Source: Rhodospirillales bacterium
GTDB lineage: Bacteria > Pseudomonadota > Alphaproteobacteria > Acetobacterales > Acetobacteraceae
NCBI GenBank assembly: GCA_018971565.1
Contig: JAGXAO010000009.1
Location: 1-36,993, forward strand
Direction: 5' to 3'
Length of the DNA stretch: 36,993 bases
The notes beneath the pieces were generated by a model. It was given only the letters and a program-made list of their open reading frames with translations, searched no databases and had not been told where the DNA came from. The translations under genes and the position numbers were made by a program. Shown piece by piece: positions 1-36,993 of the stretch (positions are counted from its first letter, which is position 1; every line of letters starts with the position of its first letter).

Positions 1-71
1 TCCCCGCGCATGGGGAACTCCGTGCGCGGCAGGAACACGGTGGATTTATAATCGGTCAGCGAATCACTCAT
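1..71 (-). CDS. ileS: Isoleucyl-tRNA synthetase, N-terminal fragment
   Basis: Only the first 23 codons lie in the window; the gene runs off the left edge. The reverse strand reads from an ATG at 71 into MSDSLTDYKSTVFLPRTEFP, which matches the conserved start of bacterial IleS (a DYK..LFLP.T.FPMR pattern just before the Rossmann core). IleS charges tRNA-Ile in the cytoplasm. Its position downstream of ribF on the same strand is a common bacterial order (ribF-ileS), which supports the call. No strong Shine-Dalgarno sequence is visible before the ATG. A possible promoter lies in the 117-bp gap after ribF. Confidence 0.82.
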   Translation of the reverse strand, partial: MSDSLTDYKSTVFLPRTEFPMRG

Positions 72-134
72 GGAAAACCATCACCAGGCGGTGGAAAAAG
101 ACGCGGCGGAAACCCGTTTCAAGCCCGGGCAGGC

Positions 135-163
135 GGTATAATTCGTATGGTATGGCCGGTCAT
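135..163 (-). promoter_or_regulatory. Possible ileS promoter
   Basis: On the reverse strand, ATGACC (163-158) and TATACC (140-135) are separated by exactly 17 bp and lie in the ribF-ileS gap. Each hexamer matches the sigma-70 consensus at 4 of 6 positions. This is pattern matching only; ileS could also be read through from ribF. Confidence 0.3.
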
Positions 164-188
164 GGCGCATTTATGCGGCGCGGCGCGG

Positions 189-1106
189 CTAAGCGTCAAG
201 CACGCGGCGGGCATGGGCCGCATCCCGGGCGATCTGCGCCTTCAGCAGGTCGAAGGAGGCGAATTTCTGCTCCTCACGGATGAAATGGCGCAGCTGCACC
301 GCAAGCTCCTGGCCGTACAAATCGCCCTCGAAATCGAAAAAATGCACCTCCAGCCGGGATTCAGTGCCGCCCACGGTGGGACGCAGCCCGATATTGGCCA
401 CACCCTTCACCAGCTTGCCCCCGATTTTCGCGGTAACGGCGTAAACGCCGCGTTGTGGCTCCAGATGCCGGCCCAGCTGGATGTTTGCCGTGGGAAAGCC
501 GATGGTACGGCCACGCGCATCACCATGCACCACCTCGCCCCTTATGGAACAAGGCCGGCCCAGCAGCGCCGCCGCGCGCTCCGGGTAGCCATCCTGCAAC
601 AAGCGGCGGATGCGTGTGGAAGAAACCGGCCCCTGCGCGTCCGCCACCGGCGGCACAATGGTTAGCCCAATCCCCAGGCTCTCCGCCCGCGCGGCCAGAA
701 ACTCAACATCGCCCCCCCGCCGGTGGCCGAAGGCAAAATCCGCCCCGCAGGAGAGATGCACGGCCCCTATGCCCTTGAACAAAATCTCCTCGACGAAAAA
801 CTCGGCCGGCAAATGGGAAAATTCTGTATCGAACGGCAATTGGTACAGAAACTCCACCCCCAGCGCCGCAAGGGCGGCCGCACGCTCCGCCGCGAGGGTC
901 AACCGGAAGGGCGGGTCTTGCGGGCGGAAGAACTCACGCGGGTGCGGCTCGAAGGTCAGCACGGCGCGCGGCGCGTCCGGCCGGGCGGCATGGGCGGCGC
1001 TCAACACGGCCACATGGCCAATATGCACACCATCAAAATTGCCCATGGCCACGCTGGCGCCACGCGCCGCGGCTGGTAATCCCCGCCAATCCGAATAAAT
1101 CTTCAT
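189..1106 (-). CDS. ribF: Bifunctional riboflavin kinase / FAD synthetase
   Basis: RibF phosphorylates riboflavin to FMN and adenylates FMN to FAD in the cytoplasm. The 305-residue length is normal for the bacterial bifunctional enzyme. The N-terminal nucleotidyltransferase half has the GNFDGVHIGH motif (residues 22-31). SSTRIRRLL at about 162-170 fits the family's ISSTxIR motif. The C-terminal kinase half has GRTIGFPTANI (about 199-209), which binds the flavin and ATP. The ATG at 1106 has a GGAGG about 13 bases upstream, rather far for a ribosome binding site. It is followed by ileS on the same strand, and is divergent from the DUF2125 gene across an 83-bp gap. Confidence 0.95.
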   Translation of the reverse strand: MKIYSDWRGLPAAARGASVAMGNFDGVHIGHVAVLSAAHAARPDAPRAVLTFEPHPREFFRPQDPPFRLTLAAERAAALAALGVEFLYQLPFDTEFSHLPAEFFVEEILFKGIGAVHLSCGADFAFGHRRGGDVEFLAARAESLGIGLTIVPPVADAQGPVSSTRIRRLLQDGYPERAAALLGRPCSIRGEVVHGDARGRTIGFPTANIQLGRHLEPQRGVYAVTAKIGGKLVKGVANIGLRPTVGGTESRLEVHFFDFEGDLYGQELAVQLRHFIREEQKFASFDLLKAQIARDAAHARRVLDA

Positions 1107-1189
1107 GCAGATGCTAAAGCCTCCACACTTGGCCGCCGGTCAAGGGTGCGGCACAACAAGGGCGAAAACAAATCCTAGGGGAAACACCG

Positions 1190-2365
1190 ATGCGGGGTTT
1201 TATCAAGGGCCTGGCCGGGCTCATCGTTTTAATTGTCCTGGCCTGGCTGGGCGTGTGGCTCTACGCGGAAATGCGGCTGAAGCAGCTTGTCGCAGCCGAG
1301 ATCAACCGGGCAAACGCCTCCGGCACGGTACAGATCAGCTATGACAAGCTCACCACCAGCAGCTCTCCGCTTGTGGCCAGCGTGGCCCTGGCAAACCCCA
1401 GCTGGACATCAAGGCCCGATGCCAGCGCCCCGGCCATCACCTTGCGCGCCGCCAAAATCGGCATGCATGTCGATATTTTCGCCCCGCTGCTGTTGCATGT
1501 GGATATGCCGCAAAGCATCGCCATCACCACGCCCGAGGCATCCGGCGCTCTCACTTTCGCGGTGGCGGATGTTACGGAAAAGCTCTCACCATCGCTATGG
1601 ACCGGCAATATAGACAACCCCATCACCGGAGGCGATGCACGTTTCGCCGGTATCAATCTGCTGGCCAGCAATGGCAGCCTGCAAGTGGCGCAGATCGACA
1701 GCCTGGTATTGCACGAATCGTTGAACGCCAAAGCCAACCCTGGCCAGACGGCAATGGCGGTCAGTGAGACAATGAACCATTTCCAGCTTTCCCCCATCAT
1801 CGCGCGGCTCATCAACCTGCCATTCAACGGGCAAATTGCCTATCTCGCGCTTTCAATGCGGCTTTCCGGGCCACTGAACTGGCAAAGCATCGCCAAACAG
1901 GTGGCAGCACTACCCCCTGGCGATGCGCGCGTGCATTTCATGCTGCAAAGCCTGCATCAATGGGCACTCGCCGGTGGCAGCGGCCAGGGCAAGCTCACAG
2001 CCATACTCGGCCCCAGCCGGGTTGACGCCAATGGCAGCCTGCTGTTCGACAAGCAGGCTCAGCCTTCGGGCACTTGGGACTTGACCGCCAACCATCTGGA
2101 TCAGTTCACCACCGCCCTCACCAGCGCCTACCCGGCACTGCAAAACAATGTGAACCAGTTTGAGGCCCGGCTTTCACCCTACCTCTCCACAACCCAGGCG
2201 GGCGGGCAGGTGCTGGCCGTGAACACCGCTTACGGCAAGAACGGGGTAACGATAAACGGCACAAAGACAGGTGACATGCCGCCGCTGGACTGGAACAACC
2301 TGCTCAACCCGCCGCCCCCACCCCCCGTGGCGCCGGGCGACGGCTCGGGTGCTGCCTCGCCGTAA
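1190..2365 (+). CDS. DUF2125-type envelope protein
   Basis: This is a 391-residue protein with a single N-terminal membrane segment (about residues 5-27) followed by a long, Ala/Leu/Ser-rich, beta-prone region. That architecture fits the uncharacterised alphaproteobacterial DUF2125 family, whose members are predicted to be anchored in the inner membrane with the bulk in the periplasm, loosely like AsmA-type proteins. The C-terminus is a low-complexity tail with a run of six prolines (about residues 374-379) and Gly/Ser/Ala. The ATG at 1190 is preceded by TAGGGGA at a good distance. No function can be assigned. The family call rests on overall pattern and taxon, not on a catalytic motif. Confidence 0.65.
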   Translation: MRGFIKGLAGLIVLIVLAWLGVWLYAEMRLKQLVAAEINRANASGTVQISYDKLTTSSSPLVASVALANPSWTSRPDASAPAITLRAAKIGMHVDIFAPLLLHVDMPQSIAITTPEASGALTFAVADVTEKLSPSLWTGNIDNPITGGDARFAGINLLASNGSLQVAQIDSLVLHESLNAKANPGQTAMAVSETMNHFQLSPIIARLINLPFNGQIAYLALSMRLSGPLNWQSIAKQVAALPPGDARVHFMLQSLHQWALAGGSGQGKLTAILGPSRVDANGSLLFDKQAQPSGTWDLTANHLDQFTTALTSAYPALQNNVNQFEARLSPYLSTTQAGGQVLAVNTAYGKNGVTINGTKTGDMPPLDWNNLLNPPPPPPVAPGDGSGAASP

Positions 2366-2443
2366 ATTAATATAGCAGCAGTTGACCTTACCCCAAGGGA
2401 AAGCCGCAAGTTTAAGCCATCGCCATTATTGAAAGAGATATTC

Positions 2444-2818
2444 ATGATCCGAATAATGCTTCTTGCAGGTCTCACCGCCCTCACGGCACCAGTCGCGTTC
2501 GCCCAAACCGCTTCCAACGGCATGGGCATGGGCGGCGCCTCAACCCAAATGGCTGGAGATGCGGCCGACAAAGCCCTGATGAGCGGAATGGCTAAAATGA
2601 GCCACGATATGGCCAACGCGCCCGAAACAGGCAATGCGGACCAGGATTTCGTCGCCATGATGATTCCGCACCATGCGGGCGCGATTTCGATGGCGGAGGC
2701 CGAGCTGCGCTACGGGCACGACCCTTATCTGCGGCACATGGCACAAGATATCATTACCGCCCAGAACCGGGAGATCGCGGAGATGAAAAACTGGCAGAAA
2801 GCGCATCCCGCGCCATAA
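2444..2818 (+). CDS. DUF305 family secreted protein
   Basis: The 124-residue product has a Sec signal peptide ending in AFA-Q (residues 18-21), so it should be periplasmic. The DUF305 signature is clear: MMIPHHAGAISMAE (about 72-85), then H92, H98-M99 and a long helix. DUF305 proteins are ferritin-like four-helix proteins; members such as CopM bind copper through His/Met. The segment GMGMGG (about 26-31) adds more methionines. I chose the ATG at 2444 because AAAGAGA lies just upstream and it gives a clean signal peptide. The gene stands alone, convergent with mlaC across a shared terminator. Copper binding is inferred from the family. Confidence 0.85.
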   Translation: MIRIMLLAGLTALTAPVAFAQTASNGMGMGGASTQMAGDAADKALMSGMAKMSHDMANAPETGNADQDFVAMMIPHHAGAISMAEAELRYGHDPYLRHMAQDIITAQNREIAEMKNWQKAHPAP

Positions 2819-2833
2819 ATATCGGTCTCGACA

Positions 2834-2867
2834 AAAACAGCCCTTACCTCACGGCACGGGCTGTTTT
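2834..2867. terminator. Bidirectional Rho-independent terminator
   Basis: AAAACAGCCC (2834-2843) pairs perfectly with GGGCTGTTTT (2858-2867) around a 14-nt loop. T-rich sequence follows on the plus strand and TTTTTG on the minus strand. It lies between the convergent DUF305 gene and mlaC and can serve both. Confidence 0.8.
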
Positions 2868-2886
2868 CTGATTTGTTTTTCGTAAG

Positions 2887-3504
2887 TTATTGCGCGGCAG
2901 ATATCTTCGATATCTGGTTCTGCATGGCATTCAGCAGTGCCGAAACCTGGCCACCATTATCGGTGATCACGCCCGCATAATCGTTGCGGGTGGTAATCCG
3001 CAGGCTGGTGCCAGCCACAATCACGTCGATAATCTTTGGCTGTCCGGCATCATCCTCCACCACCCAGCCCACATCGGCCGGCGCCTTGCCGGGCGTAGCA
3101 ATGGTTGTATCCACCAGCACGTCATCACCCTGCGGCGTGGCGCTGTTCGTGGTAAAGGTAACGCCTTGGTAAGCCTTGATCTGGTAGGTGATGTTGTAGC
3201 TCAGGAGCTGGTGAAACAGCGTTTGAAACTGCTGCTTCTGCGCCGGTGTGGCCACATTATTGTAGCGCCCCAGAACATAATCTCCCACCTGGTCAACCGC
3301 GACGATCTGGTTGACTAGATCGCGCAGCTGCCCGGCCTTCTGGCTCTCTGAGCCACCACCATTTACGATGCCTACGAGCTTATCGCCAGACTGGGTGATA
3401 AAACTCTTGGCCTGGTCTGGCGGGAGTGCCTGAGCAGCTCCGGCCATCGCGGCCAGCATGGGGGCGGATGCAATGGCACCTAGGATGAAACGGCGAAAAT
3501 GCAT
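2887..3504 (-). CDS. mlaC: MlaC-like periplasmic phospholipid-binding protein
   Basis: A 205-residue secreted protein of the MlaC/Ttg2D family, which ferries phospholipids between outer-membrane MlaA and the inner-membrane MlaFEDB complex to keep outer-membrane asymmetry. A signal peptide (hydrophobic residues about 6-25, then AQA-L) precedes the conserved fold; the pattern FQTLFHQLLSYNIT (about residues 99-112) and the VDTTI...VGWVVEDD strands are typical of the family. The ATG at 3504 is chosen because AAAGGACA sits about six bases upstream and an earlier frame start would add an unlikely N-terminal extension. It lies 17 bp after mlaA on the same strand, so the two probably form an operon. 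Confidence 0.9.
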   Translation of the reverse strand: MHFRRFILGAIASAPMLAAMAGAAQALPPDQAKSFITQSGDKLVGIVNGGGSESQKAGQLRDLVNQIVAVDQVGDYVLGRYNNVATPAQKQQFQTLFHQLLSYNITYQIKAYQGVTFTTNSATPQGDDVLVDTTIATPGKAPADVGWVVEDDAGQPKIIDVIVAGTSLRITTRNDYAGVITDNGGQVSALLNAMQNQISKISAAQ

Positions 3505-3521
3505 GGTTTGTCCTTTAATCC

Positions 3522-4319
3522 TCATTGAGCAGGCTGCCTGTACCAATCTGGCCAGGTTCGGTTGTCCCGCTGTTCAATCTGCTGCAATTGTGAGGCACGA
3601 GATTGGCGATAAAGGCTCCGGAATGTGGCATAAGGGTCCAGCGCCGTGGCTTTAATCTGGTCGATCGGCTGAATCAGCTCCGCACGGGTGTTTACGAGAT
3701 GAAGCCCTGTTTCTGAGTAACCAAAGTCAGAAAGCGCCGCGCTCGCGGGTGCGGCTTCCATTGGGGTGGCGAACCACTCAACCGGGTAATTAGCCGCGTC
3801 ACGTACACCGGAAGGCCCAAAGAGAGGCAAATAAAGATACGGCCCGGCCGGCACCCCCCACGTGGCAAGTGTCAGGCCGAAATCGGTATCCGTCTCGGGG
3901 TAGCCAATGGCCGATGCCGGATCGAAGATACCGCCGATGCCCACTGTGGAGTTGACAAGAAACCGCACCATGGAGGTGCCTGCATCTTTGGAATGCCCTT
4001 CAGCCATAAAGTTCAGCATCCGTGCTGGCTCGCCGATATTGGAAGCGAAATCCCCCACATGGTTGCGGATACCCTGGGTGGTGATGTGCACATACCCCTC
4101 GGCAACCGGCTTCATAAAATAGGTATCAAGCTTGTCGTTCACATTGTAGAAAACCCGGTTCGTGGGCTCAAGCGGGTCGTTAAGCTGCTGGTAAGCCTGA
4201 TAATCCGCCGTATCAGACTTGGGCGGAGCCGTGGCACAGCCCGAAAGCGCGGTAGCCAGGGCCAAGGCCGGAACCGTTAAGGCCAACCCTTGCCTCAGCC
4301 GGCGGTGCAACTTCGTCAT
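3522..4319 (-). CDS. mlaA: MlaA (VacJ) outer-membrane lipoprotein
   Basis: MlaA removes mislocalised phospholipid from the outer leaflet of the outer membrane. The 265-residue product starts with a lipoprotein signal whose lipobox is LSGC (Cys at about residue 28). The family core follows: NDPLEPTNRVFYNVNDKLD, GIRNHVGDFASNI, FLVNSTVGIGGIFDPAS and the WGVPAGPYLYLPLFGPS segment, all diagnostic of VacJ/MlaA. The ATG at 4319 has an AGGAG a short way upstream. mlaC follows directly. The inner-membrane ABC components (mlaE, mlaF, mlaB) are not in this window, and an MlaD homologue is 22 kb away. Confidence 0.94.
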   Translation of the reverse strand: MTKLHRRLRQGLALTVPALALATALSGCATAPPKSDTADYQAYQQLNDPLEPTNRVFYNVNDKLDTYFMKPVAEGYVHITTQGIRNHVGDFASNIGEPARMLNFMAEGHSKDAGTSMVRFLVNSTVGIGGIFDPASAIGYPETDTDFGLTLATWGVPAGPYLYLPLFGPSGVRDAANYPVEWFATPMEAAPASAALSDFGYSETGLHLVNTRAELIQPIDQIKATALDPYATFRSLYRQSRASQLQQIEQRDNRTWPDWYRQPAQ

Positions 4320-4485
4320 TTTCCTAACTCCTGACTTCAGGCCACCATGCGGAGGCATCTCAAATGTGTGTGTCATTACCGTTTCGTCAACTGGGCGGCC
4401 AGAGCTTCATTCAGCCTGTGGCCTCCTTGCCACTTGCTTAAACCCCCACGGCCTGCCACCTAACGCGGCTGACGGAGCTTGCAAT

Positions 4486-5424
4486 ATGACACATTCCCCT
4501 GTCCGACACACGCTGGAACGCTGGGCCGCGGGCGAGCGCATTGCGCCGCTGCCCGCGCGGGAAGGCGCCGAGCCGCCTGCCATCTCGTTTGAATTTTTTC
4601 CACCCAAAACAGAGGCGCTGGAAACCCAGCTCTGGCATTGTGTTGAACGGCTGGCCACCCTGCGGCCGAATTTCGTCTCCGTCACCTACGGCGCGGGCGG
4701 ATCCACGCAGGAGCGCACCCACGCCACCGTGCTGCGGATTGTGAAGGAAACCGCCCTCACCCCCGCTGCGCACCTCACCTGTGTGGGCGCCACGAAAGAG
4801 GCGGTGAACGAGGTAGCTGAGCGTTATTGGCAGGCCGGGGTGAGGCATATCGTCGCCCTGCGCGGGGATGCGCCGAATGGCGAAACCTATGCGCCGCATC
4901 CTGGCGGTTATGCCTTTGCCGCGGACCTCGTGGCTGGTTTGAAAAAAATTGCGGACTTTGAAATTTCCGTCGCCGCCTACCCGGAAACCCACCCCCAGGC
5001 CACGAGCCCAGAGGCAGACCTCGACAATTTGAAGCGCAAGCTGGATGCCGGGGCAACGCGCGCCATCACCCAGGTGTTTTTCGACAATAACATCTTCCTG
5101 CGCTTTATGGACCGCGCCTTGGCCGCGGGCATCAAGGCGCCCATCGTGCCCGGCATTCTGCCTGTCACCAACTTCAACCAGATGAAGAAATTCTCTGAGG
5201 CCTGCGGCACCTCCGTGCCGGGCTGGATGGCCGGCATGTTCGAGGGGCTGGACGACGATGTGGAAACCCGCCGCATGGTGGCGGCCGCTGTGGCGGCCGA
5301 ACAGGTGCGCCTACTCCAGGCCAACGGCATTGACGAGTTCCATTTCTACACCCTCAACCGCCCGGACCTCACCTATGCCATCGCCCGCATCCTCGGCGTG
5401 AAGCCAGAGGCACCCGCCGCTTGA
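4486..5424 (+). CDS. metF: 5,10-methylenetetrahydrofolate reductase
   Basis: MetF reduces 5,10-methylene-THF to 5-methyl-THF using a flavin, feeding methionine synthesis. The 312-residue protein has the family opening ISFEFFPPKTEA (about 33-44, including the catalytic Glu), the VTYGAGGST segment, HLTCVGA, RGD..., the AAYPETHP flavin/folate region and the terminal FYTLNRP motif. I start it at the ATG at 4486 with GGAG about eight bases upstream; the frame is open further upstream but would run over the divergent mlaA. Its stop overlaps the start of the helicase gene, suggesting an operon metF-uvrD-prmA. I found no recognisable SAM or SAH riboswitch in the 166-bp upstream gap. Confidence 0.93.
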   Translation: MTHSPVRHTLERWAAGERIAPLPAREGAEPPAISFEFFPPKTEALETQLWHCVERLATLRPNFVSVTYGAGGSTQERTHATVLRIVKETALTPAAHLTCVGATKEAVNEVAERYWQAGVRHIVALRGDAPNGETYAPHPGGYAFAADLVAGLKKIADFEISVAAYPETHPQATSPEADLDNLKRKLDAGATRAITQVFFDNNIFLRFMDRALAAGIKAPIVPGILPVTNFNQMKKFSEACGTSVPGWMAGMFEGLDDDVETRRMVAAAVAAEQVRLLQANGIDEFHFYTLNRPDLTYAIARILGVKPEAPAA

Positions 5425-7592
5425 GCGATTATCTGGCCGGGCTGAACACCGCCCAGCGTGAGGCAGTGGAGGCAACGGAGGGCCCGGTGCTGGTGCTGGC
5501 GGGTGCGGGCACGGGCAAAACCCGCGTGCTCACCACGCGCTTCGCCCATATTTTGCTCAGCCGCCGCGCCTTCCCCAACCAGATTCTCAGCGTCACCTTC
5601 ACCAACAAGGCCGCGCGGGAGATGCGCGAGCGCGTGGGCAAGATCATGGGCGGGCCGGTTGAGGGGCTGTGGCTCGGCACGTTCCACTCGCTCTGCGCGC
5701 GTATGCTCCGCCGCTGGGCGGACCGTGTGGGGCTGACCAGCAGCTTCTCGATTCTGGATACGGACGACCAGCTCCGCCTGCTCAAGCAGATACTGGAAGA
5801 CGCGAAGATCGACTTCAAACGCTGGCCGCCAAATGCGCTGATGGCGCAGATCCAGCGCTGGAAAGACAAAGGCTTCATGCCAGGCCAGATTCCGGCGGGC
5901 GAAAGCTCGGATTTCGCCGATGGAAGGGCAGAGGAGTTCTACGCTGGCTATCAGACCCGCCTGCGCCAGCTCAACGCGGTGGATTTCGGCGACCTCCTGT
6001 TGCTGATGGTGCATCTGCTGAAAACCGATGCCGAGGTGCTGGCGCATTACCACCGTGCTTTCCGCTATATTCTGGTGGACGAATACCAGGACACCAACCT
6101 CGTGCAATATTACTGGCTGCGGCTGCTGGCCCAGGGGCACAAGAATATCTGCTGCGTGGGCGATGACGACCAGAGCATCTATAGCTGGCGCGGTGCGGAA
6201 ATTGAAAACATCCTGAAATTCGAAAGGGATTTTCCAGGTGCCAAGATCGTCCGGCTGGAGGCGAATTATCGCTCTACCCGGCCCATTCTCACCGCCGCCT
6301 CGCATCTCATCTCCCACAACGAAGGCCGGCTTGGCAAAACCCTGCACCCTGGCCGCAACGATGCGGATGGCGAGAAGGTTGAAGTAATTTCCTTGTGGGA
6401 TTCTGAGGAGGAAGCCCGCAGCGTGGGCGGGCGCATCGAAAGCCTCTGGCGCGCCGGCCATTCCTTGGACGAGATCGCCATTCTGGTGCGCGCCGGGTTC
6501 CAGACCCGCGCCTTTGAGGAAAGGCTGCTCACGCTTGGCGTGCCTTACCGCATCGTCGGCGGCTTGCGCTTCTACGAACGACAGGAAATCCGCGACGCGA
6601 TCGCTTATTTGCGCGTGCTGGCACAACCGGCGGACGACCTCGCTTTCGAGCGTATCGTGAATCTGCCGAAGCGCGGCGTGGGGGAAAGTGCGATGCGTAA
6701 TCTGCACGAAACCGCACGAACCACTGATCTTTCCTTGCACGACGCGATGGTGAAGCTGGTTTCCGAAGGCGGATTCAAGGGCAAGCTCGGCGCCACTTTG
6801 CGCGGGCTCGTGGAACAGTTCCAGGCTTGGCGCGGACTTCTTGAAGCGCAAGGCCCGGTAGTGGCGCTGGACGCGTTGCTGGAAGAAAGCGGCTACATCG
6901 CCATGTGGAAGGCGGATAAATCGCCCGACGCACCGGGGCGGCTGGAAAACCTGAAGGAGCTTTCCCGCGCCTTGGCGGATTTCGAGACCTTGGCGCAGTT
7001 CCTTGAGCATGTCGCACTCGTCACCGAGGTGGAAACGGAAAGTGATGGCGCCAAGGTTTCGATGATGACCCTGCACGGCGCGAAAGGTTTGGAATTCGAC
7101 ACGGTTTTCCTCCCTGGTTGGGAGGAAGGCGTTTTCCCAAACCAGCGCAGCCTGGATGAAGGCGGCAATAAAAGCCTGGAGGAAGAACGCCGCCTGGCTT
7201 ATGTCGGCATCACCCGCGCAAAGCAGCGCGCCATTATCCTGCACGCAGCCAACCGGCGCATTTACGCCAATTGGCAAAGCTCCATACCCAGCCGTTTCAT
7301 TGAGGAGCTGCCGGAGGAGGTGATCCGCCGTTCCGGCTCCGCCCAGCCACAAACCGCGCGCAAGGCCCCTTCCGCCACACAATTCCCCGTGCAGGCCCGC
7401 CGCCTGGAAGCGTGGGAGGCACAAGCCCGCCCTGCCCGTGCAAACAAAATTCCCGTCGGGGCCAGGGTATTCCACCAAAAATTCGGCTATGGCCGCGTTA
7501 TCGCCGCCGATGACGACCGGCTGGATATTGATTTCGAGACATCAGGAGAAAAACGCGTGCTGGACCGTTTTGTGGAGCGCCAGGATGGCTGA
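5421..7592 (+). CDS. uvrD: UvrD/PcrA family DNA helicase
   Basis: A 723-residue superfamily 1A 3'-5' DNA helicase acting in nucleotide excision repair, mismatch repair or clearing of blocked replication forks. Motifs in order: Q-motif LNTAQREAV (8-16), Walker A AGAGTGKT (27-34), Walker B DEYQDT (220-225), motif III QSIYSWRGA (251-259), motif IV LEANYRST (279-286), motif V SMMTLHGAKGLEFD, motif VI RRLAYVGITRA. The C-terminal FGYGRVI...EKRVLDRFVE stretch matches the Tudor-like tail of PcrA/UvrD that binds RNA polymerase. The start is a TTG whose last two bases form part of the metF stop (TTGA); no other start in this frame is nearby, and AGAGG lies about ten bases upstream. PcrA is an equally good name. 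Confidence 0.94.
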   Translation: MSDYLAGLNTAQREAVEATEGPVLVLAGAGTGKTRVLTTRFAHILLSRRAFPNQILSVTFTNKAAREMRERVGKIMGGPVEGLWLGTFHSLCARMLRRWADRVGLTSSFSILDTDDQLRLLKQILEDAKIDFKRWPPNALMAQIQRWKDKGFMPGQIPAGESSDFADGRAEEFYAGYQTRLRQLNAVDFGDLLLLMVHLLKTDAEVLAHYHRAFRYILVDEYQDTNLVQYYWLRLLAQGHKNICCVGDDDQSIYSWRGAEIENILKFERDFPGAKIVRLEANYRSTRPILTAASHLISHNEGRLGKTLHPGRNDADGEKVEVISLWDSEEEARSVGGRIESLWRAGHSLDEIAILVRAGFQTRAFEERLLTLGVPYRIVGGLRFYERQEIRDAIAYLRVLAQPADDLAFERIVNLPKRGVGESAMRNLHETARTTDLSLHDAMVKLVSEGGFKGKLGATLRGLVEQFQAWRGLLEAQGPVVALDALLEESGYIAMWKADKSPDAPGRLENLKELSRALADFETLAQFLEHVALVTEVETESDGAKVSMMTLHGAKGLEFDTVFLPGWEEGVFPNQRSLDEGGNKSLEEERRLAYVGITRAKQRAIILHAANRRIYANWQSSIPSRFIEELPEEVIRRSGSAQPQTARKAPSATQFPVQARRLEAWEAQARPARANKIPVGARVFHQKFGYGRVIAADDDRLDIDFETSGEKRVLDRFVERQDG

Positions 7593-8460
7593 GGAAGTTC
7601 TGGATTGCGTCAGCCTGCGCGTACCCGCTTTGGTGATGGAAAACTTCGAGGCCGCACTCTCCAGCGTCTGCCGCGCCGTGTCGTTTTATCACGACGAGGA
7701 CGCAGATGAATGGGACCTGCAAGGTGTAAAGGAACGCGGCGCGTATGAGGAAGACCTCGCCGCCGCGTTTATGATTGCTGAAATGGTCTCCGGCTTTTCG
7801 CCACACATCACGCGCGGGCTGGTGCCGGTGGGCGGCTGGCTGGCGCGCACGCAGCAGGCTTTCCCGGAGCAGCTTATCGGCAAGCGTTTCGCCGTGCGCG
7901 GCACCCATATTCAGGATGCCAAATTGCCAGGCCGCATCACCATCACGCTGGATGCCGGGCTCGCTTTTGGCACGGGCGAACACAACTCCACGCGCGGCTG
8001 CATGGTCACGCTGGAGGACCTCGTGAAGCATCATCACCCGCAACGCATCCTGGATCTCGGCACCGGCTCCGGCATTCTCGCCATTGCCGCCGCAAAACTG
8101 ATGCACAAAAATGTGCTGGCCACAGATATCGACGCCCGCGCCGCCCGCGTGGCCGGAGAAAACGCCAAACTGAACGGGGTGGCGGGCATGGTGCATGCCA
8201 TTCGGGCCGATGGCTGGGCAGACCCGCACATCACCAAGGCGGCACCGTTCGACCTGGTGTTCGCCAACATTCTTGCCCGCCCGCTCTGCGCCATGGCGCA
8301 CGAGCTGACTGCCCATCTGGCCCCTGGCGGAGTGGCGATTCTGGCGGGGCTACTGAACACCCAGGTAAACTGGGTGCTTTCCTGCCACCGCCGCGCCGGG
8401 CTTAAGCTTGAACGCCGGCTGGTGGATGGAGCCTGGTCGATTCTGACGCTACGGAAATAG
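7585..8460 (+). CDS. prmA: Ribosomal protein L11 methyltransferase
   Basis: PrmA trimethylates ribosomal protein L11 using S-adenosylmethionine. The 291 residues match the family length. The PrmA signature AFGTGEHNST (127-136), the SAM motif LDLGTGSGIL (156-165), the acidic DID after strand beta-2 and the FANIL motif (226-230, the NxL substrate-site loop) are all present. The ATG at 7585 overlaps the end of uvrD by eight bases (ATGGCTGA), so it is likely translationally coupled to it. A strong bidirectional terminator follows. Confidence 0.93.
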   Translation: MAEEVLDCVSLRVPALVMENFEAALSSVCRAVSFYHDEDADEWDLQGVKERGAYEEDLAAAFMIAEMVSGFSPHITRGLVPVGGWLARTQQAFPEQLIGKRFAVRGTHIQDAKLPGRITITLDAGLAFGTGEHNSTRGCMVTLEDLVKHHHPQRILDLGTGSGILAIAAAKLMHKNVLATDIDARAARVAGENAKLNGVAGMVHAIRADGWADPHITKAAPFDLVFANILARPLCAMAHELTAHLAPGGVAILAGLLNTQVNWVLSCHRRAGLKLERRLVDGAWSILTLRK

Positions 8461-8508
8461 AGCCGCGTTTGGCCAGGGGCCACAAAAGAACACCATGGCA
8501 GAGCAACA

Positions 8509-8539
8509 AAAAAGGCCGGGGAAACTCCCCGGCCTTTTT
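8509..8539. terminator. Bidirectional Rho-independent terminator
   Basis: AAAAAGGCCGGGG (8509-8521) pairs with CCCCGGCCTTTTT (8527-8539) around a 5-nt loop. The stem is GC-rich with A/T tails on both sides. It separates the convergent genes prmA and pntB. Confidence 0.92.
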
Positions 8540-8543
8540 AATC

Positions 8544-9953
8544 TTAGCGTCCCAGAGCCTGGACGATTTCCTCAGTCATCTTCTTGGCATCGCCGAAGAG
8601 CATCATCGTGTTGTCCCGGAAGAACAGCTCGTTATCCACACCGGCATAGCCGGAGGACATACCGCGCTTCACGAACAGCACGGTCTTGGCCTTGTCGACG
8701 TCCAAAATCGGCATACCGAAGATCGGGCTTTGCGGGTTGGTTTTCGCCGCCGGGTTCGTCACGTCGTTAGCGCCGATCACGTAAACAACATCCGCTGTGG
8801 CGAATTCATTGTTGATCTGCTCCAGCTCGAACACATCGTCATACGGCACACTGGCTTCGGCCAGCAGCACGTTCATGTGCCCGGGCATACGGCCCGCCAC
8901 CGGGTGAATGGCGTATTTCACTTCCACGCCGTCTTCCTTCAGAAGATCCCCCAGTTCACGTAGGGCGTGCTGCGCCTGAGACACCGCCATGCCATAGCCC
9001 GGCACCACGATAACCTTGGATGCGTTCTTCATAATGAAGGCTGCATCGTCGGCGGAGCCATGCTTCACCGCTTTGCCTTCTGAGCTGGTAGCAGCCGCAG
9101 CCGCCCCATCGCCAGAATTACCAAACCCACCGGCGATCACGTTAATAATCGAACGGTTCATGCCCTTACACATGATGTAGGACAGAATTGCACCGGAAGA
9201 ACCGACCAGCGCACCGGTTACAATGAGCGCCAGATTGCCGATGGTAAAGCCGATGCCCGATGCCGCCCAGCCGGAATAGGAATTGAGCATGGAAACTACC
9301 ACCGGCATATCCGCGCCGCCGATGGGGATGATCAACAGGAAGCCCAGCGCGAAGGCCAGCACGGCAATGAGTGCAAACAGCACCATGCTGCCGCCGGACG
9401 CCACAAACGCGATGACCAGCAACAGAATCGCGATGCCGATACCGGCATTGAGCTGATGCTGGCCACGGAACGTGATCGGCGTACCCTTCATCAATGCCTG
9501 CAGCTTCGCGAAGGCGATAAGCGAGCCGGAGAAGGTGACGGCGCCGATGGCAAGGCCGATCGACATTTCGATCAGGCTTTCGGTGTGGATATGGTGCGGC
9601 GTGCCGATGCCAAAGCTCTGCGGCGCGTTAAGCGCCGAAGTGGCAACGAACACAGCAGCCAAGCCGACCAGAGAGTGGAACGCGGCAACAAGCTGCGGCA
9701 GCGCTGTCATCTTGATCTTCTGGGCCACGACAAGGCCGATGGACCCGCCAATGGCCACGCCGAGCACGATAACCAGCGCCCAGCCCCAATCCATCCCGCC
9801 ATGCAGGAAGGTGGCAAGAATGGCGATAACCATGCCGGCCATGCCAAACCGGTTGCCCTGGCGCGAGGTGGTGGGGTGCGATAGGCCCCGTAGCGCCAGG
9901 ATGAACAGAACCGCCGCGACGAGATACGCGAAGGAGGTGAGAGACTGATTCAT
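8544..9953 (-). CDS. pntB: NAD(P) transhydrogenase subunit beta
   Basis: This subunit carries much of the transmembrane proton channel (dII) and the NADP(H)-binding domain (dIII) of the proton-translocating transhydrogenase. It uses the proton gradient to reduce NADP+ with NADH. The 469-residue length is normal. About nine hydrophobic segments span residues 1-270. The soluble C-terminal domain includes VIVVPGYGMAVSQAQ and the ANDVTNPAA segment that contact NADP, and ends in a helix-rich tail. It lies six bases after pntAB, in the three-gene order pntAA-pntAB-pntB found in alphaproteobacteria such as Rhodospirillum rubrum. A terminator lies just beyond the stop. Confidence 0.96.
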   Translation of the reverse strand: MNQSLTSFAYLVAAVLFILALRGLSHPTTSRQGNRFGMAGMVIAILATFLHGGMDWGWALVIVLGVAIGGSIGLVVAQKIKMTALPQLVAAFHSLVGLAAVFVATSALNAPQSFGIGTPHHIHTESLIEMSIGLAIGAVTFSGSLIAFAKLQALMKGTPITFRGQHQLNAGIGIAILLLVIAFVASGGSMVLFALIAVLAFALGFLLIIPIGGADMPVVVSMLNSYSGWAASGIGFTIGNLALIVTGALVGSSGAILSYIMCKGMNRSIINVIAGGFGNSGDGAAAAATSSEGKAVKHGSADDAAFIMKNASKVIVVPGYGMAVSQAQHALRELGDLLKEDGVEVKYAIHPVAGRMPGHMNVLLAEASVPYDDVFELEQINNEFATADVVYVIGANDVTNPAAKTNPQSPIFGMPILDVDKAKTVLFVKRGMSSGYAGVDNELFFRDNTMMLFGDAKKMTEEIVQALGR

Positions 9954-9959
9954 CTTGCG

Positions 9960-10349
9960 CTACTTCTTCTTGAACATGGCCAGCATACGGTTGGTTACCG
10001 CGAAGCCGCCAAAAATATTAACCGAGACCAGCACCACGGCAAAAAAGCCGAACACATGCGCCACCATGGAGCCATGCAGCCCGGTGGCCAGCATGGCGCC
10101 GACGATGATGACAGAGGAAATGGCGTTGGTTACGGCCATCAACGGCGAGTGCAGCGCGGGGGTCACGCTCCACACCACGTAATAGCCGACGAATACGGCC
10201 AGCACAAAAATGCTGAACAGATAAACGAAAGGCGCTGCCGGCGGCGCATTCTGCGCGACCACTGCGGCAACCCCTGCGGCGTTCTGCGCGAGCACGGAAG
10301 CCTGATGAGCAAGGTCTGCCGCCTGGGCGGCCAAATCTGCGGGTGTCAT
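9960..10349 (-). CDS. pntAB: NAD(P) transhydrogenase subunit alpha part 2
   Basis: A 129-residue membrane protein giving the transmembrane portion of the split alpha subunit. An Ala-rich N-terminus (about residues 1-35) is followed by about three hydrophobic helices. The [20 protein letters not shown] segment and the INIFGG-like end are typical of the family. The ATG at 10349 follows a GGGAGG. It lies between pntAA (21-bp gap) and pntB (6-bp gap). Confidence 0.93.
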
Positions 10350-10370
10350 AATGGAAAAGCCTCCCTTTCT

Positions 10371-11504
10371 TTAGGCGGCGGGCTTGAAATTGGGGTGGAC
10401 GATCTCGCCGCCCCTGGTCAATAGCGCGCCTTTAATCAGATCATCATCCGGGTTGAGATTGGGCGCTTTCGCGTCTTTGTCCCAGAAGGTGGTAAGGAAC
10501 GTAAGCAGATTACGCGCGTAAAGCTGGCTCGCAGCCACGGCTATGCGCGCCGGCCAATTCCTGTGCCCGATGATCGTAACACCGTTTGGCGTGGTGATAA
10601 TCTCGCCCGGCACTGTATCGGCGCAATTGCCGCCAGCCTCAGCGGCCAGATCCACAATGATGGAACCAGGCTTCATGCCCGCCACCATCTCCGATGTTAC
10701 AATCACAGGCGCCTTACGGCCCTGCACCAGGGCGGTGCAGATCACGATGTCGTTCTTGGCGATCGTGCTGGTCATCAACGCGGCCTGCTTGGCACGGAAC
10801 TCGTCGGACATCTGCCCGGCATACGGTCCGGTCTGCTTGGCACTCTCCTCGTCGTCCACGCCCACGTAAGTAGCACCGAGCGAGCGGATTTCTTCCTTCG
10901 CGGCGGGGCGCACATCTGTACCCGAGACGATACCACCCAGGCGGCGCGCCGTGGCGATAGCCTGCAAGCCAGCCACACCGGCGCCAATCACGAACACGCG
11001 GGCAGGCGGCACCGTGCCAGCGGCCGTCATCATCAACGGAAAGCCGCGCGGAAAGGCGAAAGACGCCTCGATAACAGCGCGGTAACCCGCAAGATTCGCC
11101 TGGGAGGACAGCACGTCCATGCTCTGCGCACGGGTAATGCGCGGCAGCAGCTCCAGCCCAACCGCGTCGATTTTCGCGGCAGCGAAAGCCGGGGCCAAGC
11201 TGGGGTCAGATGCAGCGCCAAGCGTGGCGATCACAAGCGTGCCCGGTGCCAGCAGCGCGCGCACCGCCTCATCCGGCGCGTTCACGGCGAACAGAATCCC
11301 GGCACCACTGGCAGCGGCAGCGGCATCAGCCACAACCTCCGCACCCGCGGCAGCAAAATCCTGATCAGATATCGCGGATTGGATGCCCGCCCCCGCTTCA
11401 ATGGCGACCGTCAGCCCCAGCCCGATCAATTTCTTCACCGTGTCAGGGGTTGCCGCAACGCGGTCTTCTCCCGCACGGCGCTCCTTCAAAACCGCTAGAC
11501 GCAT
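10371..11504 (-). CDS. pntAA: NAD(P) transhydrogenase subunit alpha part 1
   Basis: This is the soluble NAD(H)-binding subunit (dI) of the transhydrogenase, homologous to alanine dehydrogenase. The 377-residue protein begins with the family N-terminus (VLKERRAGEDRVAATPD) and carries the Rossmann motif VIGAGVAGLQA, then GTDVRPAAKEEI and the mobile-loop/substrate region SIIVDLAAEAGGN. The start at ATG 11504 is supported by GAGGACAGG just upstream. As in R. rubrum, the alpha subunit is split into two genes. The operon presumably supplies NADPH for biosynthesis and, with gshA further along, for glutathione reduction. Confidence 0.95.
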   Translation of the reverse strand: MRLAVLKERRAGEDRVAATPDTVKKLIGLGLTVAIEAGAGIQSAISDQDFAAAGAEVVADAAAAASGAGILFAVNAPDEAVRALLAPGTLVIATLGAASDPSLAPAFAAAKIDAVGLELLPRITRAQSMDVLSSQANLAGYRAVIEASFAFPRGFPLMMTAAGTVPPARVFVIGAGVAGLQAIATARRLGGIVSGTDVRPAAKEEIRSLGATYVGVDDEESAKQTGPYAGQMSDEFRAKQAALMTSTIAKNDIVICTALVQGRKAPVIVTSEMVAGMKPGSIIVDLAAEAGGNCADTVPGEIITTPNGVTIIGHRNWPARIAVAASQLYARNLLTFLTTFWDKDAKAPNLNPDDDLIKGALLTRGGEIVHPNFKPAA

Positions 11505-11551
11505 TTACCTGTCCTCAAGTCCCTTTAAGTTTTGCGGCACCTTGGGTTAAC

Positions 11552-11571
11552 GCGCTTAATATTGCAAGCGC
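11552..11571. promoter_or_regulatory. Inverted repeat upstream of pntAA, possible operator
   Basis: GCGCTT and AAGCGC form a perfect 6-bp inverted repeat with an 8-bp AT-rich centre, about 48 bp upstream of the pntAA start. It could be an operator or part of the promoter. No matching regulator is identified. Confidence 0.25.
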
Positions 11572-11592
11572 CCACCCGGCCATAAACGACGC

Positions 11593-11616
11593 AAACCCAA
11601 CTGCTTTAGTGGGTTT
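11593..11616 (-). terminator. Hairpin after the methyltransferase gene
   Basis: AAACCCA (11593-11599) is the perfect complement of TGGGTTT (11610-11616). It lies downstream of the TylF-like gene and upstream of the pnt promoter region. It has only a short T run on the leftward strand, so it is a weak terminator candidate. Confidence 0.4.
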
Positions 11617-11645
11617 ACATCGGCTTTCGGCTGACGTTACTCCCG

Positions 11646-12395
11646 TTAATCCGCCCGTGAGCTTAGCTGTACCGGTTTTGCAAACTCCCCTGCCGCCCCG
11701 ATTCGTACCGCCACATGCCCTTTCTCAGCTGAGAAACCTATATACTCATAAGTCAGCCCAACCTGCCGGATGAATTCCTGAAACGCCTTATACTCATGCG
11801 CCCTCCACCCGGGGTAATTAAAGTATTCATCAAAAAGCACAACAGTGCCAGGAACAATACGGCCTTGTAACGAATTAAAGATTATCACCGTGCTGGCATA
11901 GATATCACAATCCACGTGGATGAAAGCAGCATCCTCTTCATGAACAGCAAGAAACGGCGGCAATGTCGCATCAAACCAGCCCGGATGCAGAACGGCATTG
12001 GGCGGCACTTTTGGCAACCTTCCCTTCTGGGTGAATGCCCCGGCCTGCTCCTTGGTGCCGGACCACGCTTCTGGCAAACCGCCAAAACTGTCGAACCCAT
12101 GCACCTGGCGGGAGGTCTGGCCTGCAAGGTTCCGCAAACTAGCCCCCTTCGCCACACCGAACTCCAGCACCAACCCCTGCTGCGGCGCGCGGGAGAGGGC
12201 GAATTTCGCCAACTCATCCCGGTCCGCCAGCACCATCGCCTCGCTCATATGGGCAATGATATATTCCACCGCCTCACGCTTGGCGTGCAGCCGCAAATCC
12301 AGCCATAAATCATTGGCATATATTGAATGGAGAAGCTTGCGATACGCCCTGGCGAAAAAGCCGGAGCGGAAGAAGCCACGTTGGAGAATCGCCAT
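11646..12395 (-). CDS. TylF/MycF-like SAM-dependent methyltransferase
   Basis: A 249-residue class I methyltransferase resembling macrocin O-methyltransferase TylF. Motifs: SAM loop LEFGVAKGASLR (77-88), HGFDSFGGLPE (99-109), the metal-site HVDCDIYAST (160-169) and DEYFNYPGW (189-197). TylF-type enzymes are Mg2+-dependent O-methyltransferases of sugars; bacterial homologues are common in polysaccharide or glycan clusters. The true substrate is unknown. The ATG at 12395 lies 10 bp after the ABC1 kinase stop, so the two are probably cotranscribed. The surrounding genes do not form a glycan cluster, so a role in ubiquinone-linked methylation is possible but unsupported. Confidence 0.75.
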   Translation of the reverse strand: MAILQRGFFRSGFFARAYRKLLHSIYANDLWLDLRLHAKREAVEYIIAHMSEAMVLADRDELAKFALSRAPQQGLVLEFGVAKGASLRNLAGQTSRQVHGFDSFGGLPEAWSGTKEQAGAFTQKGRLPKVPPNAVLHPGWFDATLPPFLAVHEEDAAFIHVDCDIYASTVIIFNSLQGRIVPGTVVLFDEYFNYPGWRAHEYKAFQEFIRQVGLTYEYIGFSAEKGHVAVRIGAAGEFAKPVQLSSRAD

Positions 12396-12405
12396 GAGAG
12401 CCGGT

Positions 12406-13755
12406 TTACTTGGCCTCAGGCACCCCGGCAACCCGCAGCGCTTCAGCCTGCCTTGCGGCCATCGCCGCTTCATCGAACCCTTCCACGGTCTCCTGAAACA
12501 GGCGCGACCAGTTGAGCTCCGCGCCCAAGCGCATGAACACCGCCCCCAACCCGATTGCGGAGCGGTCCATCAGCACGAATTCCCTTGGCGGGCGCACGCC
12601 CCCGGTGCGCTGCAGCCCGGCATGCACCTTCTGCGCCACCTCGCGGCCAAACTCCGTGCCCTGCCCTTCCTGGATCGGCCGTATCCGGTCCTCGATCAGC
12701 GGTTGATACAGAAATTTCGCCCATTCATTCAGCACTTCCACCTGCTCATCCGTGATGCCCTGGAAGCCCCAGATATCGTAGGCGTGGCGGGCGCGGGCTT
12801 CGTCCTGGTCGCGCACGGCGCCATAAAGCTCCAGCACTCCACCCACGAATTTCGGAGGAAACACACGGATGCAGCCATAATCCAGCAGGTTCAACCCACC
12901 TGCCTCGCTCACCTGGTAATTGCCCAGATGCGGGTCGCCATGGATCACCCCATAGCGGTAGAAGGGAATATACCAGGCGCGGAACAAGGCGGTGGCCAAT
13001 GCGTTGCGGCGTTCCTGGCTGGGGCCGGATTCCATCCAACTCCGAAACCCCTGCCCCTTCAGCCAACTCATCGTCAGCATTCGGGTGGTGGTATAGCCCT
13101 CCACCGGAGCCGGCACGTTTATGTCCGGCACGTCCGTCAGCATCCGCCGGTAAAGCCGCATCTGCGCCGCCTCGCGCTGATAATCCAACTCTTCGCGGAA
13201 GCGCTCGCTCAGCTCGACATAAATATCGTCCTGGATAATCGCGTTATCCATGCGCTTATAAACCGCCATGGCCATCTTAACCTGGCGCAAATCCGCCTCG
13301 ATAACGCTTGGCATGTCTGGATATTGCAGCTTCACAGCCACATCCCGCCCATCCGGCAGCACGGCGCGGTGCACCTGCCCCAGGCTGGCCGCGGCAACCG
13401 CCTCGCGGGTGAAGCTCTTGAACTTGCTCTCCCAATCCGCCCCCAGCTCGCCAGACATGCGCCGGCGCACGAAGGGCCAGCCCATCGGCGGCGCGTTGGA
13501 TTGCAGTTCGGCCAACTGCTTGGCGTATTCGGGTGGCAGCGCGTCCGGCACGGTGGAAAGGAACTGCGCCACCTTCATCATCGGGCCTTTCAGGCCACCC
13601 AGCAGGGATTTCAGATCCTCCGCATGGCGGGCCTGGTCGGTTTTGATGCCGAACACCCGCTCCCCCGCGATGCGCGCGGCGATGCCGCCCACGGCGCCGG
13701 AGGTGCGGGCCATGCGCCGCATCTCGCCAAACAAATTCCCGCCGCGGTCGCTCAT
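12406..13755 (-). CDS. ABC1/UbiB family atypical kinase
   Basis: A 449-residue member of the ABC1/ADCK/UbiB family, linked to ubiquinone biosynthesis. Features: the N-terminal KxGQ-like motif, here KVAQ (61-64), so the glycine is alanine; the Ala-rich nucleotide loop AVAAASLGQVH (119-129); the ATP-site Lys in VAVKLQYP (about 142); EELDYQREA (188-196); the catalytic loop HGDPHLGNY (272-280); and DYG (292-294) in place of DFG. Unlike E. coli UbiB there is no obvious C-terminal pair of membrane helices. The ATG at 13755 overlaps the oligopeptidase stop (ATGA). The family and fold are secure; the exact role and the name ubiB are not. Confidence 0.88.
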   Translation of the reverse strand: MSDRGGNLFGEMRRMARTSGAVGGIAARIAGERVFGIKTDQARHAEDLKSLLGGLKGPMMKVAQFLSTVPDALPPEYAKQLAELQSNAPPMGWPFVRRRMSGELGADWESKFKSFTREAVAAASLGQVHRAVLPDGRDVAVKLQYPDMPSVIEADLRQVKMAMAVYKRMDNAIIQDDIYVELSERFREELDYQREAAQMRLYRRMLTDVPDINVPAPVEGYTTTRMLTMSWLKGQGFRSWMESGPSQERRNALATALFRAWYIPFYRYGVIHGDPHLGNYQVSEAGGLNLLDYGCIRVFPPKFVGGVLELYGAVRDQDEARARHAYDIWGFQGITDEQVEVLNEWAKFLYQPLIEDRIRPIQEGQGTEFGREVAQKVHAGLQRTGGVRPPREFVLMDRSAIGLGAVFMRLGAELNWSRLFQETVEGFDEAAMAARQAEALRVAGVPEAK

Positions 13756-15554
13756 GCTGTTTCCAGCTCGTCGATAAAGCCCGAGATCACATCCAGCCCC
13801 TTGTTCCAGAAGGCGGGGTCGGAGGCATCCAACCCGAAGGGCGCCAGCAGCTCTTTGTGCCGCTTGGTGCCGCCCGCCGCCAGCATCTCCCGGTATTTTG
13901 CCGCGAAGCAAGCTTTGTCCGGGCTTTCCTGATAAACGGCATAGAGCGCGTTCACCAGGCAATCCCCAAAGGCATAGGCATACACATAGAAGGGGGAGTG
14001 GAAGAAGTGCGAAATATAGGCCCAGAAGGTCCGGTAATCTTCGGTGAAATTGAAAGCCGGGCCGAGGCTCCTGGTCTGCACGTCCAGCCAGATTTCGGAA
14101 ATCCGCTCGGGCAGAATTTCACCCTCGGCACGCTCGGTATGAAACGCCACCTCGAACTCATGGAAGGCGATCTGCCGCACCACGGTGTTCAGCATGTCCT
14201 CCACCTTCTGCGCCAGCATAATCCTGCGGCGGGCGGGGTCGGTCTCCGCATCCAGCAGAGAGCGGAAGGTTAGCATCTCCCCGAACACGCTGGCGGTCTC
14301 CGCCAAGGTTAACGGTGTTCCGGCCAGCAGATAGCCCTGCTTCGCCGCCAGGCTTTGATGCGCGCCATGGCCCAGCTCGTGCGCCAGGGTCATCACATCC
14401 CTGGTTTTGCCGTGGAAATTCATCAGCACATAAGGGTGCGCGGAGGGCACAGTAGAGTGCGAGAACGCGCCCCCCGCCTTACCGGGGCGCAATGCCGCGT
14501 CGATCCAATTCTTGTCGAAGAACGGCTTGATGGTCTCCGCCAACTCTGTGCTGAAGCCGCCATAGGCGTTTAGCACAATATCCCGCGCCTGGGCCCAGGA
14601 GAGCGGCTTGTCCGCATCCGTCGGCAGCGGGGCGTTGCGGTCCCAATGCTCCAGCTTCTCCAGACCCAGCCACTTGGCCTTCAGCGCATAATAACGGTGC
14701 GAAAGCCTGCCATAGGAGGATTTCACAGCCTCCACCAACGCGCCCACCACGTCATCCTCCACCATGTTCGCCCGGTTTCGGAACGACCAGGGGTGCGGAT
14801 AGGCATGCCACTCATCGTCAATCGCCTTATCCTTGGCGATGGTGTTCAGCACGAGCGCGAACAGCTTTTCGTTTGCCTCCATGGCCTTGGCCACCGCCTT
14901 GGCGGCGGCTTCGCGTTTGGCGCGGTCGGAGTCGGAAAGCTTGTTCAGCGCGGCGGAAAGGGTCAGCTCCTCGCCACTCACCTCAAGGCGCAAGCCCGCG
15001 ATGGTCTCGTCGAACAAGCGGGTCCAGGCGGAATGGCCGGTGACCTCCTTTTCCATGAACAACTGCTCAACCACATCTTCGCGCTGATGCGGCAGGAACG
15101 TGCGCAGGTCGCGTAACCAGGGGGCATAATGCGCTAAAGCAGGGTCTTGCAGCTTTTCTTCCGGCAGGCGGTTCACCTCCAGCGTGAAGAACAGGGTTTT
15201 GGTACCCAAAGCGGTCACGCGCTCAGACATCGTCTGGTAAAACTGCCCATGCGCGGGGATGGAGGAATCCGCCGAGAACAGCAGCACCGCGTAGGACATG
15301 ATGCGCCCGGGAATTTCCTGCAGCGCCTCATATTCACTGATAGCCTTGGCCAGTTCCGCGCCTGAAAGCCCCGCCAGCCTGCCCTGATAAGCGGCGGCGA
15401 ATTTATCCGCCCCCTTTTGAACCTGCCTGAGGTCAGCCTCCAGGCGCGGATCGGAGGGCGCGGCGTAGAGATCCGCCAGATCCCAGCTAGGTAGAGACGC
15501 TGTATTCCCAGTGGAAACCCCATCCGGCTGCCGCGCCAAGCGATTCTGGTCCAT
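13752..15554 (-). CDS. pepF: M3 family oligoendopeptidase (PepF type)
   Basis: A 600-residue cytoplasmic zinc metallopeptidase that cleaves oligopeptides. The gluzincin motif HELGHGAH (392-399) gives two zinc-binding histidines and the catalytic Glu393; Glu419 in LTLAETASVFGE supplies the third zinc ligand. Further family features are the AFSHSTVPSAHPYVLMNF region (363-380), preceding the active site, and the C-terminal FYVYAYAFGDCLVNALY helix. The length matches oligoendopeptidase F. It is in a leftward run: gapR lies 69 bp upstream and the ABC1 kinase overlaps its stop by four bases. Confidence 0.93.
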   Translation of the reverse strand: MDQNRLARQPDGVSTGNTASLPSWDLADLYAAPSDPRLEADLRQVQKGADKFAAAYQGRLAGLSGAELAKAISEYEALQEIPGRIMSYAVLLFSADSSIPAHGQFYQTMSERVTALGTKTLFFTLEVNRLPEEKLQDPALAHYAPWLRDLRTFLPHQREDVVEQLFMEKEVTGHSAWTRLFDETIAGLRLEVSGEELTLSAALNKLSDSDRAKREAAAKAVAKAMEANEKLFALVLNTIAKDKAIDDEWHAYPHPWSFRNRANMVEDDVVGALVEAVKSSYGRLSHRYYALKAKWLGLEKLEHWDRNAPLPTDADKPLSWAQARDIVLNAYGGFSTELAETIKPFFDKNWIDAALRPGKAGGAFSHSTVPSAHPYVLMNFHGKTRDVMTLAHELGHGAHQSLAAKQGYLLAGTPLTLAETASVFGEMLTFRSLLDAETDPARRRIMLAQKVEDMLNTVVRQIAFHEFEVAFHTERAEGEILPERISEIWLDVQTRSLGPAFNFTEDYRTFWAYISHFFHSPFYVYAYAFGDCLVNALYAVYQESPDKACFAAKYREMLAAGGTKRHKELLAPFGLDASDPAFWNKGLDVISGFIDELETA

Positions 15555-15623
15555 GCCCGCTCCGTTTCAAACTATACCGGCATAGATTTAGGCGCTGCGG
15601 GGCCAAGGTCAAACAGGCGAGAC

Positions 15624-15881
15624 TCACATTCCAATAGCGCGGCGGTATACGTCCAGCAGCGTCTCCTGCTCTTCCACCTCTGCAGGCTCCTGTTTGCGGA
15701 TGCGGATAAGCTGGCGAATCACCTTCACATCGAACCCGGCGGACTTCGCCTCGGAAAAAATATCCTTGATGTCGCTGGCCAGCGCCTTGCGCTCCTCCTC
15801 CAGGCGCTCAACCCGCTCGATGATACTGCGCAGCCGGTCTCCGGCAATGTTGGTTGGTTTCTCTTCAGTGGTAGCGGACAT
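15624..15881 (-). CDS. gapR: GapR-like nucleoid-associated protein (DUF2312)
   Basis: An 85-residue coiled-coil protein of the UPF0335/DUF2312 family. The family member GapR of Caulobacter binds overtwisted DNA ahead of polymerases and stimulates topoisomerases. The pattern GDRLRSIIERVERLEEERKA (14-33) followed by DIFSEAKSAGFDVKVIRQLI and the end motif LLDVYRRAIG is diagnostic. I start at the ATG at 15881 because GGAGAAGAG lies directly upstream; the ATG four codons earlier overlaps that ribosome binding site. It is probably essential or growth-important by analogy. Confidence 0.9.
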   Translation of the reverse strand: MSATTEEKPTNIAGDRLRSIIERVERLEEERKALASDIKDIFSEAKSAGFDVKVIRQLIRIRKQEPAEVEEQETLLDVYRRAIGM

Positions 15882-15942
15882 ACTCTTCTCCAATGCGGGC
15901 CGCGGGGATAGGGCCGCTCGAAACGCTGGTCAATGCGCGATT

Positions 15943-16272
15943 TCAGTGATCAGATTTTGTTTCGCTCATCTTCGCCACTTGCTCCGGCGTGGCAGGAAGC
16001 TGATATTTTGCTTGCCATTCTTTGTACGGCATACCGTAAATAATCTCCCGCGCTTCCGGGTCGCTCAAGGCGAGCCCCTGGGCCTCCGCCGCTTCCCGGT
16101 ACCAGCGTGAGAGGCAATTGCGGCAGAACCCGGCCAGGTTCATCAGGTCTATATTCTGCACGTCCGTCCGGGCGCGCAAATGCTCAACCAATGCACGAAA
16201 TGCGGCCGCTTCCAGTTTTTCATTCACCGCTTCATCCACCCTGGGGTTGCTCAAGGCCCTGCTCCCGCTCAT
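15943..16272 (-). CDS. DUF1244 family protein
   Basis: A 109-residue protein with the strongly conserved family core RTDVQNIDLMNLAGFCRNCL (35-54), then SRWYREAAE and EIIYGMPYKEWQ. The CxxC pair in FCRNCL suggests metal binding or redox activity, but no function is established for DUF1244 proteins. It is divergent from the pyk region. Its 5' end overlaps the predicted pyk-side promoter, so the two transcripts may interfere. Confidence 0.9.
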   Translation of the reverse strand: MSGSRALSNPRVDEAVNEKLEAAAFRALVEHLRARTDVQNIDLMNLAGFCRNCLSRWYREAAEAQGLALSDPEAREIIYGMPYKEWQAKYQLPATPEQVAKMSETKSDH

Positions 16273-16275
16273 AAT
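16247..16275 (+). promoter_or_regulatory. Sigma-70-like promoter for the small lipoprotein ORF and pyk
   Basis: TTGCTC (16247-16252) and CATAAT (16270-16275, five of six consensus bases) are separated by exactly 17 bp. The predicted start site is about 16282, the first base of a GTG that opens a 70-codon frame ending at pyk. The promoter overlaps the start of the divergent DUF1244 gene. Confidence 0.5.
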
Positions 16276-16281
16276 CGCGCC

Positions 16282-16494
16282 GTGAAACTTCGTTCATCGC
16301 GCCATAATAACTTCCGCGCGGCCCGCCAGGCACCTGCTCCATGGCTCCTGGCGTGCCTCGTTGTGTGTTTGTCAGCCTGCCGCAAGCGGCGGCCGCGCGC
16401 AATATCGCGTTCAGTGCCAGCAGGGATGCCAGGCGCTAAAGCCTTCCCACCGCGCCGGTTGCCTTTGGGCAGCAGGCCCCCTTTTCCCGCCTGA
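16282..16494 (+). CDS. Candidate small lipoprotein, possibly leaderless
   Basis: A 70-codon frame starts at GTG 16282, exactly where transcription from the promoter at 16247-16275 should begin, and ends at TGA 16492, eight bases before pyk. The product would have a basic N-terminus, a hydrophobic stretch WLLACLVVCLSAC (21-33) with an LSAC lipobox at Cys33, and an Arg/Pro-rich tail (RKRRPRAISR and onward). The TGA overlaps the pyk ribosome binding site GAGGA, so translation could couple to pyk. I recognise no family. The hydrophobic segment could be chance in this GC-rich DNA, and the stretch may simply be the pyk 5' untranslated region. Confidence 0.3.
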   Translation: MKLRSSRHNNFRAARQAPAPWLLACLVVCLSACRKRRPRAISRSVPAGMPGAKAFPPRRLPLGSRPPFPA

Positions 16495-16502
16495 GGATAA
16501 AA

Positions 16503-17924
16503 ATGGATATTTTGCGCCGCCACCGCCGCACCAAGATCATCGCGACTCTTGGCCCGGCCAGTTCTTCCCCGGAGATGATTTTTCAACTTTTCCAGGCCGG
16601 GGTAGACATGTTCCGGCTGAACTTCTCCCATGGCAGCCACGAGGACCACGCCGCACGGATCGAGATGGTTCGTGCCGCCGAGAAACGCACCGGGCGGCCA
16701 ATCGGAATTTTGGCCGATGTGCAAGGACCCAAGCTGCGAGTCGGCACATTTCAGGCCGGCCGTGTGCAGTTGCAAACCGGGCAGCAATTCACGCTGGATA
16801 TGAACCGCGCGCCTGGGGATATCCAGCGCGTCTGCTTGCCTCACCCCGAGATCATCAGCACGGCGGATATTGGTTCCACTTTGCTTTTGGATGACGGCAA
16901 GCTGCGGTTGCGCGTGCTGCGCAAGCATGATGACCGCCTCCTCACCGAAGTGATCACCGGTGGCGTGCTGTCCGACCGCAAGGGCGTGAACGTACCCGAC
17001 GTGATACTCCCTATCCCGGTGTTAACCGAAAAAGACCGCGCCGACCTCGACTTCGTGCTGCCGCTGGGCATCGATTATATCGGCCTCTCCTTCGTGCAAC
17101 GGGCAGAGGACGTGATTGAGGCCCGGGACATTGCCGCCGGGCGGGCGCTGACCATGGTGAAACTGGAAAAGCCGCAGGCGATGGATAATCTCGACGCCAT
17201 CATGGATGTCACCGACTCGGTGATGGTCGCACGCGGGGATCTCGGCGTGGAACTGCCACCCGAGGAAATACCCGTGGCGCAAAAGCGCATCATCCGGGCC
17301 GCCCAGCTCCGCGGCAAGCCGGTGGTGGTCGCCACCCAGATGCTGGAGAGCATGATCTCCTCGCCCGCCCCCACCCGCGCTGAGGCATCCGACGTTGCCA
17401 CCGCCGTGTTCGACGGCGCCGACGTGGTGATGCTCTCCGCCGAGAGTGCCGCCGGGCAATACCCGCGCGAAGCGGTGGATATGATGGATCGCATCATCAC
17501 CCGCGTGGAGCGCGACCAGGATTGGCGCACCGGGCTGGATGCCAAAAGGCTGCAGCCGGAGAAAAACTCGCCGGATGCCATTGCCGCCGCGGCCGTGCAG
17601 GTGGCGCATACCATTAACGCAAAAGCCATCGTGGCCTTCACCGAATCGGGCGCCACCGCGCTACGCGTGGCGCGCGAACGGCCTGATTGCCATGTTATCG
17701 GGTTGACGATGAACCCCGGCGTGGCCCGCCGCCTTTCCTGTGTCTGGGGCGTCCATGCTGTTGTTACGGATGCCGCGCATTCAATGACGGAAGCCGTTGA
17801 ACAAGCCATGAAAATCGCCAAGCTTGAAGGCTTTGCTCAGGAGGGTGAGGAGATTGTGGTGGTGGCCGGCGTGCCGTTTGGCCAGGCCGGTACAACCAAC
17901 GCCCTGCGCGTGGCGCGTCTTTAA
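16503..17924 (+). CDS. pyk: Pyruvate kinase
   Basis: Catalyses phosphoenolpyruvate + ADP to pyruvate + ATP, the last step of glycolysis. The 473-residue enzyme has the N-terminal RRTKIIATLGPASSSPE, the FRLNFSHGSHEDH substrate loop (about 37-49), the active-site MVKLEKPQAM with its catalytic Lys, VARGDLGVELP, and the effector/barrel region VVVATQMLESMI..PTRAEASDVA and ADVVMLSAESAAGQYP. A C-terminal domain of about 110 residues completes the protein. The ATG at 16503 has GAGGA five bases upstream. It is a housekeeping gene, apparently with its own promoter about 230 bp upstream. Confidence 0.96.
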   Translation: MDILRRHRRTKIIATLGPASSSPEMIFQLFQAGVDMFRLNFSHGSHEDHAARIEMVRAAEKRTGRPIGILADVQGPKLRVGTFQAGRVQLQTGQQFTLDMNRAPGDIQRVCLPHPEIISTADIGSTLLLDDGKLRLRVLRKHDDRLLTEVITGGVLSDRKGVNVPDVILPIPVLTEKDRADLDFVLPLGIDYIGLSFVQRAEDVIEARDIAAGRALTMVKLEKPQAMDNLDAIMDVTDSVMVARGDLGVELPPEEIPVAQKRIIRAAQLRGKPVVVATQMLESMISSPAPTRAEASDVATAVFDGADVVMLSAESAAGQYPREAVDMMDRIITRVERDQDWRTGLDAKRLQPEKNSPDAIAAAAVQVAHTINAKAIVAFTESGATALRVARERPDCHVIGLTMNPGVARRLSCVWGVHAVVTDAAHSMTEAVEQAMKIAKLEGFAQEGEEIVVVAGVPFGQAGTTNALRVARL

Positions 17925-17939
17925 TAAGGCTGTAATTAA

Positions 17940-17966
17940 GATGAAAGCGGTTTAACCGCTTTCATC
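17940..17966. terminator. Perfect palindromic hairpin after pyk
   Basis: The 27-base sequence is a perfect palindrome around T17953: GATGAAAGCGGTT (17940-17952) pairs with AACCGCTTTCATC (17954-17966). It begins 15 bases after the pyk stop. No T run follows on the plus strand, so it may be a weak or Rho-assisted terminator, an mRNA 3'-end stabiliser or a protein binding site. Confidence 0.5.
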
Positions 17967-18093
17967 AATGCTTTATTATGAAGCTGTTGGGCTATTTTTC
18001 TGCAGCCATTCCAGCCTTGGCCATGGCGCCGTTTGGCTGTATTGGAAAAAACACGTTTAAGGCTTCGACGGGTTAAGGTTAAGGATTTCTGCA

Positions 18094-18678
18094 TTGTATA
18101 CACCACGCAAGGCCGCCGCTTACAGCAAGGCCATTCTTGGGATGGGCGCCGCGGCCTTGATGCTGGCTGGCTGTTCCAGGCCCTCCCCCAAGGTTGCAGC
18201 CGTGGCGCCAGCCGCGCCGGTCGGGCATGTATATCCCGTCGCGGTGGACATGCCGCCACCGGTTTCCTCCAGAATTAAATTCACGCCCGCTGATAAAGAA
18301 AAATTTCAGCAGGCATTTAATATCGTCGGCCTGAAATCAGCCCTGATGGTGGCCGCACTCTCTTGCGACGAACAGCCCCAGTACGATGCCTTCATGAACA
18401 CATTCCAGCCCCATGTGCTGAAGGAACAGCATCTGATGGATGCATATTTTTATAAAGCCAGCGGCCCCTATAGCGGGCAGAAGATGGAGGATACCTTCAT
18501 CACCTTGCTGGCAAATAACCAGTCCGTAGCCGGCATCGCGCAAGGGCAGGTTTTTTGCGTGAATAACGATGCAGAATTCAAAGCCGTGCTGGCTTTGAAA
18601 ACACCCGATGCGCTGGATAGCTTCGTGACCGACCAGGCACCTACTTCCCAGATGGCCAGCACCGCCCCGGCGCAGTAA
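18094..18678 (+). CDS. Putative lipoprotein of unknown function
   Basis: A 194-residue protein starting at TTG 18094 with AAGGA eight bases upstream. A lipoprotein signal with lipobox LAGC (Cys at about residue 27) predicts lipid anchoring on the periplasmic side of a membrane. The mature part has two cysteines in the contexts ALSCDEQPQYDAFMNTF (about 88-104) and GQVFCVNN (about 151-158), which could form a disulfide. I have seen similar SC.....YNAF....AYF...FC patterns in small secreted alphaproteobacterial proteins of unknown function. The tail is Ser/Thr/Ala-rich. It stands alone between the pyk hairpin and a strong terminator. Confidence 0.8.
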   Translation: MYTPRKAAAYSKAILGMGAAALMLAGCSRPSPKVAAVAPAAPVGHVYPVAVDMPPPVSSRIKFTPADKEKFQQAFNIVGLKSALMVAALSCDEQPQYDAFMNTFQPHVLKEQHLMDAYFYKASGPYSGQKMEDTFITLLANNQSVAGIAQGQVFCVNNDAEFKAVLALKTPDALDSFVTDQAPTSQMASTAPAQ

Positions 18679-18689
18679 GCCAGCCCATA

Positions 18690-18715
18690 AAAACCCGGCC
18701 AAATGGCCGGGTTTT
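18690..18715 (+). terminator. Rho-independent terminator
   Basis: AAAACCCGGCC (18690-18700) pairs with GGCCGGGTTTT (18705-18715) around AAAT, followed by further T. It ends the lipoprotein gene. Confidence 0.92.
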
Positions 18716-18741
18716 TTGATTCACAAATTCAATTTATGAAT

Positions 18742-18760
18742 CGCCCGGTTTGCCCGGGCG
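18742..18760 (-). terminator. GC-rich hairpin after gshA
   Basis: CGCCCGG (18742-18748) pairs with CCGGGCG (18754-18760) around TTTGC. It lies four bases beyond the gshA stop on the leftward strand. No T run follows, so termination would be weak unless it joins with the neighbouring terminator at 18690-18715. Confidence 0.5.
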
Positions 18761-18763
18761 TCA

Positions 18764-20134
18764 TTAAAACGCTGCTTCTTCGAAAATCCGGGTCACGTCA
18801 CCGTTCCAGTCACCATGGTAACGGGTCAGCCATTGTTCAGCCTGGGTGGGGGCGCCGGCGGCGATCTCCTGCAGCGGAGCCAGGTAGAACGTTTCGTCCT
18901 GCCCTTTTTGGTTCAGGCGGGCGCGGGCCTTCAGGCCATCGGCGGCGATGGCGGCAACCTCCTTGGCCAGATCGCGCAGCGTACCCGCGCCAAACTTCGT
19001 GTTGATGCCCGTGGCGGGCACGGCCGCGCGCAGGGCCAGAATGTCCGGATAAATGACCCCCTTCACCAGTGCTGAGGCCGCCGCCAGTGCCGCCGGGTCA
19101 TAGAAAATCCCGGTCCAGAGGGAGGATTGCGCCAGCATCATCGCCGGGCTGCCGGAATCCGCACCGCGGGTTTCAATGTATTTCTTCAAACGCGCATCCG
19201 GAAACGCCGTGGTGGCATGGTCGGCGAAATCTCCGATGGTGGCGCGTTCACCTGGCAAAGCTTCCAGCCTGCCCGCCATAAAGTCCCGGAAGGAGGCGCC
19301 CGCCACGTCGTGATATACGCCGTCCCGGTAGATGAAATACATCGGCACATCGAGCAACCAGTTGGCATAGGCCTCGAAGCCGAACCCTTCCTGGAAGATC
19401 GCGGCGGGAATGCCGGAACGGGCATTATCCGTATCACCCCACACATAGGCGCGGTTGGAAAGCAGCCCGTTAGGTTTGCCCTCATAAAAGGGAGAGTTGG
19501 CAAAGAGAGCCGTGGCCAGGGGCTGCAAGGCCGAGGCCACGCGCATCTTCGCCACCATGTCCGCCTCGGAGGAGAAATCCAAATTCACCTGCACGGTGCA
19601 GGTGCGCAGCATCATGTCCAGCCCGCGCGTGCCAACCTTGGGCATATAGGCGCGCATGATTTTGTAACGGCCCTTGGGCATCCAATCAAACTGCGCGCGG
19701 CTGGCGGTGGGGTGAAAGCCGAGTGGCGCGAAGCCCAGCCCCAGGCCTGGGGCTACTTCATGCAGGCGGGCGATATGCGCGTCCAGCTCTGCTTTGGTTG
19801 CGTGCAAATCCGGCAGCGTGGCGCCGGAGAGCTCGAACTGCCCGCCCGGCTCCAGGGAGAGCGAGGCCCCACCCTGCCCTTTCAGCCCGATGATATTGCT
19901 GTGGTCGAGGATGGGGCCCCAGCCATCGTGGGCTTGCACCGCGTCCAGCAGCGCGCCGATGCCATCCGCGCCTTCATAAGCCGGCGGAGAAAAATCTGCG
20001 CTGCGGAAGCCAAAGGCTTCATGCTCTGTGCCAATGGTGAAAGCCGCTGGGGGCTTGCAGCCCGATTCCAGATAAGCGGCCAGATCTGAGACGCTGGTGA
20101 TCTCACGCGCGTCGGCATCGCCGGGGTTAGACAA
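18764..20134 (-). CDS. gshA: Glutamate-cysteine ligase, plant/proteobacterial type
   Basis: Makes gamma-glutamylcysteine, the first step of glutathione synthesis. The 456-residue protein belongs to the GCS2/plant-type ligase family, not the E. coli type: it has TIGTEHEAFGF (about 33-43), LSLEPGGQFELSG (about 95-107), RTCTVQVNLDF (about 187-197), QEGFGFEAYANWLLDVPMYF and the late TRGADSGSP region. The start is TTG at 20134, which keeps the conserved N-terminus; GAAGGA about nine bases upstream supports it. It lies 21 bp after rsmE on the same strand, and a hairpin follows the stop. Confidence 0.94.
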   Translation of the reverse strand: MSNPGDADAREITSVSDLAAYLESGCKPPAAFTIGTEHEAFGFRSADFSPPAYEGADGIGALLDAVQAHDGWGPILDHSNIIGLKGQGGASLSLEPGGQFELSGATLPDLHATKAELDAHIARLHEVAPGLGLGFAPLGFHPTASRAQFDWMPKGRYKIMRAYMPKVGTRGLDMMLRTCTVQVNLDFSSEADMVAKMRVASALQPLATALFANSPFYEGKPNGLLSNRAYVWGDTDNARSGIPAAIFQEGFGFEAYANWLLDVPMYFIYRDGVYHDVAGASFRDFMAGRLEALPGERATIGDFADHATTAFPDARLKKYIETRGADSGSPAMMLAQSSLWTGIFYDPAALAAASALVKGVIYPDILALRAAVPATGINTKFGAGTLRDLAKEVAAIAADGLKARARLNQKGQDETFYLAPLQEIAAGAPTQAEQWLTRYHGDWNGDVTRIFEEAAF

Positions 20135-20155
20135 ATCCTTCGTTCCTTCAACGTC

Positions 20156-20860
20156 TTAAGGCGACGCCGCCAGAAGCAGCGCCAACCCGGCTATGGCGGC
20201 GGTCTCGGCCCGCAGGATGCGGCGCCCCAATGACACGCGTGTAATGAGGGGTGTGCGAGCGATAGCTTCAAGCTCCAGATCGGTAAAGCCGCCCTCCGGT
20301 CCAATCATAAGTGCGCTGGGGCCCGTGGCGGGGCCGAGCAATGGCGAGGTCCGGCGTTCATCCGCCACGTAAAGCGGGCGCGCCGGCCAATCGGCCATCA
20401 GCTTCGTCACCGGCCTGGGTTCGCGGATTTCCGGCACATGCAGCCTCTCGCACTGTTCCGCCGCCTCGGTGGCGATGGCACGCAGACGCTCAAGATTCAC
20501 ATGGTCGGCATTGGTGCGGGCGGTGATGATGGGCTGGATGACGGAAACGCCCAGTTCCGTCGCTTTTTCCACCACCATGTCGGTTTTCTGGCGCTTCAGC
20601 AGGGCGAAGCAGAGCCAGGCATCGGGCTCGGGTTCCGGCAAGCGGTTTTGCGCCACGGCTTCAAGCAGCGCGGCCTTGCGTGAAATTTTAAAGACTTTGG
20701 CGCGCCATTCTCCGGCCTGCCCATTAAAAACCCGTATAGTGTCGCCTTCCGAAAGGCGCATGACATTGGCAAGGTAATGGGCCTGGCCGTCAGACAATGA
20801 AAACGCCTGGCCCGGCGCGGGCAGATCGGAAATGTAGAGACGAATTGACGTGTCAGCCAT
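20156..20860 (-). CDS. rsmE: 16S rRNA m3U1498 methyltransferase
   Basis: RsmE methylates N3 of U1498 in 16S rRNA using SAM. The 234-residue SPOUT enzyme has an N-terminal PUA-like part (HYLANVMRLSEGD) and the knotted catalytic part with KATELGVSVIQPI, MIGPEGGFTDLELE and the final VSLGRRILRAETA knot. The ATG at 20860 is chosen by family length; GTG 20893 and ATG 20881 are in frame upstream, and no start has a good ribosome binding site. ATG 20881 overlaps the divergent ubiA ATG. It is followed by gshA. Confidence 0.92.
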   Translation of the reverse strand: MADTSIRLYISDLPAPGQAFSLSDGQAHYLANVMRLSEGDTIRVFNGQAGEWRAKVFKISRKAALLEAVAQNRLPEPEPDAWLCFALLKRQKTDMVVEKATELGVSVIQPIITARTNADHVNLERLRAIATEAAEQCERLHVPEIREPRPVTKLMADWPARPLYVADERRTSPLLGPATGPSALMIGPEGGFTDLELEAIARTPLITRVSLGRRILRAETAAIAGLALLLAASP

Positions 20861-20872
20861 GCCGGGCTGAAT
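20845..20872 (+). promoter_or_regulatory. Possible leaderless promoter of ubiA
   Basis: TTGACG (20845-20850, five of six -35 bases) is followed by 16 bp and a weak CTGAAT (20867-20872). Transcription would begin at or next to the ubiA ATG (20880). It lies inside the start of the divergent rsmE gene. Confidence 0.3.
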
Positions 20873-20879
20873 AGCACCC

Positions 20880-21779
20880 ATGAGCGGATTCACCGATATC
20901 AGGCATAGCGGCTGGGTGGCGCGGCTGCCCTCACGTTATCTTCCCTATATTCTACTTGCCCGGTTGGACCGGCCGATTGGCGCCTGGCTGCTGTTCTTGC
21001 CAGGTTTCTGGGCCATCTGCCTCACCGCCCATGGCTTCTGGGCAGGGCTGTGGCTGAGCCTCCTGTTTGCCCTTGGCGCGGTGGTGATGCGCGGAGCGGG
21101 ATGCGTGGTGAACGATTTATGGGACCGCAAGATGGACGCGCAGGTGGAACGCACGCGCGGCCGCCCGCTGGCTGCCGGCATGGTCTCACCCTTCCAGGCG
21201 CTGCTGTTTCTGGCGGCACTCTGCGCCGCGGGGCTGGTGATTCTGCTGCTGCTGAACAACACCGCGCGCTGGCTGGGCGTGGCATCTCTGGGGCTGGTGG
21301 CGCTTTACCCGCTGGCCAAGCGCGTAACCTGGTGGCCACAGGCATTTCTGGGCCTCACCTTCGGCTGGGGTGCGCTGCTGGGCTATGCTGCCGCGCGCGG
21401 GCATCTCACCTGGCCGGTGGTGCCGCTTTATCTCGCTGCGATTCTCTGGATCATCGGGTACGATACGATCTATGCGCATCAAGACCGCGCAGATGACGCG
21501 CTGTTGGGCGTGAAATCCACCGCCAGACTGTTCGGCCGCCGCACGCGGGAGGCTTTGTGCATCTGCTACGGCCTCTGCTTCCTGCTGCTGCTGGTGGCGA
21601 TGAGCGCCTTCTCCCTGCATCGTTGGGGCTATTGGATGATGCTGCTGCCGGCAGGGCTGATGGTGTGGCAGATCATCCGGCTGGATATCGATAATCCGGC
21701 GCGCTGCCTCGCTCTCTTCAAGCTCAACCGTGAGGTGGGGTTGGCCGTGGCGCTGGCGATTCTGGTGGGGTGGGTGTAA
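20880..21779 (+). CDS. ubiA: 4-hydroxybenzoate polyprenyltransferase
   Basis: Transfers the polyprenyl tail to 4-hydroxybenzoate in ubiquinone synthesis, in the inner membrane. The 299-residue protein has about eight to nine hydrophobic segments. The two Asp-rich Mg-diphosphate motifs are present: NDLWDRKMD (78-86, the NDxxDxxxD motif) and DTIYAHQDRADD (195-206), and the ARLDRPIGAWLLFLPG entry (27-42) is typical of UbiA. It is divergent from rsmE, with only 19 bp between the chosen starts. Ubiquinone would serve complex I, whose accessory subunit NDUFA12 is also in the window. Confidence 0.94.
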   Translation: MSGFTDIRHSGWVARLPSRYLPYILLARLDRPIGAWLLFLPGFWAICLTAHGFWAGLWLSLLFALGAVVMRGAGCVVNDLWDRKMDAQVERTRGRPLAAGMVSPFQALLFLAALCAAGLVILLLLNNTARWLGVASLGLVALYPLAKRVTWWPQAFLGLTFGWGALLGYAAARGHLTWPVVPLYLAAILWIIGYDTIYAHQDRADDALLGVKSTARLFGRRTREALCICYGLCFLLLLVAMSAFSLHRWGYWMMLLPAGLMVWQIIRLDIDNPARCLALFKLNREVGLAVALAILVGWV

Positions 21780-21851
21780 CCGCCACAAAAACGCTAGATT
21801 ATTATATGTTTATGTGGGCAGCTAACCTGCCCTCTATTTCAGCTAAGCCCC

Positions 21852-21857
21852 TATACT
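21852..21857 (+). promoter_or_regulatory. -10 element of the chalcone-isomerase-like gene, possibly leaderless
   Basis: TATACT ends six bases before the ATG at 21864, so transcription would begin at the start codon. No Shine-Dalgarno sequence precedes the ATG. The matching -35 is poor. Confidence 0.4.
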
Positions 21858-21863
21858 AACTGA

Positions 21864-22442
21864 ATGATGAGCCTGAATAAAAACATCCTTGCCGTAAGCC
21901 TGCTTGCCATGAGCACCATGCTGCCACCACACGCGCAAGCGGCACAGCTTGCCGGTGTTACCATGCCCGATGCCCAGACTCTGGGCACACAGACTCTTAC
22001 GCTCAACGGCATTGGGCTGCGGACATATTCGTTTATGCATGTTCATATTTATGTGGCGGGTTTATACCTGCCACACCCGATGGATAATGCGCAAAGCATT
22101 CTGCAATCTTCGGAACCGAAGATCCTGTCCCTGCATTTCGTGCGCAGCGTGGGTATTTCTCAGGAACGATCTTCCTGGAAAAAAGGGCTGATTGCCAACT
22201 GCGCGGCGCCATGCGCGCTGAGCGCCGCCGAACTCCAGAAGTTTTTGGCAACATTGAAGCCAATTTCAGCTGGCGAGGAGATCAAATTCATTTTCGAAGA
22301 CCAAGGTTTGAACGCCTATGAAAATGGGGTGCTTGTCGGGCATGTTGACAACCAGCAATTGGCCGAACTTGTGCTGGCTGTTTTCATCGGCCCGCATGTG
22401 GATGCACCGAAGCTGAAAACCGCGCTGCTGGGCGGCCATTGA
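21864..22442 (+). CDS. Chalcone isomerase-like secreted protein
   Basis: A 192-residue protein with a signal peptide (hydrophobic residues about 7-22, cleavage after AQA) and a chalcone-isomerase-like domain of the bacterial type: GVTMPDAQTLGTQTLTLNGI (31-50), LRTYSFMHVHIYVAGLYLP (52-70) and the later F.A...GE.I.F.F motif. Bacterial members are periplasmic and their substrate is unknown; flavonoid isomerase activity should not be assumed. Two adjacent ATG codons (21864, 21867) are both possible starts. A TPP riboswitch begins about 25 bases after the stop. Confidence 0.85.
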   Translation: MMSLNKNILAVSLLAMSTMLPPHAQAAQLAGVTMPDAQTLGTQTLTLNGIGLRTYSFMHVHIYVAGLYLPHPMDNAQSILQSSEPKILSLHFVRSVGISQERSSWKKGLIANCAAPCALSAAELQKFLATLKPISAGEEIKFIFEDQGLNAYENGVLVGHVDNQQLAELVLAVFIGPHVDAPKLKTALLGGH

Positions 22443-22467
22443 CGCCAGAGGAAAAACCAGGAAATTG

Positions 22468-22549
22468 ACGCTGCCGGGGTGTCTGCGTGGTGCGGACTGA
22501 GATTATACCCGTTGAACCTGTCTGGGTCATGCCAGCGAAGGGAGAGCGC
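22468..22549 (+). promoter_or_regulatory. TPP (THI-box) riboswitch
   Basis: The thiamine pyrophosphate aptamer core is plain: GGGGTG (22476-22481), a short P3 hairpin (GTCTGC/GCGGAC), CTGAGATTATACCC (22497-22510), TTGAACCTG (22512-22520), then GGGTCATGCCAGCGAAGGGA (22524-22543). The outer P1 stem likely includes CGCT (22469-22472) with AGCG (22545-22548). The 3' end GGGAG (22540-22544) is also the ribosome binding site of the next gene (ATG 22552), so ligand binding should directly occlude translation. No terminator hairpin is present between the aptamer and the gene. Confidence 0.95.
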
Positions 22550-22551
22550 CA

Positions 22552-23505
22552 ATGGCCCTCAATCGTCGTTTATTTTTATCCACCGCCACATCTGCGCTTG
22601 CCGCTCCCGCGGTTTCGCGTGCCGCGGCACCACTGCCATTCACTTTAATTCTGGACTGGTTCGTAAACCCAGACCACGCGCCGCTCTTCGCCGCCAAATA
22701 TTGCGGCGCCTATGCGAAGGCCGGGCTCGATGTAAAGCTCATCGCCCCCACCGACCCCGATGTGCCGCCAAAGCTCGTCGCCGCCGGAAAAGCCGATGCG
22801 GCGCTGACCTACCAGACCCAGCTTTATCTGCTGGTGGACCAGGCCGTGCCCGTGCGCCGTACCGGCACGCTGATCAACAAGCCGTTAAATACGCTCACCG
22901 CGCTGAAGCGCAGCGGAATTTCCAAACTCACGGACCTGAAAGGCCGCAAGGTGGGCTATTCCGTGGCTGGGGTGGAGCCGGTGATCATCGGCGCAATGTT
23001 GAAACATGTGGGCATGAGCCTGAAGGATGTTCAGCTCGTGAATGTGAATTTCGAGCTGGTCTCCGCCCTGCAAACCAACGCGGTGGATGCCGTGATCGGC
23101 ACCTACAGGACCTATGAGGATATCCAGCTTGCACAGGCCGGGCTGGACCCGGTGATCTTCCTGCCTGAGGATTACGGCGTGCCCCCATCAGATGAGCTGC
23201 TGCTGCTCTCGAATGTCAACGGATTGAAGAATCCGGCGCTGCCCGCTTTCCTCGGCGCACTGAAAGAAGGTGTGGCGGCGCTGAAGGCCAACCCGGACGG
23301 GATGCTGGCGAAGTTCCTGAAGGATAATCCCAGCCTGAACGACAAGTTGGACATTGCCTCCTGGCACGCGCTGCCGTCTTATTTCGACACCGATCCGGCG
23401 GCGTTGAATGTACAGCGCTACAAAACCTACAGAGATTTCCTGTTCGAGAATGGCGTGATCAAACAGAAATTGCCTCTGAGCGATTACGCAGTGACCATAG
23501 CCTGA
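22552..23505 (+). CDS. thiY: ThiY-like thiamine-precursor binding protein (NMT1/THI5 family)
   Basis: A 317-residue periplasmic substrate-binding protein of the NMT1/THI5-like family. These bind thiamine pyrimidine precursors such as formylaminopyrimidine for an ABC importer. The start MALNRRLFLSTATSAL looks like a Tat-type signal (RRLFLS). The mature part has LDWFVNPDHAPLFAA (35-49, the family's ligand pocket), YAKAGLDVKLI, ADAALTYQTQ, GRKVGYSVAGVEPV and the GTYRTYED segment. TPP-riboswitch control strongly supports a thiamine role. No permease or ATPase (thiX/thiZ) lies nearby, so the partner is elsewhere or shared. The exact ligand is inferred, not shown. Confidence 0.85.
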   Translation: MALNRRLFLSTATSALAAPAVSRAAAPLPFTLILDWFVNPDHAPLFAAKYCGAYAKAGLDVKLIAPTDPDVPPKLVAAGKADAALTYQTQLYLLVDQAVPVRRTGTLINKPLNTLTALKRSGISKLTDLKGRKVGYSVAGVEPVIIGAMLKHVGMSLKDVQLVNVNFELVSALQTNAVDAVIGTYRTYEDIQLAQAGLDPVIFLPEDYGVPPSDELLLLSNVNGLKNPALPAFLGALKEGVAALKANPDGMLAKFLKDNPSLNDKLDIASWHALPSYFDTDPAALNVQRYKTYRDFLFENGVIKQKLPLSDYAVTIA

Positions 23506-23507
23506 CA

Positions 23508-23539
23508 AAAAACCCCGGCATTTTCGTGCCGGGGTTTTT
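23508..23539. terminator. Bidirectional Rho-independent terminator
   Basis: AAAAACCCCGGCA (23508-23520) pairs with TGCCGGGGTTTTT (23527-23539) around TTTTCG. It serves the convergent thiY and ompA genes. Confidence 0.93.
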
Positions 23540-23916
23540 GTTTCAATCAGAGCCGGTTAGTGGAAGATGATTTCCACGCGACGGTTCTGCGGCTCGCGCA
23601 CGCCAGGGCCGGTGGGCACCAGCAGGTGGGTTTCGCCGTAGCCGTGCATCTCGATCTCGGAAGCCGGAACGCCATCAGCCACGAGCTGGGCGGCAACCGC
23701 CTTCGCACGACGCTCAGACAGACCCATGTTGTAATCGGCGGTACCGGAGGTATCGGTATAGCCGTTGACTTCCAGGGTCGTGACATTCTGGGTGTGAGAG
23801 TCAGACGCGGCCTGCGCGATAATCTGGGTCGCCCGCGGGGTAAGATTGTACTTATCCCAGTCGAAGAACACCAGATAGGTTTTCGCCGGAGCCGGAGCCG
23901 GAGCCGCCATCGGGGC
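23527..23916 (-). repeat. Long direct repeat, copy 1 (ompA 3' half and terminator arm)
   Basis: This 390-bp segment recurs at 24808-25197 in the same orientation (offset 1281 bp) with 11 mismatches by my count, about 97% identity. It covers a terminator arm, the stop region and the whole OmpA-C domain. All mismatches within coding sequence are synonymous. Confidence 0.9.
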
Positions 23917-24642
23917 CGAAGCAGGGGTGGGGGCGGGGGCGGGGGGAGCAGGCGGCGCGAATTCATAACGCAGCCCGACATTGATCTGGTTATTATATTC
24001 GCCCTGCTGCCGGACGCTAACAGGCACGAAACCGCCTGTGTAATGATAGCGGCGCGCCGCGGTCAGGCCTATGAAGCGATACTCAAGCGTGGCGGAAAGC
24101 CCCTTGAGCGGCGCGATCGGGAAGGACAAGCCAACAATGCCCTGATAGGCGAAGGAGCCTCGCGCCTCATTGATTGTCAGCCCGGTTACACTGAAATCGT
24201 TATACTTGGCTTCCTGCCAGCCAACGCCGGCGCCCACATAGGGGTAGAGCCAGGGCAGACCGATATCGAAATCGTAAATGCCGTTGAGAAAGCCGCCATA
24301 CTGGGTTTCGTGCCCGCTGGCGGGCGCGCTGAAAACGCCAGCTTTCATCTTGTCAGCGGCGTTGCGGATGTAGTCACCCTCAAGCTCCACGCGCCAGCCA
24401 TTATTGAAGCCGTAGCCGATAGCGGCGTTCAGGTCGTAACCATTTTTAAACACGACCTTTCGGTCGCCGGAATAGTCCCTGCCGCCGATATTTATGTTCT
24501 TCTGTGTGACAGAACTTTTCAGGTCCAAGCCTCCACCCAGGCTGACATATGGCCCCGCGACGGGTTGAGCCGCGGCACGGCCCGCCAGCGCCAGGGGCGC
24601 GGCCAGCATTGTCATGGCAAAAAGGGCGGCTCGAAACTGCAT
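23557..24642 (-). CDS. OmpA-family outer membrane protein, paralogue 1
   Basis: A 361-residue protein with a signal peptide (cleavage near AAA-Q, about 25), an N-terminal eight-strand-type beta-barrel (about 30-230, with GPYVSLGGG, YGFNNGWRVELEGDY and YVGAGVGW), an Ala/Pro-rich linker (about 231-255) and a C-terminal OmpA/MotB peptidoglycan-binding domain with VNGYTDTSG and NMGLSERRAKAV. It ties the outer membrane to the cell wall. ATG 24642 follows AAGGGAG. The C-terminal domain is identical in amino acids to that of paralogue 2, while the barrels differ widely. A G10 tract lies about 85 bp upstream. Confidence 0.92.
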   Translation of the reverse strand: MQFRAALFAMTMLAAPLALAGRAAAQPVAGPYVSLGGGLDLKSSVTQKNINIGGRDYSGDRKVVFKNGYDLNAAIGYGFNNGWRVELEGDYIRNAADKMKAGVFSAPASGHETQYGGFLNGIYDFDIGLPWLYPYVGAGVGWQEAKYNDFSVTGLTINEARGSFAYQGIVGLSFPIAPLKGLSATLEYRFIGLTAARRYHYTGGFVPVSVRQQGEYNNQINVGLRYEFAPPAPPAPAPTPASAPMAAPAPAPAKTYLVFFDWDKYNLTPRATQIIAQAASDSHTQNVTTLEVNGYTDTSGTADYNMGLSERRAKAVAAQLVADGVPASEIEMHGYGETHLLVPTGPGVREPQNRRVEIIFH

Positions 24643-24724
24643 TATATGTCTCCCTTAGACGAAGCACTTATCCGGTTGGTATAAAACGCAAAATCTATGT
24701 GAAGGTAAACCGTGCCGTTGCGAA

Positions 24725-24734
24725 GGGGGGGGGG
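24725..24734. repeat. G10 homopolymer tract upstream of ompA paralogue 1
   Basis: Ten consecutive G (C on the gene's strand), 83-92 bp upstream of the ATG at 24642 and about 15 bp above the probable promoter (TTTACC near 24713-24708 and TTATAC near 24684). Such tracts can change length during replication. Confidence 0.9.
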
Positions 24735-24788
24735 CGTGCAAAGCGATGGTTGCTGTAGCTAAAATGCCACGGCTGGGCGTTAGACCAA

Positions 24789-24820
24789 AAAAACCCCGGC
24801 AGTTGCCTGCCGGGGTTTTT
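24789..24820. terminator. Rho-independent terminator after ompA paralogue 2
   Basis: AAAAACCCCGGCAG (24789-24802) pairs with CTGCCGGGGTTTTT (24807-24820) around TTGC. It is a near copy of the terminator at 23508-23539, with a different loop. Confidence 0.93.
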
Positions 24821-25197
24821 GTTTCAATCAGAGCCGGTTAGTGGAAAATAATCTCCACCCGGCGGTTCTGCGGCTCGCGCACGCCAGGGCCGGTGGGCAC
24901 CAGCAGGTGGGTTTCGCCGTAGCCATGCATCTCGATCTCGGAAGCCGGAACGCCATCCGCCACGAGCTGGGCGGCAACCGCCTTCGCACGACGCTCAGAC
25001 AGACCCATGTTGTAATCAGCGGTACCGGAGGTATCGGTATAGCCGTTGACTTCCAGGGTCGTGACGTTCTGGGTGTGAGAGTCAGACGCGGCCTGCGCGA
25101 TAATCTGGGTCGCGCGCGGGGTAAGATTGTACTTATCCCAGTCGAAGAACACCAGATAGGTTTTAGCCGGAGCCGGAGCCGGAGCCGCCATCGGGGC
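24808..25197 (-). repeat. Long direct repeat, copy 2
   Basis: Partner of 23527-23916. The identity stops abruptly in the Ala/Pro linker of the gene (at 25197) and thins out within the terminator loop on the other side. Confidence 0.9.
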
Positions 25198-25875
25198 AGG
25201 AGCCGGAGCAGGAGCCGGAGCCGCCGGTGGCTGGAACAGCTGATAGCGCAGACCCAGCAGGAAGGTGTGGCTGGAAGACTGGCCAACCTTGACGTCGCCG
25301 TAGTTGCGGCTTGCGGTCAGCTGAGTGAACTTATACTCAGCCGTGGCGGACAGACCCGGCACGAACGGCAGCGGGTAAGAGAGGCCGCCGATGATGTTAT
25401 AGGCGAAGCTGCCCTTGGTCCCGCCAAGAACGTGACCGCTGGCAGAGTTCATGTCGCTGTTGAACTTCTGCCACTGATAGCCGACGCCAGCGCCGACATA
25501 GGGGAAGATCGGCAGGCCGACATTCATGTCGTACAGCACGTTGACCATCGGGCCATAAGTGTTCAGGCCACCGGTCACAGAATTCTGGGTGCCGTTATCA
25601 TTGTCGATCTTATGGTCGGTATTGCGGTAGAAGTTGCCGTTCAATTCAACACGGAAACCATCGCCAAAGCCGTAACCCACAGCGGCATCACCGGAGTAGG
25701 AGTTGCGGAAAAGCGCTTTACCGCTCGCGCCAGTGGTATTGTCGTGCAGATTGATCGGATTTTGGATGGTGGTGCCCAAACCAAGGCTAACATAGGGACC
25801 GGTCACCGGCTGCGCTTGTGCGGCGATGGGCAGCACAAGGCAAGTGGCGGCGGCAAGAGCTAAACGAAGCTTCAT
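24838..25875 (-). CDS. OmpA-family outer membrane protein, paralogue 2
   Basis: A 345-residue protein with a signal peptide ending AQA-Q (about 21), a beta-barrel (about 22-205, with GPYVSLGLG, YGFGDGFRVELNGNF and YVGAGVGYQW), an Ala/Pro linker coded by hexamer repeats, and a C-terminal OmpA/MotB domain identical to that of paralogue 1. ATG 25875 follows GGAG at eight bases; the frame continues upstream to 25908 but that start lacks a ribosome site. Paralogue 1 lies immediately downstream on the same strand, separated by a terminator and its own promoter region. It is probably an abundant structural porin-like protein. Confidence 0.93.
   Translation of the reverse strand: MKLRLALAAATCLVLPIAAQAQPVTGPYVSLGLGTTIQNPINLHDNTTGASGKALFRNSYSGDAAVGYGFGDGFRVELNGNFYRNTDHKIDNDNGTQNSVTGGLNTYGPMVNVLYDMNVGLPIFPYVGAGVGYQWQKFNSDMNSASGHVLGGTKGSFAYNIIGGLSYPLPFVPGLSATAEYKFTQLTASRNYGDVKVGQSSSHTFLLGLRYQLFQPPAAPAPAPAPAPMAAPAPAPAKTYLVFFDWDKYNLTPRATQIIAQAASDSHTQNVTTLEVNGYTDTSGTADYNMGLSERRAKAVAAQLVADGVPASEIEMHGYGETHLLVPTGPGVREPQNRRVEIIFH
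25166..25224. repeat. GGAGCC/GGAGCA hexanucleotide repeats in ompA linker
   Basis: Imperfect hexamer repeats (units GGAGCC, GGAGCA) code for the Ala-Pro linker of paralogue 2. Unit gain or loss would keep the frame and change linker length. A shorter form is in paralogue 1 (near 23885-23906). Confidence 0.75.
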
Positions 25876-26021
25876 GTCGTGACTCCAATACAGAGTAAAA
25901 TTAATCAACCTAGAGCCATTTAATCCTCTGCGATGGGAATCAACAGGGCAATTTCGCTTTTCGATTTAACATTCTCTCCCTGTTGTATATTTAGCACAAG
26001 TTTGGGCCAGAACCCCTTGAT

Positions 26022-26708
26022 TTACGAACAGGTAATAACTCTGAAAGCTTCGCCGGCGTCGCCCGCATCGGTAGCTCCGGGCACGGAATGAACCATCCAA
26101 CCCCGATAAACCGGGCTGCCGCCGCCCTGGGGGGCATTTGATTGAAGCGTAATGAACGCCGCGGAATCCGGCAGCACACCGGGCGGGCGCATTTCACAGG
26201 CCTGCACGCTCACCGTAAGGTCCCCCGCGACATTTTGCCCGCCGACAGGAATGGTAAGTATTTTGGTGCTGCCATCGATTTTATTGAGAACACCCAGCTC
26301 AGCCGTTTGGCCTGCAACCCACTTATCGGCGGGCACGGGCGCTATGTCGGGCGAGGCAGGCGGCGTGGTTCCGGCAACGGCCGGGGGCACGCTGCCAACC
26401 GCTGGCAATGGCCCCGCGGAAGGTGAGACCGCCTGCACCGGCGAGGCGTCGCCATTATCGGCATTGCCCGCGTTAGGGCCGCCGGATGCGGCATTTGGGG
26501 GAGGAAACGGCGTCTGCACAAGGCCAGGTGGCAGCGCAGGCTGCGGCGCCACAGGCACTTCCGGGGCATTGGGAAGCCCCGCCACAACAGGCGGCGCAGG
26601 GGGCACCACAACCACATCTTGTCCCGGCTGGCTTTGCCCAAGCATGGTTTGGGCGCATGCCGTGCCACCAATGAGCATGGCGGCCGAAGCCAGAAGCATA
26701 AGCCGCAT
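26022..26708 (-). CDS. DUF2155 family secreted protein
   Basis: A 228-residue protein: signal peptide (about 1-19, CAQ), a long Pro/Ala/Gly-rich low-complexity region (about 30-125), then the DUF2155 domain (about 132-228) with ELGVLNKIDGSTKILTIPVG, VSVQACEMRPP, AAFITLQ, YRGWMVHSVPG and a final VITC. Two conserved cysteines (CEMRPP and the terminal C) may form a disulfide. The family is alphaproteobacterial and uncharacterised. Its ATG overlaps the mlaD stop by one base (TAATG), so the two are cotranscribed with NDUFA12. The extended proline-rich spacer is unusually long relative to the domain. Confidence 0.85.
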   Translation of the reverse strand: MRLMLLASAAMLIGGTACAQTMLGQSQPGQDVVVVPPAPPVVAGLPNAPEVPVAPQPALPPGLVQTPFPPPNAASGGPNAGNADNGDASPVQAVSPSAGPLPAVGSVPPAVAGTTPPASPDIAPVPADKWVAGQTAELGVLNKIDGSTKILTIPVGGQNVAGDLTVSVQACEMRPPGVLPDSAAFITLQSNAPQGGGSPVYRGWMVHSVPGATDAGDAGEAFRVITCS

Positions 26709-27217
26709 TACTGAGGCAGTGCCGCGGGGTTCGACGGCTGGGCAGTACCGGCGGAAGATTGCGCCTTGCTGGGGCCGTTACCCATTGAGAAGATAAATTT
26801 ACCAAGCAGATCTTCGATATTCACGGCGGATTGCGTCACCTGGAAACTGGCGCCCGGCTTAAGCATATTATTGGAACCGCCGGGCGAAATCGCGACATAA
26901 GAACCGCCGAGCAGACTGTCCGACGTGATGGAGGCACTGCTGTCATCCGGCACTTTGATATTGTTATTCATCGCCAGCTTGACGATTGCGGCATAGGTTT
27001 GCGGATTCAGCGTCTCAGAAGAGACATGGCCGATGACCACACCGCCGATCTTCACATCGGCACCCACCGTCAGCCCGCCTATGGAGCCGAATTGTGCCTG
27101 CAGCGGATAGCCGCCGGTATTGAGTTCGCCCGCCCCGCGCAGCGCATAGGCAAGAAAGAGAATGGCGACGGCAATGACGGCGAAGCCGACCGTCAGCTCA
27201 GGAGCGCGGCGCACCAT
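26708..27217 (-). CDS. mlaD: MlaD-like MCE domain protein
   Basis: A 169-residue protein with one N-terminal membrane helix (about 8-26), a single MCE/MlaD domain (about 35-115: YPLQAQFGSIGGLTVGADVK, GGVVIGHV, SITSDSLLGGSYVAISPGG) and a short tail rich in Ser/Ala/Pro. MlaD hexamers bind phospholipid at the inner membrane as part of MlaFEDB. The other complex genes are absent here; mlaA-mlaC lie 22 kb away. Starts and stops overlap by one base with both NDUFA12 (TGATG) and DUF2155 (TAATG), indicating a tight operon. Confidence 0.92.
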   Translation of the reverse strand: MVRRAPELTVGFAVIAVAILFLAYALRGAGELNTGGYPLQAQFGSIGGLTVGADVKIGGVVIGHVSSETLNPQTYAAIVKLAMNNNIKVPDDSSASITSDSLLGGSYVAISPGGSNNMLKPGASFQVTQSAVNIEDLLGKFIFSMGNGPSKAQSSAGTAQPSNPAALPQ

Positions 27218-27639
27218 CAGGCTTGATCCGGAGTCCAGGATTCATAATCGGCCGAGGCGGCCGCCCGCTTGCCCCCCATGTAATCATGGCCCGCGGGGCG
27301 GTAGCTCTGCGCTGTGCCGGTGAGGTTCGGCTTGTGCGGGCGCTGCCAGGGGCGGGCCCGCGCCACCAGCGGCGCATCGGTAAGATGGTGCAGCCAGGCG
27401 TGCCATTCGGGCGGCACCACGGAAGGGTCCTGCGGGCCGGCATAAACCACCCAGCGGCGTGCGCGGGGCTTGCCCGGGCGCTCGAAATACTGGTTTCCCA
27501 TATCGTCGCGGCCGATGAAGCGGCCCCGGAACATGGTAAGGAAGTAAAGACCGGGATTGCTGATCAGCCCTTTGAGGCCAAGCGGCCGGGCCTTGGGCGT
27601 GGGGCCGTTGGCGGCCGGTGTCTGCGCGGCAGTGCTCAT
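27217..27639 (-). CDS. NDUFA12-like complex I accessory subunit
   Basis: A 140-residue homologue of the mitochondrial complex I subunit NDUFA12 (B17.2), found in alphaproteobacteria. Core: FRGRFIGRDDMGNQYFE (about 37-53), RRWVVYAGPQDPSVVPPEWH (about 61-80), AWLHHLTDAP, then KPNLTGTAQSYRPAG. It packs on the peripheral arm of NADH:ubiquinone oxidoreductase. The N-terminal about 20 residues are Ala/Pro-rich. It heads an operon with mlaD and DUF2155 and is divergent from the reductase-like gene. Confidence 0.92.
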   Translation of the reverse strand: MSTAAQTPAANGPTPKARPLGLKGLISNPGLYFLTMFRGRFIGRDDMGNQYFERPGKPRARRWVVYAGPQDPSVVPPEWHAWLHHLTDAPLVARARPWQRPHKPNLTGTAQSYRPAGHDYMGGKRAAASADYESWTPDQA

Positions 27640-27646
27640 GGCCCCC

Positions 27647-27675
27647 GATATAAGTGATGCCGGGCAAATGGTCCA
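27647..27675 (-). promoter_or_regulatory. Possible leaderless promoter of the NDUFA12 operon
   Basis: On the reverse strand TGGACC (27675-27670) and TATATC (27652-27647) are 17 bp apart; each matches four of six consensus bases. The -10 ends seven bases before the ATG (27639). Confidence 0.35.
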
Positions 27676-27714
27676 TCTCCATGTTGCGGCGCGTTTAACC
27701 TGGGCGCTTTCAAG

Positions 27715-27723
27715 CTATCCACA
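27715..27723 (+). promoter_or_regulatory. DnaA-box-like 9-mer
   Basis: CTATCCACA differs at one base from the DnaA box TTATCCACA and overlaps the first NrdR-like box. A single site is weak evidence; it is recorded because E. coli nrdAB is controlled by both DnaA and NrdR. Confidence 0.25.
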
Positions 27724-27734
27724 GGATTTTGTGT
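27719..27734 (+). promoter_or_regulatory. NrdR-like box 1
   Basis: CCACAGGATTTTGTGT matches 12 of 16 positions of the NrdR box consensus as I recall it (aCaCwAtATaTwGtgt). It is one of a pair upstream of the reductase-like gene. Confidence 0.45.
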
Positions 27735-27750
27735 CCCTTGCGCAGATTCA

Positions 27751-27766
27751 ACACAAGATACACTTT
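27751..27766 (+). promoter_or_regulatory. NrdR-like box 2
   Basis: ACACAAGATACACTTT also matches 12 of 16 positions, with a near-perfect left half. It starts 32 bp after box 1 (16-bp gap), the spacing typical of paired NrdR boxes, and ends 32 bp before the ATG at 27799. Confidence 0.45.
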
Positions 27767-27786
27767 TATTGAGTCATATCAGGGCC

Positions 27787-27792
27787 TAAACT
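27787..27792 (+). promoter_or_regulatory. Possible -10 element of the reductase-like gene
   Basis: TAAACT (four of six bases) ends six bases before the ATG at 27799, and no Shine-Dalgarno sequence is present. The -35 position would lie at about 27764, touching NrdR-like box 2. Confidence 0.3.
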
Positions 27793-27798
27793 CCCCGC

Positions 27799-29304
27799 AT
27801 GGCACAAAGCAGAACCGATAAATCCTGGCATGGCATCAAGCTAGCGGCCTTCGACGCAGCTTCAGACCCCGATGCCCCACCTGTGATGGTAACACTGCCC
27901 GCCGCATGGGGACAGAAAGCCGCCGATGCGCTGGCCGCCATCCTGCCGGGCAAGCGCATGCTGCATATTGCCGAGGCCGCCGAAGCCTGGATTGCCCCCA
28001 TCGCCGCGCGGGCCGCCGCGGCTGGTTTGACCGAGGGGATTGCAAGCGCATTGCATAAGCTCGTGGCCCTGCACCGCGCCAGCCCCAGCGCCAATGTGTG
28101 GCGCAACCGCGCCGCCGGGCAGCCAGGCTTTGTGTTCAACCCCTCAGCCTATCTGGATGAAGCAGGCACGTTCGACATCGCGGCACTGGGCCATGACGTG
28201 CGGCTGGCGGTGACAGCGCTGACCCTCGCCGCACCCGCCGAACACCGGCTGCGGCTGGGTTTTACAGATTTGAACCTGCTCCTCGCCCGGCTGGGCCTGG
28301 CCTACGATTCCCAGGAGGCGCGGGATTTGGCCGTGGCACTGGCGGGGTATATCGGCGCACAGGCGGATATCGCCTCCGCAACGCTGCTGGCGCGCGGGGC
28401 CGCCCCCGGCTACCGAATCACCAGCGCGAAACTGCCGGAAAACAGCGCGCTGCCCGGCCTGCTGCCCGCCGCCACCGCCGCGCGGGAAGAAGCGGCCAGC
28501 CTGGGCCAGCGCCGCCATGAAACATTGCTGGGCTTTTTAAACGAGCCAGAAACCGAGGCGTTGCTGGGTGCGGAACAGGTGAATTTCGCCCCTGCCCTCT
28601 CGGCGCTGGATGAGGACGGCAAGCTTGCCCACTGGGCTTTGCAATCCCTCGCCGCGCGCGGGCTGACAACGGAAACCGCCCTGGCCCGGATGCTGAGCGG
28701 GGAGGAAATTTTTGCCACCCCCCGTACCGCTGCCCATGCCGCGATGCACGACGCCCTGGCCGCCCTGGTGCCGGTGATGCCGGCACGCCCTGCCGCCCCG
28801 GTGGCGCCACGCCGTGCCTCCACCCGCGAGATGCTGCCCACGCGCCGCAGCGGCTACACACAGAAAGTGGCCGTGGGCGGGCACAAGCTGTTCCTCTCCA
28901 CCGGCGAATATAAGGATGGCCGCCTGGGTGAAATCTTCATTGCCCTGCACAAGGAGGGCTCGGCCTTCCGCGGGCTGATGGATGCCTTCGCCATCTCCAT
29001 CAGCATTGGGCTGCAGCACGGGGTAAGCCTGGAAGATTACGTGGAAGCCTTCACCTTCACCCGTTTCGGGCCCGCCGGCGCCGTGGAGGGCGACCCCGCC
29101 GTACCCGCCGCCACCTCCATGCTGGATTACGTTTTCCGCAATCTGGCGGTGAATTATCTGGGCCAGACCAACCTGGCCCCGGCCAGCATTGACGAGCCGG
29201 ACAGCGTGGGCGAGGGTGCCGCAGAGCGTGCGCCGCTGCTGCCGCTGGACCTGCCAGCCCCAGCACCGCGAGAGCGCCGCCGAAACTTAAAACTGGTGGG
29301 CTGA
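27799..29304 (+). CDS. Cysteine-free NrdJ-like protein with TSCPD domain
   Basis: A 501-residue protein whose C-terminal part (about 348-461) is plainly the TSCPD domain of B12-dependent ribonucleotide reductase Nrd[65 protein letters not shown] and [16 protein letters not shown] middle segment (about 153-200, [20 protein letters not shown]) resembles part of the NrdJ barrel. The protein has no cysteine at all, so it lacks the radical and redox cysteines and the C-terminal zinc-type CxxC. It therefore cannot be a reductase. Homologues in this bacterial group are, to my knowledge, uncharacterised. Its stop is three bases before a RidA-like gene, so they are probably cotranscribed. Confidence 0.85.
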
Positions 29305-29307
29305 CCT

Positions 29308-29769
29308 ATGACCATTTCCGCGCGGCTGGCAGAGCTGGGCATCACCCTGCCACAAGCCATGGCCCCGGTTGCGAACTACGTTCCGGTGAGCATCACCGGC
29401 AATTTGGTTACGGTGAGCGGCCAGCTGCCCGCCATGGCTGGCAAGGTGACTGTAACAGGCAAGCTGGGGGCTGCCGTTTCACTTGAGGAAGGCCGGCATG
29501 CGGCGCGGTTGTGCGTTATCAACATGCTGGCGCAGTTGCAGGCCGCACTACCCGGCGGGCTGGACAGCATCAGCAAGGTCGTCCGCCTCGGAGGTTTCAT
29601 CGCCTGCACACCAGATTTTACCCAGCATGCGGTGGTGATGAACGGCGCATCAGACCTTGCCGTGGCGGTTTTTGGCGAGGCCGGGCGCCACGCGCGCTCC
29701 ACCATCGGCGTACCCTCACTGCCGCTCGATGCCGCTGTTGAGGTCGAAGGGCTGTTTTATATCGGCTGA
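29308..29769 (+). CDS. RidA/YjgF-like protein
   Basis: A 153-residue protein of the RidA/YjgF/YER057c superfamily, in the longer subgroup. Motifs: YVPVSITGNLVTVSGQLP, EEGRHAARLCVINMLAQLQA, VVRLGGFIACTPDF and the ending GRHARSTIGVPSLPLDAAVE. RidA deaminates reactive enamine/imine intermediates; the Arg in HARSTIG corresponds to the key Arg of active members, but the activity here is untested. The start is three bases after the reductase-like gene, which suggests a joint function. Confidence 0.88.
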   Translation: MTISARLAELGITLPQAMAPVANYVPVSITGNLVTVSGQLPAMAGKVTVTGKLGAAVSLEEGRHAARLCVINMLAQLQAALPGGLDSISKVVRLGGFIACTPDFTQHAVVMNGASDLAVAVFGEAGRHARSTIGVPSLPLDAAVEVEGLFYIG

Positions 29770-29816
29770 AACCCACCTCACGCCGACATCGAACTTTTTT
29801 CTGCCTTTTTCCAGGC

Positions 29817-29822
29817 TATAAA
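29817..29822 (+). promoter_or_regulatory. -10 element of the dehydratase/epimerase gene, possibly leaderless
   Basis: TATAAA (five of six bases) ends six bases before the ATG at 29829. A CAGG is 13 bases upstream, too far to be a good ribosome binding site. The -35 is poor. Confidence 0.4.
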
Positions 29823-29828
29823 CGACGT

Positions 29829-31718
29829 ATGAGCCATAGCGAAAACCCGCTTCTGCCGATGCGCATGGCGGTAAACATCATGCTCGACGGCGTTCTGGCG
29901 TCTCTGGCAGTGGGGGTAAGCTTCTGGCTCGCCAATCCGGCCGCGCCCATTCCGCAGCCCCACGCCCTGCCGCTGGCAGGCGCCGGGGCGATCTGGCTGA
30001 TCGGCATTCCCTTCGGGCTTTCCCGGCTGCATTGGCGGTTTGTTTCCTTGCATGACCTTGTGCTGCTGGGGTTCGCGGCCATTGTCACGTCCATCATGCT
30101 CACGCTGCTGATGGTGGGGGCGGGAGCGCCACTGCCCTCCCCAGCGTTTCCGGTTATTCTTGCCCTGGTGATGGCGGCCGCTCTTAGCGTGCCGAAGCTG
30201 CTCTACCGCCTGCTGAGGCAGCGGCGTGGCAAGCAGGGCGCGGCCCAAACCGCGCTGCTGGTGGGCGATGGAGAAAATGCCGAACTGTTTCTCTCCGCCC
30301 ACGCGCAGCAGCCGAGCGCGCCTTACAGGGTGACGGGGTTGATCGCGCTCTCCGAAAAACATATCGGCCGGCGTGTGCATGGGCTGGATGTGCTGAGCGC
30401 CGCTGAGGAAGGCGAGGCAATGCTGGAAAGGCTGGCGGAAAAGCCGGACCTGTTAATTATCACGGCGCCGCACTTTACCGGAGACCGATTGAAGGCGCTG
30501 ATGCGCGTTGCCGAGGCCCGGAATATTCGGGTCATGCGTGCGCCGAGCCTCACACGTCTGGCGCCGGCAGACCAGAAAGTGGCGCTGCAGCCCATCGCTA
30601 TCGAAGACCTGCTGAACCGCCGCCAAGTGCGGCTGGAGCTGGACGCGATGGCAGCCCTGATCGCGGGGCAGCGGGTGATGGTCACCGGAGCAGGTGGAAG
30701 CATCGGCTCTGAGCTGTGCCGCCAATTGGCCGGGTTTGGCCCGGCGGAAATTCTGCTGCTGGATTCATCTGAATTCGCGCTCTGGCAGATCGATCTGGAG
30801 ATCAGGGAGCTTGCTCCGGCTTTGCCACGGCGGACAATGGTAGCGGATGTGCGCAACGCGGCACATATCCATTCCATCACGCAAACCTTCCGCCCGGAGC
30901 TGGTGTTTCACGCCGCCGCGCTGAAGCATGTGCCGATTGTGGAGGCGAACCGGCTGGAGGGCCTGCGCACCAATGCACTGGGCACAATGGTGGTGGCAGA
31001 TGCCGCCGCCACCGCCGGGGCGAAGCTGATGGTGTTGATCTCGACCGACAAGGCGGTGAACCCCAGCTCCGTCATGGGCGCCTCCAAGCGCCTCGCGGAG
31101 ATGTATGCCCAGGCGCTGGATGTGGCGGCACGGCATAATGGCCAGGGTATGCGCTGTGTTACGGTGCGGTTTGGCAATGTGCTGGGCTCCACCGGCTCCG
31201 TGGTGCCGTTGTTCCGCCGCCAGTTGGCACAGGGCGGGCCACTCACCGTAACCGACCCCGAAATGCAGCGCTATTTTATGACCGTGCGCGAGGCTGTGGG
31301 GCTGGTGCTGCAAGCTTCAGCCGCTGGCAGCGGGGAAGAAGCCATTCCGGATGGCGGCATCTTTGTGCTGGATATGGGTGAGCCGGTGAAGATCGTGGAC
31401 CTCGCCCGGCAGATGATCCGCCTGGCAGGGCTGAAGCCTGATGAGGATATCCAGATTAAATTCACCGGGCTGCGGCCAGGGGAAAAGCTGTTTGAAGAAC
31501 TTTTCCACGGGGCTGAGGAGCCCTTGCCGACACAACATGAGGGGCTGCTGATGGCCACCCCTCGGCTTGTGGACCTCGCCGCCGTTACAGCCACCATGAC
31601 AGAACTCGCCGCGGCGGCCCGCGCGGGGGATGAGGATAGCGCCATTACGATCCTCCAAAGAACGGTCCCGGAATTTTTAGCCCCGCCGGGTCTCGCCGTG
31701 CCGCGCGCGGCAGAGTAG
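29829..31718 (+). CDS. Membrane-bound nucleotide-sugar 4,6-dehydratase/epimerase (CapD/WbpM/PglF type)
   Basis: A 629-residue enzyme of polysaccharide or glycan sugar synthesis. Four N-terminal membrane helices (about 12-130) are followed by a Rossmann-like linker domain (about 140-260) and an extended SDR domain: MVTGAGGSIGSELCRQL (284-300), VFHAAALKHVPIVE (359-372), and STDKAVNPSSVMGASKR (405-421). The SDR tyrosine is Met416 with Lys420, as in WbpM/PglF-type 4,6-dehydratases acting on UDP-GlcNAc. GLRPGEKLFEELF follows. The product feeds an aminotransferase encoded just downstream. Confidence 0.93.
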   Translation: MSHSENPLLPMRMAVNIMLDGVLASLAVGVSFWLANPAAPIPQPHALPLAGAGAIWLIGIPFGLSRLHWRFVSLHDLVLLGFAAIVTSIMLTLLMVGAGAPLPSPAFPVILALVMAAALSVPKLLYRLLRQRRGKQGAAQTALLVGDGENAELFLSAHAQQPSAPYRVTGLIALSEKHIGRRVHGLDVLSAAEEGEAMLERLAEKPDLLIITAPHFTGDRLKALMRVAEARNIRVMRAPSLTRLAPADQKVALQPIAIEDLLNRRQVRLELDAMAALIAGQRVMVTGAGGSIGSELCRQLAGFGPAEILLLDSSEFALWQIDLEIRELAPALPRRTMVADVRNAAHIHSITQTFRPELVFHAAALKHVPIVEANRLEGLRTNALGTMVVADAAATAGAKLMVLISTDKAVNPSSVMGASKRLAEMYAQALDVAARHNGQGMRCVTVRFGNVLGSTGSVVPLFRRQLAQGGPLTVTDPEMQRYFMTVREAVGLVLQASAAGSGEEAIPDGGIFVLDMGEPVKIVDLARQMIRLAGLKPDEDIQIKFTGLRPGEKLFEELFHGAEEPLPTQHEGLLMATPRLVDLAAVTATMTELAAAARAGDEDSAITILQRTVPEFLAPPGLAVPRAAE

Positions 31719-31729
31719 GTTACACCCCC

Positions 31730-32878
31730 ATGAATGCACAAAATTTTCCGCCAATCCCGTTTCTTGACCTCAAAGCCCAGCAAGCAAGGCTAGGGCAAGG
31801 CCTAAGGGACCGGCTGGATGCGGTGCTGGCGCATGGGCAATATATTCTCGGGCCCGAGGTGCTGGAGCTGGAGGCAAAGCTGGCGGCATTCTGCGGTGCC
31901 GCCCATTGCGTGAGCGTGAGTTCCGGCACGGATGCGCTGCAGATCGCGCTGATGGCCGAAGGCATCGGGCGGGGGGATGCGGTGTTTCTGCCCGCTTTCA
32001 CCTACACCGCCACCGCCGAGGTGCCGCTGCTGCTGGGCGCCACGCCGGTGTTCGTGGATGTGGACCCGCGCAATTTTCAGATCGACCTGAACAGCCTGCA
32101 AGACCGCATCGAGACCGTGAAACGCGCGGGCAAACTGAAGCCGCGCGCCATCATCGGCGTGGATCTGTTCGGCCAGCCCGCGGATTGGGCGGGAATCAAC
32201 GCCATCGCGGCACGGGAGGGGCTGTTCACCCTGGATGATTGCGCGCAGAGCTTCGGCGCCGCGCAAAATGGCGTGCGGTTGGGCAAGGCGGCAGACGCCA
32301 CGGCCACCAGCTTTTTCCCCTCCAAACCACTGGGCGCTTATGGCGATGGCGGGGCACTGTTCACTGAATCGGCGGAGCGTGCGGCGCTGTATCGCTCTTT
32401 GCGCAGCCATGGCGAGGGAACCACGCGCTACGAGGTGCTGCGAACCGGCATGAACGGCCGGCTGGATACGATGCAGGCCGCCGTGCTGCTGGCCAAGCTG
32501 GAGGTTTTTGAGAGCGAGATCGCCCGGCGTGAGGAAATTGCTTGCATCTATGATGTGGCGCTGAAGGATGTGCTGACGACTCCGGTACGGATGCAGGGCG
32601 CGCAAAGCGCCTGGGCGGTGTATTCCGTGCTGCTGCCGGACGAAACCACGCGGGATGCCGCCAAGGCCGCCCTGGCCGGGGCAGCCATTGGCCATGCGGT
32701 GTATTACCCCCGCGCCTTGCACCAGCAGCCTGCCTATGAGGCGGCGCATGACGGCGTGTCCTTGGCCGTGGCGGAGAGCCTGGGTGGGCGCGTATTGGCC
32801 CTGCCGATCCACCCGGACCTGAGCGATGAACAAGCCCGGCGGGTAGCCGCCACTCTGGCCCAGGCCCTGGAGCGATAA
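31730..32878 (+). CDS. DegT/DnrJ/EryC1 sugar aminotransferase (WbpE-like)
   Basis: A 382-residue PLP-dependent aminotransferase. Its sequence resembles WbpE: IPFLDLKAQQAR (9-20), HGQYILGPEVLELE (35-48), SSGTDALQIALMA (64-76), FTYTATAEV (90-98), DDCAQSFGA (169-177), and SFFPSKPLGAYGDGGAL (194-210) with PLP Lys199. WbpE transfers an amino group to a 3-keto nucleotide sugar; with the dehydratase upstream the pair could make an amino sugar such as a UDP-linked deoxyamino sugar. The exact substrate cannot be told. The ATG is 12 bases after the dehydratase stop. Confidence 0.92.
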   Translation: MNAQNFPPIPFLDLKAQQARLGQGLRDRLDAVLAHGQYILGPEVLELEAKLAAFCGAAHCVSVSSGTDALQIALMAEGIGRGDAVFLPAFTYTATAEVPLLLGATPVFVDVDPRNFQIDLNSLQDRIETVKRAGKLKPRAIIGVDLFGQPADWAGINAIAAREGLFTLDDCAQSFGAAQNGVRLGKAADATATSFFPSKPLGAYGDGGALFTESAERAALYRSLRSHGEGTTRYEVLRTGMNGRLDTMQAAVLLAKLEVFESEIARREEIACIYDVALKDVLTTPVRMQGAQSAWAVYSVLLPDETTRDAAKAALAGAAIGHAVYYPRALHQQPAYEAAHDGVSLAVAESLGGRVLALPIHPDLSDEQARRVAATLAQALER

Positions 32879-32879
32879 C

Positions 32880-33830
32880 ATGCCGCGTGGCGACCTGTTT
32901 CCAGAAATCGGGCCGTTCGAAACCGGGTATCTCCCGCTCTCCGACGGGCACGTGATGTATTGGGAGCAGGTGGGCAACCCCGCCGGTAAACCAGTGCTGT
33001 TTCTGCATGGCGGGCCGGGCGCTGGCGCCGGAGCGGTGCACCGGCGGTTTTTCGACCCCGCGATCTGGCGCGTCATTATTTTCGACCAGCGGGGTGCCGG
33101 ACGTTCCCGCCCGTTGGGCAGCCTTGAGAACAATAACACCCCGCAATTGATCGAAGATATCGAGACATTGCGCAAATTCATGAATGTCGGGCGCATGCTG
33201 CTGTTCGGCGGCTCCTGGGGGTCTACCTTGGCGCTGGCCTATGCCCAAGCGCACCCTGAGCATGTGGCAGGCGCCGTGCTGCGCGGAATTTTCCTTGGCC
33301 GGGCACATGAGGTGGAATGGTTCCTCTACGGCTTGCAGCGGGTGTTTCCGGATTCGCACGCCGCCTTCGCCAGCTTCCTGCCGCCGGAGGAGCGGCATGA
33401 CCTGCTGGAAGGTTATTTCAGGCGCCTGACCAACCCGGACCCGATAATACAAGCCGAAGCGGCACGGGTTTGGAGCATGTATGAAGGCTCTTGCTCCACA
33501 TTGCTGCCGAGCAGCGAAGCGGTTTCCGCCTTTGCGCAAGACCGTGCCGCCATCGGGCTGGCACGAATAGAGGCGCATTATTTTCGCCAAGGCCTGTTTC
33601 TGCCCCCTGGAGGGCTGTTGGCACATATGGATCAACTGCAGAATATTCCCGGTGAGATCGTGCAGGGGCGCTACGACATGATCTGCCCTGCGCAATCAGC
33701 TTTTGAGCTGGCCGCCGTCTGGGGGCAGGCCCGCCTGACCCTTGTGCCGGATGCCGGACACTCGGCTTTGGAGCCGGGCGTTCGCGCCGCATTGATTTCG
33801 GCACTCGAACGCTGCCGGAGCCTGCTGTGA
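32880..33830 (+). CDS. pip: Proline iminopeptidase
   Basis: A 316-residue alpha/beta-hydrolase of peptidase family S33 that removes N-terminal proline. HGGPGAGAG (43-51) is the oxyanion hole, DQRGAGRS (69-76) and GGSWGST (110-116) hold the family signature with Ser112 as nucleophile; Asp266 in GRYDMICP and His294 in DAGHS complete the triad. The ATG is one base after the aminotransferase stop, so they are cotranscribed. Confidence 0.94.
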   Translation: MPRGDLFPEIGPFETGYLPLSDGHVMYWEQVGNPAGKPVLFLHGGPGAGAGAVHRRFFDPAIWRVIIFDQRGAGRSRPLGSLENNNTPQLIEDIETLRKFMNVGRMLLFGGSWGSTLALAYAQAHPEHVAGAVLRGIFLGRAHEVEWFLYGLQRVFPDSHAAFASFLPPEERHDLLEGYFRRLTNPDPIIQAEAARVWSMYEGSCSTLLPSSEAVSAFAQDRAAIGLARIEAHYFRQGLFLPPGGLLAHMDQLQNIPGEIVQGRYDMICPAQSAFELAAVWGQARLTLVPDAGHSALEPGVRAALISALERCRSLL

Positions 33831-34804
33831 GGCTGGCACGGCGGGGATTATTCGGGGCCGGACTGAGCCTTGCAATGACCGGAGCCGTGAGGGCCGCACA
33901 ACAGCCTTGGCGTGGCGCGTTGATTATGGGCACGGGGCGGCCTGGCGGCGCTTTTGCCATATTTGGGCCAGCCTGGGGCCAGCTCATTAAAAATACCACG
34001 GGGATAGGCATCGCCTACCGTGCCACGGGCGGTTCCAGCGCCAATCTGCTACTGATTGAGGAAGGCAGCGCACAGCTTGGCCTTTCCAGCATCGCGGTGG
34101 CGGGGCAAGCGCGCACAGGAACCGGAGCCTGGACAGCCGGGGTGAAGCTGGAAAGCTTCCGGGCACTATTTCCGGCCTACCCTTCAGTACTGCAGATTAT
34201 TTCCACCCATACCGGGGTTTCAGGCTTGGCAGAGTTGAATGGCCAGGCGATTGGCATAGGGCCAGACGGTGCAAGCGGTGCGGCCGCAGTCCCGGCGATT
34301 CTGGCGAGCGTGGGCGTGCGCCCAAGCCATATGGAAACCAACGATTACGGGCAGCAGGTGAAAAAAATGCTGGATGGCAAGCTTGCCGCTTGTGCCTTCA
34401 TCGGGGCACCTCCATTGCCAGCACTTACCGCCGCCGCCATGGGCCAGAAATTACAGTTAATCGGTTTCTCTCTGGCACAAGCGGCACAAGCAGCAAATGC
34501 GGTGCCCGGCCTCTCGCGCATGGTGTTGCCAGCCAACACCTTCCCCGGCCAGACTGTAGACGTAGGCAGCGTGGGCACGCTGAACATCGCTGTTGGCGCT
34601 GCCTCGCTACCTGATAATCTGGCCCAGGCCGTTACGGAAGCGGCATTAAAAAACCGGCCTCTGCTGGGGGCTGCGGTGCGGGCAGCAGCATATGCCGCGC
34701 CTTTGCAGCCGGTTTACGAGGCTGGGATCAGCTTTCACCCCGGTGCCGCGAAGGCTTTGCGGGAGGCGGGTATAAACTTGCCGCGCAGCGCCGTGCAGCG
34801 TTAG
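33827..34804 (+). CDS. TAXI family TRAP-type substrate-binding protein
   Basis: A 325-residue periplasmic binding protein with a signal peptide ([16 protein letters not shown], Tat-like Arg pair) and the TAXI family pattern: [20 protein letters not shown] (33-52), [40 protein letters not shown], and [24 protein letters not shown] proteins serve TRAP transporters for dicarboxylates, amino acids or similar acids. No DctM/DctQ-like membrane gene is in the window. The start is GTG 33827 overlapping the Pip stop (GTGA). Its stop overlaps that of the convergent lolD, with no terminator between. Confidence 0.9.
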
Positions 34805-35475
34805 ATCAGCCGGCCATCGCGCAAGCTTACCCGCCGGTCCATCCGCGCCGCCAGGTCCGGGTTATGGGTGGCGATGAGGGCGGCCGTGTTCTCGCTACGT
34901 ACCACACGCAACAGCTCTTCAAACACGATGTTGGAGGTGGCGACATCGAGATTACCCGTCGGCTCGTCCGCCAGCAGCAGTGAGGGATGATTGGCAAGCG
35001 CGCGGGCAATGGCCACACGCTGTTTCTCGCCACCCGAAAGCTTGCCCGGCAGATGCGAAGCACGCGGGCCGAGACCGAATTTCTCCAGCAGTTCCATGGA
35101 ACGCTTATCAGCCTGCGTCTGGCTTGCGCCCGCGATCATCTGCGGTATGGAGATATTCTCCAGCGCCGTGAACTCCGCCAGCAGATGGTGAAACTGATAG
35201 ACGAACCCAACATGCTTCAAGCGCAAGGCAGTGCGCCCGGCATCGTTCAGCACGCCGGTATCCTGGCCATCGATGATCACCGAACCGCTGTCTGGTTTTT
35301 CCAAAAGCCCTGCCAGATGCAGCAAGGTTGACTTTCCTGAGCCAGACGGCGCGACCAATGCCACGATCTCGCCGCGCGCGAGGGTAAGCTCCGCGCCGTT
35401 GAGCACTGTGAGTGCGCCTTCACCGGATTTATAGGTGCGGCCAATAGCTTTCATGGAGAGGAGATATTCACTCAC
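34801..35475 (-). CDS. lolD: Lipoprotein-releasing ABC transporter ATPase
   Basis: The ATP-hydrolysing subunit that, with LolC/E, frees lipoproteins from the inner membrane for delivery to the outer membrane. The 224 residues include Walker [10 protein letters not shown] (42-50), [15 protein letters not shown] (signature), [12 protein letters not shown] (Walker B), and the final [10 protein letters not shown]. The first Walker A residue is Ala instead of Gly, which is common in alphaproteobacterial LolD. GTG start 35475 overlaps the lolC stop by eight bases. It is convergent with the TAXI gene, with a four-base overlap of stop codons. Confidence 0.94.
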
Positions 35476-36718
35476 TGCGCAAGGTCTCCACCGGGTCTAT
35501 CTTGGCAGCGCGCCAACTGGGGTAAATGGTGGCCAGCACCGAAAGCGTGAGTGACATGACGATAACTTCCGTGACCTCTCGCCAGTCCAGCTGTGCGGGC
35601 AGGGATTCCAGGTAATAAATGGTGGGATTGAACAATTGCTGGCCGGTGAGGCTCTGGATGAACAGCCGGATCTGGTTGATGTGCTGGCAGAACAAAACCC
35701 CCAGCACGAAGCCTATAAAGGTGCCCAGCACACCAACGGATGCACCGGCCATCAGGAATATCCGCAGGACGGAGCCGGAACTGGCCCCCATGGTGCGTAA
35801 AATCGCGATGTCCTTTGCCTTGTCCTTCACCATCATGATGAGTGAGGAGATGACGTTGAAGGCGGCGACGATGATGATGAGGGTGAGGATAAGGAACATC
35901 ACATTCCGTTCTACCGTTACGGCTGCGAGGAAGGAATCGTTGTTCTGCTTCCAGTCCTGAATGCTCAGCCCCATGCCGGGAAATGCGTTGAGAATGGCCT
36001 GCTTCACCGCGTCATCATGGTCCGGGTCTTTCACGAAAACCTGAATCTGTGAGGCAGTACCGTTCTGCTGGAAGAGCGTTTGCGCGGCCTCAAGCGGCAG
36101 AAACACAAAACTTGAATCATATTGTTGCATACCGGTTTCAAAAATCGCCACCACCGTGAAGCTCTCGATGGACGGAATGGTGCCGATGATCGTGGCTTTT
36201 CCCTGAGGCAGGATCAGCGAAATCTGCGAACCGACGGAGACGTTGAATTGCTGCGCCAAAGCCCCGCCGATGGCGATGGTGTCACCGCCTGTGAGGTCCG
36301 CCAGGCTGCCCGCGATAACATGCCGGGAAACTGTTGGAAGCTGCACCAGCCCCTGCGGCGTGATGCCCCGCGCGACACCGCCGGTGGCCCCGCCCTGCGG
36401 GCCGGACATCAGCACCTCGCCCTGCGAGATGGGGAAAGCGCCTGTGACACCCTGAATGGTTGCGATCTTGGCGGCCATTTCGTCGTAATTGCTCAGTGGC
36501 GCGCTGGCGCCATACACGCCGATATCGCCATTCAACCCCAGAATCTGGCTCAGCAATTCCTGGCGGAAGCCGTTCATCACGCTCATCACGATGATGAGCG
36601 TGGCGACCCCCAACGCAATGCCAACGAGCGAAAAAATGGCGATGACCGAAACGAAGCGTTCACCCCGCCGGGCGCGCAGGTAACGTGCCGCGATCTTGCG
36701 CTCGAAGGCATTGAACAT
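35468..36718 (-). CDS. lolC: Lipoprotein-releasing ABC transporter permease (LolC/E)
   Basis: A 416-residue inner-membrane permease of the FtsX-like LolC/LolE family. The first helix (about 25-47: [20 protein letters not shown]) is followed by [17 protein letters not shown] (49-65), a large periplasmic domain, and three C-terminal helices with [35 protein letters not shown] and [18 protein letters not shown]. Alphaproteobacteria often have a single LolC/E-like (LolF) protein. It lies between proS (one-base overlap, TGATG) and lolD. Confidence 0.94.
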
Positions 36719-36993
36719 CAGCCGCGCACCTTGGCCAGGGCTTCCTCAACTGGCAGCTCGAACCGCTCGCCGGTGGCGCGGCGTTTCAACTCCACCATGC
36801 CATTGGCCGCACCGCGCGGGCCGATGATGATCTGCCAGGGATGGCCGAGCAGATCCGCCTCCGCGAACTTCGCCCCTGCCCGCTCCTCGCGGTCGTCATA
36901 AAGCGCGTCGCTACCAAAACTGGCGTAGATTTTCTCGCACAACGCATCTGTCGTGGCGTCACCCTGGCGGAGATTGAGGATGGCGGCCTTGAA
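36718..36993 (-). CDS. proS: Prolyl-tRNA synthetase, C-terminal fragment
   Basis: The last 91 codons of a gene running off the right edge. [12 protein letters not shown] at the start, then [37 protein letters not shown] and [10 protein letters not shown] match the anticodon-binding domain of alphaproteobacterial ProS. The order proS-lolC/E-lolD is conserved in this class. Confidence 0.92.

Follow-up and report, generated by a model that had tools for sequence, protein, structure and literature searches.

The gene at positions 27799..29304 (+) of the window, that is, of the whole 36,993-nucleotide stretch analysed here, is best read as nrdJ, encoding the long alphaproteobacterial class II ribonucleotide reductase (RNR), eroded in place. 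Synteny and alignment show that it occupies the common alphaproteobacterial nrdJ site and that its 501-residue product is collinear with the second half of NrdJ, the parts required for reduction being missing. Profile matches, the collinear alignment and the locus all point to an eroded, non-catalytic NrdJ ("ghost NrdJ"), called the remnant below. We assign a probability of about 0.7 to the explanation as a whole, namely that nrdJ was eroded in place, is maintained by selection under NrdR-type control, and now acts as a non-catalytic accessory of dNTP supply. As a gene without the active site is kept in place and preserved, a part of NrdJ is suggested to have a job besides making DNA building blocks.

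The frame opens with ATG, and its translation confirms 501 residues, none of them cysteine. Full-length homologues are present in 24 of the 25 genomes of the same genus, its own counted, and this conservation confirms a real gene, excluding a chance frame. Pfam places a TSCPD domain at residues 353-450 (E 3.7e-10, above the cut-off), and the assignment to PF12637 is clear, 40.4 bits against a gathering cut-off of 22.8. The domain, assigned to the long alphaproteobacterial NrdJ type by Pfam, a segment HMM (186.5 bits) and an AF2 model (mean pLDDT 89), spans residues 343-463 (28825..29187, +) and is 60-66% identical to that of nine true NrdJs. PRK07562, the NCBIfam model of NrdJ, gives a match split into two stretches with E 2e-64, far below its whole-protein cut-off; the NF005736 cut-off of 1737 bits was set aside, as no control genome, Caulobacter among them, reaches it. 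A weak RNR barrel match at residues 146-206 (Pfam E 0.002) is below the cut-off.

The relation to NrdJ extends past the TSCPD domain. When the family profile was aligned by hhalign to that of nine long NrdJs (L134-L142), residues 113-478 correspond to profile positions 506-1118 with probability 100. Upstream of them the matches are collinear but weak (9-49 with 28-73, probability 1.9; 81-104 with 150-173, probability 0.1), and the relation of residues 1-112 to NrdJ is suggestive. In the segment HMM test the homologues (n=45) were scored against the best of 945 decoys, which was exceeded by all 45 for TSCPD and by 43 for the post-finger segment. Hhalign and the segment HMM thus delimit a barrel remnant just past the finger loop, at residues 113-206 (28135..28416, +), the best-matching part being 150-197. 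Residues 254-268 (28558..28602, +) align with the NrdJ stretch GLVMDCDTTGIEPDF and are its putative relic; for this GIEP segment the best decoy is surpassed by 10 of the 45 homologues, but not by the row of the window itself. The NrdJ segment 125-175 is inseparable from decoys (1/45), and none of the 45 homologues passes for NrdJ segments 10-75, the N-terminal barrel half (NrdJ 176-480), the HIRMM-like stretch or the zinc finger. The initial annotation had derived both TSCPD and a mid-protein segment from NrdJ; this holds from residue 113 onwards, the profile evidence for residues 1-112 being weak.

The predicted structure agrees with this descent in part. The AF2 model has a mean pLDDT of 80, with block means of 83-98 over residues 11-330, and its top Foldseek match in PDB is the Rhodobacter sphaeroides class II RNR (E 2.3e-8), but the TM-scores are low, 0.32/0.19, with rmsd 5.7. 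The sequence search against PDB chains yielded a best E of 0.045 for the whole protein and 0.5 for the TSCPD profile, and Foldseek found no PDB match to the TSCPD fold at E <= 0.001.

As had been proposed at the outset, the protein is predicted to be non-catalytic. It contains neither the NPC[SG]E finger-loop motif with the radical cysteine, situated in the missing half of the barrel, nor the second active-site cysteine. PTGT, which we take to be the substrate-phosphate loop of NrdJ and which normally stands just before the stretch GLVMDCDTTGIEPDF, is missing as well, and so are the C-terminal zinc finger and cysteine pair, a feature of most dimeric class II enzymes. The combination of lost catalytic residues with purifying selection on the protein sequence (dS about 0.8, hence a rough estimate) is that expected of a pseudoenzyme; the broken frames or neutral evolution of a pseudogene are not observed. 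Nor does the gene fit a split NrdJa/NrdJb system, in which the small chain bears redox cysteines and the genome also encodes a catalytic NrdJa.

The absence of cysteines had been ascribed to selective loss of every one of them, but it is not special. The twelve neighbouring proteins contain 0.46% cysteine, giving a probability of 0.10 for none in 501 residues, and the homologue family has on average 2.0 cysteines per protein (range 0-6), giving a Poisson probability of 0.13. Thus about one in 8-10 such proteins is expected to be cysteine-free, and in the alignment 6 of 45 rows are, matching the Poisson expectation. No cysteine column is conserved among the 45 rows, the commonest being common to 14; the TSCPD columns hold three cysteine letters in total, none of them in the window's domain. 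The catalytic cysteines vanished together with entire blocks of the barrel, and cysteine loss as a selected trait was rejected. The alignment consists of the window and 44 of the 54 homologue loci; full-length near-duplicates (L045, L048, L068), fragments (L076, L078, L083, L084) and loci holding a true NrdJ (L082, L085, L086) were dropped.

The neighbourhood, identified by domain matches and synteny, is that of nrdJ. NDUFA12 (27217..27639, -) is the divergent neighbour; it is adjoined by a MlaD-domain gene (26708..27217, -), and the latter by a DUF2155 gene (26022..26708, -). Among 51 homologue loci, 42 have NDUFA12 divergently next to the remnant; of the remaining nine, five have less than 320 bp upstream, and L033, L038, L067 and L075 have more. 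Eleven further family genomes have NDUFA12 in nine cases and MlaD in all eleven. True NrdJs (1,200-1,300 aa) of other alphaproteobacteria adjoin divergent NDUFA12 and MlaD in 6/9 loci. On the other side, a YjgF/RidA-type gene (29308..29769, +) starts 3 bp downstream of the remnant and is perhaps co-transcribed with it; it is found there in 49 of 51 remnant loci and downstream of true NrdJ in one of nine (L180).

Two 16-bp sites resembling NrdR boxes are situated 80 and 48 bp ahead of the start codon: box 1, CCACAGGATTTTGTGT, at 27719..27734 (+), and box 2, ACACAAGATACACTTT, at 27751..27766 (+), 32 bp from start to start. They were identified by a consensus-pair test with a 16-bp sequence that we take to be the NrdR consensus. 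All 44 remnant promoters with 200 clean bases (out of 45 rows) yield P<=0.015, with the best spacing of 30-32, and the box 1 pattern is found in 44 of the 45 upstream regions. Among nrdJ promoters of other alphaproteobacteria 32/34 have P<=0.05, both inactivated NrdJs described below included; 48 loci were tried, and those with no recognisable start or insufficient sequence were dropped. The controls passed in 4/150 and 6/150 random stretches, 8/80 AT-richer stretches and none of the 13 other promoters in the window. Of five nrdA promoters whose start was found correctly (L195-L197, L201, L202), four pass; L198-L200, with misassigned starts, are not in this count. None of the four NrdJ_Z-type promoters passes, the start of L206 being doubtful, and a motif model derived from the remnant promoters gave no outstanding match at those of nrdA or the NrdJ_Z type. 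In genus g70, where both genes are present, the P-values are 0.023, 0.020 and 0.083 for the remnant, so that one of three fails, and 0.007, 0.003 and 0.020 for the long nrdJ. The remnant keeps its boxes in L065 and L066, in which NDUFA12 is more distant by about 2 and 3 kb, and in L067 and L075, in which NDUFA12 was not found.

NrdR binds two boxes about three helix turns apart (PMC9110341, as far as its accessible part goes), and this is the arrangement seen here; an NrdR gene is present in the same genome. Hence the remnant is likely to be controlled by NrdR. No cobalamin riboswitch was found at gathering scores upstream of the remnant in the window and seven other loci. The front of box 1, that is, its left end with the preceding TAT (CTATCCACA, 27716-27724), presumably resembles a DnaA box, and since the first site has this resemblance, there may be dual control by NrdR and DnaA. 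In some relatives, e.g. L062 and L073, the position at the front of box 1 is occupied by TTATCCACA.

The remnant coexists with various reductases. In its own genome (2.16 Mb in 166 contigs) TSCPD is matched once more, in a class II enzyme (L002) with NPCGE and C-terminal CxxC pairs, whose type we take to be NrdJ_Z; a barrel frame of the NrdA type and NrdB are also found. Here NrdA-type, a name that we infer, denotes a frame that is about 620-740 aa long and whose barrel match is split in two. Eight genomes of the genus (G003, G004, G006, G013, G015, G021, G043, G048), six of them 94-99% complete, carry the remnant and solely an NrdA-type barrel. In the three genomes of genus g70 (L339, L341, L342) the remnant is situated beside NDUFA12, an intact NrdJ frame of 1,196-1,231 aa is encoded at another locus, and NrdB was not found. 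The long NrdJ of g70 may be read as transfer or as retention; the suggestion that the family wholly lacks long NrdJ was rejected on its account. Finally, G128 has the remnant and an NrdJ_Z-type enzyme, with NrdB not found. As the remnant accompanies NrdA-type enzymes alone, NrdJ_Z with no detected NrdB, or an intact long NrdJ, its gene context does not tie it to one RNR class, and no partner class stands out.

The same combinations bear on the possibility that the remnant is a regulator binding and tuning class I NrdAB directly. NrdB occurs in 183 of the 200 family genomes, and both the genomes with the NrdA-type barrel alone and the box pairs at nrdA promoters are consistent with such a role; however, g70 and G128 keep the remnant where NrdB was not found, and we consider this regulator rather unlikely.

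Comparison with five close relatives (L033, L034, L035, L036, L038) yields dN/dS of 0.13-0.16 over the whole gene (about 0.14), 0.15-0.18 for residues 1-334, and 0.06-0.11 for residues 340-476, containing TSCPD; all these figures are rough because dS is near 0.8. Thus codon comparisons show the remnant to be under purifying selection, strongest in TSCPD, and together with its full length in nearly all genomes of the genus this bears out the earlier impression of a retained gene.

In a wider sample of the genus, the TSCPD piece is present in 33 of 38 genomes, the other five being drafts that are 77-86% complete. Of the 200 genomes in the family sample, 183 have a match at E<=0.001, as do 94 of its 102 genera, weak matches counted in; in the class sample, with the limit at E<=1e-15, a match is present in 181 of the 289 genomes. 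Outside the family, the matches listed are in frames of about 1,060-1,370 aa, the exceptions being G482 (325), G382 (852) and G500 (918). The genus sample g1 is taken to be Acidocella and the family sample f1 to be Acetobacteraceae because the closest named homologues are Acidocella records (A. aminolytica, A. facilis and others). The homologue records are mostly labelled Acidocella, Acetobacteraceae, Rhodospirillales or Roseomonas, or are MAGs. A full-length remnant (L071, 3600-5144) is also seen in a MAG titled Nitrosovibrio, a betaproteobacterial name, and is probably a binning error.

The gene is not universal. No remnant was detected in genus g79 (3 genomes) and in G119, therefore it can be lost. 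Two positional orthologues have no TSCPD, L345 (G205, genus g113; from 3987 onward) and L346 (G098, genus g62; from 4307 onward), each seen in the one genome examined per genus. They are situated between NDUFA12 and YjgF, match NrdJ from about 490-550 to 770-880 and have NrdR-like boxes at P 0.023 and 0.003, respectively. These two keep more of the second barrel half of NrdJ, without TSCPD, and look like complementary erosion of one gene. In L344 (G247, g113) the flanking genes are present, and no NrdJ match was seen by BLAST. In the Roseomonas MAG loci L079-L081 TSCPD is degenerate. Therefore, TSCPD is not needed in every lineage.

These orthologues, the genomes with no remnant detected and the faster divergence of residues outside TSCPD are what one would expect from a slowly decaying functionless relic whose frame stays open by chance or because its translation is coupled to that of the RidA gene downstream. 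Such decay is quite improbable in view of the full length in the genus, the matches, weak ones included, in 94 of 102 family genera, the low dN/dS of TSCPD and the conservation of the NrdR-like boxes.

The remnant had also been suggested to bind NrdJ. A class II partner of this kind has a precedent in the accessible part of PMC4520616, which describes NrdJb as the small subunit of the split class II RNR of Pseudomonas aeruginosa, and NrdJb resembles the remnant in having a C-terminal NrdJ domain on a separate chain. TSCPD is common to NrdJ and the remnant, and the second class II enzyme of the same genome, L002, could be the counterpart. On the other hand, the account of NrdJb in that source has it bearing redox cysteines and working with NrdJa, whereas the remnant has no cysteine array, keeps parts of the barrel and occurs in genomes without any other NrdJ; L002 itself bears its own TSCPD. 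Since in eight genomes of the genus the sole barrel besides the remnant is of the NrdA type, the remnant is unlikely to be an obligate partner of NrdJ, the idea fails as a conserved role, and overall we find a class II subunit very unlikely.

What TSCPD itself does had been considered unsettled. This remains so in part, as the region is partly characterised: in the available portions of the sources, the class II C-terminal domain mediates both electron transfer and the oligomerisation induced by dATP/dGTP (PMC5704485), and the alpha+beta part of the class II C-terminus, for which dimerisation is proposed, has a predicted IscU-like fold, NrdJb included (PMC9669993). TSCPD would correspond to this alpha+beta part, because its length, position and AF2 model agree. 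Given the predicted fold, TSCPD might serve iron-sulphur or metal handling, and ISCU chains appear four times among the 50 Foldseek matches listed, although at insignificant E >= 0.44. However, the scarcity of cysteines in the TSCPD columns and their absence from the window's domain argue against it, as does the motif position, which already reads TSILD in the intact NrdJ L134; we think metal handling highly unlikely.

Two inactivated NrdJs are known to us from other alphaproteobacteria, outside the remnant family; both were picked for their odd look and are not a random sample. The 1,120-aa NrdJ of G323 (L216/L263) is collinear with true NrdJ (40.6% over 1,171 positions) and adjoins NDUFA12, MlaD and DUF2155, with NPCSE, PTGT and the zinc finger missing. 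The 912-aa NrdJ of G500 (L217) keeps the C-terminal CxxC pairs and has neither NPCSE nor PTGT. NPC[SG]E and PTGT are both kept in 47 of 47 other NrdJs inspected. The N-terminal barrel half of L263 and L217 has an identity of 0.34 and 0.23 to 46 intact enzymes, against 0.73 for intact pairs; for TSCPD the values are 0.80 and 0.83, against 0.83. Since NrdJs inactivated separately keep TSCPD about 80% identical while the barrel has diverged, TSCPD probably does something that can be separated from catalysis. Each of the two genomes has an NrdA-type frame, and G323 also has a 738-aa frame with a full barrel. G500 contains a second, contig-cut copy of the inactivated NrdJ (L243), a duplicate or an assembly overlap.

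In the RpoB tree, comprising 27 of the 30 requested genomes, seven family genomes form one clade, sister to G569 with its intact NrdJ, and G323 and G500 are placed elsewhere, among intact relatives. Grouping every inactivated lineage into a single clade is rejected (p-AU 0.002), and because of this the phylogeny implies at least two origins of NrdJ inactivation, perhaps three, the grouping of G323 and G500 alone not being rejected (p 0.17). In the barrel tree the two inactivated NrdJs came together, but on long branches, and this tree was not used. In quick TSCPD trees (19 and 17 rows) the remnants used form one clade with SH-aLRT 100.

An unrelated fusion, in which only TSCPD comes from NrdJ and residues 1-340 are foreign, is hardly credible: the N-terminal NrdJ segments do fail against decoys (0 and 1 of 45), but the post-finger segment passes, the alignment is collinear, the locus is the same, and the full-length inactivated relatives represent the intermediate state.

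For the preferred reading, erosion in place, the simplest view is that nrdJ was cut down by internal deletions in an ancestor of the Acetobacteraceae remnant family, and that the shortened gene would still be under NrdR-type control through the two boxes about three helix turns apart. The 501-aa protein would be a non-catalytic accessory of dNTP supply, probably NrdR-controlled; TSCPD might bind itself, or a partner present whichever RNR class does the chemistry, and the barrel remnant might be a scaffold. A broader version, which we offer tentatively and judge somewhat short of an even bet, is that a second, catalysis-independent function of the IscU-like TSCPD kept nrdJ alive at least two times independently, perhaps three, where another RNR had made the barrel dispensable, and that most Acetobacteraceae now use the resulting NrdR-controlled, non-catalytic protein to control or organise dNTP supply.

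The closest known system is the long alphaproteobacterial NrdJ itself (PRK07562; R. sphaeroides 7b9p/7b9q), which shares with the remnant the locus, TSCPD, a part of the second barrel half and NrdR-like boxes, but has about 1,250 residues, not 501, and possesses the radical and redox cysteines, the PTGT loop and the zinc finger. Like the remnant, short free-standing proteins of the TIGR03905 type have TSCPD without the catalytic barrel; to our knowledge, they are not known as nrdJ relics. Erosion in place throughout a whole family, with promoter elements apparently kept, is known to us for few bacterial enzymes. The series from the active enzyme of about 1,250 aa through the inactivated ones of 1,120 and 912 aa to the remnant of about 500 aa separates the barrel from TSCPD and indicates which part is usually retained by selection. 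As TSCPD no longer serves a reductase in organisms with the remnant, the role of this putatively IscU-like domain can be tested there. In the Acetobacteraceae, matches to TSCPD or weak matches to ribonucleotide reductase are no proof of B12-dependent DNA synthesis.

Inactive herpesvirus R1 homologues, e.g. HCMV UL45, are likewise non-catalytic homologues of the RNR large subunit put to another use; by the accessible part of PMC5469499, UL45 is viral, akin to the cellular large subunit and acts on host signalling, whereas the remnant is of class II, bacterial, in place and family-wide. No inactive bacterial NrdJ is described in the titles and abstracts retrieved on TSCPD, class II RNR, RNR pseudoenzymes and acetic-acid genera, which cover part of the matching literature, with subscription papers mostly outside. 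The main text of a Gluconobacter transposon paper (PMC12041372), the part of it that was available, contains neither "ribonucleotide" nor "nrd".

Two further features of the window may be mentioned. A TPP riboswitch (RF00059, 58.2 bits) is situated at 22465-22562 (+), at the start or upstream of the frames beginning at 22479 and 22552. Two tandem OmpA-like outer-membrane genes (23557-24642 and 24838-25908, both -) have identical translations from PAPAKTY to the end and different barrels, which may be read as a recent duplication or gene conversion.
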